A stretch of DNA of 64,000 nt from the NCBI RefSeq assembly GCF_001190925.1, contig NZ_CP011072.1:1-64000 (forward strand), read 5' to 3'. The number at the start of each line of letters is the position of its first letter. The first letter of the stretch is position 1. The DNA is from Azoarcus sp. CIB (lineage in GTDB: Bacteria > Pseudomonadota > Gammaproteobacteria > Burkholderiales > Rhodocyclaceae). Shown piece by piece: positions 1 through 64,000 of this stretch. A program made the position numbers and the translations under genes. The notes below the pieces were generated by a model. It was not told the origin of the DNA. It did no database searches and was given only the letters and a program-made list of their open reading frames with translations.

Positions 1-1455
1 GTGTCACAAGCCCTAACCATCGAGTCCGTGAGTCAAGATTTTTGGTCCTTCTGCCTGTCGCGCCTTGAGAGTGAGCTGCCCCCGCAGCAGTTCAACACAT
101 GGATCAAGACGCTGCGTGCCGAGGCCGGCACGAGCGAAGAACCGTCGCTGCGCCTGTTCGCCCCCAACCGTTTCGTCATGCAGTGGGTGCGCGAACGCTA
201 CCTCAAGCGCATCGCCGAGCTCGGCGAGGAATTCCACGGCGGCCCGCTGCTGCTCGAACTCGTGATGGCCGAAGCGGGCAGCGCGCGCACGGCCGCGCGC
301 CCCGTCGCCCCCGTCATGCCGGTCGCATCGGAAGGCGCAGCCGCGAACGCCACCCCCGCGCCCATCGCCGCCCCCGCCATCATCACGCGCCCCGAACCCG
401 AGCCCGCGATCACCTCGGCCGACCTCGCCTACGAGAAGACGCGCCTCAACCCGGACTTCACCTTCGACACGCTGGTCACCGGCCGCGCCAACGACCTCGC
501 ACGCGCCGCCGCGATGCAGGTCGCGCAGAACCCCGGCACGTCCTACAACCCGCTGTTCGTCTACGGCGGCGTCGGCCTCGGCAAGACCCACCTGGTGCAC
601 GCCATCGGCAACGCCGTGTATCGGCGCAACCCGCGTGCGGTGATCCGCTATGTCCACGTCGAGGACTACTACGCCGACGTCGTGCGCGCCTACCAGCAGA
701 AGAGCTTCGACGCGTTCAAGCGCTACTACCGCTCGCTCGACCTGCTGCTGATCGACGACATCCAGTTCTTCAACAACAAGAACCGCACGCAGGAAGAATT
801 CTTCCACGCCTTCAACGCGCTGACCGAGGCACGCAAGCAGATCGTCATCACCTGCGACACCTACCCGAAGGACATCCAGGGCCTCGAAGACCGTCTCATC
901 TCGCGCTTCGACTGGGGCCTCACGGTACAGATCGAGCCGCCCGAGCTCGAGATGCGCGTCGCGATCCTGCAGAAGAAGGCCGAGGCGCTGCGCGTCGATC
1001 TGCACGACGACGTCGCCTTCCTGATCGCCAAGAACCTGCGCTCCAACGTGCGCGAGCTCGAAGGCGCGTTGAACAAGGTCGTCGCCTTCGCGCGCTTCCA
1101 CGGTCGCGGCATCTCGCTGGAAGTCGCCAAGGACGCGCTGAAGGATCTGCTCAACGCGCACAACCGCCAGCTCACCATCGAGCACATCCAGAAGACGGTC
1201 GCCGACTACTACAAGATCAAGGTCGCCGACATGCACTCGAAGAAGCGCACGCGCGTCATCGCGCGGCCGCGCCAGGTCGCGATGTGGCTCGCGAAGGACC
1301 TCACGCCGATGTCGCTGCCGGCGATCGGCGAGGCCTTCGGCGGACGCGACCACACCACCGTGCTGCACGCCTGCCGCACCATCGCGGACCTGCGCCTCGG
1401 AGACCAGCAGCTCAACCACGACGTGCACGTGCTCACGCAGGTGCTGCGCGGATGA
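1..1455 (+). CDS. dnaA: Chromosomal replication initiator DnaA
   Basis: DnaA is the AAA+ ATPase that binds 9-mer DnaA boxes and opens the replication origin. The 484-residue protein shows the usual order: an N-terminal helicase-loading domain (about 1-85), a variable Pro/Ala-rich linker (about 90-140), and the AAA+ core with Walker [10 protein letters not shown] near residue 190 and Walker [10 protein letters not shown] near 250. The C-terminal DNA-binding domain contains the signature [11 protein letters not shown] near 450. The start codon is GTG at the first base of the window, so upstream promoter or origin sequence cannot be seen. dnaN follows after 68 bp and gyrB after that, the common bacterial dnaA-dnaN-gyrB order (recF is absent). 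Length is normal for the family. Confidence 0.98.
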
Positions 1456-1523
1456 GCGCTCCCCGCAGCACCGCTTCCCTGCCCGGACAAACGGAATAAT
1501 TTCAAACGGAAGATCCTGACGCC

Positions 1524-2630
1524 ATGCTTCTGCTCACCACCACCCGCGATGCGCTCCTCGCCCCGCTGCAGTCGGTCGCCGGCATCGTCGAAAAGCGCCA
1601 CACCCTGCCGATCCTGTCGAACGTGCTGATCGAGAAGCACGGCGACCAGCTCACCCTGCTCGCCACCGACATCGAGATCCAGATCCGCACGACTACGGGC
1701 GGGCACATCGGCGGCGAGGACGCGTCCATCACCGTCGCGGCGAAGAAGCTGCAGGACATCTTGCGCGCGCTGCCCTCCGAGGGCGAGGTGGTGCTCACGC
1801 TCGACGACAAGCGCCTCACCGTGAAGGCCGGCCGCAGCCGCTTCGCGCTGCAGACGCTGCCCGCCGCCGACTACCCGCGCATGAACCTGCCCGACGGCGA
1901 CGCCACGCGCTTCAGCACCAGCCAGAAGAGCTTCAAGCGCCAGCTCGCGCAGGTCGCCTACGCGATGGCGCAGCAGGACATCCGCTACTACCTCAACGGC
2001 CTGCTGCTGATCGCCGACGGCAAGGAACTGCGCATGGTCGCGACCGACGGCCACCGCCTCGCGTTCGCCTCCAGCCCGCTCGAGGCCGAAGTGCCGCGCA
2101 CCGATGTCATCCTGCCGCGCAAGACGGTCATGGAACTCGCGCGCCAGCTCGCCGACAGCGAAGATCCGCTCGAAGTCGTCCTCGCCGGCAACCAGGTGGT
2201 GTTCCGCTTCGGCCCGATCGAGCTCGTCTCCAAGCTCATCGACGGCAAGTTCCCCGACTACGAGCGCGTCATCCCGCAGAACCACCAGAAGCTGCTGACC
2301 TTCGAGCGCACCCCGCTGCTCGCGACCCTGTCGCGCGTCGCGATCCTGACCAACGACAAGTTCCGCGGCGTGCGCCTCGTGCTCGGCGACGGCACGCTGA
2401 AGATCGCCAGCACCAACGCCGAACAGGAAGAAGCCCAGGAAGAGCTGGAAGTCGACTACCACGACGCCCCGCTCGACATCGGCTTCAACGTCACCTACCT
2501 GCTCGACGTGCTCACCAATACCCACGAAGACCAGGTCGAGTGGCGCTTCAACGACGGCAACTCCAGCGCGCTGGTGACCCTGCCGGGCAATGACCGCTTC
2601 AAGTACGTGGTCATGCCGATGCGCATCTGA
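1524..2630 (+). CDS. dnaN: DNA polymerase III beta sliding clamp
   Basis: DnaN forms the ring-shaped dimeric clamp that tethers DNA polymerase III to DNA. The protein has 368 residues, the normal family length. It starts MLLLTTTRDALLAPLQ and ends in the typical C-terminal motif VVMPMRI, which forms part of the partner-binding region. It lies 68 bp downstream of dnaA on the same strand, and co-transcription is likely. A GC-rich hairpin follows the stop codon before gyrB. Confidence 0.98.
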   Translation: MLLLTTTRDALLAPLQSVAGIVEKRHTLPILSNVLIEKHGDQLTLLATDIEIQIRTTTGGHIGGEDASITVAAKKLQDILRALPSEGEVVLTLDDKRLTVKAGRSRFALQTLPAADYPRMNLPDGDATRFSTSQKSFKRQLAQVAYAMAQQDIRYYLNGLLLIADGKELRMVATDGHRLAFASSPLEAEVPRTDVILPRKTVMELARQLADSEDPLEVVLAGNQVVFRFGPIELVSKLIDGKFPDYERVIPQNHQKLLTFERTPLLATLSRVAILTNDKFRGVRLVLGDGTLKIASTNAEQEEAQEELEVDYHDAPLDIGFNVTYLLDVLTNTHEDQVEWRFNDGNSSALVTLPGNDRFKYVVMPMRI

Positions 2631-2663
2631 CGCGAGCCGGCGCCCGCCGCCGCCGCGTTCTGA

Positions 2664-2693
2664 CGCCCCGGGACCTCCCGGGGCGCGTTCTTT
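2664..2693 (+). terminator. Intrinsic terminator candidate after dnaN
   Basis: A perfect 10-bp stem, CGCCCCGGGA with TCCCGGGGCG, closes a 2-nt CC loop and is followed by CGTTCTTT. The T tract is short, so termination may be partial and gyrB may be partly co-transcribed with dnaA-dnaN. Confidence 0.6.
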
Positions 2694-2705
2694 GATGATT
2701 CATAG

Positions 2706-5222
<2,517 letters not shown>

Positions 5223-5250
5223 TGCGTTCGGGTGGCGCAGGTAATGAAAG

Positions 5251-5273
5251 AAGCTCCTTTCGGAGCTTTTTTT
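5251..5273 (+). terminator. Intrinsic terminator after gyrB
   Basis: The stem AAGCTCC / GGAGCTT encloses a TTTC loop and is followed directly by a run of T. This is a textbook rho-independent terminator, 28 bases past the gyrB stop and just before the mobile island begins. Confidence 0.88.
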
Positions 5274-5442
5274 ACGTTCGTCAAGTGCGATCGAAGTCCG
5301 GAAGTCGGCCAAGGACTAAACCGCTCGCGCGGTAGGGCGTGCTGAACCGCGTCGAACAGTCAGGACGTCGCGGGTGCGCATCGGCAGTGCTCTGCCATGT
5401 TGGAGATGAGGCGATCCGCCTCGTTTTCGACAGGAGCACGTC

Positions 5443-6318
5443 ATGGAAACGACTATCCGCCCCATCAGCCCACTGCGCCAGCGCATGATCGAGGACATGC
5501 GGATGCGCAAGCTGGGCGACAGAACCCAGGAAGGGTACGTGCGCGCCGTGCGCTACTTCACGAAGTATCTTGGGCGCGCTCCGGATACCGCGACCGTCGA
5601 GGATCTGCGGAACTACCAGCTGTACCTCGTTGATCACGGGACGTCGCCCACGTCGCTCAACGCGGCAATTTCTGGCTTGAAGTTCTTCTTCACCGTCACG
5701 CTCGACCGTCCCGAGCTGATGGCCAAGATGCAGCCGGTGCATCTGCCGCGCACGTTGCCGGTGATCCTGAGCCCGGACGAGGTGAAGCGCCTGATCGCTG
5801 CGGCGGGCAACCTGAAACACCAAACCGCCCTGGCTCTGGCCTATGCCACGGGCCTACGCATCAGCGAAGTGGTGTCCCTGAAGGTGAGCGACATCGACAG
5901 CCAGCGCATGACCCTGCGGGTTGAACAAGGCAAGGGCCAGAAGGATCGTTATGCGATGCTGTCGCCGTTGCTGCTGGAACGGCTGCGCGTGTGGTGGCGG
6001 GTGGCCCGCGCGCAGGGCAAGATGCTCGATGGCGGCTGGCTGTTCCCGGGTCAGGATCCGGTCCGGCACCTCAGCGCCCGGCAACTCGACCGTGCCATCC
6101 ACGCCGCTGCCGACGAAGCCGGCATCGGGAAGCGGGTATCGATGCACTCGCTGCGCCATGCCTTTGCCACGCACCTGCTGGAGCAGAAGGTCGACATCCG
6201 CCTGATCCAGGTCCTGCTCGGGCACAAGAAGCTCGAAACAACCGCCCTGTACGCCCAGGTCGCCACCGACATCCTGCGCGAGGTCGTCAGCCCGTTGGAG
6301 AAGCTGAACTCCCCGTAG
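5443..6318 (+). CDS. Tyrosine recombinase (XerC/D-like) of the IS91-type element
   Basis: This 291-residue protein is a site-specific tyrosine recombinase. An N-terminal SAM-like core-binding domain (about 10-95) precedes a catalytic domain with the R-H-R-H-Y set: the first Arg in ATGLRISEVVSL near 145, HSLRHAF near 235, LLGHKKLETT near 260, and the presumed nucleophile in TALYAQV near 268. A Shine-Dalgarno AGGAG lies 6 bases before the ATG. The HUH transposase starts 7 bases after its stop, so the two are translationally linked. Integrases of this type accompany a subset of IS91-family elements, where their exact role is not settled. It is unlikely to be the housekeeping XerC because of this pairing. 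Confidence 0.85.
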   Translation: METTIRPISPLRQRMIEDMRMRKLGDRTQEGYVRAVRYFTKYLGRAPDTATVEDLRNYQLYLVDHGTSPTSLNAAISGLKFFFTVTLDRPELMAKMQPVHLPRTLPVILSPDEVKRLIAAAGNLKHQTALALAYATGLRISEVVSLKVSDIDSQRMTLRVEQGKGQKDRYAMLSPLLLERLRVWWRVARAQGKMLDGGWLFPGQDPVRHLSARQLDRAIHAAADEAGIGKRVSMHSLRHAFATHLLEQKVDIRLIQVLLGHKKLETTALYAQVATDILREVVSPLEKLNSP

Positions 6319-6325
6319 CGCCGCC

Positions 6326-7492
6326 ATGGGGCGGCCTGCCCTGGAGGTCGCCGACATCTTCCGCACCCATGGCCCCGCGTGGCGAGCACAGCAGTCGGGC
6401 CACCTGAGCCTCGGTCAGCTCAAGGTCATGTCGGCCATCGAACAGTGCCGTACCGCGGCGCTGGGCGGACACGCATTGCGTTGCAATGGCTGCGGGCATG
6501 AGGAGATCAGCTACAACTCCTGCCGCAACCGGCACTGCCCGAAGTGCCAGGCGCGTGCCGCCCAGCGCTGGCTCGAGGCCCGACAAGCCGATCTGCTGCC
6601 GGTCGAGTATTACCACGTCGTCTTCACGCTGCCCGAACCGATCAGCGCCATCGCCTACACCAACAAGGCGGTGCTCTACCGGCTGCTGTTCGACATGGCG
6701 GCGGAAACGCTGACGACCATCGCCGCCGATCCGAAACACCTCGGCGCCCAGATCGGCGCCACTCTGGTCCTGCACACCTGGGGTTCGGCATTGACGCATC
6801 ATCCCCACGTGCATGGCATCGTCCCCGGCGGTGGAATTTCTGCAGACGGGAAGCGCTGGGTCGCTTGCCGGCGCGGGTTCTTCCTGCCGGTGCGCGTGCT
6901 GTCGCGCTTGTTCCGTCGGCGCTTCATCGAGGAACTCGAGAAGCGGTATCGCGCCGGCCAGCTGCAATTCTTCGGCGAGCACGCGCCCCTGGCCGATGCC
7001 GGCGCGTTCGGCCGGTGGTTGGTGCCGCTGCGCAGGTGCGAGTGGGTGGTGTATGCCAAGCGTCCGTTCGCCGGTCCCGAGGCCGTATTGGCCTACCTCT
7101 CCCGCTACACCCACCGGGTGGCCATCTCGAACCGGCGATTGGTGGCGATGAATGACAGTGACGTGTCCTTCCGCTGGAAGGACTACCGGGCCAAGGGGCG
7201 TACCCGCCACAAGACGATGACGCTCGCCGCCGACGAGTTCATGCGGCGCTTCCTGCTGCATGTGTTGCCAACGGGCTTCCACCGCATCCGTCACTACGGA
7301 CTGCTGGCCAATGCCGGGCGACAGCAGAATCTCGCCACGGCGCGTGCCTTGCTCGATGTGCCTCGACCCGAACCGGTCGACAACGAAAGCGCCGTCACGC
7401 CACCGCCGACCTTCGTCTGTCGCTGCTGCGGCAGCGCCATGCTGGTCGTCGAGATCATGATGCGTCGACAACCGATTCGCGCTCCGCCATGA
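6326..7492 (+). CDS. IS91-family HUH transposase
   Basis: This 388-residue rolling-circle transposase has an N-terminal zinc-binding region (CNGCGHEE, then CRNRHCPKCQ near 70-80). The HUH metal motif sits in HHPHVHGIVPGG near 155-165. The Tyr that would nick DNA lies in the conserved stretch LSRYTHRVAISNRR near 260. A C-terminal CRCCGSAM pair of cysteines may form a second small zinc site. It makes single-strand nicks and moves the element by rolling-circle transfer. The frame is complete, so it may be active. Confidence 0.9.
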   Translation: MGRPALEVADIFRTHGPAWRAQQSGHLSLGQLKVMSAIEQCRTAALGGHALRCNGCGHEEISYNSCRNRHCPKCQARAAQRWLEARQADLLPVEYYHVVFTLPEPISAIAYTNKAVLYRLLFDMAAETLTTIAADPKHLGAQIGATLVLHTWGSALTHHPHVHGIVPGGGISADGKRWVACRRGFFLPVRVLSRLFRRRFIEELEKRYRAGQLQFFGEHAPLADAGAFGRWLVPLRRCEWVVYAKRPFAGPEAVLAYLSRYTHRVAISNRRLVAMNDSDVSFRWKDYRAKGRTRHKTMTLAADEFMRRFLLHVLPTGFHRIRHYGLLANAGRQQNLATARALLDVPRPEPVDNESAVTPPPTFVCRCCGSAMLVVEIMMRRQPIRAPP

Positions 7493-8103
7493 TCCACAGC
7501 TTGCAGCTCTTTCGTCGCACGACAGCACCGGCGCCCGAGTTCCCGGCGCCGGGAGCGGCCGGCTGTTGCTCGATGCCGTATCGCCCGCATTCGCCGCTTC
7601 TGGCACGCGCGATCGTGGCGCCAATGACCGCCGTCGGTGCCGATCTGTGCCTTGCCGACGCTTCAATGCATCAATCATCGGTCATCTTTGGAACACCGGC
7701 TGGCCTCAAATCCCCATAGGCCGCGCCCTACCCGAACCGCGCACCAGCATTCCGCGGTTTCGTCCCTGGAGGTTTATTCAACGTCTGCCCGCCGGCGCTC
7801 TCGCGTCATACAGCCTCGTCACGTGAAGGGCAGACGTCAAACAAACCTAAACCAATGCTGACGGCCGGCCTGCGCCAATTGAGCGGCAGCAACGATGCGG
7901 AAAGCTGCCGCACGGCGTTGCGCGCCGTCAAACAACAGTCTCACGTTCATCGAAGGGTCGTACCGACCCATTGCGGCCGGTGGCGGGACTTACCATGACA
8001 TCTCGGAAGCGGTCGTTCAGACTCGAAGTCTTTGGTGATGGCCTGAGAAGGCGAGCACACGTTGTAATGGATTACCCTAGCGTTTTTGTTCAGGGGATTT
8101 GCA
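7493..8103. other. Gene-free stretch between the IS91-type transposase and the truncated gene
   Basis: About 610 bases carry no convincing coding sequence. The left part presumably belongs to the IS91-type element's origin end. A perfect 10-bp inverted repeat, ACGTCTGCCC at 7781-7790 and GGGCAGACGT at 7828-7837, encloses 37 bases. From about 7860 on the sequence is lower in GC than the surrounding genes and has no recognisable features until the ribosome binding site of the next gene. Confidence 0.5.
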
Positions 8104-8403
8104 ATGGTCGATGCACAGATGAGCTGGGAGGATCTGACCGACAAAGGCCGCCAATCGGCCAACTGCCCTGCACCGATGCCCCCTGAACCCGCCGTGATCG
8201 CGGCATCCATCGATTCCCACCGTGCATCCCCCGAGGTTGGTATCAAGCGCCACTCTCGCAACAAACAGGTCGAGTTGGCCTCTAGCCTTCTGGAGCGGCG
8301 TGCCATCTATCTGGATCTTAAGTTCTGGATCGGACTGAGAGACGCGGATGCAGCCGGCAGCACGCCTCATCCATATGGTGATCTGCTGACATCACTTCGG
8401 CAG
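8104..8403 (+). pseudogene. 5' fragment of an unknown gene, cut off by the ISAs1 element
   Basis: A good Shine-Dalgarno (AGGGG, 7 bases before the ATG) starts a frame of 100 native codons. The frame then runs into the left inverted repeat of the insertion sequence at 8404 and ends with 15 element-encoded residues at 8451. The native part contains LLERRAIYLDLKFWIGLRDA, a hydrophobic-acidic pattern that looks like the start of a folded domain. I do not recognise the family. Base composition is less GC-rich than the chromosome, which suggests it arrived by transfer. The missing 3' part is not visible to the right of the element, apart from a possible short tail discussed in the rejected items. 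Confidence 0.55.
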
Positions 8404-9670
8404 CAGGGCAATCGCAGCGACTTTGCATATGAGAATGCAAAAGGTTGTTAACTTTCACGACCTTACCGAGCCCCTGTTCACAGCGTCATAATTTGTGTAG
8501 TTTCCTACCTTTTTGGGCCGCCCATGAAGGCAGGAAACATCATGCCGCTGACGCAGGTGTTCGTCTCGATTTCCGATCCGCGCAGCGCGCGCCACAAGCG
8601 CCACGATCTTGCCGAACTGCTCACGGTGGCGGTTTGCGCGGTGCTGTCGGGCGTGGACGACTTCGTCGACATCGAATTGTGGGCCGAGGCCAAGATCGAC
8701 TGGCTGCGGGGCTTCATGAAGCTTGAGCATGGCATCCCGTCCCATGACACGATCGGTCGCGTGTTCGGCATGATCACGCCCGATGAGTTCGAATCTGCAT
8801 TCCGGCGCTGGGTTGGCATGGTGGTGCCCGCGTTGGCCGAGGACACGGTCGTGGCAATCGATGGCAAGACCAGCCGACGAACCGCCAGCAAGACCAAGAC
8901 GCAGGCGAGTCCGCTGCACTTGGTCAGCGCATTCGTGGCCGGTATGGGTGTTGTGTTGGGCCAGACGGCGACCGCCGAGAAATCCAACGAGATCACGGCG
9001 ATCCCGGAATTGCTCGCCAAGTTGGCGCTCGAGGGCTGCGTGGTGACGATCGACGCGATGGGCACGCAGACGAAGATCGCGCGCACGATCCGCGAGCGTG
9101 GCGCCCATTACGTGCTGTGCGTGAAGGACAACCATCCGAAGCTGCTCGACTCGATCATGTTTGCCGGTATCGGTCCGAACGGACCGCTGACACCGAGTTC
9201 GACGCACGAGACCAAGAATCCAGGCCACGGTCGTAGCGAAGTCAGGCGATGCTGGGCCTTTGATGCAACCGAGCGGCTCTACAAGGCCGAGGACTGGCAG
9301 GACATCGCCAGCTTTGCCGTGGTCGAGCGCGTGCGCACGGTGGGCAATCGCACCAGCACCGAGCGCGCCTACTACATCAGCAGCCTGCCCGCCGACGCCG
9401 AGCGCATCGCTCGGGCCGTACGCAGTCACTGGGAGGTGGAGAATCGCCTTCACTGGTGTCTGGATGTGCAGTTCAATGAGGATCAGTCACGGGTGCGCAG
9501 CGGTTATGCCGCCAACAACCTGGCCATCGTCCGCCACATCGTGATGAACCTGCTGCGGCTCAATACGACCCGCAAGGCGAGCATCAAATCGAAGCGCATG
9601 CTGGCTGCCACCGTCGATGAATTTCGCGCCGAGTTGCTCGGGGTTATGACATGAAGGTGCGATTGCCCTG
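8404..9670 (+). mobile_element. ISAs1-family insertion sequence, 1267 bp
   Basis: The element is bounded by perfect 13-bp terminal inverted repeats. CAGGGCAATCGCA is at 8404-8416 and its complement at 9658-9670. It contains one complete DDE transposase gene. Size and repeat type fit the ISAs1 family. The flanks (ending acttcggcag on the left, starting cctgcgtatc on the right) do not match, so the expected 8-10 bp target duplication is missing. This implies a later deletion or recombination between copies. Confidence 0.9.
8542..9654 (+). CDS. ISAs1-family DDE transposase
   Basis: This 370-residue cut-and-paste transposase has the family landmarks: an N-terminal DPRSARHKRHDLAELL region, the first catalytic Asp in VVAIDGKTSRR, the second in VVTIDAMGTQTKIA, and the Glu in SHWEVENRLHWCLDVQFNED. 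The ATG at 8542 is preferred because AGGA lies 6 bases upstream. An in-frame ATG 18 bases earlier lacks a ribosome binding site. The gene is intact and fills most of the element. Confidence 0.93.
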   Translation: MPLTQVFVSISDPRSARHKRHDLAELLTVAVCAVLSGVDDFVDIELWAEAKIDWLRGFMKLEHGIPSHDTIGRVFGMITPDEFESAFRRWVGMVVPALAEDTVVAIDGKTSRRTASKTKTQASPLHLVSAFVAGMGVVLGQTATAEKSNEITAIPELLAKLALEGCVVTIDAMGTQTKIARTIRERGAHYVLCVKDNHPKLLDSIMFAGIGPNGPLTPSSTHETKNPGHGRSEVRRCWAFDATERLYKAEDWQDIASFAVVERVRTVGNRTSTERAYYISSLPADAERIARAVRSHWEVENRLHWCLDVQFNEDQSRVRSGYAANNLAIVRHIVMNLLRLNTTRKASIKSKRMLAATVDEFRAELLGVMT

Positions 9671-9834
9671 CCTGCGTATCTAACCTTCATTCGTCGAGTT
9701 GGACGTCCTTCACATTAAACGTTAATACCCCAAAGGGCACTAACCATCCGTAGATACAGATATATTGAAGGACAGCAAGGCAACGCGGAGCTGCCGTACC
9801 CATCAGAAGATTTAAGGACTGCTTAGTCCGACCC

Positions 9835-11304
9835 TCAGACATTCATATCCTGAGACTGCACCGCCACCACCAATCGTCTCACGCTCTCCGAAACCATCCC
9901 TTCCTCCAGATTCCCGTACCCCAGCACCAGCCCGTTGCACGTCATCGGCGCTCTGGCATAGCTTTGCAGCGCCCGCACCCCCAGCCCTAACTCGGCGGCA
10001 CGCTTCGCCACCTCCATATCGCGGATCTCGGGCGGCAACCACAACACCAGATGCAGCCCGGCGTCGCCGCCCGACAGTTCGACGCGTGGCCCGAACGCTT
10101 CTCGCAGTGCCGCGCGCAGTGCGGCCTGCCGGGCGGCGTAGCGGGCGCGCATGCGGCGCAGGTGGGCGGTGTAGTGGCCGCGCCGGATGAAGTCGGCGAG
10201 CGCGCGCTGTTCGATGCCCTGCCCGGCGCGCGTGGCCTGCGCGGTCGCGCGGGCGAAGTCGGCGGCGATGACTTGCGGCACGACGACGTAGCCGAGGCGC
10301 AAGCCGGGATAGAGCGTCTTGCTGAAGGTGCCGGCATAGACGACCGGGGCGTCCGCCTGCAGGCCGAACAGCGCGGGCGGCGCGGGGCCGGCGCGACGGA
10401 ATTCGCTGTCGTAGTCGTCCTCGATGATCCAGGCGCCGGACTGGCGTGCGCGCTCGATCAGGGCGAGGCGTCGCCGCAGGGACATGACGCGGCCGGTCGG
10501 GTACTGGTGCGAAGGCGTGATCATGATGAGTCGCGGCGGGTGATGGCGCCAGTCGTCCTCGGCGGGGGACATCCCCTCGGCGTCGACAGGCACGTCATGC
10601 ACCTGAAGCCCGGCGAGGCCAAAGGCGACGCGGGCGGCGAGGTAGCCGGGGTTTTCGGCCCACACCGTGTCGCCGTGGTCGCCGAGCAGGCGTGCGCAGA
10701 GGTCCAGTGCCGCCTGCGTTCCGCTGGTGATGACGATTTGTGCCGCATCCACCGGCAGGCCGCGCACGCTGGTGAGGTGGCCGGCCAGCGCCTCGCGCAG
10801 TGCGGGGTCGCCGCCATGCTCCGCATAGCCCAGCTGGCGCCAGCCTGCGTCGTGCCAAGCGCGTTCGAGGCAGGCGCGCCAGCTGCGGAAGGGGAAGGCG
10901 CCGAAGTCCGGCACCCCGGGAGAGAACGGCAGCGCCGCAGCCTCGCGCGCGGGTCCGGGCTGCAGCGCGGCCGCGGCGCGGACGGAGAGTCGTTGGGGCG
11001 CGGTGGGCGCATCCGCCGTGGCCGATCGCATGGCCGGCCGCGTGGGGAGCGCCGCCACGCGCGTGCCTTGGCGGTCTGCGACGAGGCAGCCTTCGGCGAC
11101 GAGTTGCTCGTACGCGAACAGCACGGTGTTGCGGGCGATCTTCAGCGAAGCGGCCAGCCCGCGGCTTGCGGGCAGGCGTGTGCCGGAAGCGAGACGGCCG
11201 GACAGGATGGCGTCGCGCAGGCGGTGGTAGAGCATTTGCTGACGCGACAAAGAGTGTGGAAACGTCTGCGGCAATGGCGGGGCGAGCAGCCAGTCGAGCT
11301 CCAT
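9835..11304 (-). CDS. MocR-family regulator (GntR HTH plus aminotransferase-like domain), PdxR-like
   Basis: This 489-residue fusion has an N-terminal GntR winged helix (about 20-90, with LPASRGLAASLKIARNTVLFAYEQL) joined to a fold-type I aminotransferase domain. The pyridoxal-phosphate lysine lies in YAGTFSKTLYPGLRLGY near residue 330, and IIEDDYDSEFR marks the cofactor-binding Asp region. MocR proteins sense pyridoxal phosphate or amino compounds and regulate neighbouring genes. Here the divergent neighbour is an FMN-binding pyridoxamine-oxidase-like protein, so a vitamin B6-related role is plausible but inferred. The ATG giving MELDWLL was chosen; longer upstream starts would run through the shared promoter region. 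Confidence 0.88.
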   Translation of the reverse strand: MELDWLLAPPLPQTFPHSLSRQQMLYHRLRDAILSGRLASGTRLPASRGLAASLKIARNTVLFAYEQLVAEGCLVADRQGTRVAALPTRPAMRSATADAPTAPQRLSVRAAAALQPGPAREAAALPFSPGVPDFGAFPFRSWRACLERAWHDAGWRQLGYAEHGGDPALREALAGHLTSVRGLPVDAAQIVITSGTQAALDLCARLLGDHGDTVWAENPGYLAARVAFGLAGLQVHDVPVDAEGMSPAEDDWRHHPPRLIMITPSHQYPTGRVMSLRRRLALIERARQSGAWIIEDDYDSEFRRAGPAPPALFGLQADAPVVYAGTFSKTLYPGLRLGYVVVPQVIAADFARATAQATRAGQGIEQRALADFIRRGHYTAHLRRMRARYAARQAALRAALREAFGPRVELSGGDAGLHLVLWLPPEIRDMEVAKRAAELGLGVRALQSYARAPMTCNGLVLGYGNLEEGMVSESVRRLVVAVQSQDMNV

Positions 11305-11329
11305 CGTGGCTCCATGATTCGTCGATTCT

Positions 11330-11351
11330 GTGGCACTAGGAAAGGTACCAC
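11330..11351. promoter_or_regulatory. Inverted repeat, candidate MocR operator
   Basis: GTGGCAC and GTACCAC, spaced by 8 bases, form a 7-bp dyad with one mismatch. It lies in the 94-bp gap between the divergent regulator and the FMN-binding protein. Its location suggests a binding site for the adjacent regulator, which is an inference. Confidence 0.4.
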
Positions 11352-11398
11352 CAGCGCCGTAGGCTTGCGTCGTCCTTCCCTTCCTGAGCACCGCCACC

Positions 11399-12073
11399 AT
11401 GCCCGCATCCGCTGCCCCTTCCTCCCGCACCCGCGTCCGCCGCATGCCCGAGCGCGCGCACTATGACAGCGACGCGATCGCCGCCATCGTCGACGCGACG
11501 ATGATCTGCAGCGTGGCCTTCCAGATCGACGGCGCGGTGCATGCCATCCCGACCCTCCATTGGCGCGAAGGCGAGCACCTGTATATCCACGGCGCCAAGG
11601 CGTCGCGCATGCTCAAGGCGCTTACGCAGGGCGAGGCCTGCGTCACCATTGCGCTCGCAGACGGGCTGGTGCTGGCACGCTCGGCCATGCACCACTCACT
11701 GAACTACCGCTCCGCGGTGATCTACGGCCGGTTCGAAGCGGTGACCGCCCCTGACGAGAAGCGGCGCAGCCTGCGGGCCTTCATCGACGGCCTTTACCCC
11801 GGACGCTGGGACACGCTGCGCCCGATCAGCGACAAGGAGTTGAACGCCACCAGCCTGCTGCGGATTCCGCTGACCGAGGCTTCGGCCAAGGTACGCGACG
11901 GGGGAGTGAAGGATGACGAGGCGGACCTGGGCTGGCCGGTGTGGGCGGGCGTGATTCCGCTGCACACGGGGCCCGGTACGCCGCGGATGGAAGGCGACAG
12001 TACCGAGCGCACTGTGCCACCAACACGTTTCGGCTGCCCCGGCGACAATAGTTCCGGGACTGACGCGGTCTGA
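11399..12073 (+). CDS. Pyridoxamine 5'-phosphate oxidase-family FMN-binding protein
   Basis: This 224-residue protein resembles the split-barrel flavin-binding family related to pyridoxamine-phosphate oxidase and nitroimidazole resistance proteins (Pyridox_ox_2 type). Landmarks are the start region RMPERAHYDSDAIAAIVD, the early strand MICSVAFQIDGAVHAIPTLHWREG, the motif YIHGAKASRMLKAL, and LARSAMHHSLNYRSAVIYGR near the flavin site. The last 25 residues look unstructured. It is divergent from a MocR regulator, a frequent arrangement for this family. The substrate is unknown. Confidence 0.8.
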   Translation: MPASAAPSSRTRVRRMPERAHYDSDAIAAIVDATMICSVAFQIDGAVHAIPTLHWREGEHLYIHGAKASRMLKALTQGEACVTIALADGLVLARSAMHHSLNYRSAVIYGRFEAVTAPDEKRRSLRAFIDGLYPGRWDTLRPISDKELNATSLLRIPLTEASAKVRDGGVKDDEADLGWPVWAGVIPLHTGPGTPRMEGDSTERTVPPTRFGCPGDNSSGTDAV

Positions 12074-12192
12074 AGTGGATGCAGCGAACGGGACGTCGGA
12101 CGGGGCGTTTCCCATTTGCAGCACCCGGCCGTCCCCTGTGGTGAAATTCGTGTTTGATTGCCGCTTGATCGTTTCAGCAGAAGGGTACTGTG

Positions 12193-12669
12193 ATGCGTGC
12201 CGTATGGATCTCCGGACTGACCGCGCTGGCGCTACTCGCCGGTTTTCTCTGGTATCTCGCGCCGCTGGACCCCGGCGCTCTGGCGCTTCAGTTCGCGTTC
12301 ACGCCCAGGGCGTTCGGGCAGATCGTCCACTTCTGGTCGCCGGCCGATCTCGCGCGTTACCGCAGCCATCTGTTGGTCGACGTCGCGTTGCTGCTCGCAT
12401 ACGGACTGTTCGGCTATCTGTACGCGACGCGGGCGGACGTGTTCGCTGCCCGTGCGCCAGCGTTCCGGCGCGTTCTCGCGTGGCTGCTGCCGGTCGCGGC
12501 ATGCCTCGACGCGCTGGAGAATGCGCTGCACTGGTGGCTCACGGAGGTGCCGCGCTTCGGGGTCGCGCCGCTGTACGCGCTGTCGGGTGGCGCGTCGTCG
12601 CTGAAGTGGCTGCTGATCCTGGGATTCGGACTGCTGAGCGTGTATGCGCTGTATCGCGCGGACGACTAG
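12193..12669 (+). CDS. Small integral membrane protein of unknown function
   Basis: The 158-residue product is very hydrophobic, with about four predicted transmembrane segments (residues about 3-25, 60-80, 95-115 and 130-152). Conserved-looking polar spots such as HFWSPADLARYRSHLLVD and DALENALHWWL lie between helices. A GTG codon directly precedes the ATG and could also serve as start. The 3' end overlaps the convergent gene by 4 bases. I do not recognise a family with a known role. Confidence 0.7.
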   Translation: MRAVWISGLTALALLAGFLWYLAPLDPGALALQFAFTPRAFGQIVHFWSPADLARYRSHLLVDVALLLAYGLFGYLYATRADVFAARAPAFRRVLAWLLPVAACLDALENALHWWLTEVPRFGVAPLYALSGGASSLKWLLILGFGLLSVYALYRADD

Positions 12670-13064
12670 CCGCGCCCGAACTGCACGCGGCAGTCGCTGC
12701 GCCCGCCGCACATCACCGCGTCCGCGAGCTGCTCGACCGCCTCCATGTTGTGCGCGTAGTTGTGCAGGGGGATGCGCACGGTGCGGCTGGCGAGCTGTGC
12801 GGGATCCTGGCTGATCACATGCACGAGGGCCGGCAGCGGCCGGCGGATACGCTCGCTCGTCGGCACCAGCCACGGTACCGCCGATTCGGCGGTCGCTTCG
12901 TCGATCGGTGAGGGCGCGGTCAGCAGGCGGCACAGGACGGATGCCGACCCGTCGTACCAGCATGCCCACACCGTTTCGATGCCGGTTGCGGCGGCCCCGC
13001 CGGACGCAGCGATGCCGCTCGCAAGCGCGCAAAGACCAGCAAGATACGCCTTCGGCTTTTCCAT
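12666..13064 (-). CDS. Small exported protein of unknown function
   Basis: The 132-residue product starts MEKPKAYLAGLCALASGIAA, a clear signal peptide with likely cleavage after an Ala-rich stretch near residue 25. The mature part has three or four cysteines (WACWYDG, VLCRLL, CGGRSDC) that could form disulphides in the periplasm. It is convergent with the membrane protein and overlaps it by 4 bases. No family was recognised. Confidence 0.65.
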   Translation of the reverse strand: MEKPKAYLAGLCALASGIAASGGAAATGIETVWACWYDGSASVLCRLLTAPSPIDEATAESAVPWLVPTSERIRRPLPALVHVISQDPAQLASRTVRIPLHNYAHNMEAVEQLADAVMCGGRSDCRVQFGRG

Positions 13065-13178
13065 ATCATGCCAATCCAATATCTGGAGGGCATTCTAGCT
13101 ATCACCATGGCACGGATCGCGGTAATCCCTCACGGGCGGCCGGGGCTTTGCGCCCCGCGATGCGTCATGTGCTAATGA

Positions 13179-13209
13179 TTGACGCGCCCCCGGCATCCCG
13201 GGCTATAAT
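13179..13209 (+). promoter_or_regulatory. Sigma-70-type promoter for tRNA-Leu
   Basis: TTGACG at 13179-13184 and a perfect TATAAT at 13204-13209 are separated by 19 bases, about 58 bases before the mature tRNA. The spacing is slightly long, but the -10 element is ideal. Confidence 0.6.
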
Positions 13210-13266
13210 CCGCGCCCTTCCGCAGTCATTGCAGTCCGCCACGAGCGGCCGCAGGAACGCGATGAA

Positions 13267-13351
13267 GCCTTGGTGGTGAAATTGGTAGACACGCTATCTT
13301 GAGGGGGTAGTGTCGAAAGACGTGCGAGTTCGAGTCTCGCCCAAGGCACCA
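13267..13351 (+). tRNA. tRNA-Leu (anticodon GAG)
   Basis: The 85-base gene has an acceptor stem GCCTTGG/CCAAGGC with discriminator A and an encoded CCA. The D-arm contains AAATTGGTAGACA. The anticodon arm CTATC-TTGAGGG-GGTAG gives anticodon GAG, and the T-arm has the GTTCGAGTC core. The long variable arm is typical of a class II leucine tRNA. It reads CUC/CUU codons. Confidence 0.96.
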
Positions 13352-13523
13352 TTCAGAAGTCCGAAGCAGTCCGATCTAGGCCAGCAATCCCGTGCAGCAC
13401 GAGGATTCTGGCCTTTTTCACGTCTACAACTGCGCACCTCGCGCGCGGGCATCGGACGCTTCCGGGGGCATCCGCGGGGGCACGCGGCGCTCCGCCGCCG
13501 CCCGATGCCCCCACCCCTCACAC

Positions 13524-14612
13524 TCACGCCGCCGCGAAGGCCTCGGCGACCGCCGGGCAGACGATGCGCCCGGCGTCGATGTTCACCCCTGCGGCGAGAT
13601 GCGGATCCTCTGCGGTCGCGAGCTGCCAGCCCTTGTCGGCGAGGGCGAGCACGAAGGGGAGGGTGGCGCTGTTGAGGGCGAAGGTGGAGGTGCGCGCGAC
13701 CGCGCCGGGCATGTTGGCGACGCAGTAGTGCACGATGCCGTCGACGATGTAGGTCGGGTCGGCGTGGGTGGTGGGGTGGCTGCTCTCGAAGCAGCCGCCC
13801 TGGTCGATCGAGACGTCGACCAGCACGGAACCGGGCTGCATGCGCGCCAGCCACTCGCGCGGCACGAGGCGGGGCGTGCGCGCGCCGGGCAACAGCGCGG
13901 CGCCGATGGTGAGGTCGGCCTTCAGCACCAGCGACTCGATCGCGCCGCCGGTGGCGTGGCGGGTGCGGATGCGTCCGGCGAAGAGTTCGTCGAGACGGCG
14001 CAGACGGTCCATCGAGGGGTCGGCGACGGTGACGTCGGCACCCAGCCCGACGGCCATGCGCGCGGCGTTGTAGCCGACCACGCCGCCGCCGAGGATCACG
14101 ACGCGCGCGGGCGCGACGCCGGGGACGCCGCCAAGCAGCACGCCGGAGCCGCCGTGCGGCTTCTCGAGGCAGCTCGCGCCGGCCTGGATCGACATGCGTC
14201 CGGCGACCTCGCTCATCGGCGCGAGCAGCGGCAGGCCGCCCGCGGGGCTGGTGACGGTCTCGTAGGCGATCGCGGTTGTTCCGGATGCGAGCAGCAGGCG
14301 CGTCTGTTGCGGGTCGGCGGCAAGGTGCAGGTAGGTGAACAGCACCTGGCCGGGCCGCAGCAGCGCGCATTCCTGCGGCTGCGGTTCCTTGACCTTGACG
14401 ACGAGTTCGGCGCGGGAATAGATCTCTTCCGCGCTATCGACGACTTCTGCGCCTTCGGCCCGGTACTGCTCGTCGGCCAGGCCGATCGCCGCACCGGCGC
14501 CGCTCTGCACCACGACGCTATGACCGTGGGCGAGCAGTTCGCGCACGCTGTGCGGCGTCGCGCCGACCCGGTACTCGTGCGTCTTGATTTCCTTCGGGAT
14601 GCCGATTTGCAT
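13524..14612 (-). CDS. ald: Alanine dehydrogenase
   Basis: Ald interconverts L-alanine and pyruvate plus ammonia with NAD. The 362-residue protein begins [17 protein letters not shown], the family's N-terminal substrate-domain signature, with the catalytic Lys in [10 protein letters not shown] near 75 and His in [10 protein letters not shown] near 96. The NAD-binding Rossmann motif [17 protein letters not shown] lies near 175. [14 protein letters not shown] near 270 is also characteristic. The start matches known family starts. A 16-base palindrome lies about 120 bases upstream and could be an operator. Confidence 0.95.
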
Positions 14613-14734
14613 GATCGAGGGTCCGTTGGAACGCAGGCGGCCCGCCTGCGGGGTCCGCGCCGGAGCGATGCGTGGCGGCCGCGGGAACTGTCGATGATGA
14701 ACGCGTTGGCGCCCACCTGTCATGCCGCAGTACA

Positions 14735-14750
14735 ACATTCGTGCGAATGT
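14735..14750. promoter_or_regulatory. Palindrome upstream of ald, candidate operator
   Basis: ACATTCG-TG-CGAATGT is a perfect 7-bp inverted repeat with a 2-base centre in the 303-bp divergent gap between ald and the HD-GYP gene. The protein that binds it is unknown. Lrp/AldR-type regulation of ald is known elsewhere, but this site does not clearly match an Lrp box. The rest of the gap shows nothing else I recognise. Confidence 0.35.
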
Positions 14751-14915
14751 CCGGCCGCGGTATCTGTGGCACTATTACCAAGGTGCTAGACGTCCTGGCG
14801 CTGCGGCGCGCCACTGCGCGATTTGCGGTTTTTCTTTTCATTCCTCCGGATAGCCTGCTAGCCTGTCGGCATCGCAGGAACGATCCGACCGACCACACCC
14901 TGTCACTCGACGAAA

Positions 14916-16073
14916 ATGACACCTCGGCAAGGTTTCGAACGCGTCTCACCCAACGACATCCGCCTCGGCGAGCCGCTGCCCTACGCGGTGTACGACGGGT
15001 CCGGGATGCTGTTGCTACAAGCCGGTTTCGTGATCAATACCGCGAAGCAGCGCGACGTACTGATCGCCAACGGCTGCTTCATCAGCAACGATGCGCGGCA
15101 CCCCAAGCCCGCGCATGCTGCGCTGCCGGTGGCGTCGGTGAGCGAGGAGCACAGCTCCTTCGAGATGTTCGACCTGCTCAAGCTGCGCCTCAAGCGCACC
15201 TTCGACCTGTACAGGCAAGGCAGCCTGGGTAACGAATTCGTGCCGCGCATCGAAGGCATCGCGCTGACGATCCAGGAGGCGTGCACGCACGACACCGACT
15301 CGGCGCTGGCCAACCTGCATCTCGACTACGACAGCTCCTACGCGGTGATCCACCACCTGCAGGCGGCGATGTTGTGCGAGCTGATCGGCAAGAAGCTGGG
15401 CGTGCCGGACGAATCGCGCCTGCCGCTGATCAAGGCCGGCCTCACGCACGACATCGGGCTGCTCGACATCCAGGACGTGCTCGACCAGCAGCTCGAGCCG
15501 CTGACCCCCTTGCAGCGCGAACGCATCAACCGCCATCCGATCGACAGCGAATCCATCCTCACGGGCCTCGGCGTGCGCGAGAAGACCTGGCTCGACCCGG
15601 TGCGCCACCATCACGAACGGCTCGACGGCACGGGCTACCCCGACGGCAGCTCGGGCGACGCGATCAGCCTGCCGACGCGGGTGCTGGCGATCGCCGACAT
15701 CTACAGCGCGATGGTGCGCGACCGCCCTTACCGCAAGGCGATGGTGTCGACCGAGGCGATGCGCAAGCTGATGCTGGAGCAGGGCTCGGCCACCGACGGC
15801 CGCCTGATCGGCATGATGATCAAGGAGATCGGTGTGTTCCCGCCGGGTGCGACCGTGCGCCTCGCCAGCGGGGAGATCGCGGTCGTGAAGAAGCGCACGA
15901 CGAACACCGCCTGTCCGCTGGTATTTTCCTTCGTCCGCGCCGACGGCATGCCGATGCTCACCCCGGCGCAGCGCGACACCGCGCATGAGGACTGCCGCAT
16001 CGAGGGCATGGTGCCGTTTTCCAGCCACCGCGGCTCGGTCGTGGTGCTGCGCGGCCTGTGGAACCGCCACTGA
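14916..16073 (+). CDS. HD-GYP domain cyclic-di-GMP phosphodiesterase
   Basis: This 385-residue protein is probably a cytoplasmic c-di-GMP hydrolase. An N-terminal domain of unknown type (about 1-120) precedes an HD-GYP domain (about 135-320). The domain has the metal ligands in GLTHDIGLLDIQD and the diagnostic HHHERLDGTGYPDG with the GYP triad intact, followed by RVLAIADIYSAMVRDRPYRKA. An adjacent bacteriohemerythrin starts 11 bases after the stop and a diguanylate cyclase follows, so the cluster may link an oxygen or redox signal to c-di-GMP. Confidence 0.88.
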   Translation: MTPRQGFERVSPNDIRLGEPLPYAVYDGSGMLLLQAGFVINTAKQRDVLIANGCFISNDARHPKPAHAALPVASVSEEHSSFEMFDLLKLRLKRTFDLYRQGSLGNEFVPRIEGIALTIQEACTHDTDSALANLHLDYDSSYAVIHHLQAAMLCELIGKKLGVPDESRLPLIKAGLTHDIGLLDIQDVLDQQLEPLTPLQRERINRHPIDSESILTGLGVREKTWLDPVRHHHERLDGTGYPDGSSGDAISLPTRVLAIADIYSAMVRDRPYRKAMVSTEAMRKLMLEQGSATDGRLIGMMIKEIGVFPPGATVRLASGEIAVVKKRTTNTACPLVFSFVRADGMPMLTPAQRDTAHEDCRIEGMVPFSSHRGSVVVLRGLWNRH

Positions 16074-16084
16074 GGACGAACCCG

Positions 16085-16495
16085 ATGAACCGCTTCGAAT
16101 GGAAGCCTGAATACTCCGTAGACGACGCCGAGATCGACCGCCAGCATGCGGAACTGATCGCGATCATCGACGAACTCGCGGGCCAGTTGCACGGCGAGGG
16201 TCCGTCGGACGGGGCACGCAGCGTCTTCGACCACCTCGCGCATTACGTGACGACGCATTTCGCGTACGAGGAAGAACGCATCACCCGCGCCGGCTACCCC
16301 GACGACAAGGTCGCCGAGCACCAGGCCGAGCACAACGCGATCCTGCGCCAGCTGCAGGAGTTCGAGCGCGTCTTCGAAAGCGGCGACGCCGCGGCGCTGC
16401 AGGAGATGATGCCCTTCCTCTACGGCGAATGGCTGATCCATCACATCTGCGGCACCGACAAGGAATACGTGCCCTACCTCACGGCCGCACGCTGA
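16085..16495 (+). CDS. Bacteriohemerythrin
   Basis: This 136-residue protein binds O2 at a non-haem di-iron centre in a four-helix bundle. The iron ligands are visible in order: DRQHAEL near 20, the second His in TTHFAYEEERI near 60, HQAEHNAIL near 80, and HHICGTDKEY near 120. It begins NRFEWKPEYSVDDAEID, matching the family's W-x-P-x-(Y/F)-S-V-x(3)-D-x-Q start. The gene is tightly linked to the HD-GYP gene upstream and probably co-transcribed. Oxygen storage or sensing is inferred from the family. Confidence 0.93.
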   Translation: MNRFEWKPEYSVDDAEIDRQHAELIAIIDELAGQLHGEGPSDGARSVFDHLAHYVTTHFAYEEERITRAGYPDDKVAEHQAEHNAILRQLQEFERVFESGDAAALQEMMPFLYGEWLIHHICGTDKEYVPYLTAAR

Positions 16496-16633
16496 AGCAG
16501 CGGCGGGGCACGCTCGCGCGAGCGCCCAAACCGGGCAGTCCTACGACACCGGCAAACGCCCCGTTCATGACAAGCTGATCGGGAGCGGACTAGAATGGGC
16601 TGCTAACCCGTCCCTTGCGCGGTTCCTATCGCC

Positions 16634-18715
16634 ATGCTCCGCATCCCTGACCGCTTCTACTGGGTGCTTCCACTCGGGGCATGGACGGTGCTGATCCTGC
16701 TATCCATCGGCCTGACGCTGTACCAGAGCCAGAACGCCGCGTTCGCGACAGCACGCCAGCAGGGGCGCGACATCTTCCACATGATCGAGGCGATGCGCCT
16801 GTGGAATTCCCGGGCCGGCGGCGTGTTCGTGCGCCAGAGCGCGACGACGCCGCCGAACAAATATCTCGAACTGCCCGAACGCGACCCCGTCACGACTTCA
16901 GGCATCCCCCTCACGACCGTCAATCCGGCCTACATGACGCGCCAGATGGCCGGCGTCATCGAGAGCGAGAGCGGGATCCTCATCCACATCACCAGCCTGC
17001 GCCCGATCAATCCGGGCAACGTCGCCGACCCGTGGGAGGTGCAGGCGCTGCAAGCCTTCGAGAAGGGCAGCGAGAAGGAACGCAGCGAAATCCTCCACAC
17101 CAGCAGGGAACCGCTGATCCGCTATATGGCGCCGCTCTTCGTGCGCAAGGAATGCCTGGAGTGCCACCAGCAGCAGCACTACAAGATCGGTGACGTGCGC
17201 GGCGGCATCAGCGTGTCGATCCCTGCGACGGACTTCGTCGCGCGGCTCGACGCGTCGCGGCGCCAGCTCGTGATCACGCACGCCGGCGTGTGGGCGCTGG
17301 TCGCGCTGATGCTGACAATCTACCTACGCCAGTATCGCGTGCAGTGGTCCAGCCTCAAGACGCTCACCGCGACGCTCGAAGACCGCGTGCGCGAGCGCAC
17401 CGCCAAGCTGGAGGAGGAAACCGCCGCGCACCGCGCCAGCGAGCTGGAGGCGCGGCAGCACCACCAGCGCTTCCTCGACCTCGTGAACACCACCGACGGC
17501 ATCGTGTGGGAAGCCGATGCCCGGACCTTCGTGTTCGCCTTCGTCAGCCGCAAGGCCGAGAGCCTGCTCGGCTACCCGGTCGAGGACTGGCAGACGCCCG
17601 GCTTCTGGGTCGCGCACCTGCACCCCGAGGACCGCGAGTGGGCGCCGCAATACTGCGCCTCGTGCACCGGCCGGCTCGAGCCACACCGCTTCGAATACCG
17701 CTTCATGGCGAAAGACGGGCGTGTCGTGTGGCTGGAGGACATCGTCACGGTGGTGGCCGAGAACGGCGCGCCGAAGCTGTTGCGCGGCCTGATGGTCGAT
17801 ATCACCGCGCGCCGCGAGGCCGAACTCGAAGTCCGCCACCTCACGCAACGTCTGACGCTGGCGACGCGCGCGGCGCACATCGGCATCTGGGAATACGAAC
17901 CGCGCAGCGGCAAGGTCGTGTGGGACAGCACGATGCACGAACTCTTCGGCCTGAGCCCCGACGAGTTCCGCGGACACTTCGACGACGTGCTGGCGCTGGT
18001 ACTGCCCGATGACGTCCCGCACCTCACCAAGCTGGTCGACGAGGCCCTGCGCACCGGCAGCGATTTCGTCACGACCTTCCGCATCCTGCGCCACGGCACC
18101 GAGGTCCGCCACATCGACGCCCAGGCCGTGCTGGTACCCGGCAACGGCCACCAGCCGGTGCGCATGATCGGCGTCAATCGCGACGTCACCGAGCGCAAGC
18201 GCAACGAGCAGGAGCTGCTGCGCCTGGCGACCACCGACGTGCTCACCGGCTGCTACAACCGCGGTTATCTGCAGCGCATGCTGGAACTGGAGATCGACCG
18301 CGCGCGGCGCCACGGCGACGCGCTGTCGCTGCTGATGTATGACCTCGACCGCTTCAAGAGCATCAACGACACCTGGGGCCACGGCGTCGGCGACGACGTG
18401 CTGGCGCATGGCGCGGCGGTCGTGCGCGACACGATCCGCCGCACCGACACGCTGGCGCGCTGGGGCGGCGAGGAGTTCATGGTGCTGTGCCCGCACACCT
18501 CGACCGCGGAAGCGAAGGTGCTCGGCGAGCGCGTGCAGCAGGCGCTGCGCGAGCATCCGACGCCGCCCGCGGGCGTCGTCACGGCGAGCATCGGCGTCGT
18601 CACGCTGCGCCCCGAGGACGACACCGACACCCTGCTCAAGCGCGCCGACGACCTGATGTATCGCGCCAAGCAGTCGGGCCGCGACCGCGTCTGCTGCGAC
18701 GCGGACGAGGCCTGA
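16634..18715 (+). CDS. Haem/DUF3365-sensor diguanylate cyclase with two PAS domains
   Basis: This 693-residue membrane protein has a first transmembrane helix (about 15-35) and a periplasmic DUF3365/Tll0287-like domain (about 40-195) with a c-type haem-like CLECH motif near 177. A second helix (about 215-235), a short coiled coil, two PAS/PAC modules (about 275-395 and 405-525) and a GGDEF domain (about 535-690) follow. The active site is RWGGEEF, preceded by RRTD, the RxxD inhibitory site at the standard 5-residue spacing. It should make c-di-GMP in response to a redox or gas ligand at the haem, which is inferred. It follows the bacteriohemerythrin gene on the same strand. Confidence 0.9.
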   Translation: MLRIPDRFYWVLPLGAWTVLILLSIGLTLYQSQNAAFATARQQGRDIFHMIEAMRLWNSRAGGVFVRQSATTPPNKYLELPERDPVTTSGIPLTTVNPAYMTRQMAGVIESESGILIHITSLRPINPGNVADPWEVQALQAFEKGSEKERSEILHTSREPLIRYMAPLFVRKECLECHQQQHYKIGDVRGGISVSIPATDFVARLDASRRQLVITHAGVWALVALMLTIYLRQYRVQWSSLKTLTATLEDRVRERTAKLEEETAAHRASELEARQHHQRFLDLVNTTDGIVWEADARTFVFAFVSRKAESLLGYPVEDWQTPGFWVAHLHPEDREWAPQYCASCTGRLEPHRFEYRFMAKDGRVVWLEDIVTVVAENGAPKLLRGLMVDITARREAELEVRHLTQRLTLATRAAHIGIWEYEPRSGKVVWDSTMHELFGLSPDEFRGHFDDVLALVLPDDVPHLTKLVDEALRTGSDFVTTFRILRHGTEVRHIDAQAVLVPGNGHQPVRMIGVNRDVTERKRNEQELLRLATTDVLTGCYNRGYLQRMLELEIDRARRHGDALSLLMYDLDRFKSINDTWGHGVGDDVLAHGAAVVRDTIRRTDTLARWGGEEFMVLCPHTSTAEAKVLGERVQQALREHPTPPAGVVTASIGVVTLRPEDDTDTLLKRADDLMYRAKQSGRDRVCCDADEA

Positions 18716-18727
18716 ATACCGCCGCGC

Positions 18728-19639
18728 TCACTCCAGCCCGGTGGCGATCCGGTACGCGGCCGCCGCCTCCACCAGCCAGTCGCGGAAGGCCGCCAGCGAA
18801 GCCGTCTCCGCCTTGCGTTCGGGGATGATCAGGTAATAGGCCTTGGCGCTGAGATAGACGTGGTTGCAGGGAATCACCAGGCGACCGCTGTCGAGTTCCT
18901 CGCGGATCAGGAAGGGCGGGATCAGCGCGATCCCCATGTCCTGCATCGCCGCCTGCGCCAGCATCGAGAACAGCTCGTAGCGCGTGCCGGTCATGTCGTG
19001 CGCGACCTGCAGCCCCAGCGATCCGAACCAATCGCGCCAGCCATACGGCCGCGTCGACTGCTGCAGCAATGGAAACGTCGCGATCTCCTCCGGCGCGAGC
19101 GCGGTGCGTCCCTGCAGCATGCGCGGACTGCACACCGGGGTGGCGTTCTCGCGCATCAGGAAATGCGCCTCGGTGCCGGGCCAGCCGGCGTCGCCGAAGT
19201 ACAGCGCGGCATCGAACTCGGTGTCGGCGAACAGGAAGGGGCGCGTGCGGTTGTTCATGTTGACGGTGACGTCGGGATGCCGCGCGAGGAACTCGCCGAG
19301 CCGCGGCAGCAGCCAGCGGGTCGCAAAGGTTGGCATCACCGCGAGCTCGATCGTCGCGCCGCGGCCGTGGTGGGCCATCACCGACAGCGTGTCGCGCTCC
19401 ATCGCGTCGAGGCGCGCACTGATCTGGCGGCTGTAGGACAGGCCCGCCTCGGTGAGCGTGACGCCGCGCTTGGTGCGGCGGAACAGGCGCAGCCCGAGAA
19501 AGTCCTCGAGCGAGGCGATCTGGCGGCAGATCGCGCTCTGCGTGAGCGCGAGCTCCTCGGCCGCGCGCGTGAAGCTCTCGTGCCGCGCGGCGCGCTCGAA
19601 GGCGAGCAGGGCGGCGGTGCTGGGGATCTTGCGGCGCAT
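18728..19639 (-). CDS. LysR-family regulator of glutaryl-CoA dehydrogenase (GcdR/GcvA-like)
   Basis: This 303-residue regulator has an N-terminal winged helix-turn-helix (AARHESFTRAAEELALTQSAICRQI, about 15-40) and the LysR effector domain. It resembles the GcvA branch. The start MRRKIPS is supported by GGAGG five bases upstream. It is divergent from gcdH, with about 300 bp between them, and in many beta- and gammaproteobacteria the adjacent LysR gene controls gcdH in response to glutarate or glutaryl-CoA. That role is inferred here. Confidence 0.87.
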   Translation of the reverse strand: MRRKIPSTAALLAFERAARHESFTRAAEELALTQSAICRQIASLEDFLGLRLFRRTKRGVTLTEAGLSYSRQISARLDAMERDTLSVMAHHGRGATIELAVMPTFATRWLLPRLGEFLARHPDVTVNMNNRTRPFLFADTEFDAALYFGDAGWPGTEAHFLMRENATPVCSPRMLQGRTALAPEEIATFPLLQQSTRPYGWRDWFGSLGLQVAHDMTGTRYELFSMLAQAAMQDMGIALIPPFLIREELDSGRLVIPCNHVYLSAKAYYLIIPERKAETASLAAFRDWLVEAAAAYRIATGLE

Positions 19640-19681
19640 CGATGCCTCCATAAAGTGCGCAACGCGCATGACAGGGAGAAG

Positions 19682-19778
19682 CGTAGGGCGGAAAAGCCGA
19701 AGGCGCCTTCCGCCGAATGAGCGCCGGTGCAGTCTCGACGGCTGCATGGCGGAAGGCGCAGCGCTTTTCCGCCCTACG
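19682..19778. repeat. REP-like palindromic element
   Basis: Outer arms CGTAGGGCGGAAAAG and its complement (15 bp, perfect) enclose inner arms GCGCCTTCCGCC/GGCGGAAGGCGC (12 bp, perfect). A related element with the same GTAGGGCGG start lies at 29242-29342. It is transcribed-spacer DNA with no coding potential. Confidence 0.8.
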
Positions 19779-19806
19779 AGTCCTACGAGTCTGCACGTCT
19801 CTCGAA

Positions 19807-19842
19807 GTGCGTTTTACGCACAAGCTACCACGAAATTTTCGT
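19807..19842. promoter_or_regulatory. Two palindromes in the gcdH promoter region, candidate LysR sites
   Basis: GTGCGT-TTT-ACGCAC (19807-19821) and ACGAAA-T-TTTCGT (19830-19842) are both perfect 6-bp inverted repeats, about 23 bases apart centre to centre. They lie about 100 bases before gcdH. LysR regulators bind such paired dyads. Confidence 0.45.
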
Positions 19843-19936
19843 TTGTCGCGACGCCCGGCGCTGACTACAGTTCAGTCACTGAGCAGAGCCGGGTGGTCCC
19901 GGCCCACGACCAAACGCCGCATTGAGGAGATTCAAC

Positions 19937-21124
19937 ATGGCAACGAACCGCGTGACTTTCGACTGGGCCGACCCCCTGTATCTCGACAGCCAACTCACCG
20001 ACACCGAACGCATGGTGCGCGACAGCGCCCGCGCCTACTCCCAGGAGCGCCTGCTGCCGCGCGTGCAGGAAGCCTTCCGCCACGAGAAGACCGACCGCGC
20101 GATCTTCAACGAAATGGGCGAACTGGGCCTGCTCGGCGCAACGATCCCGGAGCAGTACGGCGGTTCCGGCATGAACTACGTGTGCTACGGCCTGATCGCC
20201 CGTGAAGTCGAGCGCGTCGATTCCGGCTACCGCTCGATGATGAGCGTGCAGAGCTCGCTCGTGATGGTGCCGATCAACGAATTCGGCTCCGAGGAAACCA
20301 AGCAGAAATACCTGCCCAAGCTCGCCACCGGCGAATGGGTGGGTTGCTTCGGCCTGACCGAGCCCAACCACGGCTCCGACCCCGGCAGCATGGTCACCCG
20401 CGCCAGGAAGGTCGACGGCGGCTACAGCCTGTCGGGCGCCAAGATGTGGATCACCAACAGCCCGATCGCCGACGTCTTCGTCGTGTGGGCGAAGGACGAC
20501 GCCGGCGACATCCGCGGCTTCGTGCTGGAAAAGGGCTGGAAGGGCCTGTCCGCCCCGGCGATCCACGGCAAGGTCGGCCTGCGCGCCTCGATCACCGGCG
20601 AGATCGTCATGGACGAGGTGTTCTGCCCCGAAGAAAACGCCTTCCCGACCGTGCGCGGCCTCAAAGGCCCCTTCACCTGCCTGAACTCGGCCCGCTACGG
20701 CATCGCCTGGGGCGCGCTCGGCGCCGCGGAAGCCTGCTACGAGACCGCACGCCAGTACACGATGGACCGCAAGCAGTTCGGCCGCCCGCTCGCCGCGAAC
20801 CAGCTGATCCAGAAGAAGCTCGCCGACATGCTGACCGAGATCACGCTGGGCCTGCAGGGCTGCCTGCGCCTGGGCCGCCTCAAGGACGAGGGCAACGCGC
20901 CGGTCGAACTGACCTCGATCATGAAGCGCAACTCCTGCGGCAAGTCGCTCGACATCGCCCGCGTCGCCCGCGACATGCTCGGCGGCAACGGCATCTCGGA
21001 CGAGTTCTGCATCGCGCGCCACCTCGTGAACCTCGAAGTGGTGAACACCTACGAGGGCACGCACGACATCCACGCGCTGATCCTCGGCCGCGCCATCACC
21101 GGCCTCGCCGCGTTCTCGAACTGA
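19937..21124 (+). CDS. gcdH: Glutaryl-CoA dehydrogenase
   Basis: GcdH is an FAD enzyme that oxidises and decarboxylates glutaryl-CoA to crotonyl-CoA, a late step in lysine, tryptophan and anaerobic benzoyl-CoA degradation. The 395-residue acyl-CoA dehydrogenase-fold protein shows [15 protein letters not shown] near 145 and [17 protein letters not shown] near 175. The catalytic Glu lies in [16 protein letters not shown] near 375, with GcdH-like context throughout ([15 protein letters not shown] near 100). GAGGAG lies 7 bases before the ATG. A GC-rich hairpin follows the stop. Confidence 0.95.
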
Positions 21125-21188
21125 GTTCCGCGAACTCGCCGCCCCGGCACCGACCTCATACGGGTCGGGCGCCCGGGCAAGGGCGACG

Positions 21189-21213
21189 ACCCCGGCCACC
21201 GGGGTTCCTTCTT
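21189..21213 (+). terminator. Terminator candidate after gcdH
   Basis: ACCCCGG/CCGGGGT with a 3-base loop is followed by TCCTTCTTCC, a weak T-rich tail. The rest of the 297-bp gap before the histidine kinase shows no gene. Confidence 0.5.
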
Positions 21214-21421
21214 CCTCCGGGACGCGACCGGGCAGCACCCGCCGGTCGCGGCTCATCCATCCGGCAACACATAGCTCCATCATTACCCGATTCCGGCACA
21301 CCGGCGTCATTGGTGCGCAACACGCCACAGCATCGGCCGGGCAGGACGGTAGAATTCTCCGACAAGCAGCCCGGGCGCCCCGCACTGGCGGTCCCGCGAC
21401 GCGCCAGGCCGGAGGAGCACG

Positions 21422-22582
21422 ATGGAAAAACCGACGGATGCGACCGCAGCGTGCAACGCGACGGACGCCGCCCGCATCACCGCGCTGATCAACCGCTCGC
21501 CGGTGGTGGCGATCGAATGGCGTAACCAGCCCGGTTGGCCGGTCGGCTTCGTCAGCGACGGCATCGCTCAATGGGGCTACAGCCGCGATGACTTCATCTC
21601 CGGCAACGTCCACTATGCCGACCTGATCCACGCCGACGACCGCCCGCGCATCGAGCGCGACGTCGCCGAACACCTCGCCAACGGTCCGGACGACTACCGC
21701 CAGGAATACCGCATCCGCACCGCCTCCGGCACGTGGATCTGGCTGGACGACCGCACCTGGCTCACGCGCGACGTACAGGGCGCGGTGACCGAGATCCACG
21801 GCGTGCTGCTCGACATCACCGCGACCAAGGCCGCCGAGGCCGAGGTGCGCCGCCTCAACGCCACGCTGGAAGACCGCGTCGCCGAACGCACCGCGCAGCT
21901 GCAGGCCGCCAACCAGGAACTGCGGTCGTTCTCCTACACCGTCTCGCACGACCTCAAGGCGCCGCTGCGCGGCATCGAGGGCTACAGCCAGCTGCTGCTC
22001 GACCAGTACCGCGACCGCCTCGACGAGGACGGCCGCCACTTCCTCATGAGCATCCGCCGCGGCGCGCTGACCATGCACGAGCTGATCGAGGACTTGCTCG
22101 CCTACTCGCGTATCGAGCGTCAGACCCTGGACATCCGCGCCGTCGATCTGCCCGCCGTCGTGCAGGGCGTGCTCGACGGCTTCGCACACGAGATCCAGAC
22201 CCGCGGAATCGAGGTCGTCACCAATGAGCTGCCGCCGCAGATCCGCACCGACCCGAGCGGGCTCACGCTGGTGCTGCGCAACCTCATCAGCAACGCCCTC
22301 AAATTCACCCGCGCCACGCCCGCAGCGCGCATCACGATCGATGCGTACCGGCGTGACCGTCACATCGTCCTGACGGTGGCGGACAACGGCGTGGGCTTCG
22401 ACATGAAGTATCATGATCGCATCTTCGAGATATTCCAGCGTCTGCATCGCGCCGAAGACTATCCCGGCACCGGCATAGGGCTCGCGCTGGTACGCAAGGC
22501 ACTGCAGCGCATGGGTGGAACGGTCTGGGCGGTCAGCGAACCGGGCCAGGGCGCGACCTTCCACGTGGAGCTTCGGCAATGA
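21422..22582 (+). CDS. PAS-domain sensor histidine kinase
   Basis: This 386-residue kinase lacks transmembrane segments and is probably cytoplasmic. A PAS/PAC module (about 20-145, ending GVLLDITATKAAEAEV) and a coiled coil lead to a HisKA domain. The phospho-accepting His is in SYTVSHDLKAPLRGIEGYSQ near 175. The HATPase has N box LISNALKFTR and G box VADNGVGFDMKYHDRIFEIFQ, with GTGIGLALVRKALQRMGG near the end. It resembles phytochrome-type kinases that pair with single-domain receivers. The next gene, which overlaps by ATGA, encodes exactly such a receiver. Confidence 0.92.
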   Translation: MEKPTDATAACNATDAARITALINRSPVVAIEWRNQPGWPVGFVSDGIAQWGYSRDDFISGNVHYADLIHADDRPRIERDVAEHLANGPDDYRQEYRIRTASGTWIWLDDRTWLTRDVQGAVTEIHGVLLDITATKAAEAEVRRLNATLEDRVAERTAQLQAANQELRSFSYTVSHDLKAPLRGIEGYSQLLLDQYRDRLDEDGRHFLMSIRRGALTMHELIEDLLAYSRIERQTLDIRAVDLPAVVQGVLDGFAHEIQTRGIEVVTNELPPQIRTDPSGLTLVLRNLISNALKFTRATPAARITIDAYRRDRHIVLTVADNGVGFDMKYHDRIFEIFQRLHRAEDYPGTGIGLALVRKALQRMGGTVWAVSEPGQGATFHVELRQ

Positions 22583-23010
22583 CAGGCGAGCACGGCGGAC
22601 GCAGCATCCTGCTGGTCGAGGACAATCCGGTCGACCTGGACCTCGCGCTGCGTGCCTTCGCGCGCCAGGGCCCGGACTGCAGGATCGAGGTCGCCCGCGA
22701 CGGCGAGGAGGCGCTCGCCTTCATCCGCCGCTGGGAACAGGGACACCCGCCGCCTGCCCTGGTGCTGCTGGACATCAAGCTGCCGCGCGTAAACGGGCTG
22801 GAGGTGCTGCGCCAGCTCAAGTCGCATCCGCGTTTCGGCTGCATTCCGGTCGTGATGCTCACGACCTCGGGCGAGGATGCCGACGTCGGCCAGGCCTACG
22901 AACTCGGCGCCAATTCCTACATCATCAAGCCGGTCAACTTCGCGCGCTTCATCGAGGTGACCGAACAGATCGAGCAATACTGGTGTCTGCTGAACGCACT
23001 TCCGAACTAG
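22579..23010 (+). CDS. Single-domain response regulator (Rcp1-like)
   Basis: This 143-residue receiver has no output domain. The acidic pocket is in ILLVEDNPVDLDLALRAF, the phospho-accepting Asp in LVLLDIKLPRVNGLEVLRQL near 64, and the conserved Thr and Lys in VVMLTTSGEDADVGQAYELG and SYIIKPVNF. Its start overlaps the kinase stop by 4 bases, and its 3' end overlaps the next gene by 28 bases. It is the probable phosphate acceptor of the upstream kinase. Confidence 0.93.
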   Translation: MTGEHGGRSILLVEDNPVDLDLALRAFARQGPDCRIEVARDGEEALAFIRRWEQGHPPPALVLLDIKLPRVNGLEVLRQLKSHPRFGCIPVVMLTTSGEDADVGQAYELGANSYIIKPVNFARFIEVTEQIEQYWCLLNALPN

Positions 23011-26000
23011 GCGGATTGCGCGTCCTCTACGTGGAGGACAACACCGCCGACGCCGACCTCGCGCAGCGCGTGCTCGCGGGCGTCGCCCCCGACATCGTGC
23101 TGGACGTCGTGCCCGCGCAGGCGGCGGCGCTGGCACGGCTGGAAGGCCCCCTGCCGTACGACCTGCTCTTGTCGGACCTGAAACTGCCCGGCGGGTCGGG
23201 CCTCGAGCTGCTCGCCGAGGTGCGCCAGCGCCAGCTGCCGCTCGCCGTCGTGATGCTCACCGGCTCGGGCGACCAGGTCGCCGCGCTGGCAGCGCTGAAG
23301 GCCGGTGCCGACGGCTACGTGGTCAAGCGCGGCGACTACCTCGCGCAGCTGCCTGCGACGCTGCACGCCGCCTTCGCGCGCTTCCTCGCCGCCCCGGTGC
23401 GCCGGCTGCCGCCGCTGCACGTCCTGTACGGCGAACACGACAACCGCCGCGCAACGCTGACGCGCCAGCACCTCGCCCGCCATGTGCCGCACATCCGCCT
23501 CGACATCGTAGCCAACGCCGCCGCGGTGCTCGCCGCCGTTCCGCCGGACCCGGCGCAGGCGCCCGACTTCGACGTCCTGCTGCTCGACACCGGCATCGGC
23601 GGCATGGACGGCCTCGAACTCGTGCGCGTGCTGCGCGAGCAGCGCGGCCTCGCGCGCCCCATCGTCCTGCTGACCGGCAGCGGCGCCGAGGAGATCGCGG
23701 CACAGGCGCTGAACGCCGGTGTAAACGACTGCATCGCGCGTTACGAGGGCTATCTCAACGCCCTGCCGGCGACGCTCGAAAAAGTGCGCGAGCAGGCCGA
23801 ACTGCTGCGCGAACGCGCCGAACTGCGGGCGACCAGCACACACCTCGCCTACCTCATGTCCGCGAGTCCGGTCGTGCTGTACACGCTGCGCATGCACGAC
23901 GGCAGCCTCGTCACGAACTGGGTCAGCGCGAACGTCGAACACATCATCGGCGGTTCCGTGGACGAGGTACTCGCCCCCGGATGGTGGCTCGCGCACCTGC
24001 ACCCGGCCGACCGCAAGGCGGTGCTCGACGCGCAGGCCGGCCTGCTGCGCGACGGCCACCTCGACCACGAATACCGCTTCGTCGCCGACGACGGCCACGT
24101 GATCTGGATCCGCGACCAGATGCGCGTGATGCGCGCGGACGGCGACGCCCCCCTCGAAGTGGTCGGCACCTGGACCGACATCACCGCGCCGAAGCGGGCC
24201 GAACAGCTCAAGGCCGCGCGCGGTTCGGTGCTCAACCGCCTGGTCGCAGGCGACCCGCTGCCGGTGATCCTCGAGGACGTCGTGCAACGCCTCGAACAGC
24301 TCGTTCCGCAGATGCGTGCGTCCATCCTGCTGCTCGACCCGGCGACCGGCCGCCTCACGCACGGCGCCGCGCCCCGGCTGCCCGACTACTACCGCGACGC
24401 CGTCGAGCAGCTGCAGCCGCAGGAGGGCATGGGCTCCTGCGGCACGGCGGCCGTGCGCGGCGAGCCGGTGATCGCCGCAGACGTGACGACGGACGACAAC
24501 TGGGTGGAGTTCCGCGACATCGCCGCGCGCGTCGGCTTCCGTGCCTGCTGGTCCTTCCCAGTCCGCGACGCCGGCGGCACGGTGCTCGGCACCTTCGCCG
24601 TGTACTTCGACACACCGCGCGAGGAGGACAAGGCCCTTGTCGCGATCATCGACGAATTCACGGCGATTACCGCTCTGGCAGTGCAGAAAGTGCGCTCAAA
24701 CGACGCACTGCGCCAAGCCGCGGCGGTGATCGAGAGCACCCGTGACGGCGTCATGATCACCGACCTCGACCGCCGCATCGTCAGCGTGAATCGCGCGTGG
24801 TGCGAGATGACGGGGTTCTCGCGCGACGAGGCGATCGGCCACGCGCCGCATTTGATGAAATCCGGCCTGCAGAACGACGCCTTCTACCGCCGCATGTGGA
24901 CACAGATCACGCGCACCGGCGACTGGCAGGGGGAAATCTGGAACCGGCGCAAGAACGGCGAACTGTACCCGCAGTGGCTCAGCATCAGCACCGTGCATGA
25001 CGACGAGCGCCGGCCGACGCACTACGTCGGGGTCATGACCGATATCAGCAAAATCAAGCAATCCGAAGCCCAGCTCGAGCACCTCGCGCACTACGACCCC
25101 CTCACCGACCTGCCCAACCGCCTGCTCGTGCAGTCGCGCCTGGAGCACGGCATCGAGCGCGCCGCGCGTCAGGGCAGCCACATCGGCGTGCTGTTCATCG
25201 ACCTCGACCGCTTCAAGACGATCAACGACAGCCTCGGCCACCGCGCCGGCGACGAAGCGCTGATCGCGATCGCACGCCGCCTGCGCGACTGCCTGAAGCG
25301 GGACGACACACTCGCGCGTTGGGGCGGCGACGAGTTCCTCGTCATCCTGGAAGACCTCGCCAAGCCGGACGAGGCCGCCCACGCCGCGCAGACCCTGATC
25401 GACCGGCTACGCGAGCCGCTGGAGCTCGCGGACGACCAGCCGGTGTATGTCGGTGCCAGCATCGGCGTGAGCATGTATCCGCAGGACGCACGTACCGCGG
25501 CACCGCTGATCCAGCATGCCGACACCGCCCTGAACCAGGCCAAGGCGCAGGGGCGCAACACCTACCGCTTCTTCACCGACGCGATGAGCGTGGAGGCGCA
25601 ACGCCACCTGAGCCTGGAACGACGACTGCGCCACGCCCTCGAGCACGAGCGCTTCGTGCTGCACTACCAGCCGCAGGTCGACATCGCCAGCGGCCGCATC
25701 GTCGGCTGCGAGGCGCTGCTGCGCTGGAACGATCCCGAGGAAGGCCTCGTCCCGCCGGGACGCTTCATCCCCTTCGCCGAGGAAAGCGGCCTGATCGTGC
25801 CGATCGGCGACTGGGCGCTACACTCCGCCTGCCAGCAGGCGCGCCGCTGGGCCGACGCCGGTCTGCCGCCGCTGCGGGTGTCGGTGAACCTGTCGGCGCG
25901 CCAGCTGTGGCAGGCCGAGCTGCCGGACCGCATCGCCGCGATCCTGAAGAGCACCGGCCTGCCGCCGCAGGCGCTGGAACTCGAGCTCACCGAGAGCATG

Positions 26001-26366
26001 ATCATGGGCCACGAGGCCCAGGCCGTCGAACGCCTCGGCCAGCTGCGCAGCATGGGCCTGCGGCTTGCGATCGACGACTTCGGCACCGGCTATTCCTCGC
26101 TGTCCTACCTGAAGAACCTGCCGATCGAGGTGCTCAAGATCGACCAGAGCTTCGTGCGCAACATCCCGCAGGACCGCAACGACATGGAGATCGCCGGCGG
26201 CATCATCGCGCTGGCACGCAAGCTCAACCTCGCCGTGACCGCCGAGGGCGTCGAGACCGCAGCCCAGCTCGCGTTCCTCGCCGAGCAGGGCTGCGACAGC
26301 TACCAGGGCTACCTGTTCAGCCGCCCGCTGCCGGCCGAGGAATTCGAGAAGCTGCTGACGCGCTGA
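22983..26366 (+). CDS. REC-REC-PAS-GAF-PAS-GGDEF-EAL cyclic-di-GMP protein
   Basis: This 1127-residue cytoplasmic protein starts at a GTG inside the end of the receiver gene. It begins with two receiver domains (about 8-125, phospho-Asp in LLLSDLKLPGGSG, and about 138-255, LLLDTGIGGMDG). A PAS (about 280-400), a GAF (about 420-560) and a second PAS (about 575-695) follow. The GGDEF domain has an intact RWGGDEF near 780. The EAL domain has the intact motif CEALLRWNDPEEG near 910 and DDFGTGYSSLSYLKNLP and TAEGVET further on. Both catalytic sites look usable, so direction of activity cannot be told. It is the likely output of the kinase-receiver pair. Confidence 0.9.
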   Translation: MSAERTSELGGLRVLYVEDNTADADLAQRVLAGVAPDIVLDVVPAQAAALARLEGPLPYDLLLSDLKLPGGSGLELLAEVRQRQLPLAVVMLTGSGDQVAALAALKAGADGYVVKRGDYLAQLPATLHAAFARFLAAPVRRLPPLHVLYGEHDNRRATLTRQHLARHVPHIRLDIVANAAAVLAAVPPDPAQAPDFDVLLLDTGIGGMDGLELVRVLREQRGLARPIVLLTGSGAEEIAAQALNAGVNDCIARYEGYLNALPATLEKVREQAELLRERAELRATSTHLAYLMSASPVVLYTLRMHDGSLVTNWVSANVEHIIGGSVDEVLAPGWWLAHLHPADRKAVLDAQAGLLRDGHLDHEYRFVADDGHVIWIRDQMRVMRADGDAPLEVVGTWTDITAPKRAEQLKAARGSVLNRLVAGDPLPVILEDVVQRLEQLVPQMRASILLLDPATGRLTHGAAPRLPDYYRDAVEQLQPQEGMGSCGTAAVRGEPVIAADVTTDDNWVEFRDIAARVGFRACWSFPVRDAGGTVLGTFAVYFDTPREEDKALVAIIDEFTAITALAVQKVRSNDALRQAAAVIESTRDGVMITDLDRRIVSVNRAWCEMTGFSRDEAIGHAPHLMKSGLQNDAFYRRMWTQITRTGDWQGEIWNRRKNGELYPQWLSISTVHDDERRPTHYVGVMTDISKIKQSEAQLEHLAHYDPLTDLPNRLLVQSRLEHGIERAARQGSHIGVLFIDLDRFKTINDSLGHRAGDEALIAIARRLRDCLKRDDTLARWGGDEFLVILEDLAKPDEAAHAAQTLIDRLREPLELADDQPVYVGASIGVSMYPQDARTAAPLIQHADTALNQAKAQGRNTYRFFTDAMSVEAQRHLSLERRLRHALEHERFVLHYQPQVDIASGRIVGCEALLRWNDPEEGLVPPGRFIPFAEESGLIVPIGDWALHSACQQARRWADAGLPPLRVSVNLSARQLWQAELPDRIAAILKSTGLPPQALELELTESMIMGHEAQAVERLGQLRSMGLRLAIDDFGTGYSSLSYLKNLPIEVLKIDQSFVRNIPQDRNDMEIAGGIIALARKLNLAVTAEGVETAAQLAFLAEQGCDSYQGYLFSRPLPAEEFEKLLTR

Positions 26367-26367
26367 G

Positions 26368-27336
26368 TCAGAACGGCGCGTCGCTCGCGGCCTCGGTGGC
26401 GAACGCGACACCCCCCGTGGCCGCCGGCGCCTCGCCGCCCTTGAGTTCGCCGCCCAGCGCCGCGACGACGGCCGGCAGCAGGCGCTGCAGCTCGCCGGTC
26501 ATCAGCGCGAAGCCCGCGTCGAACAGCGCGCGCGCGTCCTCCGCGCCCTGCTGGTCGAGGTTTTCCTTCACGACGTCGAGGAAATCCAGGCGCTTGATCT
26601 CGAATTTCTCGGTCAGCACGAAGCTCACGTGCTCGTCGAAGGTCAGCGCGAGACGGGTCGGCAGCTTGCCGGCGGTCAGGTGGCCGCGCACCTCGTCGCC
26701 TTCGAGCGGATGACGCACGTAGCGCACCGCGGCCTTGTCCTCGGTGACCGAACGCAGTTCGCAGTCCTGGTCGATCGTGAAGCCGGCGGGCGCCTCGCCG
26801 CCCGCGAGCCAGTCGGCCATCGCGCTGGTCGGCGACAGCTCCGTGCGCACCAGCGCGAGCGGCAGGGTGTCGAGAGTCTGGCGCAATACCTCCAGGACGT
26901 CCTCTGCACGGGCCTGGCTGGGCGCATCGATACCCAGCCACCCCCCGACAGGGTCGATCCAGGCGAAGGCCTTCCTGCGCCGTGTAAACGCGCGCGGCAG
27001 CAATTCCTGCAAAACCTGCTCGCGCAGATCCTTCATCTGCTTGCGCCCGGGCTTGTAGCCCTGCTGCTCGGCCAGCGCCTCGGCGCGTTCCTCGGCCTCC
27101 TGCTTGACCACCGACGAGGGCAGCAGCTTGTGCTCCACCCCCAGCGCGATCAGCCACTGGCCGCCGACGCGGTGCACGAGGAATTCGTCACCGGTGGGCG
27201 AGAGCCAGCCGCGGGTTTCCTGGTCCTGGCTGCCGCAGGGCACGAAGCGCTTGCGTGCGAGCTGTTCCTCCAGGGCTTCGGCCGTCATCGTCCAGCCGGC
27301 GGGAACGCGATAGATCTGCAGGTTCTTGAACCACAT
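26368..27336 (-). CDS. rdgC: Recombination-associated protein RdgC
   Basis: RdgC is a ring-forming, nonspecific DNA-binding protein that modulates RecA. The 322-residue sequence begins MWFKNLQIYRVPAGW, the family's N-terminal signature, and continues with VPCGSQDQETRGWLSP and DLREQVLQELLPRAFTRRRKAFAWID. Near the C-terminus, VSFVLTEKFEIKRLDFLDVV is characteristic. The 3' end lies one base past the convergent c-di-GMP gene stop. Length is slightly above the usual 300. Confidence 0.95.
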   Translation of the reverse strand: MWFKNLQIYRVPAGWTMTAEALEEQLARKRFVPCGSQDQETRGWLSPTGDEFLVHRVGGQWLIALGVEHKLLPSSVVKQEAEERAEALAEQQGYKPGRKQMKDLREQVLQELLPRAFTRRRKAFAWIDPVGGWLGIDAPSQARAEDVLEVLRQTLDTLPLALVRTELSPTSAMADWLAGGEAPAGFTIDQDCELRSVTEDKAAVRYVRHPLEGDEVRGHLTAGKLPTRLALTFDEHVSFVLTEKFEIKRLDFLDVVKENLDQQGAEDARALFDAGFALMTGELQRLLPAVVAALGGELKGGEAPAATGGVAFATEAASDAPF

Positions 27337-27381
27337 GGGAAATTCGTCCGTGTTGCGGGTTGTTCGGGAAATGCGGGCGCG

Positions 27382-27852
27382 CTACTGGATGCGGCCCGAC
27401 TCGGCGATCATCCGGATCACACGCAGGGTGTCGACGTCGGACTGGTGGTAGGCCGACTTGATGTATTCGACATAAGGGACATCGTCGACGGCGCCCTGTT
27501 CGGTCAGGGTCGTACGGTAGCGGAAGCGCAGCACCATCGTCTTCGGGGCCGGTTCCTCGATGCCGATCGTGAGGCTGCCGCCGGCATGCGCGTCGGTGCG
27601 CTCGGTGTCGAAACGCACCCATTCCATCGGCTGCAGCGTCACGTGGTCGCGGATCACCGCACTGCCGAACCTGAGCTCGCGCACCAGCTCGGTGTCGCTG
27701 CGCGACAGGATCGTGCACGCGTCCAGGCCGGGCAGGAAGGGGCGCGAATCCTCGGCGCGGCACAGCAGGCCGAACCACAGCTCCTCGCGCGTGAGCGGTG
27801 CGACGAGCGGATTGTCCGGGTCATTCACGACCAGCAGATGTTCAAAATTCAC
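27382..27852 (-). CDS. SRPBCC/AtaL-like (DUF1857) protein
   Basis: This 156-residue protein matches the pattern of a small START-like family (DUF1857): NFEHLLVVNDPDNPLVAPLTREELWFGLLCRAEDSR at the start and FRYRTTLTEQGAVDDVPYVEYIKSAYHQSDVDTL near the end. Function is unknown; such folds bind hydrophobic ligands. The start is a GTG that gives the family-typical NFEHL. An in-frame ATG farther upstream would run past the start of the divergent rsuA. Confidence 0.78.
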   Translation of the reverse strand: MNFEHLLVVNDPDNPLVAPLTREELWFGLLCRAEDSRPFLPGLDACTILSRSDTELVRELRFGSAVIRDHVTLQPMEWVRFDTERTDAHAGGSLTIGIEEPAPKTMVLRFRYRTTLTEQGAVDDVPYVEYIKSAYHQSDVDTLRVIRMIAESGRIQ

Positions 27853-27940
27853 CAGCAGGCTCCAAGTGCGGGGTCGATGCTCGGGTCGACCATGGTACCG
27901 GGGCGATAGTGTCCCACATGTTTCGGTTAGCATCCGACCC

Positions 27941-28657
27941 ATGCAAATCGAACGACTACTCCATTCCCAGGGGTTCGGCAGCCGCAAGGAATGCCGCGCC
28001 CTGATCCGTGCCGGCCTGGTCGCTGTCGCAGGCCGGATCCTCGATAACCCCGCCGAAGAGTTCGCGCCCGAGGGGCTCGAATTCAGCGTAGACGACGAAA
28101 CCTGGGTCTATCGCGAACAGGCCTACCTGATGCTGCACAAGCCCGCCGGCTATGAGTGCTCGCGTCATCCCCAGTTCCACCCCTCGGTGTTCGCGCTGCT
28201 GCCCGACATGCTGGCGAACCGCGACGTGCAGTGCGTCGGGCGGCTGGACCAGGACACCACCGGCCTGCTGCTGCTCTCCGACGACGGTCAGTTCATCCAC
28301 CGCTGGAGCTCGGGCAAGAAGCGCACGCCCAAGGTCTATGAGGTCACGATCAAGCATCCGGTCGACGATGCGCTGGTCGCGGCCCTGCTCGCGGGGGTCG
28401 AGCTCGTCGACGAACCGGCGCCGATCGCCGCGGCGGCCTGTCTGCAAACGGGGGAGCGGAGTCTAAGGCTCACGATCACCGAAGGCAAGTACCATCAGGT
28501 CAAGCGCATGCTCGCCGCAGCGGGCAACCGCGTCGAAGCCCTGCATCGCAGCGTCGTCGGCGGACTGGTCCTGCCCGGGGATCTCGCACCGGGCGAATGG
28601 TGTTGGCTCGACGAAGCCGACCTCACCCAACTCGCCACGTATTCCGAAGAAGCCTGA
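27941..28657 (+). CDS. rsuA: 16S rRNA pseudouridine synthase RsuA family
   Basis: This 238-residue enzyme isomerises a uridine in 16S rRNA (U516 in E. coli). An N-terminal S4-like RNA-binding region (MQIERLLHSQGFGSRKECRALIRAGLV) precedes the catalytic domain. The catalytic Asp is in VGRLDQDTTGLLLLSDDGQFIH, and GKYHQVKRMLAAAGNRVEALHR is the C-terminal motif. The ATG at 27941 agrees with family starts. It is divergent from the SRPBCC gene and is followed by a 950-bp gene-free region with origin-like features. Confidence 0.92.
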   Translation: MQIERLLHSQGFGSRKECRALIRAGLVAVAGRILDNPAEEFAPEGLEFSVDDETWVYREQAYLMLHKPAGYECSRHPQFHPSVFALLPDMLANRDVQCVGRLDQDTTGLLLLSDDGQFIHRWSSGKKRTPKVYEVTIKHPVDDALVAALLAGVELVDEPAPIAAAACLQTGERSLRLTITEGKYHQVKRMLAAAGNRVEALHRSVVGGLVLPGDLAPGEWCWLDEADLTQLATYSEEA

Positions 28658-28742
28658 ACACCGGCCCGCAACGGGCCATTCTGCACGGGCTGCGTCCGCA
28701 GCGTCGTTTCCGGACCGTGCTTCTTTCCCTCACTGCAGTCCA

Positions 28743-28773
28743 CGCTCCCCTTGTTCGAGGGGAGCGTCCCTTT
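28743..28773 (+). terminator. Intrinsic terminator candidate after rsuA
   Basis: CGCTCCCCT and AGGGGAGCG form a perfect 9-bp stem around TGTTCG, followed by TCCCTTTCC. An additional weaker hairpin, GGCCCG/CGGGCC, sits immediately after the stop (28663-28677). Confidence 0.6.
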
Positions 28774-28820
28774 CCGGGGGCACCCCGGCCGTCTCCCGCA
28801 GCCTCATGTTTTGTTCTTCT

Positions 28821-29040
28821 GTATTTATTTAAATTTAAAAGATAAAGAAGAAGATATAGGACAAATTTCTGTGGATAAGCGCTGATCACCCAATGCCTGT
28901 GCTGCTTTCAGCGTTGTAGAACCCCGTAGACAAGTGCCCGGTTCACCTGTGCACCGAATGTGACCCGTTTCGAGGGTCCGGGATTTTTCGGTCCTTGCCC
29001 ACAAAGTGTCCCAGTGCTCCTCCCGGACTTATCCACTGCG
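28821..29040. other. Origin-like unit A: AT-rich tract plus DnaA-box-like 9-mers
   Basis: A 40-base AT-rich stretch (28821-28860, with TTTAAATTTAAAAGATAAAG) is followed by a perfect DnaA box TGTGGATAA (28870-28878). Three weaker ones follow: CGTAGACAA (28925), TTGCCCACA (28995) and TTATCCACT (29029, 8 of 9). A block GGTTCACCTGTG is at 28940. Every one of these recurs at the same offset in unit B, 569 bp downstream. The architecture of a melting region next to boxes is that of a bacterial replication origin. Its function as an origin is inferred. Confidence 0.7.
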
Positions 29041-29389
29041 GAGTCGGTTTCGGAGACGGAACGGCCACGGTCGTCCTGCCGGCTGAATGCGGTCAAGGCC
29101 GAGCTTCTACCGTGGGACCATCCCGGTGCAGTTGTCGCAAGATCGCGCACGCGTCTCGTTTGCGTAGGGTGATGCAACGCTCGAACGCAACGCGCGGCTA
29201 AATCCGCTTTCACTGCCAAGTCCGCTGCGAGGTACGCCGAGTCGTAGGGCGGGAGTAGCCGAAGGCGCATCCCGCCATTCCTCGTCTATCGTGCCTCGCA
29301 CGTCAGCTTGGCGGGATACGCTGCGCTGCTCCCGCCCTACGAACGTTCGTGCGATTGCCTTGACGCCGTTGTTTAGGGTTTTGCTTTTA
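29041..29389. other. Spacer between the two origin-like units
   Basis: This 349-bp gene-free spacer holds the REP-like element (29242-29342) and, touching its right end, the 12-bp palindrome ACGAACGTTCGT (29339-29350). I see no coding frame with a ribosome binding site and no perfect DnaA box in it. Confidence 0.6.
29242..29342. repeat. REP-like palindromic element between the origin-like units
   Basis: Perfect 14-bp outer arms (TCGTAGGGCGGGAG and its complement) enclose imperfect inner arms CATCCCGCC/GGCGGGATA. It shares the GTAGGGCGG start and AGCCGAAGGCG motif with the element at 19682-19778, so both belong to one dispersed family. Confidence 0.8.
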
Positions 29390-29609
29390 GTATTTAGTTT
29401 TAATTAAAAGATAAAGATATATATAGTGTCGCGTTTTCTGTGGATAAGTCCCGCTTCGCCTGTGCCTGCGGGCACTCCGGGACGGTAAAAGTCCGTAGAT
29501 AAGCCCCGGGTTCACCTGTGTGTCGATTGTGTCCAGTTTTCCGGTCCATTCCGATCCAGCCCTTTTCCCACAAAGCATTCACGCCCTTTTCCCGTACTTG
29601 TCCACTGCC
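29390..29609. other. Origin-like unit B: AT-rich tract plus DnaA-box-like 9-mers
   Basis: This unit repeats unit A at an exact 569-bp offset. It has an AT-rich tract with TTTTAATTAAAAGATAAAGA, a perfect TGTGGATAA (29439-29447), CGTAGATAA (29494), GGTTCACCTGTG (29509), TTTCCCACA (29564) and TTGTCCACT (29598). It ends at the earP start codon, so it also contains the earP promoter region. Between the conserved blocks the two units differ strongly. A further perfect box in the same orientation lies within earP at 29663-29671. Confidence 0.7.
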
Positions 29610-30773
29610 ATGAGCCCTTCCGACGCCTCGTCCGTCTTCGACTGGGACATCTTCTGCCGGGTTGTGGATAACTTCGGGGATATCGGCGTCTGTTGGCGGC
29701 TTGCCAAGGCATTGGCGCATGACCAGGGGTGCTCGGTCAGGCTGTGGGTGGACGACTGGACGACCTTCGCTCGCCTGTGTCCGGCCGCGGGGGAAACGGG
29801 CGATTCGCTGCGCGCGGAGGGCGTCGAAGTGCGTCGCTGGTGCGAACACTTTCCCGACGTGCTGCCGGCGCGTGCGGTTGTCGAGGCCTTCGCCTGCGAG
29901 CCGCCCGCGTCCTACGTCGAGGCGATGGCGGCCGTTACGCCGCCGCCGCAGTGGATCAACCTCGAATACCTGTCGGCCGAGGACTGGGTCGAGGCCTGCC
30001 ATGGGCTGACGTCGCCGCATCCGCGCCTGCCGCTGACCAAGCGTTTCTGCTTTCCCGGCTTCACGCCGCGCACCGGCGGCCTGTTGCGCGAAAAGGGCCT
30101 GATCGCGACGCGCGAGCGTTTTCAGGCCGATGCGGCAGCGCGGCGCGACTGGCTCGCCGGCCTCGGCATCCCGGCGGTGCCGGAGGGCGCGCGCCTCGTG
30201 TCGCTGTTCGCCTACGAGCAGCGGCAGCTGCCGGAACTGCTGCGCCTGTGGGCCGACGCGCCGCGCCCGACCCTGCTGCTGGTGCCGGAAGGCCGCGTGC
30301 TGGGCGACGTGCTGCACTTCTTCGGGCGTGCCAACGCGCAGGCGGGCGAGATCCTGGCTGAGGGCGGATTGACGGCCGCGATCCTGCCCTTCCTCGACGT
30401 CGCCGACTACGACCGCCTGCTATGGGCGTGCGAGCTCAACTTCGTGCGTGGCGAGGATTCCTTCGTGCGCGCGCAGTGGGCCGCGCAGCCCTTCGTGTGG
30501 CACATCTACGAGCAGGACGAGGCGGTGCATCACGACAAGCTCGACGCCTTTCTCACCCGCTACCTTGTCGACCTCGACGCGCGGGCCGCGGAGGCGACGC
30601 GCGCGTTCTGGAAGGCGTGGAACGGCGAGGGGAGCCTTGCCGCCGCGTGGCCCGCGTTCGCCGATGCGCTGCCACGGCTTGCGCCGCACACGCGCTGCTG
30701 GTCGGACCGACTCGCGGGCCAGCAGGATCTCGCGTCGGCGCTGGTGCAATTTTCAGAACTAACGGTAAAATAA
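29610..30773 (+). CDS. earP: EF-P arginine rhamnosyltransferase EarP
   Basis: EarP transfers rhamnose from dTDP-L-rhamnose to a conserved arginine of elongation factor P, which lets EF-P rescue ribosomes stalled at polyproline. The 387-residue protein begins with [21 protein letters not shown] (about 11-31), containing the essential Asp residues. It continues with ASYVEAM and [21 protein letters not shown], and ends with the nucleotide-sugar site [33 protein letters not shown]. The ATG at 29610 gives the family-typical start. The target gene efp follows 58 bases later. The VVDN codons overlap a perfect DnaA-box sequence. Confidence 0.95.
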
Positions 30774-30831
30774 TGGGTTTATTACAATGTGCGGCCAAAA
30801 TGTCCGCGCCCGATCTACATCAGGAAACAGC

Positions 30832-31389
30832 ATGAAAACCGCACAGGAACTCCGCTCCGGCAACGTCATCATGGTTGGCACCGACCCGCTGGTCGTGCAG
30901 AAAGCCGAATACAACAAGTCCGGCCGCAACTCCGCGGTCGTGAAGATGAAGCTCAAGAACCTGCTCACGGGCGCCCCGTCGGAGTCGGTGTACAAGGCCG
31001 ACGACAAGTTCGAAGTCGTCCAGCTCGACAAGAAGGAAGTGACCTTCTCGTACTTCGCCGATCCGATGTACGTGTTCATGGATACCGACTACGAGCAGTA
31101 CGAAGTCGAAGCCGAGAACATGACCGACGCGCTGAAGTATCTGGAAGACGGCCTCACCTGCGAAGTCGTGTTCTACAACGGCAAGGCGATCTCGGTCGAT
31201 CTGCCGAACTCGGTGGTACGTGAAGTGATCTACACCGAACCCGCCGTCAAGGGCGACACTTCGGGCAAGGTCATGAAGCCCGCCAAGCTCTCGACCGGCT
31301 TCGAGCTGCCGGTGCCGGCCTTCGTCGAAATCGGTGACAAGATCGAAATCGACACCCGCACCGACGAGTACAAGAACCGCGTCAAGTAA
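30832..31389 (+). CDS. efp: Elongation factor P
   Basis: EF-P promotes peptide bond formation at consecutive prolines. The 185-residue protein has the normal three-domain length. Its loop [13 protein letters not shown] places an Arg at position 32, which is the EarP rhamnosylation target, rather than the Lys used by EpmA-type systems. This matches the earP gene directly upstream. The C-terminal signature [18 protein letters not shown] is present. A strong terminator follows. Confidence 0.97.
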
Positions 31390-31413
31390 TCCGCGCGGTC
31401 CGCGTCGCGACCG

Positions 31414-31447
31414 GAAGGGCCCGCCGAGTGCGGGCCCTTCGTCTTTT
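31414..31447 (+). terminator. Intrinsic terminator after efp
   Basis: GAAGGGCCCGC and GCGGGCCCTTC form a perfect 11-bp stem with a 5-base loop, followed by GTCTTTT. Confidence 0.85.
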
Positions 31448-31463
31448 CCGGACCGCATTTGCC

Positions 31464-31491
31464 TTGAATTTTCGGCGCCGGGCGATATCTT
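31464..31491 (+). promoter_or_regulatory. Candidate sigma-70 promoter for the lipoprotein gene
   Basis: TTGAAT (31464-31469) and TATCTT (31486-31491) are 16 bases apart, about 30 bases before the start codon. This is a reasonable but imperfect match. Confidence 0.4.
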
Positions 31492-31521
31492 GAGAGCACC
31501 CTGTCAGCAAGGAGCAAAAGA

Positions 31522-31932
31522 ATGAAAAGGACCCTGTTAGTCGTGCTGATTGCGAGCCTGTCGGCCGGAATGGCGGCGTGCAATCGTGAGACCCCGTCGG
31601 AAAAAGCCAGTACTGCTGGCAGCCAGGCAGTCGAGGCCGCGAAGGAATCGGCGCAAAAGGCCGGCGAAGCCGTGCAGAAAGCCGGTGAGGCAGCAAGCGC
31701 CGCCGCGCAGGCGGTGACCGAATCCGCGAAGGAGGGCGTCGAGAAAGGCAAGGAAGTCGCCGGGGAAGTCAGTCAGAGCGCGAAGGAGACGGCGGTCGAG
31801 GTCAAGGAGGCGACGACCGAGGCCGCGCAGAAGGCCGCAGATGCCGCACGCGCGACCGCCGAGAAGCTCAAGGGGGCCGGCAAGGATGCGGTCGACGCCA
31901 CAAAGGACGCGACGCGTAAGGAAGAAAAATAA
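31522..31932 (+). CDS. Ala/Lys/Glu-rich helical lipoprotein
   Basis: This 136-residue protein has a lipoprotein signal peptide, [20 protein letters not shown], with the modified Cys at residue 20. The mature part is almost entirely Ala, Lys, Glu, Gln and Thr in LEA-like or apolipoprotein-like 11-residue repeats ([20 protein letters not shown]). It should form a long amphipathic helix anchored to a membrane. The role is unknown; a stress or envelope-stabilising function is speculation. A ribosome binding site AAGGAGC is present. uvrA begins 3 bases after the stop. Confidence 0.75.
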
Positions 31933-31935
31933 GCG

Positions 31936-34900
31936 ATGTCCGACCGCATCCGCATCTTCGGCGCGCGCCAGAACAACCTCAAGAATCTCTCGCTCGACAT
32001 CGCGCTGAACGAGCTGACGGTCGTCACCGGAGTCTCGGGCTCCGGCAAATCCTCGCTGGTCTTCGACACGCTGTACGCCGAAGGCCAGCGCCGCTACGTC
32101 GAGACCTTCTCGCCGTACGCGCGGCAGTTCCTCGACCGCATGGACAAGCCGCAGGTCGACCGCATCGAAGGCGTGCCGCCGGCGATCGCGATCGACCAGA
32201 CCAACCCGGTGCGCACCTCGCGCTCGACGGTCGGCACGATGACCGAGCTGACCGACCACTTCAAGCTACTCTATGCGCGCGGGTCGAAACTCTATTGCCG
32301 CGGCTGCGGCAAGGCCGTGCGGCGCGACGATCCGGACAGCGTGCATGCGGCCCTGGCCGAACGCTGCGCGGTCGAGGATCCGCGCCTGGTGCTGACCTTC
32401 GCAGTGCCGGTGCCGAAGAACTTCAGCGAAGACGAAGTCACGCAACTGCTGAACCAGCAGGGCTACACGCGCATCCATGCGCGCGAGTCGACGGATGGGG
32501 GCGACCTGCTGCACGTCGTGCAGGACCGCTTCCGCTTCGCGAACGCCGAACGTAGTCGCGTCATCGAAGCCGTCGAGACCGCGATGGCGCGCGGCCACGG
32601 CAAGCTCGCGGTGCGCGCGCAGGGGGAGGGCGGCGAGCGCGTGTGGCGCTTTTCGCGCGACCTGCACTGCGCCGACTGCGACATCCACTATTCGGATCCG
32701 ACGCCGGGCCTGTTCTCGTTCAACTCGCCGATCGGCGCCTGCGACACCTGCCGCGGCTTCGGCCGCGTGATCGGCGTCGACTTCTCGCTGGTGATTCCGG
32801 ACGAATCGAAGACGCTCGCCGAAGGCGCCGTGAAACCCTGGCAGACCGCGAGCTATCGCGAATGCCAGGACGACCTCGCGAAGATGGCCAAGAAATACGG
32901 CGTCGCGATGGACGTTCCCTTCCGCGAGCTGCCGCCCGAGCACCGGCAATGGGTGCTCGAAGGCGACCCCGAGTGGAAGAGTTGGGAATCGTCGTGGCCG
33001 CGCAAGTGGTACGGCGTGCGCCATTTCTTCGACTGGCTGGAGAGCAAAGCCTACAAGATGCACATCCGCGTGCTGCTGTCGCGATACCGCAGCTACACGG
33101 AATGCCCCGCGTGCAAGGGCGCCAGGCTGAAGCCTGAAGCCCTGCTGTGGCGCCTGGGTCAAGAAACAAGGACCGAGACAGCGCCAGCCGACGAGAACAC
33201 CCCGCAAGGAGCCGCCGACGCGGGGGCTTTCGGGGCGAGGCGTCCGCCACGCGTCCAACGAGTCCCGGAAGCCCCCGCGTCGGCGGCGAATCGCAGCCCC
33301 GAAATCACCGCCAATAACAACCGCCCCGGCCTCGCCATCCACGAACTGATGGCCCAACCGGTGAGCCGCGTACGCGACTTCATCGCCCGCGTCGAACTCC
33401 CGTCCGGCCTCGATGAAGCCACCGAACTGCTGCTCGGCGAGATCCGCAGCCGCCTCGACTACCTCGCCAACGTCGGCCTCGCCTACCTCACGCTCGACCG
33501 CCAGTCGCGCACGCTCTCCGGCGGCGAAGTCCAGCGCATCAACCTCACCACCGCGCTAGGCACCTCGCTCGTGAACACCCTGTTCGTCCTCGACGAACCC
33601 TCTATCGGCCTCCATCCGCGCGACATCGACCGCATCCTCGCGGTGATGACGCGGCTGCGCGACGCCGGCAATACGCTGGTCGTCGTCGAACATGACCCGC
33701 AGCTGATGTCCGCCGCCGACCGCCTGCTCGACATCGGCCCTGGCCCCGGCGAACGCGGCGGGGAGATCGTCGCCTATGCCACGCCGGCCGAAATCGCCGC
33801 CGACCCCGCGTCGCTGACCGGCGCCTACCTCGCCGGGCGCAAGCGCGTCGACGCTGGCCGTCGCCTGCGCCCGGTCGCCGCCGAGGATCCCGTGTTGCGT
33901 CTCGTCGGCGCGTGTCAGCACAACCTGCGCGACGTCGATATCGCGATTCCGCTCGGTAAGCTCGTGTGCGTCTCCGGCGTGTCGGGTTCAGGCAAGTCCA
34001 GCCTGATCCAGGACGTCCTCTATCCCGCGCTCGCCAAACACTTCGGCCAGGCGAGCGAAGCACCCGGCGCGTTCTCGCGCCTCGAAGGGCTCGACCAGCT
34101 GGCGGGTGTCGTGATGGTCGACCAGTCCGCGATCGGCAAGAGCGCGCGCTCGAATCCGGTGAGCTACGTCGGTGCGTGGGACGCGATCCGCACCCTGTTC
34201 GCCGCGCTGCCCGAAGCCAAGACCCGCGGTTACACGCCCGGCACCTTCAGCTTCAACTCCGGCACCGGACGCTGCCCGACCTGCACCGGCTCGGGTTTCG
34301 AACACGTCGAGATGCAGTTCCTGTCCGACGTGTATTTGCGCTGCCCGGACTGCGACGGCAAGCGCTACCGGCCCGAAGTGCTGGAGCTGCAGTGGCGCGA
34401 CAAATCGGTATCGGACGTGCTCGAGATGACGGTATCGGAGGCGCTGGCCTTCTTCGCCGACCAGCCTGCCGTGCAGGCCGCGCTCGCGCCGCTCGCCGAC
34501 GTCGGCCTCGAATACCTGAAGCTCGGCCAGCCGGTGCCGACTTTGTCCGGCGGCGAAGCGCAGCGCCTGAAGCTCGCCGGCCACCTCGCCGAAGCGGCCA
34601 AACTCGCCGGGAAGAAGTCCAAATCCAAGGCCAATCCCGGTCGCCTGCTGTTCCTGTTCGACGAACCGACGACCGGCCTGCATTTCGAGGACGTCGCGAC
34701 GCTGCTGCGCGCCTTCGAGAAGCTGCTCGACGCCGGCCACGCGCTCGTCGTCATCGAGCACAACCTCGACGTGCTGCTCGCCGCCGACTGGATCCTCGAC
34801 CTCGGCCCCGAAGGCGGCGAGGCGGGTGGCGATCTGGTCGTCGCCGGCACGCCGCAAACCGTGATGGCCTGCGCCGCGTCGCACACGGGAAAAGCGCTTG

Positions 34901-37689
34901 CCGCCTACGCGGAGTCGCTCGGCAAGCCGGTGACGGCGGTCGCCGAACCCGTCGCGCGCTACCGCCCGGTCGCCGCACCGGTGATCGAGATCCGCCACGC
35001 GCGCGAACACAACCTGAAGAACGTCAGCCTGACGATCCCGCGCGACCGCTTCACGGTGATCACCGGCCTGTCCGGCTCGGGCAAATCGACCCTAGCCTTC
35101 GACATCGTCTTCGGTGAAGGCCAGCGCCGCTACCTCGAATCGCTGAACGCCTACGCGCGCCAGTTCGTGCAGCCGGCCGCGCGCCCCGACGTCGATGCGC
35201 TGTTCGGCATCCCGCCGACCGTCGCGATCGAGCAGCGCGTGAGCCGTGGCGGCCGCAAGAGCACGGTCGGTACGCTGACCGAGATCCAGCCCTTCCTGCG
35301 CCTGCTGTACGTCAAGCTCGGCACGCAGTACTGCCCGAAGTGCGACGTGCCGGTGTCGCCGCAGAGCTTCGACGCGATCGCGGCGCAGATCCTGCGCGAC
35401 TATCGCGGCGCGTCGGTGGAACTGCTCGCGCCGCTGGTCACGAACCGCAAGGGCCTGTACACCGCGCTGGCGAAATGGGCCAAAGGCAAGGGCTATGCGC
35501 AGCTGCGCGTCGACGGCGACTACCTGCCGACCGCGAAATGGCCGCGGCTGGACCGCTATGTCGAGCATACGATCGAGCTGCCGGTCGGCATGGCGGTGGT
35601 CGGGCCCGAGCATGAGGCGGCGTTGCGCACGCAGTTGACCGAAGCGTTGGAGCACGGCAAGGGCGTCGTCAAGGTGCTCGAGCTCGGCAAGGTCGGCGCG
35701 ACGCCGCACACCTTCTCGACGCTGCGCGCCTGTCCGTGCTGCGGCGACAGCTTCCCGGAACCCGATCCGCGCCTGTTCTCGTACAACGCCAAGCACGGCT
35801 GGTGTCCGAGCTGCTATGGCACGGGTCAGCGCACGATCGGCCGCGTCGAGGATGCGAACGAACTCGATCTCGCCGACACCGAACAGGTCACCGACGAAGT
35901 CTGCCCGTCCTGCGACGGTGCGCGCCTGAATCCGGTCGCGCGCGCGGTGCGATTCAGGGACCTGGGCATCCACGAGTTGTCCGCGCAACCGGTCGCGAAA
36001 GTGTCGGGGTTCTTCGACAGCCTGAAGCTGGAAGGCCGCGAGACCGACATCGGGCGCGACCTCGTCAGCGAGATCCGCGGCCGCCTCGACTTCCTGCAGC
36101 AGGTCGGCCTCGCCTACCTCGCGCTCGACCGCGGCGCGCCGACGCTCTCCGGCGGGGAGGCGCAGCGCATCCGCCTCGCCGCCCAGCTCGGCTCCAACCT
36201 GCGCGGCGTGTGCTACATCCTTGACGAGCCGACCATCGGCCTGCACCCGCGCGACAACCGCATGCTGCTCGATACGCTCGAAGCCCTGCGCGACCGCGGC
36301 AACACGCTGCTCGTCGTCGAGCACGACGAGGACACCATCCGCCGCGCCGACCACGTCATCGATCTCGGCCCAGGCGCCGGCGTGCGCGGCGGCGAGGTCG
36401 TCGCCGAAGGCACGCTGGCCGACCTGATGGCCGCGCCTGCCTCCGCGACCGGCGCGTGCTTCCGCGCGCCGCTGCAGCACCCGATGCGCCCGCCGCTGGC
36501 GATTGGCGACGACCACCCCTTCCTCGCCGTGCGCGACGCGACGCTGCACAACCTGCAGGCGGTGGATGCGCGCGTGCCGCTCGGCCGGCTCACGGTCGTC
36601 ACTGGCGTGTCCGGCTCGGGTAAATCGACGCTCGCGCGCGACGTGATCCATGCCAGCCTGCACGCGCTGCTCGGCGACCCGGATGCGCAGCGCGCCCGCC
36701 GTCGTGGCGAAGCGCAGACCAGCGCCGCCGAGGTCGTTGGCTGCGAGCGCATCGAAGGCTGGCAGGCCGTCGGCCGCGTGCTCGAGGTCGACCAGACCCC
36801 GATCGGCAAGACGCCGCGTTCCTGCCCCGCGACCTACGTCGGCTTCTGGGATGCGATCCGCAAGCTCTTCGCGGAGACTTTCGAGGCCAAGACGCGCGGC
36901 TGGAACGCGTCGCGCTTCTCCTTCAACACCGGCGCCGGCCGCTGCCCGGTGTGCGAGGGCCAGGGCCAGACCACCGTCGAGATGAGCTTCCTGCCCGACG
37001 TGAAGCTGCCCTGCGACGCCTGTGGCGGCGCGCGTTTCAACCCCGAGACGCTCTCCGTGCGGTGGCGCGACAAGAGCGTCGCCGAAGTGCTCGCGATGCC
37101 GGTCGACGAGGCCGTCGACTTCTTCGCCGCGCATCCGGCGATCGCGCATCCGCTGGCGCTGCTGCAGGACGTCGGACTGGGGTATCTCACGCTCGGCCAG
37201 CCCAGCCCGACGTTGTCGGGCGGCGAGGCGCAGCGCATCAAGCTCGTTACCGAACTCGCGAAGGTGCGCGGGCGGGCCGGCGAGTCGGCCGCGACGGGCG
37301 GCCGCCCGCTGCCCGCCGAAAAGCACACCCTGTACGTGCTCGACGAACCGACCGTGGGACTCCACATGGCCGACGTCGACAAGCTGATCCGCGTGCTGCA
37401 CCGTCTCGCCGACGCCGGCCACACCGTGCTCGCGATCGAGCACGACCTCGACGTCATGGCGGAGGCCGACTGGCTGATCGACCTCGGCCCGGAAGGCGGC
37501 GACGGCGGCGGACGCATCGTCGCGCAGGGGCCGGTCGCCGAGGTGTGCGCTACGCCTGGCTCGCACACCGCGCGCATCCTCGCGGAGTTTCTGGCCGCGC
37601 GGGCGCGTCCTTCAGGCGACGAAGGGTGCGGCGCTGCTGCCGCGCCCGTGCCGGTCCGTGGTGCGAAGGCGAAGAAGCGTCCTGGTTGA
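31936..37689 (+). CDS. uvrA: Double-length excinuclease ABC subunit UvrA
   Basis: UvrA recognises DNA damage in nucleotide excision repair and loads UvrB. This 1917-residue protein is about twice the usual 940 and contains two complete UvrA units, with the second starting near residue 1015. There are four Walker A motifs (GVSGSGKSS near 32 and 681, GLSGSGKST near 1043, GVSGSGKST near 1557) and four signature LSGGE motifs. Paired CxxC zinc sites recur, such as CPTCTGSG and CPVCEGQG. Double-length UvrA proteins are known in betaproteobacteria. Unusual here is an insertion of about 60 low-complexity residues near 403-463, which contains a palindromic DNA element. The start is close behind the lipoprotein gene. 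Confidence 0.93.
33211..33287. repeat. Palindromic element inside uvrA
   Basis: GCCGCCGACGCGGGGGCTT (33211-33229) and its exact complement (33269-33287) form 19-bp perfect arms around 39 bases. The element is read in frame and encodes part of a disordered-looking segment between the zinc motif [11 protein letters not shown] and [11 protein letters not shown]. This looks like a REP-type insertion that preserved the frame. Confidence 0.8.
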
Positions 37690-37698
37690 GCGGCGCGT

Positions 37699-39351
37699 TC
37701 AGCGCGCCCTTGCCGTCGCGGTATTCGAATACGGGGAATTCCCGGCGCTGTTGGACGCACGGAGCCGGTAGGAATAGGTCGATCTCGATTTCACCGTCGC
37801 GTCGCTCCACCGAATTGCCGTCGGCGCGAGTTGGGAGACGGCCGCGAAGTTCGAGCAGCCGCTTCCCAGGCAGCGTTCGACCGTGATCGAGGTCGCGTTG
37901 GTCGCCGTGTTGGTCCAGCCGAGATCGATACGGCGGCGCACGCTCGAACTCGCCGCGAGGTTCGTCGGGGCGGTCGGAGCGAGCAGCAGGGGCGGTGGAG
38001 GTGGCGGCGGAGGCTCGGTCGCGTCATTCGGCGGCACCGACCAGCAGGTGATCAACGCGTCGTAGCCGCCGACGGCACAGACGTCGCCGTTCGGCAGGGC
38101 CGTCGCCCATGTGGTCGCCATCGCCGAAAAGGCTTCCCACAGTCGCGCGCCGCCCGAGCTGTAGCCGGTGGTGACGCCGGGGATGTAGCCGCCCGGGAGG
38201 TTGGGCCCGCCCGGGCCGCTCACGACGGTCGTACCGTCGGGCAGGACCAGCACCACGCGCGGGATTTCATCGGTATTCAATCCGCCGTCGCGGACCGCCT
38301 CCCAGCGCACGGCGCCCGTGGTTTCCAGGGCCACCGTGTACCAGTCGAGGAATCCGCGGTTCGCCTGCCCTGCGACAGCCAGGCTGCCGTCCGGCGCGAG
38401 GCTCATGCGCAAACCGGCTGCGCTCGAAGCGTCCGCGGGTTTCCTGTCGGTCCGCCACAGGCGCTGCCCGGTCGCCCGGTCGTAGGCCACGACGCTGAGG
38501 TAGTCGGTCAGCGCGGGCGTCCCGCCACCCGTCGCGCCCAGCCCGGTCACGTACACGCGCGTCGCATCGACGACGACGTCCAGCGCGCCCAAGCCTTCCG
38601 CCGCCGTTGCCTGCCACTTGCGCACCCCGGTTGCGGCGTCATGCACAGCGGTATTCCACACCGCGCCACCCGAGACGCTGCCGGTCACGACGACGTCGCT
38701 GCCGTCCGGACTCAGTGCCAGCGAGGCGGCGATCACGAACCCACCGGCACTCGCATCCACTTGCGACCACAGCAGCTCGCCGGTGGGACTGTACTTCCGC
38801 ACGAATCGACCGGTGCCGCGTCCCGACGCTGCGAGATAGGCGTTCCCGTCGTGATCGACGATCAGCCGCCCGACCGTCGGGAAGAAGCCGACCGACGGCT
38901 CCTTCCGCCACAGCAGCGCGCCGTTGGCGTCGAATCGGGCCAGCGTGATCTGGATCGGATTGCCGCTGCTATTCACACTGCGTCCGACTGCCAGGAAGTC
39001 GCCGTTCGGCGCCGCGACCACCCAGTCGCCCGCGAAGGTGCCCGAAGCCGGGCTGATCGTGCTGCGCCAGCGCAGGATGCCGTTTTCGGTATAGGTCGTG
39101 ACCGCGAGATCCCGGCCGCCGCTCGGGCCGGACAGCACGGCGACATTGCCCCAGGCGTCGGTCGCGACGCGGGCGGCCTGCCCTGAGCTGTCGGTGCCGG
39201 CGGACAGGCCGCCTGCGGTCCACTGCACTACGGGCTCGGTCGGGGCCGCGGTGGCAGGCCCGCTCAGTCCGAGGATCAGCATCAGGCCGGCGATCGCGGC
39301 GCCTGCCCGGCGCTGCATCCGGCATGCTTTCAGGTAGAGGTTCTGTCGCAT
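37699..39351 (-). CDS. Exported protein with repeat beta-propeller and a fibronectin type III domain
   Basis: This 550-residue protein has a signal peptide (MRQNLYLKACRMQRRAGAAIAGLMLILGL, with likely cleavage after ATAA near 35). Repeated units of the type D-x-x-G-x-x-L-W-R/K, such as NGILRWR, NGALLWRK, TGELLWSQ, TGVRKWQ and TGQRLWR, suggest a PQQ-like propeller (about 40-440). A Pro-rich linker (PPPPPPPPLLLAP) leads to a fibronectin III domain (about 460-550). SD AAGGA is 7 bases upstream of the chosen start. It faces uvrA tail to tail and is followed upstream by a uvrA 3' remnant, so it was probably inserted here. Function is unknown. Confidence 0.75.
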   Translation of the reverse strand: MRQNLYLKACRMQRRAGAAIAGLMLILGLSGPATAAPTEPVVQWTAGGLSAGTDSSGQAARVATDAWGNVAVLSGPSGGRDLAVTTYTENGILRWRSTISPASGTFAGDWVVAAPNGDFLAVGRSVNSSGNPIQITLARFDANGALLWRKEPSVGFFPTVGRLIVDHDGNAYLAASGRGTGRFVRKYSPTGELLWSQVDASAGGFVIAASLALSPDGSDVVVTGSVSGGAVWNTAVHDAATGVRKWQATAAEGLGALDVVVDATRVYVTGLGATGGGTPALTDYLSVVAYDRATGQRLWRTDRKPADASSAAGLRMSLAPDGSLAVAGQANRGFLDWYTVALETTGAVRWEAVRDGGLNTDEIPRVVLVLPDGTTVVSGPGGPNLPGGYIPGVTTGYSSGGARLWEAFSAMATTWATALPNGDVCAVGGYDALITCWSVPPNDATEPPPPPPPPLLLAPTAPTNLAASSSVRRRIDLGWTNTATNATSITVERCLGSGCSNFAAVSQLAPTAIRWSDATVKSRSTYSYRLRASNSAGNSPYSNTATARAR

Positions 39352-39509
39352 GGTCCGATCCTTCATCTGCTGCCGGCATTGCGCAAAGACGACAAACCCC
39401 GCCGGTGGAGCAAGCTCGCCGCGGGAGCGTACATAAGACTTATAGGAAATGCCCGTGGCGTAGGCTGGCCTACTTGATGGCAATTTGAGCAGGGTCAACA
39501 AAAAAGGAG

Positions 39510-39638
39510 GTCCGCTCGTACACCGCGCGCATCCGTGAGGAATTTCTTGCGTCCCGCGTTGTTAACGGGGAAGGTGACGCCGCGGTCGCACCCGTGCCCG
39601 CCGCGAAGGGCAAAGCAAAGAAAGGAAGCAAGGTATGA
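39510..39638 (+). pseudogene. Remnant of a uvrA 3' end
   Basis: In frame +, this stretch encodes SYTARIREEFLASR, a linker, AAVAPVPAAKGKAKKGSK and a stop. The end of the intact uvrA encodes [15 protein letters not shown], a linker, [16 protein letters not shown] and a stop. The two are clearly homologous at protein and DNA level. The remnant's stop overlaps the next gene's start as ATGA, and its purine-rich codons supply that gene's ribosome binding site, which would explain why it was kept. No upstream uvrA sequence precedes it, so it is a truncated duplicate. Confidence 0.75.
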
Positions 39639-40327
39639 AGCACCCCATCCTGCTGTGGGATCTCCCCACCCGCCTCGCGCACTGGCTGCTCGTGGCGCTG
39701 GTCGCGAGCGCGATCGTCAGCGTGAAGATCGGCGGCAATGCGATGGAATGGCATGGTCGCATCGGGTTGGCGATCTTCGGCGTCGTCGTGTTCCGCATCG
39801 TGTGGGGCGTGGTCGGCTCGACCTATGCTCGCTTTACGCAATTCCTGCCGACGATGGCTGCGATCCGCGCCTACCTGCGCGGGCACTGGCGCGGCGTCGG
39901 GCACAACCCACTGGGGGCGCTTTCGACGGTCGCACTGCTGTCGCTGATGGCCGGGCAGGCGCTCGCCGGCGCCTTTGCCAACGACGACATCGCCTTCTAC
40001 GGCCCGCTCTACCACGCGGTGTCGAGCGAACTGTCGGGCTGGATCAGCGGCCTGCACCGTCAGGCCGAATGGATCGTGTACGGCCTGGTCGGCCTGCATG
40101 TGGCTGCGGTGATGTGGCACACGCACGTGAAGAAGGACAACCTGATCCGGCCGATGATCACCGGCGTCAAGGCGGTGGACGACCCGGCGATTCCGGCCGC
40201 GCGTGGCGGCGGCCCGGTCGCGCTGGTCGTCGCGCTGGCGATCGCCGGACTTGCGGTGTGGGCGGTGTCGGGCGGTTTGTTGCCGCCGCCCGCTCCCGTG
40301 CCGGCCGTGACGACGCCTGCCTGGTAA
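39635..40327 (+). CDS. Cytochrome b561-type membrane protein
   Basis: This 230-residue inner-membrane dihaem cytochrome b has about four to five transmembrane helices (about 10-30, 40-60, 95-112, 145-165 and 200-220). Candidate haem-ligand His residues lie in RLAHWLLVAL near 16, MEWHGRIG near 40, and GLVGLHVAAVMWHTHVKKDNLIRPMITG near 155-165. The start MKHPILLWDLPTRLAHW is typical of the Ni/Fe-hydrogenase-type b subunit family, which passes electrons to or from a periplasmic cytochrome. The start overlaps the uvrA remnant stop. Confidence 0.9.
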   Translation: MKHPILLWDLPTRLAHWLLVALVASAIVSVKIGGNAMEWHGRIGLAIFGVVVFRIVWGVVGSTYARFTQFLPTMAAIRAYLRGHWRGVGHNPLGALSTVALLSLMAGQALAGAFANDDIAFYGPLYHAVSSELSGWISGLHRQAEWIVYGLVGLHVAAVMWHTHVKKDNLIRPMITGVKAVDDPAIPAARGGGPVALVVALAIAGLAVWAVSGGLLPPPAPVPAVTTPAW

Positions 40328-40592
40328 ATGCGTTACGGCCGTACGCGGTCCGCGGCGGTGATGCCGCGAGCGCGAGGCGCGGTGAAGCCGCGATTGATGC
40401 CTGTCAATGAGTGCCGGCGCGCCGCAGTCCATCCTTTTCGAACGGGTGCGAGCAGCGGGAGGCCGATGAGGTGAGCGACATGACTGGACGGGCAGCAGCG
40501 ACGATTCTTGCGGGGTTCGGTTTCGGCATGCGTGCCTGGGCGCGCCGGCGCAGGCCGCCGACCTCGCCGCCCTGTCCGCCGCGCCGGTTGCG

Positions 40593-40982
40593 GTGCAGCT
40601 TGCCGCGGGCAGCCCGGCGGTCGTGGTGCTGTGGACGCCCGGCTGCATGGCCTGCCGCAAATCCCTCGGCGAGATCGACCGTTTCGTCGCGATGGCCGCG
40701 AAGGACGGCGTCGCGGTCCGCACCATCGTTCCGGCCGGCGTGTACGACGACGCGCGCGAGATGCTGGTGCGGCGCGGCCTCACGCTGTCCGTCGTCGCGG
40801 ACGAGAACCGCCTCGATGCGACGACGCAGCGCATCCTGCTCGACAACCCCCTTGCCTACGCCGTCGACCGCGACGGCAAGATCGCCGCGACGCGCGGCGG
40901 CCTGCTGGGCGTATTCGTGCTCGAAGGGCTCGCCCACGCGGCGAAGGGTGGCGAGCCGGCCGAGCCCGCCGTCAGTCGCTGA
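40593..40982 (+). CDS. Thioredoxin-like protein, possibly with a frameshifted signal peptide
   Basis: This 129-residue protein has a thioredoxin fold with the redox motif WTPGCMACRKS near residue 18 and the cis-Pro region DNPLAYAVDRDGKIA near 85. The GTG start used here lacks a clear ribosome binding site. Upstream in the same frame the sequence reads CLGAPAQAADLAA, like the end of a signal peptide. In a different frame, an ATG at 40480 with SD GAGGTGAG gives MTGRAAATILAGFGFG, like its beginning. One base missing or two extra near 40525-40535 would join them into a periplasmic thioredoxin. The stop region overlaps the convergent LysR gene by 11 bases. Confidence 0.7.
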   Translation: MQLAAGSPAVVVLWTPGCMACRKSLGEIDRFVAMAAKDGVAVRTIVPAGVYDDAREMLVRRGLTLSVVADENRLDATTQRILLDNPLAYAVDRDGKIAATRGGLLGVFVLEGLAHAAKGGEPAEPAVSR

Positions 40983-41892
40983 GCCTTCCCCACGGCGGCA
41001 AGGGTTTCAGCAGCGCATCCAGCTCGTCCAGCAGCACCTTCACCTTGGGCAGGCGCGCCCGGCTGGGCATGTAGCACGCGTACAGGTGGCGGCCGAAGTC
41101 GATGCGCGGCGTGTACTCCGTCAGCACGCGCACCAGCCGCCCGTCGGCCAGTTCATCGCAACATAGGTAGGTCGGCAGGATCGCCAGTCCGTGCCCGGCC
41201 AGCGTCGCATCGAGGATGCTCGCCGGCTCGTTGAACTGGATGCGCCCGCGCACCGGGATGGCGATCTCCGTGCCCGCGCGGTCGAGCAGATGCCAGATGC
41301 GGTTGTCCGACAGCAGGAAGCTGAAGCACTGGTGATCGACGAGCTCGCGCGGCTGCCGCGGCGTGCCGTGCCGGGCGAGGTAGGCGGGCGCCGCGCAGAT
41401 CACCGTTTCCATCGTGAAGATGCGCTTGGCGACCACATCCTCGGGCGGCGTGCGGCAGAAGCGCAGCGCGAGGTCGATGCGGTCCTCGGCGAGGTCGACC
41501 AAGGTGTTCGTGAGGATCAGCTCGCACTCGAGCTCGGGGTAGCGGGCGGTCAGCCGCGGCAACAGGGGCGCCAGCCAGATGCGGCCGAACACCACGCTCG
41601 CGCTGATGCGCAGCAGCCCGCTCGGCACGTCGCCGAGGTTGCGTACCGCCACTTCGGTCAGCTCCACCGACTCGAGCGCGCGCAGCGCATGCTGGTAGAA
41701 CACTTCGCCCGACGGCGTCAGGAAGAGCTTGCGCGTCGAGCGGTCGAACAGGCGCACGCCGAAGCGCCGCTCGAGCTCGCCGATCTGCTTGCTGACCTGC
41801 GCGCGCGTGCAGTCGAGGCGCCGCGCGGCGGCGGCCATGCTGCCGCTCTCGACGACTTTCACGAAGGTGTCCCAGCTCGCCAGCCAGCTCAT
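40972..41892 (-). CDS. LysR-family transcriptional regulator
   Basis: This 306-residue regulator begins MSWLASWDTFVKVVESGSMAAAARRLDCTRAQVSKQIGELERRFG, a LysR helix-turn-helix, followed by the usual effector-binding domain (about 90-300) with SASVVFGRIWLAPLLPRL. It resembles the AaeR/CrgA-type branch. It is divergent from the thioesterase and MFS genes, and a perfect 17-bp dyad lies in the 110-bp gap. It probably regulates those genes; the inducer is unknown. Confidence 0.9.
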   Translation of the reverse strand: MSWLASWDTFVKVVESGSMAAAARRLDCTRAQVSKQIGELERRFGVRLFDRSTRKLFLTPSGEVFYQHALRALESVELTEVAVRNLGDVPSGLLRISASVVFGRIWLAPLLPRLTARYPELECELILTNTLVDLAEDRIDLALRFCRTPPEDVVAKRIFTMETVICAAPAYLARHGTPRQPRELVDHQCFSFLLSDNRIWHLLDRAGTEIAIPVRGRIQFNEPASILDATLAGHGLAILPTYLCCDELADGRLVRVLTEYTPRIDFGRHLYACYMPSRARLPKVKVLLDELDALLKPLPPWGRLSD

Positions 41893-41907
41893 GTGTCAAT
41901 CTCATTT

Positions 41908-41924
41908 GTCAACGTAGCGTTGAC
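41908..41924. promoter_or_regulatory. Palindrome between LysR gene and thioesterase, candidate operator
   Basis: GTCAACG-TAG-CGTTGAC is a perfect 7-bp inverted repeat 16 bases upstream of the LysR start. A further half-site GTCAA is at about 41895. Position suggests autoregulation plus control of the divergent gene. Confidence 0.5.
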
Positions 41925-42002
41925 GTAGCAGCAATGATTATCGGCTTTTTGTTTCGGCAAGAGCCGGTTAAATTTCGGATCACATACGCTAGGGTATTGA
42001 AC

Positions 42003-42800
42003 ATGCACACGAGCATCACGCTTCCGGAAGCCTTCTTCCTGCCGCTGGGCGACAACACCTACCAGCCCACCGAGGCCACGATCGGCCCGTGGTCGGTCGA
42101 TAGCCAGCACGGCGGCCCGCCGATCGCGCTGCTCGCGCAGGCGCTGCGGCGCTTTCCGTCCGAATTCGGGCTGGACATCGCGCGCATCACCTTCGAGATC
42201 CTCGGCCCGGTGCCGGTCGAACCGTGCGAACTGCGCGTGCGCGTGCTGCGTCCGGGCCGGCGCATCGAGCTGATCCAGGGCGAGATGCTCGTGCGCGGCA
42301 AGCCCGTCCTGCTCGCCCACGCCTGGCGCGTCGAGCGTAAGCCCGAGAGCGCCGCCGCCGTCGCAGACCCCTTCGCGGTGCCGCCGCTGCCCGAGGCGCA
42401 GGCGCAGGTGTTCTTCCACGGCGTCGACTATTTCCCCTACGCCGATGCGCTCGAATGGCGCTTCGCCGACGGCAGCTTCATCGAGCCCGGTCCGGCGACG
42501 GTGTGGGCGCGCCCGCGCATCCCGCTCGTCGCCGGCCAGCCGACCGACGGCATCGAGGCGCTGCTGCTGATCCTCGACTCGGCCAACGGCATCAGCGCCG
42601 AGCTCGACATCCGCCACTGGACCTTCGTGCCGGTCGATCTCACGATCAACATGCACCGCCACCCGACGGGCGAATGGTTCGGCATGTCCGCGCGCACCAT
42701 CATCGACACGGGCGGCATCGGTACCGTGACGACCGCCGTGTTCGACCTCGACGGCGCGCTCGGCCGCAGCCTGCACACGCTGTTCGTGCGCAAGAAGTAG
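42003..42800 (+). CDS. Acyl-CoA thioesterase-like (double hotdog) protein
   Basis: This 265-residue protein looks like a TesB-type or thioesterase-superfamily double hotdog enzyme. It has GPWSVDSQHGGPPIALLAQALRRF near 30 and DIARITFEILGPVPVEPCELRVRVLRPGRRIELIQGEM near 60-95. A second half contains LDSANGISAELDIRHWTFVPVDLTINMHRHPTGEWFGMSARTIID near 195-240. The substrate is not evident. It starts a likely two-gene unit with an MFS transporter 67 bases downstream, divergent from a LysR regulator. Confidence 0.8.
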   Translation: MHTSITLPEAFFLPLGDNTYQPTEATIGPWSVDSQHGGPPIALLAQALRRFPSEFGLDIARITFEILGPVPVEPCELRVRVLRPGRRIELIQGEMLVRGKPVLLAHAWRVERKPESAAAVADPFAVPPLPEAQAQVFFHGVDYFPYADALEWRFADGSFIEPGPATVWARPRIPLVAGQPTDGIEALLLILDSANGISAELDIRHWTFVPVDLTINMHRHPTGEWFGMSARTIIDTGGIGTVTTAVFDLDGALGRSLHTLFVRKK

Positions 42801-42867
42801 CCGGGACCCGCACCCCCTGTCCCCTCTGCCTCCTCCTCGACCGTAACGACAAAGAAAGAAGACCCCC

Positions 42868-44088
42868 ATGCTGCGATCCCTCAACAGCCGCGCCGCGCTG
42901 ATCGTCACCCTCTCGGCCGCCGGCATCCTCATGGTGACGATGGGCGCGCGCCAGTCGCTGGGCCTGTTCGTGTCGCCCCTGAACGCCTCGACCGGGCTGG
43001 GCATCGCGACGATCAGCTTCGCGCTCGCCGTCGGCCAGTTCATGTGGGGCGCGATCCAGCCCGTCGCCGGCGCCTTCGCCGACCGCTACGGCGCGGCGAA
43101 GGTGCTCGTCGCGGGCCTCCTCGTGCTCGCGTTCGGCAGCGCGCTCACCCCCTTCATGGGTTCGGGCTTCGGGCTGGTCGTGTCGCTGGGGCTGCTCTCG
43201 GCGATGGGCTCGGGCGCGGGCAGCTTCTCGGTGCTGATCGGCGCGGCGGCGCAGCGCCTGCCGCTCGAGGCGCGCGGCACCGCCTCCGGCGTTATCAACG
43301 CCGGCGGCTCCTTCGGCCAGTTCGTGTTCGCGCCGGTGCTGCAGAAGCTGATCCAGAGCATCGGCTGGATGGGCGCGATGTGGTCGCTCGCGCTGATGAC
43401 GCTCGCCGCGCTGCCGCTCGTGCGCGTGCTCGTCGATCCCAAGCACGCCACGCACCACCACGGCGCGCACGAGGACGCCGGGCTGTGGCGCACCGTGCGC
43501 CAGGCGATGGGCGACCGCAGCTACCTGCTGCTGCACGCCGGCTTCTTCACCTGCGGCTTCCACATCGCCTTCCTCGTCACCCACCTGCCCGGCGAAGTCG
43601 ACCTGTGCGGCCTGCCGCCGACGGTCGCGAGCTGGTCGCTGGCGATCATCGGCCTGTCGAACATCGTCGGCAGCCTGTACGCCGGCGCCTCGGTGTCGCG
43701 CTACCGCAGCAAGCACATCCTTGCGGCGATGTACGCCTCGCGCGCGCTGCTCGTCGCGATCTACCTGATGGCGCCCAAGACCGCGCTGACCTTCTACCTC
43801 TTCGCCGCCGGCCTCGGCTTCACCTGGCTCGCGACCGTACCGCCGACCGCGGCCATCGTCGGCAAGCTGTTCGGCATCCGCTACCTCGGCACGCTGTTCG
43901 GCCTCACGCTGCTGTCGCACCAGATCGGCGGCTTCCTCGGCGCGTGGCTGGGCGGCATCGCGATCACGCGTTTCGGCGACTTCTCGTGGATGTGGTACGC
44001 CGACATGGCGCTCGCCGCGATGGCCGCCGTCGTGAACCTGCCGATCCGCGAGGCGCCGGTGCTGCGTCCGGCGGCACAGCCGGCCTGA
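42868..44088 (+). CDS. MFS transporter
   Basis: This 406-residue inner-membrane transporter has about twelve predicted helices in two halves separated by a His-rich cytoplasmic loop (KHATHHHGAHEDAG near 190-205). MGARQSLGLFVSPLN near 27 and GAFADRYGAAKVLVAG near 70 (MFS motif A) are visible, and the sequence resembles OFA/YbfB-type carriers. The substrate is unknown, possibly a carboxylate given the neighbouring thioesterase. SD AAGAAAGAAG lies just upstream. A dispersed palindromic repeat follows immediately. Confidence 0.88.
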   Translation: MLRSLNSRAALIVTLSAAGILMVTMGARQSLGLFVSPLNASTGLGIATISFALAVGQFMWGAIQPVAGAFADRYGAAKVLVAGLLVLAFGSALTPFMGSGFGLVVSLGLLSAMGSGAGSFSVLIGAAAQRLPLEARGTASGVINAGGSFGQFVFAPVLQKLIQSIGWMGAMWSLALMTLAALPLVRVLVDPKHATHHHGAHEDAGLWRTVRQAMGDRSYLLLHAGFFTCGFHIAFLVTHLPGEVDLCGLPPTVASWSLAIIGLSNIVGSLYAGASVSRYRSKHILAAMYASRALLVAIYLMAPKTALTFYLFAAGLGFTWLATVPPTAAIVGKLFGIRYLGTLFGLTLLSHQIGGFLGAWLGGIAITRFGDFSWMWYADMALAAMAAVVNLPIREAPVLRPAAQPA

Positions 44089-44093
44089 ACCGT

Positions 44094-44211
44094 GAGTGCT
44101 GCACAGTCGCTCCCTCCCCTTCAAGGGGGAGGGCTGGGGTGGGGATGGGTTATGCAGCCGCGACAGAAACCCATCCCCCTCCTAAACCTCCCCCCTTGAA
44201 GGGGGAGGAAC
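44094..44211. repeat. Dispersed palindromic repeat, copy 1
   Basis: This 118-bp element begins GAGTGCTGCAC and contains a local hairpin around CTCCCCTTCAAGGGGGAG. A second arm, CCCATCCCCCTCC...CCTTGAAGGGGGAGG, pairs with the first. A near-identical copy is at 59045-59160. No coding content. It sits just after the MFS gene and could act as a transcription boundary. Confidence 0.88.
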
Positions 44212-44250
44212 AAAGCGGCCGACCGGCCTCCACATACATCCGCCGAGGAT

Positions 44251-44724
44251 TTACTCCTCGATGCGGAACTTGTCGTGACAGGCCTTGCAGGCCTTGCCCA
44301 TTTCGCCGAACTGGGTCTTGATCGCCGCCTGGTCGCCGGTCATCGCGACCTTCTGCAGCGTGTTGGCCTGCTCGACGAAGTTCTTCGCGATCTTGCCGAC
44401 TTCCTCCTGCTCCTTGAAGAGTTCCGGTTTCACGCGCGTGTCCTTCCAGCCCTTGCCCTTGTCAGTGCCGGGCAGGTACAGCGCGCCCATGCCCGAATTC
44501 GCCACCGCGGCGATGGCGTTGGCGGCCGCAGCGACCTGCTCCTTGTTGAACGGCGTCGTGCCGTCGACGGCCTGCGCCTTGATCTTGCCCATGTTCCACG
44601 CCATGAAGGTGTAGCCGGACTGGCGGAACTTGATCGCGTCCTCGGGCTTCATCTGCGCGGACGCGAGGCCGGCGAGGGACAGGGCGATGAGGCCGGCGGC
44701 TGCATGGGTGAGGACTTTCTTCAT
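44251..44724 (-). CDS. Cytochrome c'
   Basis: This 157-residue periplasmic protein has a signal peptide (MKKVLTHAAAGLIALSLAGLASA, cleavage after ASA at about 23). It is a four-helix-bundle cytochrome c' with the haem-binding CKACHDKFR near the C-terminus. MKPEDAIKFRQSGYTFMAWNMGKIKAQ at the mature start and MTGDQAAIKTQFGEMGKACKACHDKFR at the end are typical. Cytochromes c' bind NO and are linked to denitrifying or NO-exposed bacteria. A perfect CRP/FNR-family-like palindrome lies about 135 bases upstream of its start. Confidence 0.94.
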   Translation of the reverse strand: MKKVLTHAAAGLIALSLAGLASAQMKPEDAIKFRQSGYTFMAWNMGKIKAQAVDGTTPFNKEQVAAAANAIAAVANSGMGALYLPGTDKGKGWKDTRVKPELFKEQEEVGKIAKNFVEQANTLQKVAMTGDQAAIKTQFGEMGKACKACHDKFRIEE

Positions 44725-44857
44725 TGTTTGTTCTCTCTTCAGGTGGTTGGAAAAAACCGCGTAATGCCCGGCCGGGCGCATGCACGCCGGCTCGCACGAT
44801 GATCCTGCGGGAATATGAACAGCAGTCTATCGGGATTTATTCCACGGCCAAGGCGCG

Positions 44858-44873
44858 TGTGACCCAGGTCACA
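44858..44873. promoter_or_regulatory. Perfect CRP-type site TGTGA-N6-TCACA
   Basis: TGTGACCCAGGTCACA matches the CRP consensus in both half-sites; the full dyad GTGTGACC-CA-GGTCACAC has 8-bp arms. It is in the 240-bp gap between cytochrome c' and the protease gene, upstream of cytochrome c' (which reads away from it). Regulation of cytochrome c' by a CRP-family protein is inferred. Confidence 0.6.
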
Positions 44874-44964
44874 CAGGCCGGATGCGCAAGCAAGCCGGCC
44901 ACGGCCGGCGGACTGAGGGTCCGCCACCGCGGCGTGTGCGGGATGGAACGGGCTTGCGGTGCGC

Positions 44965-46455
44965 TCAGCTGCCGGTGCGGATCGGCACGAAGATGCGCGT
45001 GCCGCCGCGCTGCACGAGCAGCGCGAAGCGGTTGCCGACCTTCTCCATCAGCTGGCGGAAGGCCTGCACCGTGGTCACCGGCTGGTTGTTCACCGCCAGC
45101 ACGATATCGCCCTGCTGCAGACCCGCCTGCGCCGCCGGCCCATTTACGCGCTCGACCAGCAGGCCGCCGCGCACGCCGATCTGCGCCGCCTCCTCGCTCG
45201 TGAGCGCCCGGCCCGCCAGGCCCAGCTTGCCGCCGGCATCCTCGCCGCGCTTGCCGTCGCCCCCGCCGGCGGGCACCTCGGCCAGCGTCTCGGGGTTCAT
45301 CTCGCCCAGCGTCGCACTCACCGTGCGGCTCTTGCCCTCGCGCCATATCTCCAGCTTCACGCTCGAGCCGGGGCGCTTGTCGCCGATGATGCGCGGCAGA
45401 TCGCCCGACTCGCCGACGGTCGTGCCGTCGACGCTCAGCACCACGTCGCCCGGTTTCAGGCCCGCCTTGTCGCCGGCGCTGTCGGGCTCCACGCTCGCGA
45501 TCAGCGCGCCGCGCGGCTCGGAGAGGCCGAAGGACTGCGCCAGCTCCTTGTCCAGCCCCTGGATCGTCACGCCCAGCTTGCCGCGCTGCACGCGGCCATA
45601 CTTGACGATCTGGTCCTTGACCTTCAGCGCGACGTCGATCGGGATCGCGAACGAGATGCCCATGAAACCGCCCGAGCGCGAGTAGATCTGCGAGTTGATG
45701 CCGATCACCTCGCCGGCGAGGTTGAACAGCGGCCCGCCCGAGTTGCCGGGGTTGATCGCGACGTCGGTCTGGATGAAGGGCACGTAGTTCTCGTCCGGCA
45801 GGCGGCGCGCCTTGGCCGAGATGATGCCGGCCGTCACCGTGTTGTCGAAGCCGAAGGGCGATCCCACGGCGACGACCCATTCGCCGACGCGGGAGCGTTC
45901 CGCATCGCCGGTGCGTACGGTCGGCAGCCCGGTGGCGTCGATCTTCAGCAGCGCGATGTCGGTGCGCTTGTCGGTGCCGACCACCTTGGCCTTGAACTCG
46001 CGCTTGTCGATCAGTTTGATGGTGACTTCCGACTCGCCCTCGCCGACGACGTGCGCATTGGTGAGCACGTAGCCGTCGCTGCTGACGATGAAGCCCGAGC
46101 CCACGCCGCGTTGCGCGCGCGGCCCGCGGTTGCCATGCCCCGGCTGGCCGGGCATGCCCGGCGCCGGCACGCCGAAGCGGCGCAGGAAGTCGTAGAACGG
46201 GTCGTCGGGCGACAGGCCCTGGGCGTCCTCGCCCATCGGGCGCGTCTTTTCCTTCTGCGTCACCGCGATGTTCACGACGGCGGGGCCGACCTGCTCGACC
46301 AGATCGCCGAAATCGGGCAGGCCGAAGCGGTTGAGCTGGGCCGCCTGTGCCGCCGGTACCGGGCTCGCCGCGAGCGCCGCGGGAACCACGAGGCCATCGA
46401 TGAAGGCGGAGCCGAGGCCCATCGCCAGGGCGGTGACAAGAATCGTCTTGCGCAT
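44965..46455 (-). CDS. Periplasmic Do/DegP-type serine endoprotease
   Basis: This 496-residue HtrA protease and chaperone begins with a signal peptide (MRKTILVTALAMGLGSAFIDG, cleavage near residue 30). The catalytic triad is visible: His in VLTNAHVVGEGESEV, Asp in GTDKRTDIALLKID and Ser in NPGNSGGPLFNLAGEVIGINS. Two PDZ domains follow (about 290-375 and 400-490), ending in TRIFVPIRTGS. It degrades misfolded envelope proteins. An alternative start three codons upstream (MHN) is possible. The adjacent genes do not show the usual mucABD context. Confidence 0.93.
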   Translation of the reverse strand: MRKTILVTALAMGLGSAFIDGLVVPAALAASPVPAAQAAQLNRFGLPDFGDLVEQVGPAVVNIAVTQKEKTRPMGEDAQGLSPDDPFYDFLRRFGVPAPGMPGQPGHGNRGPRAQRGVGSGFIVSSDGYVLTNAHVVGEGESEVTIKLIDKREFKAKVVGTDKRTDIALLKIDATGLPTVRTGDAERSRVGEWVVAVGSPFGFDNTVTAGIISAKARRLPDENYVPFIQTDVAINPGNSGGPLFNLAGEVIGINSQIYSRSGGFMGISFAIPIDVALKVKDQIVKYGRVQRGKLGVTIQGLDKELAQSFGLSEPRGALIASVEPDSAGDKAGLKPGDVVLSVDGTTVGESGDLPRIIGDKRPGSSVKLEIWREGKSRTVSATLGEMNPETLAEVPAGGGDGKRGEDAGGKLGLAGRALTSEEAAQIGVRGGLLVERVNGPAAQAGLQQGDIVLAVNNQPVTTVQAFRQLMEKVGNRFALLVQRGGTRIFVPIRTGS

Positions 46456-46589
46456 GTTGTGCATTTCCCCTGAGTTGTCGTCAATCCGTCGCGTAGACGC
46501 CGGGCGGCGGCCCGTGTTCCCGGCCGCGTCATGCATCACAGATTGGGGGCGAAGCGCGCCGGACACAAGTCCGGCGCATGCGCGAGGTC

Positions 46590-48662
46590 TCAGAAGCTGG
46601 CCGACACGCTCAGCATCAGCTGCGGCTCCAGGCGATTGACCGGGTCGTCGTCGCCGGAGGCCTGCTGCACCGGGAAGTTCGCGAGCTCCTGGTGGCGCCC
46701 GAGCAGGTTGAGGCCCGTCAGCCGCACTTCCAGCGCCTGTCCGCCGTCGAGGCGGAACTCGCGCGCGATGCTCGCGTCCAGCGTCGTGTAGTCCGGCACG
46801 GTGTAGTGATAGGTCGGCGAGAAGCCGTTGCCGGCGCGCACCGGGCCGACGCGAAGCAGCGTCAGCGCGCTCTGCCAGGCGCCCATGCGCTGCATCCAGG
46901 TGATGCTCGCCGAATACGGCACGACACTGTCTTCGGTGCCCGCATCCTCCGCGCGCGCGCGCATCAACGTGTGGCGCAGCAGCAGCGTGCCGTCGCGCCA
47001 GGGCTTGAAGTCGAACTGCGTCTCGACGCCTTCGATTCGCACCGTGCCCTGGCCGTTTGCCCACTGCGACGGCGGCAGGAAGCGCTGTACGAGTCCCTGG
47101 AACGGATTCTCGATCGGAACGACGGCTTGCTCGCGCACGATCTGGTCGTGGATGCGCTCGTGGAACACGCGCACGTCGAGGCTGCCGTGCAGAGACGGGA
47201 AGCGGCGCGCATATCCGATCTCGAAGCTGTCGAGGCGCGCCGGGTCGATGTCCGTATTGGGGATGAAGCGATGCTGCAGCAGGAGGCCGCGCGTCGGATG
47301 GAAGATGCGCACGTCGCTGTAGCGGCCGAAAACCCCCGGATTGCGCCACGCGCGCGCGTAGCCGGCGCGCCAGGTTTCGGTCTCGTCCGGCAGCCAGTTG
47401 AGGAACAGGCGCGGTGACAGGCGGGTACGGTCGTGCTGGAAGCGCTCCGCCATCGCACCGAAGTTCCATTGCCACTGTGGCGCGGCCCGCCATTCGACGT
47501 TGGCGTACAGGCGCCGGCTTTCCTCGGTCGGGTCGGAGCGGCCGAAGAAGATGAACGGTGCATGGACCTGGTCGCGCCGCCACTCCGCCCCCCAGCTCAA
47601 CCGCAGGCCCTGCCGGGGCGAGAGGTTGTGCTGGAATTCGAGGTTCTGCCGCCGCGTCGTGAAGCTGTCGTTCACCGGAATCGAGGCGGGGCCGAGGATC
47701 GCCTGGAGCGGCCCGGTGTTGACCGCCCATTCATTGGTCGTGCGCTCGTAGGCGTAGTAGCCGGACAGCAGGAACTCCTCGTCCGGACTGGCGGCATGAC
47801 GCCAGCGCAGGTGGCCGAAGTGCTCGCGCGTGTCCATGTCGCGCTCGGGATGGGAGTCGAACGGCGTAATCGGGTAACCCGTTCCGCGCTCGATGTCGGT
47901 GAGGCCGGCGAGCAGGGTCAGCTCGTCGTGCTCGCCCATTTGCAGGTCGCTGCGCAGGCTCACGCGATGGCGGTTGCGGCTGTCGTTCAGGTCATGCACA
48001 CCCTCGTCGCGCAGGTGTTGCGCGGTGACGCGCAGGCCCAGCGGACCCGAGCGCGTGACGACGCGGCCGCTGACCTCCGAATACTCGCCGGTGCCGCCCG
48101 CGACCGAGACCGTCGCGCCGCGCTCCTCGGCGGTGTGGCGCGTGATGATGTTCACCACGCCCATGAAGGCATTCGTGCCGTACGAGGCCGCGTCGGTGCC
48201 ACGCACGACCTCGATGCGCTCGATGTCCTCGATCGCCAGCGGGAAGGAATTGCGCCCGAAGCTGCCGAAATACGACGCGCTCACCGAGCGGCCGTCGATG
48301 AGGATCTGCAGCTCCTGCGGGGTATCGCGGTTCGGGCCGTGATAGCTGACCCACTGCTCGCTGCCGCGTTCCTTCGCGACCAGCATGCCCGGCACGAGGC
48401 GCAGCAGGCGATCCAGGCTGCGGTAGCCGGTCGCGCGGATCGTCTCGCGATCGAGCACGGTGATCGCCGCAGGCGTCTCGTGCTGCGGTCGCGGCATGCG
48501 CGAAACGGTCAGCACCACCGGAAGGGAATCGAAATAGCTCGATTCCGGAATCTGCGGATCCGGTGAGGCTTCCGGTCCGATGCCGGACTGGGCTGCCGCG
48601 GCGGAAGCGCACGCGGCAATCGACGCCGCGGCGATGGCGCGCAAATATAAGCGGAAAGTCAT
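46590..48662 (-). CDS. TonB-dependent outer-membrane receptor
   Basis: This 690-residue outer-membrane protein has a signal peptide (MTFRLYLRAIAAASIAACASAAAAQ). A plug domain follows (about 55-170, with AAITVLDRETIRATGYRSLDRLLRLVPGM and ERIEVVRGTDAASYGTNAFMGVVNIITR). A beta-barrel ends in a terminal Phe (LMLSVSASF), the usual sorting signal. No TonB box or ligand could be assigned with confidence; it resembles the siderophore/vitamin-type receptors without clear homologous context. Confidence 0.9.
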   Translation of the reverse strand: MTFRLYLRAIAAASIAACASAAAAQSGIGPEASPDPQIPESSYFDSLPVVLTVSRMPRPQHETPAAITVLDRETIRATGYRSLDRLLRLVPGMLVAKERGSEQWVSYHGPNRDTPQELQILIDGRSVSASYFGSFGRNSFPLAIEDIERIEVVRGTDAASYGTNAFMGVVNIITRHTAEERGATVSVAGGTGEYSEVSGRVVTRSGPLGLRVTAQHLRDEGVHDLNDSRNRHRVSLRSDLQMGEHDELTLLAGLTDIERGTGYPITPFDSHPERDMDTREHFGHLRWRHAASPDEEFLLSGYYAYERTTNEWAVNTGPLQAILGPASIPVNDSFTTRRQNLEFQHNLSPRQGLRLSWGAEWRRDQVHAPFIFFGRSDPTEESRRLYANVEWRAAPQWQWNFGAMAERFQHDRTRLSPRLFLNWLPDETETWRAGYARAWRNPGVFGRYSDVRIFHPTRGLLLQHRFIPNTDIDPARLDSFEIGYARRFPSLHGSLDVRVFHERIHDQIVREQAVVPIENPFQGLVQRFLPPSQWANGQGTVRIEGVETQFDFKPWRDGTLLLRHTLMRARAEDAGTEDSVVPYSASITWMQRMGAWQSALTLLRVGPVRAGNGFSPTYHYTVPDYTTLDASIAREFRLDGGQALEVRLTGLNLLGRHQELANFPVQQASGDDDPVNRLEPQLMLSVSASF

Positions 48663-48809
48663 AGTCGTTATTGTTGGAAGTCCCGCCGCGCGGGACATTG
48701 GCGCAATACGAAGTATAAAGGCAGTGGCACCGCGCGGGTTGCCGGAGGTGTCCCGATGTGCCCATGCGGAGTAACATCATCGGCGCATGCCATCGCCCAG
48801 CGCACCTTC

Positions 48810-49748
48810 ATGACCCTCACCGATCTCCGCTATCTCATCGCCCTCGCCCACGAGCGCCACTTCGGCCGCGCGGCCGAGAAGTGCCATGTCAGCCAGCCCA
48901 CGCTTTCGGTCGCGATCAAGAAGGTCGAGGACGAGCTTGGCGTGCAGCTCTTCGAGCGCAGTGCGACCGAGGTCAAGATCACCTCCACCGGCCAGCGCAT
49001 CGTCGCCCAGGCCGAGAAGGTGCTGATGGAAGCGGCGCAGATCCCCGAGATCGCCGCTGCCGGCAAGGATCCGTTGTCGGGGCCGCTGCGCCTGGGGGTG
49101 ATCTACACCATCGCCCCCTACCTGTTGCCGCGGCTGATCCCGCGCGTGCATAAGCTCGCGCCGCGCATGCCGCTGATCATCCACGAAAACTACACCACTC
49201 GGCTCCTCGAGGCGCTCAAGCGCGGCGAACTCGACGTCATCGTGCTGTCGCTGCCCTTCGACGAGGCGGGCATCGTCGCCCAGCCCGTGTACGACGAACC
49301 CTTCCGCGTGCTGATGCCGGCGGCTCACCCGTGGACGGCGCTGAAGCACATCGACCCCGACACGCTCGCCGACGACCAGCTGCTGCTGCTCGGCGCCGGC
49401 AACTGCTTCCGCGACCAGGTGCTCGAAGTGTGTCCGCACTGCCGCAACGTCAGCGGCCTGCAGCGCACGCTGGAAGGCAGCTCGCTGGAGACCATTCGCC
49501 ACATGGTCGCGACCGGCCTCGGCGTCACGGTGCTGCCCTCCACCGCCGCGGACGACCTGCCGGCACAGAACACGCTGGTCGCCGTGCGTCCCTTCTCCGA
49601 CCCCGAACCCTCGCGCCGCGTCGCGCTCGCGTGGCGCGTCACCTACCCGCGCAGCGGCGCGATCGACGTCCTGCGCACCGCCATCCTCGAAAGCGACCTG
49701 CCCGGCGTGCGCCAGATCGGCCGTTCCGCGCCGCTGGAGCTTGCCTGA
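48810..49748 (+). CDS. oxyR: OxyR-like LysR-family peroxide sensor
   Basis: This 312-residue regulator begins MTLTDLRYLIALAHERHFGRAAEKCHVSQPTLSVAIKKVEDELG. Its effector domain contains GAGNCFRDQVLEVCPHC, with two Cys at the spacing of the H2O2-sensing Cys199/Cys208 pair of OxyR. It is divergent from the TonB receptor and precedes the FAD reductase gene. Regulation of peroxide defence is inferred from the Cys pair; the usual katA/ahpC partners are not in this window. Confidence 0.88.
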   Translation: MTLTDLRYLIALAHERHFGRAAEKCHVSQPTLSVAIKKVEDELGVQLFERSATEVKITSTGQRIVAQAEKVLMEAAQIPEIAAAGKDPLSGPLRLGVIYTIAPYLLPRLIPRVHKLAPRMPLIIHENYTTRLLEALKRGELDVIVLSLPFDEAGIVAQPVYDEPFRVLMPAAHPWTALKHIDPDTLADDQLLLLGAGNCFRDQVLEVCPHCRNVSGLQRTLEGSSLETIRHMVATGLGVTVLPSTAADDLPAQNTLVAVRPFSDPEPSRRVALAWRVTYPRSGAIDVLRTAILESDLPGVRQIGRSAPLELA

Positions 49749-49852
49749 CGCACGCGTGCCCGGGGCGCCGGCGAAGGCCGGCGTGACCGATTGCCGCGCC
49801 GTCACGCGCGTTGGCGACTAGCGTGAAACCATGCCTTCCCCGGGGGAGCGCC

Positions 49853-51002
49853 GTGGCTGCACCGCTCGTGATCGTCGGTACCGGCTTTGCCGGCTACGCG
49901 CTGCTGCGCGCGCTGCGCCAGCGCGACCGTCACCGCGAGATCCACATGGTCGGCGCCGACGAGGCCGCGGCCTACTCCAAGGACCAGCTCCCCGCGGGCC
50001 TCGCGCACCGGCGCGACGCGGACGAACTGGTGATCGCGACCGCCGAGCAGATGGCCTATCGCTTCGAGGCCACGATCACCCCGCACCGCCGCGTGCTCGC
50101 GATCGACCCCGCGAGCCGCATGCTGCGCACCGACAACCCTGCGCAGGCGGAGCAGGCCTGGTCGCAGCTGGTGCTCGCGACCGGCGCAGAATCGGTGCGG
50201 CCGGCGAACGTGCGCGGCAGCGCCGCCGCATCCGTCCTAACCGTCGGCAGCCTTGCCGAATACGCCTATCTGCGCTCCGAACTCGCTGGGCGCCGGCGCG
50301 TCGCCGTTGTCGGCGGCAGCATCCGCGGCTGCGAGCTGGCGGAAAGCCTGAAGCGTGGCGGCTGCGAGGTGACCCTGCTGGAGTCGGACCCGCAGCTGCT
50401 GGGCGGCAGCGTCCCCGCCCTGTGTGCCGAACGCATCGCCGCCGCGCGTGGCCGCCGCCGGCGTGCGCATCCGCACCGAGGACGGCGTGCAGCGCATCGA
50501 CCAGGGCATGAGCGAACTCCACGTCACGATGCTGGGCGGCAAACCGCTCGCCGTCGATGTCGTCGTCGCGGCGCTGCCCACCCGGCCGCGCGTGCAGCTC
50601 GCGCAGGCGGCAGGGCTGGACGTCGCGGCGGGCATCGTCGTCGACGCCGCGCTGCGCACTTCGGCCGAGACGATTCACGCCCTGGGCGGGTGCGCGGAAT
50701 TCGAGGGGCGTGTGTTCGAGCTCGGGGAAGACATCGAAGCCGGCGCGCAGGCGCTGGCCGACGTGCTCGCGGGACACGGCGCTCGCATGCGCTGGAAGGC
50801 GCGCGTCCGGCGCCTGAACCTGGACTGTTGCGCCGTCGCGATCTGCGAACCGCCGCCGGTCGCTGGCGAATGGCACGAATCGGCCACCGCCCGCGGCGTG
50901 CGCGGGCTGTTCCACGACCGCACAGGGGCCCTGCGCGGCTTCGCGCTGGTGGGCGATCCCGCCGGCGAAAGCGGCAGCCTGCTCGGCCGCGTCGCGCGTT
51001 GA
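49853..51002 (+). pseudogene. FAD-dependent NAD(P)H reductase (rubredoxin-reductase type), frameshifted
   Basis: The first frame has an FAD-binding GxGxxG (VIVGTGFAGYALL) and an NAD-binding motif (VAVVGGSIRGCELAESLKRGGCEVTLLES). It loses register near 50446 and continues in frame +1 as AAAGVRIRTEDGVQ through IHALGGCAEFEGRVFELG to a stop at 51002. Removing one G from GCGCGTGGCC gives the expected ERIAAALAAAGVRIR. The full length of 1150 bases is one more than a multiple of three. Either a real inactivating mutation or a sequencing error. The GTG start has an SD of GGGGAG. Confidence 0.82.
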
Positions 51003-51027
51003 AGCGCGACCCGCGGCGACGGCGGGC

Positions 51028-53658
51028 TCAAACTTCCTTGCGCGCCCGCGGACTGGTCTTGCGAGCTGCCGGTTTGGCCTTCTCGGCCTTCTCGGCCTTC
51101 TCGGCCTTCTCGGCCTTCTCGGCCTTCTCGGCCGCCGCCGCGCCTTCCTTGCCGGCCCCATCGCCGGCCTTGGCCTTCGCGCCGGCCTTGGGGGCCTTCG
51201 GCTCGAACTCGAAGCCCACCTTGCCGTCTGCGCCGCGCACGAGGAAGGCCGAGAACTTGCGCTTGGTGCGCGTCGACACGAAACCCTTGAGCAGCTCGGT
51301 GCGGCCGTCGGCGAGCAGCTTCGTCATCTGCTCGCGCTCGACGGGCTGTTGCAGGATCACCTTGCCCGAGCGGAAGTCGCAGTACTTCTCCGGTCCCACC
51401 GACTTCGCGCACACGTAGGCCATGCCGTGCTCATACACCGGCGACGCGCACTTCGGGCACGCGCCGAGTGGCTCCTGGCCGGAGAAATCGACCGGCTCCG
51501 CGCCCTCGCCGTCGTCCTTCGGCTGGCCGAAGTCGAATTCCGGCTGCCTGTCGTCATTGAGGCGGATCTCGGCGTTGAAGAGCCGCCCCATCTTGCTGCG
51601 GAAGCCCATCAGCGGGCCGACCTTGCCTTCGCGCAGCAGCGTCTCGATCTCGTTGATCTCGAACTGGCGCCCGGCGACGATCTTCCACGCGCTCCACTCG
51701 CAGCCCTGGCAGGCGAACTTCTTGTAGTTCTCCTTCACCACACCGCCGCACTTCGGGCACGGCGTCGATAGGGTGACGAAGTCGCCCGGCACGGTGTCGG
51801 ACTCGTAGCGCTTCGCGCGTTCGACGACCTCGCGCGCCATCTCGGCGATCTCGCGCATGAATTCGGGGCGCGACAGCTGGCCGCGCTCCATCTGCGCGAG
51901 CTTGTGTTCCCATTCGCCGGTCAGCTCCGGCGAGGTCAGCGCGGAGACGTCGAGGCCCTTCAGCAGCGTGATCAGCGAGAAGGCCTTCGCGCTCGGGATC
52001 AGCTCGCGTCCTTCGCGGTGAATGTACTGCTCGGCGATCAGGCCTTCGATGATCTGCGCGCGCGTCGCCGGCGTGCCGAGGCCGCGTTCGCCCATCGCCG
52101 CGCGCAACTCCTCGTCGTCGACCATCTTGCCCGCGCCTTCCATCGCCGAGAGCAGGGTCGCTTCGTTGTAGCGTGCAGGCGGCTTGGTGACGAGCGATTT
52201 CACGAGGATGTCGTCGGTCGACACGGTCTCGTTCGGCTGCACCGCGCACAGCTGCGCGCCGCTGCCTCCGCTGCTGCCATCCTCGTCTTCCTTGACCGCC
52301 TCCTTGCCGTACACGGCGAGCCAGCCGGAATTCACGAGCACCTTGCCCTCGGTCTTGAAGGCCTCGTTCTCGACGCGCGTGATGCGGGTCGTGATGCGGT
52401 ATTCGGCCGCCGGGTAGAACACCGACAGGAAGCGGCGCGTGACCAGGTCGTAGATCTTGTGCTCGGCTTCCGACAGGCTCTTGGGCACGGTGCCGGTCGG
52501 GATGATCGCGAAGTGGTCGGAGATCTTCGCGTTGTTGAAGATGCGCTTGTTGGGCTTCACCCAGCCCTGCTTCGCGATCTCGTTCGCAAACGGCGCGTAG
52601 TCGTCGGGCAGCGCGCGCATCACGTCCGTGACGGTGCCGAGGTAGTCCTCGGGCAGCGCGCGTGCATCGGTACGCGGATAGGTCAGCGCCTTGTGCTTTT
52701 CGTAAAGCGCCTGGGCGATCTGCAGCGTCACGCGTGCCGAGAAACCGAAGCGGCCGTTGGCCTCGCGCTGCAGGCTGGTGAGGTCGAAGAGCAGCGGCGA
52801 GAGCTGCGTCGAGGGCTTGGATTCCTCCGTGACGGTGCCCGGCTTGCCGTCGCATTTGGCCTTGATCGCCTCGGCGCGCGCCTTGTCCCACATGCGGAAG
52901 GCGGTCGCGTGTTCGTCGCCTTCGGGCTTCTTGAACTTCTCGTCGAACCAGCGTCCCGCGTAGCTGCCGGCCTGGCAGCCGAACGAGGCCTCCAGTTCCC
53001 AGTAGTCGCGCGGCTTGAACTGGCGGATCTTCTGTTCGCGTTCGACCACGATCGCGAGCGTCGGCGTCTGCACGCGCCCGACCGTGGTCAGGTGGAAGCC
53101 GCCCGTCTTGGAGTTGAACGCGGTCATCGCGCGCGTGCCGTTGATGCCGATCAGCCAGTCGCTCTCGGCGCGGCACACCGCCGCCGAACGCAGGCCCTCG
53201 ACCTCCTGCGCCGAGCGCAGGTGGGTGAAGCCATCGCGGATCGCGGTCGCGGTCATCGACTGCAGCCACAGCCGGCGCACCGGCTTGTCGCTCTTCGCAT
53301 GCTGCGCGATGAAGTTGAAGATCAGCTCGCCTTCGCGGCCCGCGTCGCAGGCGTTGATCAGGCCGGTGACGTCCTTGCGCTTGATCAGCCGCGTCAGCAG
53401 CTTGAGGCGGTCGTCGGTCTTCTCGATGGGTTTCAGCGCGAACTGCGGCGGGATCACCGGCAGGTGCGCAAAGGTCCATTTGCCGCGCTTGACCTCGTAC
53501 TCGTCGGGCACCACCAGCTCGAGCAGGTGGCCGACGGCCGATGAGAGCACGTACTCGTCGGACTCGAAGTAGTCCTTTTCCTTCGTGAAACCGCCCAACG
53601 CGCGGGCGATGTCCTGCGCGACCGAAGGTTTCTCCGCGATGATCAGTTGCTTGCTCAT
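51028..53658 (-). CDS. topB: DNA topoisomerase III
   Basis: TopB is a type IA topoisomerase that decatenates DNA. The 876-residue protein begins MSKQLIIAEKPSVAQDIARALG (TOPRIM start) and shows LINACDAGREGELIFNFIAQH, then the catalytic Tyr in YEKHKALTYPRTDARALPEDYL. Three C-terminal zinc-like regions (CPKCGGVVKENYKKFACQGCEW, CPKCASPV) follow. The very C-terminus holds AEK repeats from a 9-base tandem repeat, then a basic tail. It is the last of a LysM-dprA-smg-topB gene run. Confidence 0.95.
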   Translation of the reverse strand: MSKQLIIAEKPSVAQDIARALGGFTKEKDYFESDEYVLSSAVGHLLELVVPDEYEVKRGKWTFAHLPVIPPQFALKPIEKTDDRLKLLTRLIKRKDVTGLINACDAGREGELIFNFIAQHAKSDKPVRRLWLQSMTATAIRDGFTHLRSAQEVEGLRSAAVCRAESDWLIGINGTRAMTAFNSKTGGFHLTTVGRVQTPTLAIVVEREQKIRQFKPRDYWELEASFGCQAGSYAGRWFDEKFKKPEGDEHATAFRMWDKARAEAIKAKCDGKPGTVTEESKPSTQLSPLLFDLTSLQREANGRFGFSARVTLQIAQALYEKHKALTYPRTDARALPEDYLGTVTDVMRALPDDYAPFANEIAKQGWVKPNKRIFNNAKISDHFAIIPTGTVPKSLSEAEHKIYDLVTRRFLSVFYPAAEYRITTRITRVENEAFKTEGKVLVNSGWLAVYGKEAVKEDEDGSSGGSGAQLCAVQPNETVSTDDILVKSLVTKPPARYNEATLLSAMEGAGKMVDDEELRAAMGERGLGTPATRAQIIEGLIAEQYIHREGRELIPSAKAFSLITLLKGLDVSALTSPELTGEWEHKLAQMERGQLSRPEFMREIAEMAREVVERAKRYESDTVPGDFVTLSTPCPKCGGVVKENYKKFACQGCEWSAWKIVAGRQFEINEIETLLREGKVGPLMGFRSKMGRLFNAEIRLNDDRQPEFDFGQPKDDGEGAEPVDFSGQEPLGACPKCASPVYEHGMAYVCAKSVGPEKYCDFRSGKVILQQPVEREQMTKLLADGRTELLKGFVSTRTKRKFSAFLVRGADGKVGFEFEPKAPKAGAKAKAGDGAGKEGAAAAEKAEKAEKAEKAEKAEKAKPAARKTSPRARKEV
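51076..51129 (-). repeat. 9-bp minisatellite in the 3' part of topB
   Basis: GGCCTTCTC is repeated six times in perfect tandem on the plus strand, encoding (AEK)6 in the linker before the basic tail. Length variation in multiples of 9 bases would keep the frame. Confidence 0.95.
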
Positions 53659-53763
53659 GCCGCTTGGCCGCCTTGGAAAACCCTGTCGGTTTTCGTGTAT
53701 GGGGTGATCGAGCGGCGCATGATAAGCAGGCCGCCGTCAAGGGTGCAAGCGCCGCGGGTGCGC

Positions 53764-54231
53764 CTAGTGCTTCGCGAGCGCGCCTTCGTCCGCCTCTTCC
53801 CCGAGTAGTTCGTCGACGATCAGGCTGTCGAGCGGCAGCTCGCGCTGCCACAGCACCATCAGCACGATCACCTTGAGCCGCGCGAGGCTGACGCCGAATC
53901 CGCTCAGCGCCAGCGTGCGCTCGATGATGATCTCGCGCGTTCCGGCGTCGAGGGCGCCGGCATTCTCCAGGAAGGCGAGGAAGCCGCGGCACTCGGTGCT
54001 GAGCCGCAGCTCTTCCTCGGCCGCATACACGCGGAACGCCCCCGCTGCGGGCGTCGTGGCGAGCGGCGAGGTGTCGGAAATGCTGCGCAGGCCCGAGAAC
54101 CAGTCGAGGGCTTCGGTGATTTCATCCTCCTCGAAACCGGCCGCCGAAAGCTTGCGGGCGAGCTGGTCGATTTCGGGGCAGGCAGCGGCGTGAACGTAGT
54201 TCTCGAAGAGGTATACAAAGATGTCGAACAT
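53764..54231 (-). CDS. smg: Smg family protein (DUF494)
   Basis: This 155-residue protein begins MFDIFVYLFENYV, the family's signature start, and contains ELARKLSAAGFEEDEI-type and LDWFSGLRSI segments. Function is uncertain; smg is commonly found next to dprA in proteobacteria, as it is here (17 bases downstream of dprA). Confidence 0.92.
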   Translation of the reverse strand: MFDIFVYLFENYVHAAACPEIDQLARKLSAAGFEEDEITEALDWFSGLRSISDTSPLATTPAAGAFRVYAAEEELRLSTECRGFLAFLENAGALDAGTREIIIERTLALSGFGVSLARLKVIVLMVLWQRELPLDSLIVDELLGEEADEGALAKH

Positions 54232-54248
54232 GGCGGCACACCGTCTGG

Positions 54249-55406
54249 TCAATAGCGCTGGAAGCGCCCGCCGGGGAGTCGGCTGATCCGCCCGTCGAGC
54301 TCCAGTGACAGCAGAATGGCGTAGAGCGCATCGAGCGTCAAGCCGCTGCGTGCGGCCAGGGTGTCGACATCGAGCGGGTCGTGCCCCAAGGCGTCGAGCA
54401 CCGCGGCCTGGTCGGGCGGCAGGTCCGCATCCGGCGCAGGCGGGGGGAACAGCACCTGCGAAGCCTCCTCCGCCGCGCGCTTGCGCCCCCGTGCCGCGCT
54501 GCGCGTGGCCGGCTGCGCGGGCGGCCTGGCGGTCCCGCCCCACGCGAGTTCGTCGAGCACGTCGGCGGCCGTCTCGACCAGCTTGGCGCCGTCGCGGATC
54601 AGGCGGTGGCAGCCGCGCGCGAGCGGCGAATGGATGGAGCCGGGGATCGCGAACACCTCGCGCCCGCACTCGGACGCGAGCCGTGCGGTGATCAGCGAGC
54701 CGCTGCCCACGGCCGCCTCGACGACCAGCACGCCGCGCGCGAGTCCGGCGATGAGGCGGTTGCGGCGCGGGAAATTGTGCGGCAGCGCGGGCGTGCCGAG
54801 TGGCAGTTCGCTGACGATGGCGCCGCGCTGGGCGATTTCGCGCGCGAGCGCCTGGTTGCGGGCGGGATAGACGCGGTCCGCACCGGTGCCGATGACCGCG
54901 ACGGTCTTGCCTTCGGCGTGGTCGAGCGCCCCGCGGTGGGCCGCGGCGTCGATGCCGAGCGCGAGCCCGCTGACGATCGTGAGGCCGGCGGCGGCGAGAT
55001 GTTCCGCAAAGGCCTGGGCGTTCGCGACGCCGCCCGGCGTTGCCGAGCGCGCGCCGACGATCGCCAGCGCGTTCCCGGCGAGCAGCGCCGGGTCACCCTT
55101 CACGTACAGCAGCACCGGCGGGTCGGGAATTTCTAGCAGACCGGGCGGATAGGCCGCGTCGCCGAGGGTGAGGATGTGGTTGCCCGGTTCTGCGGCCCAC
55201 GCGAGGGCTGCGGCGATGCGCGCCTCGTCGGGCGCGGCGAACAGCAGGTCGGCAGTGCCCGCGCCGGCCACGGCCGTGATCGCGCTGCGCCCGGCGGCGA
55301 AGACTTGCCCGGGCAGCCCGAACGCTGCGAGCAGGCTGCGCTGGCGTTCGGGGCCGATGCCGGGGAGGAGGGTCAGCCGCAGCCAGGCGGCGAGATCGTC
55401 CTCCAC
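54249..55406 (-). CDS. dprA: DNA processing protein DprA
   Basis: DprA binds incoming single-stranded DNA and loads RecA during natural transformation. The 385-residue protein shows the core motifs VAIVGARSATPGG near 110, IVSGLALGIDAAAHRGAL near 145, VAVIGTGADRVYPARN near 170, and SELPLGTPALPHNFPRRNRLIAGLARGVLVVEAAVGSGSLITARLA near 195-240. A C-terminal winged-helix domain follows (about 325-385). It is 10 bases downstream of the LysM gene. Confidence 0.96.
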   Translation of the reverse strand: MEDDLAAWLRLTLLPGIGPERQRSLLAAFGLPGQVFAAGRSAITAVAGAGTADLLFAAPDEARIAAALAWAAEPGNHILTLGDAAYPPGLLEIPDPPVLLYVKGDPALLAGNALAIVGARSATPGGVANAQAFAEHLAAAGLTIVSGLALGIDAAAHRGALDHAEGKTVAVIGTGADRVYPARNQALAREIAQRGAIVSELPLGTPALPHNFPRRNRLIAGLARGVLVVEAAVGSGSLITARLASECGREVFAIPGSIHSPLARGCHRLIRDGAKLVETAADVLDELAWGGTARPPAQPATRSAARGRKRAAEEASQVLFPPPAPDADLPPDQAAVLDALGHDPLDVDTLAARSGLTLDALYAILLSLELDGRISRLPGGRFQRY

Positions 55407-55416
55407 CGCTGACGCG

Positions 55417-56442
55417 TCAGGGCTTGCGCACGCTGTCGCCGACCGTGACCTGGCCGTCGGTCTCCATCACCAGCGCGTAGGAGACGCGGTCGAACACGCG
55501 GAACACGAAGGCGAGGCCATAGCGCTTCTCGGGCAGGTTGTAGGTTTCCTTGTTGCCGTCGTCGTCCTTGTAGACGACCGAGCCGCGGTTGCGGTGCAGC
55601 GCGAGCACGTGGCCGCGCTCGATGCCTTCGCGGGCGCCGACGCTGAGCGTCACGACGTGGTTGCGGCCGGTTTCGGCGACGCCGCGGTAGATCCCGATCA
55701 GGCGGCCGGCGACCTCGTTCTCCGGCGCGTGCGGCATGTACGAGAAGATATCGGGCTTGTCGCTGACCAGCAGGCGGTCGCCGGTGCCGATCTCCTCGAC
55801 CGCGCTGAGGATCTCGAGCGTGGCCGGCGTGCCGTTCTCGGTGACTCGCGCGGAGCCGAGATACATGGCCTCGTAGCCGAGCACTTCCTTCGTGACCGGG
55901 TCGGTGAGCGGCTTGGCCGGGCGCAGCACCTGCCACACCTTCTGGTCTTCCTTGATGTTCTTGGCGAAGATCGTGTCGCCGGGGCCCATGTACACGCGAC
56001 TGGTCTCGGTCGCGACCACGGTGCCGGCGTCGGCCAGTCGCGCCTCGTCGACGACCAGCGGCTTGGTCAGGAAGGGCTCGATGTCCTGCATCGGGATGCT
56101 GGCGACGGCGTCCTTGAGGTCTTCGTGATAGACCTGCGGCTGCAGCTTCTGGTCGCCGACGCGGCGGCCGATCGACAGGTAGGGGCCGCTGCGGTCGAGC
56201 ACGATGATCTGGCCGGGATAGATCAGGTGCGGGTTGCGGATCTGGTTGCGGTTGAGGCGCCACACTTCGGGCCAGCGCCAGGGTTCCTTGAGGAACTTGC
56301 CCGAAATTCCCCACAGCGTATCGCCGCGCACGACGGTGTGGCTGTCGGGGGCATCGTCGGCGATTGCCGCCGGTGCCGCGAGCGCGGGCGCGCCAAGAAG
56401 GGTCGCAACGCTGAAGAGGAGAGGGAATATAATGCGGGTCAT
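55417..56442 (-). CDS. Exported LysM-domain protein
   Basis: This 341-residue protein has a signal peptide (MTRIIFPLLFSVATLLGAPALA). One LysM domain (about 35-85, SHTVVRGDTLWGISGKFLKEPWRWPEVWRLNRNQIRNPHLIYPGQ) probably binds peptidoglycan, and a long domain without recognised motifs (about 100-341) follows. Genes of this type commonly sit upstream of dprA in betaproteobacteria. It heads the likely operon LysM-dprA-smg-topB, divergent from def. Confidence 0.9.
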   Translation of the reverse strand: MTRIIFPLLFSVATLLGAPALAAPAAIADDAPDSHTVVRGDTLWGISGKFLKEPWRWPEVWRLNRNQIRNPHLIYPGQIIVLDRSGPYLSIGRRVGDQKLQPQVYHEDLKDAVASIPMQDIEPFLTKPLVVDEARLADAGTVVATETSRVYMGPGDTIFAKNIKEDQKVWQVLRPAKPLTDPVTKEVLGYEAMYLGSARVTENGTPATLEILSAVEEIGTGDRLLVSDKPDIFSYMPHAPENEVAGRLIGIYRGVAETGRNHVVTLSVGAREGIERGHVLALHRNRGSVVYKDDDGNKETYNLPEKRYGLAFVFRVFDRVSYALVMETDGQVTVGDSVRKP

Positions 56443-56603
56443 CGCTCGCTTCCGATTGGAACGGACCGGATTTTCGGCTACCGGAACGCGTTCCGCCGGT
56501 CGAGGATCCAATCCGCAGACTCGATTCGAATGCCGGGGCGACCCCGACAGCATGCCAAAGCACTTGAAATTCTGCACGTAATGACTTAACCCGGCAAGCA
56601 TTT

Positions 56604-57107
56604 ATGGCGCTATTACCGATCCTTCGCTATCCCGACCCCCGTTTGCACACGCCCGCCGCCCCGGTCGCGCAGGTGGACGATTCGATTCGCCAACTCGTCA
56701 AGGACATGGCCGAGACCATGTACGAGGCACCCGGCATCGGGCTCGCCTCGACGCAGGTCGACGTGCACAAGCGGGTGGTGGTGATCGACGTCAGCGAGGA
56801 CCGCTCCGACCTGCGCGTGTTCATCAACGCCGAGATCCTCGAGAAGTCCGGCGAGCATATCGGCGAGGAAGGCTGCCTCTCGGTGCCCGGCATCTATGAG
56901 AGCGTGCGTCGCGCCGAGCGCGTGCGCGTGAAGGCACTCGACGCCGACGGCAAGCCTTTCGAGCTGGAGGCCGACGGCCTGCTGGCGGTGTGCATCCAGC
57001 ACGAGCTGGACCACCTCGAAGGCAAGGTCTTCGTCGAATACCTGTCGCCGCTCAAGCTCAACCGCATCAAGACGCGGCTGGCGAAAAAAGCGCGGATCAC
57101 CGCGTGA
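56604..57107 (+). CDS. def: Peptide deformylase
   Basis: Def removes the formyl group from new proteins. The 167-residue metalloenzyme shows all three motifs: [11 protein letters not shown] near 44, [10 protein letters not shown] near 90 and [19 protein letters not shown] near 132. The metal ligands are the Cys and the two His residues. It is translationally coupled to fmt: the fmt GTG start overlaps the def stop. Confidence 0.97.
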
Positions 57108-58066
57108 GCGCGGCCGCCCCCTCGCGTAGCTCGCTCCGCGTCGCTTTCGCGGGCACGCCGGAGTTCGCCGCCGCGGCGCTGGAGGCGATTCTCGCCGCGG
57201 GTTTTGCGGTGCCGCTGGTGCTGACCCAGCCGGACCGTCCCGCCGGGCGCGGCATGAAGCTCACCGCGAGCCCGGTGAAGCAGGTCGCGCTCGCGCACGG
57301 CATCGCCGTCGACCAGCCCGAGAAGCTGCGCAGCGAGGAGCAGCGTGCGGCGCTCGCCGCGTGCGCGCCGGACATCCTCGTCGTCGCGGCCTACGGCCTG
57401 CTGCTGCCGCCCGCGGTGCTGGCGCTGCCGCGCCTGGGCTGCATCAACATCCATGCCTCGCTGCTGCCGCGCTGGCGCGGGGCGGCACCGATCCATCGCG
57501 CGATCGAGGCGGGAGATGCCGAGACCGGCATCACGATCATGCAGATGGACGAGGGCCTCGATACCGGCGCGATGCTGATGAAGCGCGCGCTGGCGATCGG
57601 CCCCGACGAGACGACGGCGACGCTGCACGACCGTCTGGCGGCGCTCGGCGCCGAGATGGTTGTCGAGGCGTTGCGCGCGCTGCCGCAAGGCACACTGCAG
57701 GCCGAGCCGCAGCCCGCGGCGGGCGTGACCTACGCGGCGAAGATCGGCAAGGCCGAGGCGGCGATCGACTGGCGTCGTCCGGCGGTCGAGATCGGGCGCG
57801 CGGTGCGTGCCTTCAATCCCTTCCCGGGCGCGGTCGGCACGCTGCGCGATGTCGCCGTGAAGATCTGGCGCGCGGAGCCCGTCGCGGGAGCTGGCGCGCC
57901 GGGCACGGTGCTGTCGGCGGACGAGTCCGGGGTCGTCGTCGCCTGCGGTGAAGGCGCGCTGCGCCTCGTCGAATTGCAGAAGCCGGGTAGTCGGCGCATG
58001 CCCGCCGGGGAATTTCTGCGCGGATTCCCGGTCAGTGCAGGCGAACGCTTCGGCAGCGGGAGCTGA
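57104..58066 (+). CDS. fmt: Methionyl-tRNA formyltransferase
   Basis: Fmt formylates the initiator methionyl-tRNA, the reaction undone later by Def. The 320-residue protein shows [20 protein letters not shown] at the start and the catalytic core IDVVVAAYG-type segment ([16 protein letters not shown]), then [48 protein letters not shown]-terminal OB-like domain follows. The start is a GTG overlapping the def stop (GTGA). Confidence 0.96.
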
Positions 58067-58096
58067 AGGCGCGCGGGGAGAAATTCCCGCCCCGCA

Positions 58097-58123
58097 TTGA
58101 AGCCGCGGCGTCCGGCCCCACAT
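58097..58123 (+). promoter_or_regulatory. Candidate heat-shock (sigma-32) promoter for htpX
   Basis: TTGAAG (58097) and CCCCACAT (58116-58123) with a 13-base spacer resemble the sigma-32 consensus CTTGAA / CCCCATNT. It is 42 bases before htpX, whose homologues are heat-shock genes. Confidence 0.5.
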
Positions 58124-58165
58124 AGGGGTCACACAAGCCCAATCACTGAGGAAGGAATTACGCAC

Positions 58166-59014
58166 ATGTTCGGCAACTGGCTCAAGACCTCGATCCTCAT
58201 GGCAGGTATCGTCGCCCTGTTCGGTGCCGTGGGTGCCATGCTCGGCGGCAAGCAGGGCATGCTGATGGCGCTGGTGTTCGGCGGCGCGATGAACGTGTGG
58301 GCCTACTGGTTCTCCGACAAGATGGTGCTGCGCATGTACAACGCGCGCCAGGTCGACGAGACCAGTTCGCCCTACCTGTACAACATGGTGCGCGGGCTTG
58401 CGCAGCGCGCCGGCCTGCCGATGCCCAAGGTGTACCTCATCGACGAGGACCAGCCCAACGCGTTCGCGACCGGGCGCAATCCCGACCACGCGGCCGTCGC
58501 GGCGACCAGCGGCATTGTCCGCATGCTGTCCGAGCGCGAGCTGCGCGGCGTGATGGCGCACGAGCTCGCTCACGTGAAGAACCGCGACATCCTGATCTCG
58601 ACGATGTCGGCGACGGTGGCCGGTGCGATCTCGATGTTGGCGCAGTTCGGCATGTTCTTCGGCGGCAGCCGCGACGGCGAGCGGCCCAACCCCGTGCTGG
58701 GCATCCTCGTGATGATCCTCGCCCCGCTGGCGGCGATGATCATCCAGATGGCGATCTCGCGCACCCGCGAATTCGGCGCGGACCGTGGCGGCGCGGAGAT
58801 CTCGGGCGATCCCGAGGCGCTTGCGAGCGCGCTTGCGAAGATCGACGCCTACGCGCGCGGCATTCCGATGCACGCCGCCGATGCGCATCCCGAGACCGCG
58901 CAGATGATGATCATGAACCCGCTGTCGGGCGGCGGCCTGCGCGGATTGTTCTCGACCCACCCGTCGACGCAGGAGCGTGTCGCGCGCCTGCGCGAGATGA
59001 CGGTCCGCGGCTAA
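58166..59014 (+). CDS. htpX: Membrane protease HtpX
   Basis: HtpX is an M48 metalloprotease that degrades damaged inner-membrane proteins. The 282-residue protein has four hydrophobic segments, the zinc motif [10 protein letters not shown] near 132, and [27 protein letters not shown] further on with the third ligand. Length and motifs are typical. SD GAGGAAGG is about 8 bases upstream of the ATG. Confidence 0.96.
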
Positions 59015-59044
59015 TAACCCGGCAGCAATTACGCGAGTCAGATT

Positions 59045-59160
59045 GAGTGCTGCACGGTCACTCCCTCCCCTTCAAGGGGAGGGTTGGGGTGGGGATGGGT
59101 CAAGCACGCGTGGCAGAAACCCATCCCCCTCCTAACCTCCCCCCTTGAAGGGGGAGGAAC
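59045..59160. repeat. Dispersed palindromic repeat, copy 2
   Basis: This copy is nearly identical to the element at 44094-44211 over its full length, with the same GAGTGCTGCAC start and GGGGGAGGAAC end and small indels in the centre. It follows htpX and precedes the sensor kinase. Confidence 0.88.
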
Positions 59161-59199
59161 GGCGCTTTCCTGCGCTGGCTCCGCGCGGAGCTTGGACTG

Positions 59200-61275
59200 A
59201 TGTCTCGGCAGCCGCGCCCGCGCTGGACCGACCGCCTGCGCAGCTCGGTGCGCGCCAAGCTGCTCGTGCTCGTGCTGGCCCCGCTGGTGGTGGGGGTGCC
59301 GGTGCTGCTGGGGCTGGTGTGGACCTGGGGCAACGAGGCCTACGAGCGCCTGCTCAACTTCAAGATCAGTTCCGATCTCGTCACCGCGCACGAGTATTTC
59401 GACCGCGTGCGCATCGGCGTCGGCTACGACGTGCAGGCCCTCGCCGAATCGCACCGCGTGGTCGGAACGCTGGCCGCAGCGCCGGGCGCCATGTCGGCCC
59501 TGCTTGCGGAACTCGCGCCCGGGCGGCGGCTGGACTTCCTGCTGCTGCTCGATCGCGAAGGTCGTCCGCTGGCGGCGTCGCAGCCGCTGCCGGGCACGGC
59601 GACCCCGCGCCTGGATTGGCCGGTCGTCGCCTCGGCGCTGCACGGATCGGCGCTGACGACGGTAGAACGATTCTCCGCCGACGCGCTCCAATATTTGTCC
59701 CCGGCGCTGCGCGAGCGCGCCTGGCTGCCGCTCGTGGAAACGCGCGCGGCCGCACCCGATGCGCGCACGGCAGAGGACCGGGGACTGGTGATCCACGCCG
59801 CCGCACCGGTGTATGACGAAAAGCGCAACCTCGTGGGGGTGCTCGAGGGCGGCGTCCTGCTCAACGGCAATCTGGAGATGGTCGACCGCATCAACGCCAT
59901 CGTCTATCGCGACGGCTCGCTGCCGCTCGGCAGCCGCGGGACCGCCACCCTGTTCCTCGACGACACCCGCATCGCCACCAACGTGCGCCTGTTCGGCGAC
60001 ACGCGGGCGCTCGGCACGCGCGTGTCGCAGGCGGTGCGCGAGCGCGTGCTGGGGCGCGGCGAGACCTGGCTGGGCGCGGCCTTCGTCGTGAACGACGACT
60101 ATGTCTCGGGCTACGAACCGATCGCCGATGGCCGCGGCGAGCGTGTCGGGATGCTATACGTGGGCTTCCTCGAGGCGCCTTTCCGCGATGCGGGCCGCAT
60201 GGCGATGGGGGCCTTGTTCGTCCTGTTCATCGGCATCAGCGTGGCCGGCGCGGTGCTCAGCCTGCGCTGGGCGCGCAGCGTGTTCCGGCCGATCGAGCGC
60301 ATGAACGCGGTGATCCAGCGCGTCGAGCAGGGCGAGGCGGACGCGCGCGTGGGCGAGGTCGCGAGCCGTGACGAGCTGGGGCGGCTGGCGGGCGAGTTCG
60401 ACCAGCTCCTCGACACGCTGTCGGCCAAACGCGAGGAGTTGCAGCGGTGGGCCGAGGAGCTCGACCGCAAGGTCGCCGAGCGCACCGTGGAACTGCGCGA
60501 GGCCAACGAGACGCTGCGGCGTGCGCAGCAGCAGCTGGTGATGAGCGAGAAGCTCGCGGCGATCGGCGAGCTGACGGCGGGCGTCGCGCACGAGATCAAC
60601 AATCCGGTCGCCGTGATCCAGGGCAACCTCGACGTGATGCGCGACGTGCTGGGGCCGGCCGCCGAACCGGTGCGCCAGGAAATCCGCCTGATCCACGAGC
60701 AGACGGACCGCATCCGCCAGATCGTCACGAAACTGCTGCAGTTCGCGCGCCCGGGCGAGTTCGCGGGCTATGCCGAGGCGGTGGACGTGAATGAGGTGGT
60801 CGCCGACTGCCTGTTCCTGACGCAGCACAATTTCGACCGCCGCGCGATCGAGGTCGCGACCGAGCTCGCAGCATGCGCGCGCATCGAGATCAACCGCAGC
60901 GAGCTGCAGCAGGTGCTGATCAACCTGATCGTCAATGCGGTGCAGGCGATGCCCGACGGCGGGCGCCTGAGTCTCGCGACGGCGGACTGGAGCGAGGACG
61001 GCGAGACCGTCGGCGCGGTGATCCGGGTGCGCGATACCGGCCATGGCATCGCGCCGGAGGACCTGTCGCACATTTTCGACCCCTTCTTCACGACCAAGAA
61101 GGGCAGCGGCACCGGCCTGGGCCTGTCGATCAGCTACACGATCGTCGAGCGTTACGGCGGCCGCATCACGGTCGACAGCCGGCCGGGCGAGGGCACGGAG
61201 TTCGCGCTGTGGCTGAGGCGCGAGCCGCGTTACGACGAATCCCCGAGCGCCCCGGGGTTTTTGCGGCGCTGGTGA
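59200..61275 (+). CDS. Membrane sensor histidine kinase with periplasmic Cache-like domain
   Basis: This 691-residue kinase has two transmembrane helices (about 20-43 and 330-353) flanking a large Cache-like sensor domain, a HAMP linker (about 355-405) and a coiled coil. The HisKA site is GELTAGVAHEINNPVAVIQGNL with His near 465. The HATPase has QQVLINLIVNAVQAMPDG and RDTGHGIAPEDLSHIFDPFFTTKKGSGTGLGLSIS. The next gene encodes its likely partner, a sigma-54 response regulator. The signal sensed is unknown. Confidence 0.93.
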   Translation: MSRQPRPRWTDRLRSSVRAKLLVLVLAPLVVGVPVLLGLVWTWGNEAYERLLNFKISSDLVTAHEYFDRVRIGVGYDVQALAESHRVVGTLAAAPGAMSALLAELAPGRRLDFLLLLDREGRPLAASQPLPGTATPRLDWPVVASALHGSALTTVERFSADALQYLSPALRERAWLPLVETRAAAPDARTAEDRGLVIHAAAPVYDEKRNLVGVLEGGVLLNGNLEMVDRINAIVYRDGSLPLGSRGTATLFLDDTRIATNVRLFGDTRALGTRVSQAVRERVLGRGETWLGAAFVVNDDYVSGYEPIADGRGERVGMLYVGFLEAPFRDAGRMAMGALFVLFIGISVAGAVLSLRWARSVFRPIERMNAVIQRVEQGEADARVGEVASRDELGRLAGEFDQLLDTLSAKREELQRWAEELDRKVAERTVELREANETLRRAQQQLVMSEKLAAIGELTAGVAHEINNPVAVIQGNLDVMRDVLGPAAEPVRQEIRLIHEQTDRIRQIVTKLLQFARPGEFAGYAEAVDVNEVVADCLFLTQHNFDRRAIEVATELAACARIEINRSELQQVLINLIVNAVQAMPDGGRLSLATADWSEDGETVGAVIRVRDTGHGIAPEDLSHIFDPFFTTKKGSGTGLGLSISYTIVERYGGRITVDSRPGEGTEFALWLRREPRYDESPSAPGFLRRW

Positions 61276-61377
61276 GTCATAGTAGGGACAACGCCCCGAC
61301 CGACTCGGTTATTATCAAAATGTAACTGCGTGCGGCGCGGCCGTGCGCACCGAGCCACGCCCATGACAAGGACAGCG

Positions 61378-62766
<1,389 letters not shown>

Positions 62767-62800
62767 GCGCGCGCCGACGCCCGTGAGACAGGACAGAGCA

Positions 62801-63304
62801 TTGAAAGTGATCGGATTCGCCGGCTGGTCCGGCAGCGGCAAGACTTCGCTGATCGAGAAGGTCGTCGCGGTGCTGTGCGAGCGCGGCCTCGACGTGTCGC
62901 TGATCAAGCACGCGCACCACAGCTTCGACATCGACCACGAGGGCAAGGACTCGTGGCGCCACCGCAACGCCGGCTGCCGCGAGGTGCTGGTCAGCTCGGG
63001 GCGGCGCTGGTCGCTGATGCACGAGCTGCGCGGCGACCCCGAGCTGCCGCTGGAAGCGCTGCTGCAGAAACTCTCGCCCTGCGACCTCGTGCTGGTCGAG
63101 GGTTTCAAGCGCGCGGCGATTCCGAAGATCGAGGTGCGCCGCACCGCGGTGCGCGAGGCGCCGTTCTACCTGCAGGACCCGCACATCGTCGCGGTCGCGA
63201 CCGACGTCGCACTCGACACCGCGCTGCCGCAGCTCGACATCAACGACCCGCAGGCGGTGGCGGATTTCGTCGTGGATTACGCGTTCAGGATGGCTCCGGC
63301 CTAG
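62801..63304 (+). CDS. mobB: Molybdopterin-guanine dinucleotide biosynthesis protein MobB
   Basis: MobB is a GTP-binding helper in making the molybdenum cofactor. The 167-residue protein has Walker A GWSGSGKTSLIEKVV near 10 and SLIKHAHHSFDIDHEGKDSWRHRNAG near 40, and DLVLVEGFKRAAIPKIEVRR near 95-115. A TTG start is preferred because AGGA lies 7 bases upstream and it gives the family-typical MKVIGFAGWSGSGKT. An in-frame GTG 18 bases earlier is possible. The proteins using the cofactor are outside the window. Confidence 0.92.
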   Translation: MKVIGFAGWSGSGKTSLIEKVVAVLCERGLDVSLIKHAHHSFDIDHEGKDSWRHRNAGCREVLVSSGRRWSLMHELRGDPELPLEALLQKLSPCDLVLVEGFKRAAIPKIEVRRTAVREAPFYLQDPHIVAVATDVALDTALPQLDINDPQAVADFVVDYAFRMAPA

Positions 63305-63396
63305 TCATGGGGGGCGCGGCCGATCAGGGCCGCATACCCCCTTCCCGAGTTCGTGCGATAGCTCTGTGGCCTTGCCCTGTCATCCCGCAGGTGAGT

Positions 63397-64000
63397 TTAG
63401 TGCGAGTAGGCTGTTGCGGGTGTTGGTGCGGGTCGCCATAGCGGATTAACCCGGCGCATCTCTCGCTCAATCATGTTTTGCCGGGCAAGATCAGTACTTG
63501 CTTGATTAGTCTCGGGCACCGCGGCAGCGACGGGCTTATCGTCCGGGCATGCCGAGCGCTGCGCGACGCGCTGAATGAAAAGTTGTGCGTCAGCGTCCGG
63601 AACGTAATAAATATCGCTCCGACGTGTCACGAAACGGTTCTGGTCGGTGATCGATGTCGTCACAATAATCTCGGTGCGGGTTGGACGAGCCGCATGACCG
63701 AGGCCAAAGTCAGATAAGGCTCCGGCCGCGAGCAAGGCAGCATTCGTTTCGTTGTCAAATACCGCATTACGGATTACTGCCACACCTGCCGCGAGGGCGG
63801 TCAGTCGTCCGGGCGCGTAATTTGGCACATCGTTACCGTGCACGATCAGCTGACTGTCATACTGAATCTCCACGACCTGACCATCTGCCTGGAAACCCCT
63901 CCCGGTAGCGACGTCCATTTTGCAAACGCTAACTTGTGCGCCGGCAGTTACCAGGTGGGTGATCATGAATTCACGAAATGCGGTATTGAACGCGGTATTG
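63397..64000 (-). CDS. Unknown protein, 5' end beyond the window
   Basis: The reading frame stays open to the window edge; the visible part covers about 201 residues. The protein shows TEIIVTTSITDQNRFVTRRSDIYYVPDADAQLF near the middle and a polar C-terminal tail. An internal ATG at 63966 could be a start, but in-frame codons continue upstream (NTAFNTAFREF), so the gene probably begins beyond position 64000. I do not recognise the family. Codon use is less GC-rich than the neighbours. Confidence 0.6.
   Translation of the reverse strand, partial: NTAFNTAFREFMITHLVTAGAQVSVCKMDVATGRGFQADGQVVEIQYDSQLIVHGNDVPNYAPGRLTALAAGVAVIRNAVFDNETNAALLAAGALSDFGLGHAARPTRTEIIVTTSITDQNRFVTRRSDIYYVPDADAQLFIQRVAQRSACPDDKPVAAAVPETNQASTDLARQNMIEREMRRVNPLWRPAPTPATAYSH

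Follow-up and report, generated by a model that had tools for sequence, protein, structure and literature searches.

Two tandem oriC-like modules between rsuA and earP as the probable chromosomal origin of replication of Azoarcus sp. CIB

Bacterial chromosomes are taught as having one origin of replication. In Escherichia coli this is oriC, located between mnmG and mioC, whose unwinding side adjoins the DnaA box R1 and which contains many GATC sites. DnaA boxes also occur in sites of the datA/DARS type, which have no unwinding element, and DnaA regulates genes. Bipartite origins are described, in the excerpted text of PMC4285127, as two box clusters, one of them with the DUE, usually split by dnaA (PMC4285127). 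The basal unwinding system consists, according to the excerpt of its description, of a DnaA box, a spacer of 0-16 bp and DnaA-trios (PMC8287927). Gao (2015) stated that at that time there was no evidence of two functional origins being used on one bacterial chromosome, and tabulated four putative double-origin genomes, together with that of M. bovis BCG, which arose by segment duplication (PMC4403523).

The window analysed here is the whole stretch of 64,000 nucleotides that forms bases 1-64000 of the single 5,257,030-bp contig of Azoarcus sp. CIB, numbered from dnaA. Between rsuA and earP it contains two 218-bp oriC-like modules, placed in the same orientation and 569 bp apart. The order in each of them is an AT tract, TTTCTGTGGATAAG (R1), CGTAGAYAA, GTTCACCTGTG, CCCACAAAG and, at the right end, TTRTCCAC. 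The features of the locus are listed below.

1..1455, forward strand: dnaA, 29 kb from the modules.
27941..28657, forward strand: rsuA-like pseudouridine synthase gene, left neighbour (PF00849 and S4; frame checked).
28821..29038, forward strand: unit 1, the upstream oriC-like module and added copy (profile match 152.7 bits; 11/17 genus genomes).
28821..28862, forward strand: AT tract of unit 1, likely unwinding element (a 14-bp spacer and then six N-A-N triplets, in 3' to 5' reading away from R1).
28870..28878, reverse strand: R1 of unit 1, perfect DnaA box (TGTGGATAA on the forward strand).
28925..28951, forward strand: conserved middle blocks of unit 1 (CGTAGACAA at 28925-28933, GTTCACCTGTG at 28941-28951).
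28995..29003, forward strand: weak box TTGCCCACA of unit 1, two mismatches.
29029..29037, forward strand: inverted box TTATCCACT at the right end of unit 1.
29242..29342, no strand: insertion between the units of a dispersed repeat, about 100 bp long and partly palindromic, with inverted arms and outside the origin proper.
29390..29607, forward strand: unit 2, the earP-side oriC-like module and ancestral core (profile match 175.3 bits; 17/17 genus genomes).
29390..29428, forward strand: AT tract of unit 2, likely unwinding element (N-A-N triplets only after a 20-bp spacer).
29439..29447, reverse strand: R1 of unit 2, perfect DnaA box.
29494..29520, forward strand: middle blocks of unit 2, putative functional sites (CGTAGATAA at 29494-29502, GTTCACCTGTG at 29510-29520).
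29564..29572, forward strand: weak box TTTCCCACA of unit 2.
29598..29606, forward strand: inverted box TTGTCCACT at the right end of unit 2.
29610..30773, forward strand: earP, EF-P rhamnosyltransferase gene, right neighbour (PF10093, 504 bits).
29663..29671, reverse strand: distal DnaA box, located within earP at 224 bp from R1 of unit 2 and preserved through rare synonymous codons.

The middle blocks of unit 1 are possible weak DnaA sites or sites for a bending protein, a putative function only. The repeat between the units looks like a dispersed REP- or MITE-like element, and the genome-wide listing has 66 further matches, in which some places are counted on both strands.

As in E. coli oriC, the unwinding side lies beside R1, and R1 and the far box (R4) are inverted. 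These two boxes are 180 bp apart in E. coli and 159 bp apart here. Unlike E. coli oriC, the locus has two modules instead of one, other neighbour genes, and one GATC per module instead of many; the module profile produced only a partial match of 9.3 bits at the E. coli origin. The presence of two DnaA-box clusters close to each other is shared with the bipartite origins of Bacillus subtilis and Helicobacter pylori. In contrast to those, the two halves are copies of each other with dnaA far off, and no conserved gene lies between them, the spacer being 31% identical, although rdgC and rsuA do separate the modules in the inverted layouts of three genera (g27, g48 and g67). A further difference is that both halves carry a conserved and equally unstable AT tract, so that the predicted capacity for unwinding would not be limited to one of them. 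More than one origin-like region per chromosome is also a trait of the putative double origins of Gao 2015 (PMC4403523), but those are single genomes, none of this family, whereas here the pair is kept in 11 genomes of the genus and recurs in other genera.

The first-pass annotation had proposed a two-unit repeat at an offset of 569 with a shared set of 9-mers resembling DnaA boxes. All of these 9-mers were present in both units where it had placed them, and an offset of 569 gives 140 identical columns out of 225, versus 72 and 66 at offsets 568 and 570. The background identity of such 225-base pairs at sampled offsets has a mean of 63.5 (sd 8.6). Over offsets 225-1500, the best pairs in the window scored 141, 141 and 139; the module pair is among them, and the other two both fall within the uvrA frame at 31936-37689. 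The pattern TGTGGATAA-N138..165-TTRTCCAC has two matches in the 5,257,030-bp genome, both at this locus, and its reversed control has none in the whole genome. A module profile built from 27 sequences, both units here included, gave 175 and 153 bits for the units when run unfiltered over the window, with 3 bits for the next best match, and in the whole genome it found the same two modules and none besides. Two features by which an oriC is recognised are thus found at this place: the DnaA-box cluster is unique in the genome, and it is adjoined by the least stable AT-rich DNA, the two AT tracts being the two least stable 50-bp and 80-bp stretches in the 64-kb window.

In relatives, the boxes and AT tracts of the rsuA-earP gap are kept, in line with the same annotation, and the earP-side module was found in 17/17 genus genomes. 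Its R1 lies 224 bp from the TGTGGATAA in earP in 16 of these genomes and 225 bp in one. Unit 1 was found in 11 of the 17, on the same contig as unit 2 in ten of them; in the eleventh (G161) the modules are at the ends of two contigs and the genome is counted by inference. The other six have a single module (G044 and G100 by a profile search of the whole genome, four by the profile near earP and the strict pattern genome-wide). The named relatives by EarP, at 79-91% identity, are Azoarcus sp. Aa7 and five Aromatoleum species, and both modules are present in 5/6; for A. toluolicum one module was seen, on a stretch stopping at a contig end. Pseudothauera lacus has one module, and none was found in four Pseudomonas and two Massilia stretches.

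Among eight core genomes, the mean pairwise identity is 83.8% for unit 1 and 86.5% for unit 2, against 31.2% for the spacer (192-411 bp); the 150 bp before unit 1 show 65.8%. In both units AAAAGATAAAG, R1, GTTCACCTGTG and the right-end box are nearly or fully invariant, and 14/14 columns of the AT tract are invariant in each. The offset of 569 bp itself, whose retention in related genomes had been suggested as a check, is not kept: it ranges from 410 to 629 bp in the eight core genomes, and is 357 bp in G155 and 618 bp in G152. The related idea that boxes and spacing are selected while the bases between them have diverged held in part, since the spacing within each module is kept, but the bases between the blocks are only partly free and the unconserved DNA is that between the modules.

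Within one genome, unit 1 and unit 2 are 63-68% identical, and between genomes 65.6%. As the likeness within a genome is no higher than between genomes, the copy is old and each unit is under its own constraint; a check of the eight core genomes for homogenisation between the units gave no sign of it. These figures bear on the reading of unit 1 as a decaying leftover of a duplication. The R1 of unit 1 is damaged in G155, and the earP relic described below is degraded in G152 and not seen in core genomes, both of which would fit decay. However, unit 1 is far better conserved than the adjoining spacer and the copy has been kept in spite of its age. This explanation was therefore set aside as very unlikely.

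Replication of this chromosome very probably begins at the rsuA-earP locus, far from the usual site. The claim that oriC lies there and not at dnaA was well supported, as skew minima track the module in three relatives. The 2 kb upstream of dnaA contain one lone perfect DnaA box, and no DnaA box with at most one mismatch was found at window positions 1400-2800. The place was examined in relatives in which the module lies 68-113 kb from dnaA (G067, G026 and G100), and in G157, a two-module member of the genus. In G067, from another genus and with the module about 108 kb from dnaA, the cumulative skew was computed over 360 contiguous kb. The G-C minimum, at 3,201,771, is 40 bp off the earP-side module (3,201,811-3,202,022), the keto minimum, at 3,203,590, lies between its two modules, and the T-A minimum is at 3,205,358. 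In G100, of the same genus, with one module about 68 kb from dnaA, the keto minimum at 1,924,505 is 131 bp off the module (1,924,160-1,924,374) and the G-C minimum is at 1,914,920; the T-A minimum at 1,881,266 is a misfit, 43 kb off the module and nearer dnaA. In G026, from another genus, the minima lie at 121.1-121.6 kb and the modules at 110.4 and 113.1 kb, with dnaA at base 1, which leaves a gap of 8-11 kb.

The skew analysis that had been suggested as a check was thus favourable in G067, in G100 (two of three measures) and in G026 (8-11 kb), while in the window genome and in G157 the noise is too great for the origin to be located by skew. In these two, the T-A minima at 37.5 and 49.0 kb are about 8 kb from the modules, and the G-C and keto minima are near 105 kb. 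The G-C minimum is at about 106 kb in the window genome and at about 104.5 kb in G157, some 65-75 kb from the modules. The dnaA gene coincided with the skew minimum in 0/5 genomes, on none of the three measures. No dif site was found in the genome with up to three mismatches to an E. coli-type consensus. Among the complete genomes of this layout that were placed, numbering that begins at dnaA shifts the origin from its place by 12 to 113 kb.

The two modules might instead be DnaA-regulated promoters of earP and rsuA, with the origin elsewhere. Unit 2 does directly precede earP and one box lies within the gene. Nevertheless, the skew minima in G067, G100 and G026 speak against a role as promoters, as do the presence of the same module in the dnaA-dnaN gap of other genera, whose earP has none, and the lack of any other module match in the genome. 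On these grounds the promoter-only reading was set aside, and we hold it to be very unlikely.

The third perfect box that had been pointed out in earP (29663) is present, and is now understood as part of the origin module: on sequence grounds, it is a component of the origin. Its codons are GTT GTG GAT AAY (Val-Val-Asp-Asn), and in six window genes GTT accounts for 7 of 314 Val codons and GAT for 34 of 263 Asp codons. The perfect box is found in 17/17 genus genomes and at 19/23 loci of other genera with the module at earP, i.e. at 36/40 in total, the misses being L155, L170, L178 and L181. At L153, L154, L157 and L171 the first residue is Leu, through CTT, and the box is intact; loci with other residues were read by alignment and are included in the totals. 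With the module before rsuA, the earP box is perfect in 2/2. For comparison, earP was taken from 12 family genomes in which no module was found there, ten of which have the module at dnaA (it was not located in G007 and G120), and from six genomes of other families. All 18 lack a perfect box. Six of the 12 encode Val-Ile-Asp-Asn, with which the box spelling is impossible; the other six encode Val-Val-Asp-Asn, yet the perfect box occurs in 0/6. It is likewise absent from the six other-family genomes, L074 being one mismatch short.

In G152, a degenerate relic of the earP head around a box (L107, excluded from the 17), with 25/27 bases alike, comes after unit 1 at the same distance of 224 bp. 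This relic indicates that the beginning of earP was duplicated along with the module. Of the two units, the one beside earP is ancestral and the upstream one was added as a copy. In a tree of EarP, the two-module species form one clade (SH-aLRT 98); over 42 genomes, the label of one or two modules needs at least five changes, of which the well-supported branches force two. The module tree was computed on 213 columns, one sub-match in L147 being excluded, and as 36 of its 86 inner branches are open, only well-supported groups were used. One of these groups unites nine copies of unit 1, with a support of 100. The other, with a support of 98, consists of the two modules of G049, which are each other's nearest relatives and so point to a separate doubling. 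Against the simple picture, unit 1 of G152 and unit 1 of G155 fall outside the other nine. The number of independent doublings is something that we infer.

A profile search of 150 family genomes found at least one module in 63 and two in 20, from 11 genera, although absences mean little because the profile was trained on this genus and the filters were strict. The surroundings were examined in 43 of the 63. A local search repeated on 40 stretches of 39 genomes detected a second module in four more (G035, G074, G094 and G122), and the weakest second-module matches score 17-20 bits. The in-frame comparison of rsuA gave 55-76% identity at 21 of 40 loci. Tandem modules before earP are found in this genus and in g37 and g49, and the two-module origins of the family take five further layouts: one module on each side of rsuA (g34, g36), a module before earP with an inverted partner past rdgC (g27, g48, g67), a tandem in the dnaA-dnaN gap (g12, g8), two modules in tandem close to rdgC (g40), and the arrangement of G127, in which 24 kb separate a module in the dnaA-dnaN gap from another that directly follows rsuA (L163, L164). 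L183 and L184 were assigned to no layout. G127 is possibly a halfway state of origin relocation. The rdgC gene (26368-27336 in the window) is a neighbour of the origin here, as it is in many related layouts, and in the three genera with an inverted second module that module sits just past rdgC.

Taken together, these features suggest that the rsuA-earP gap is the chromosomal origin and is made of two complete tandem DnaA-dependent modules that act together and of which either tract can be opened. We consider this reading probable, with some reserve, as DnaA binding, opening and cooperation are what we infer for a locus whose place, duplication, conservation and skew in relatives were observed. 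Unit 2 is the old core. Its R1, its middle sites, its inverted box at the right end and the distal box in earP would all be bound by DnaA, which would melt the AT tract to the left of R1. A tandem duplication that included the head of earP gave rise to unit 1, and under selection this copy has since remained a complete second module that has an AT tract and an R1 of its own. DnaA would then assemble on both units, which would cooperate as a two-part origin. Several observations weigh against this reading: the noisy skew of the window genome and of G157, the T-A minimum of G100, the long spacer of unit 2, the damaged R1 of unit 1 in G155, the missing distal box of unit 1 in the core genomes, and the six genus genomes that have a single module.

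The DnaA-trio rule, for which the direction of reading the triplets is our own application of PMC8287927, separates the two units. Unit 1 resembles the basal unwinding system, as far as the excerpt of that source describes it, with a box, a 14-bp spacer and six N-A-N triplets; unit 2 is unlike it, as its 20-bp spacer exceeds the 0-16 bp given there. The rule was applied as at least three triplets within 16 bp of a DnaA box. No triplets start within 16 bp of R1 in unit 2 of this genome and four follow only after 20 bp; three triplets occur in 5/17 genomes. At least four triplets are present in unit 1 in 9/10 genomes, compared with 2.83/10 expected by shuffling. The more canonical run is therefore that of unit 1 (9/10 versus 0/17), which makes unit 1 more than a box cluster.

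The closest rival holds that unit 2 alone is the working origin and that unit 1 is a conserved DnaA-binding regulator, serving in local titration, timing or help with complex assembly and not itself opened. The distribution in the genus agrees with it, as unit 2 is universal there and unit 1 is not, and so do the missing distal box of unit 1 in all eight core genomes and its damaged R1 in G155. Known bipartite origins, in the excerpt cited, also have an unwinding element in one half only (PMC4285127). On the other hand, the AT tract of unit 1 is as strictly kept as that of unit 2 (14/14 columns) and as unstable, and unit 1 has the better trio run; a pure binding site would need none of these. 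Unit 1 also differs from sites of the datA/DARS type by retaining its AT tract. This rival is live, but we regard it as rather unlikely.

Under the preferred reading of two openable modules, the origin here has left dnaA, was doubled and has kept both copies, whereas known split origins have one opening site. Titles and abstracts on oriC in Azoarcus, Thauera, Rhodocyclaceae, Aromatoleum and Betaproteobacteria, on DnaA-trios and on duplicated or bipartite origins yielded no report of a doubled origin of this kind; the place of a single origin here may already be recorded in databases of predicted origins. A wider proposal is that, more than once in one betaproteobacterial family, a natural origin evolved in which two opening sites are complete and are conserved separately, and in which DnaA could melt either of them, while the position of the origin shifted between the dnaA-dnaN gap and the rdgC-rsuA-earP locus. 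It is put forward tentatively, as possible but a little short of probable. The sister species, some with one module and some with two, and the genera of other layouts offer natural experiments on how initiation is controlled, on its timing and on copy number.

Two further observations concern other genes. The UvrA reading frame at 31936-37689 of the window encodes 1917 residues and contains long internal DNA repeats at offsets 1119 and 1068. The usual length of UvrA is about half of this, and the frame perhaps consists of two fused copies. A second, weak DnaA-domain match with one stop in frame (L002, genome positions 2635442-2635756) is possibly an Hda-like gene or a relic.
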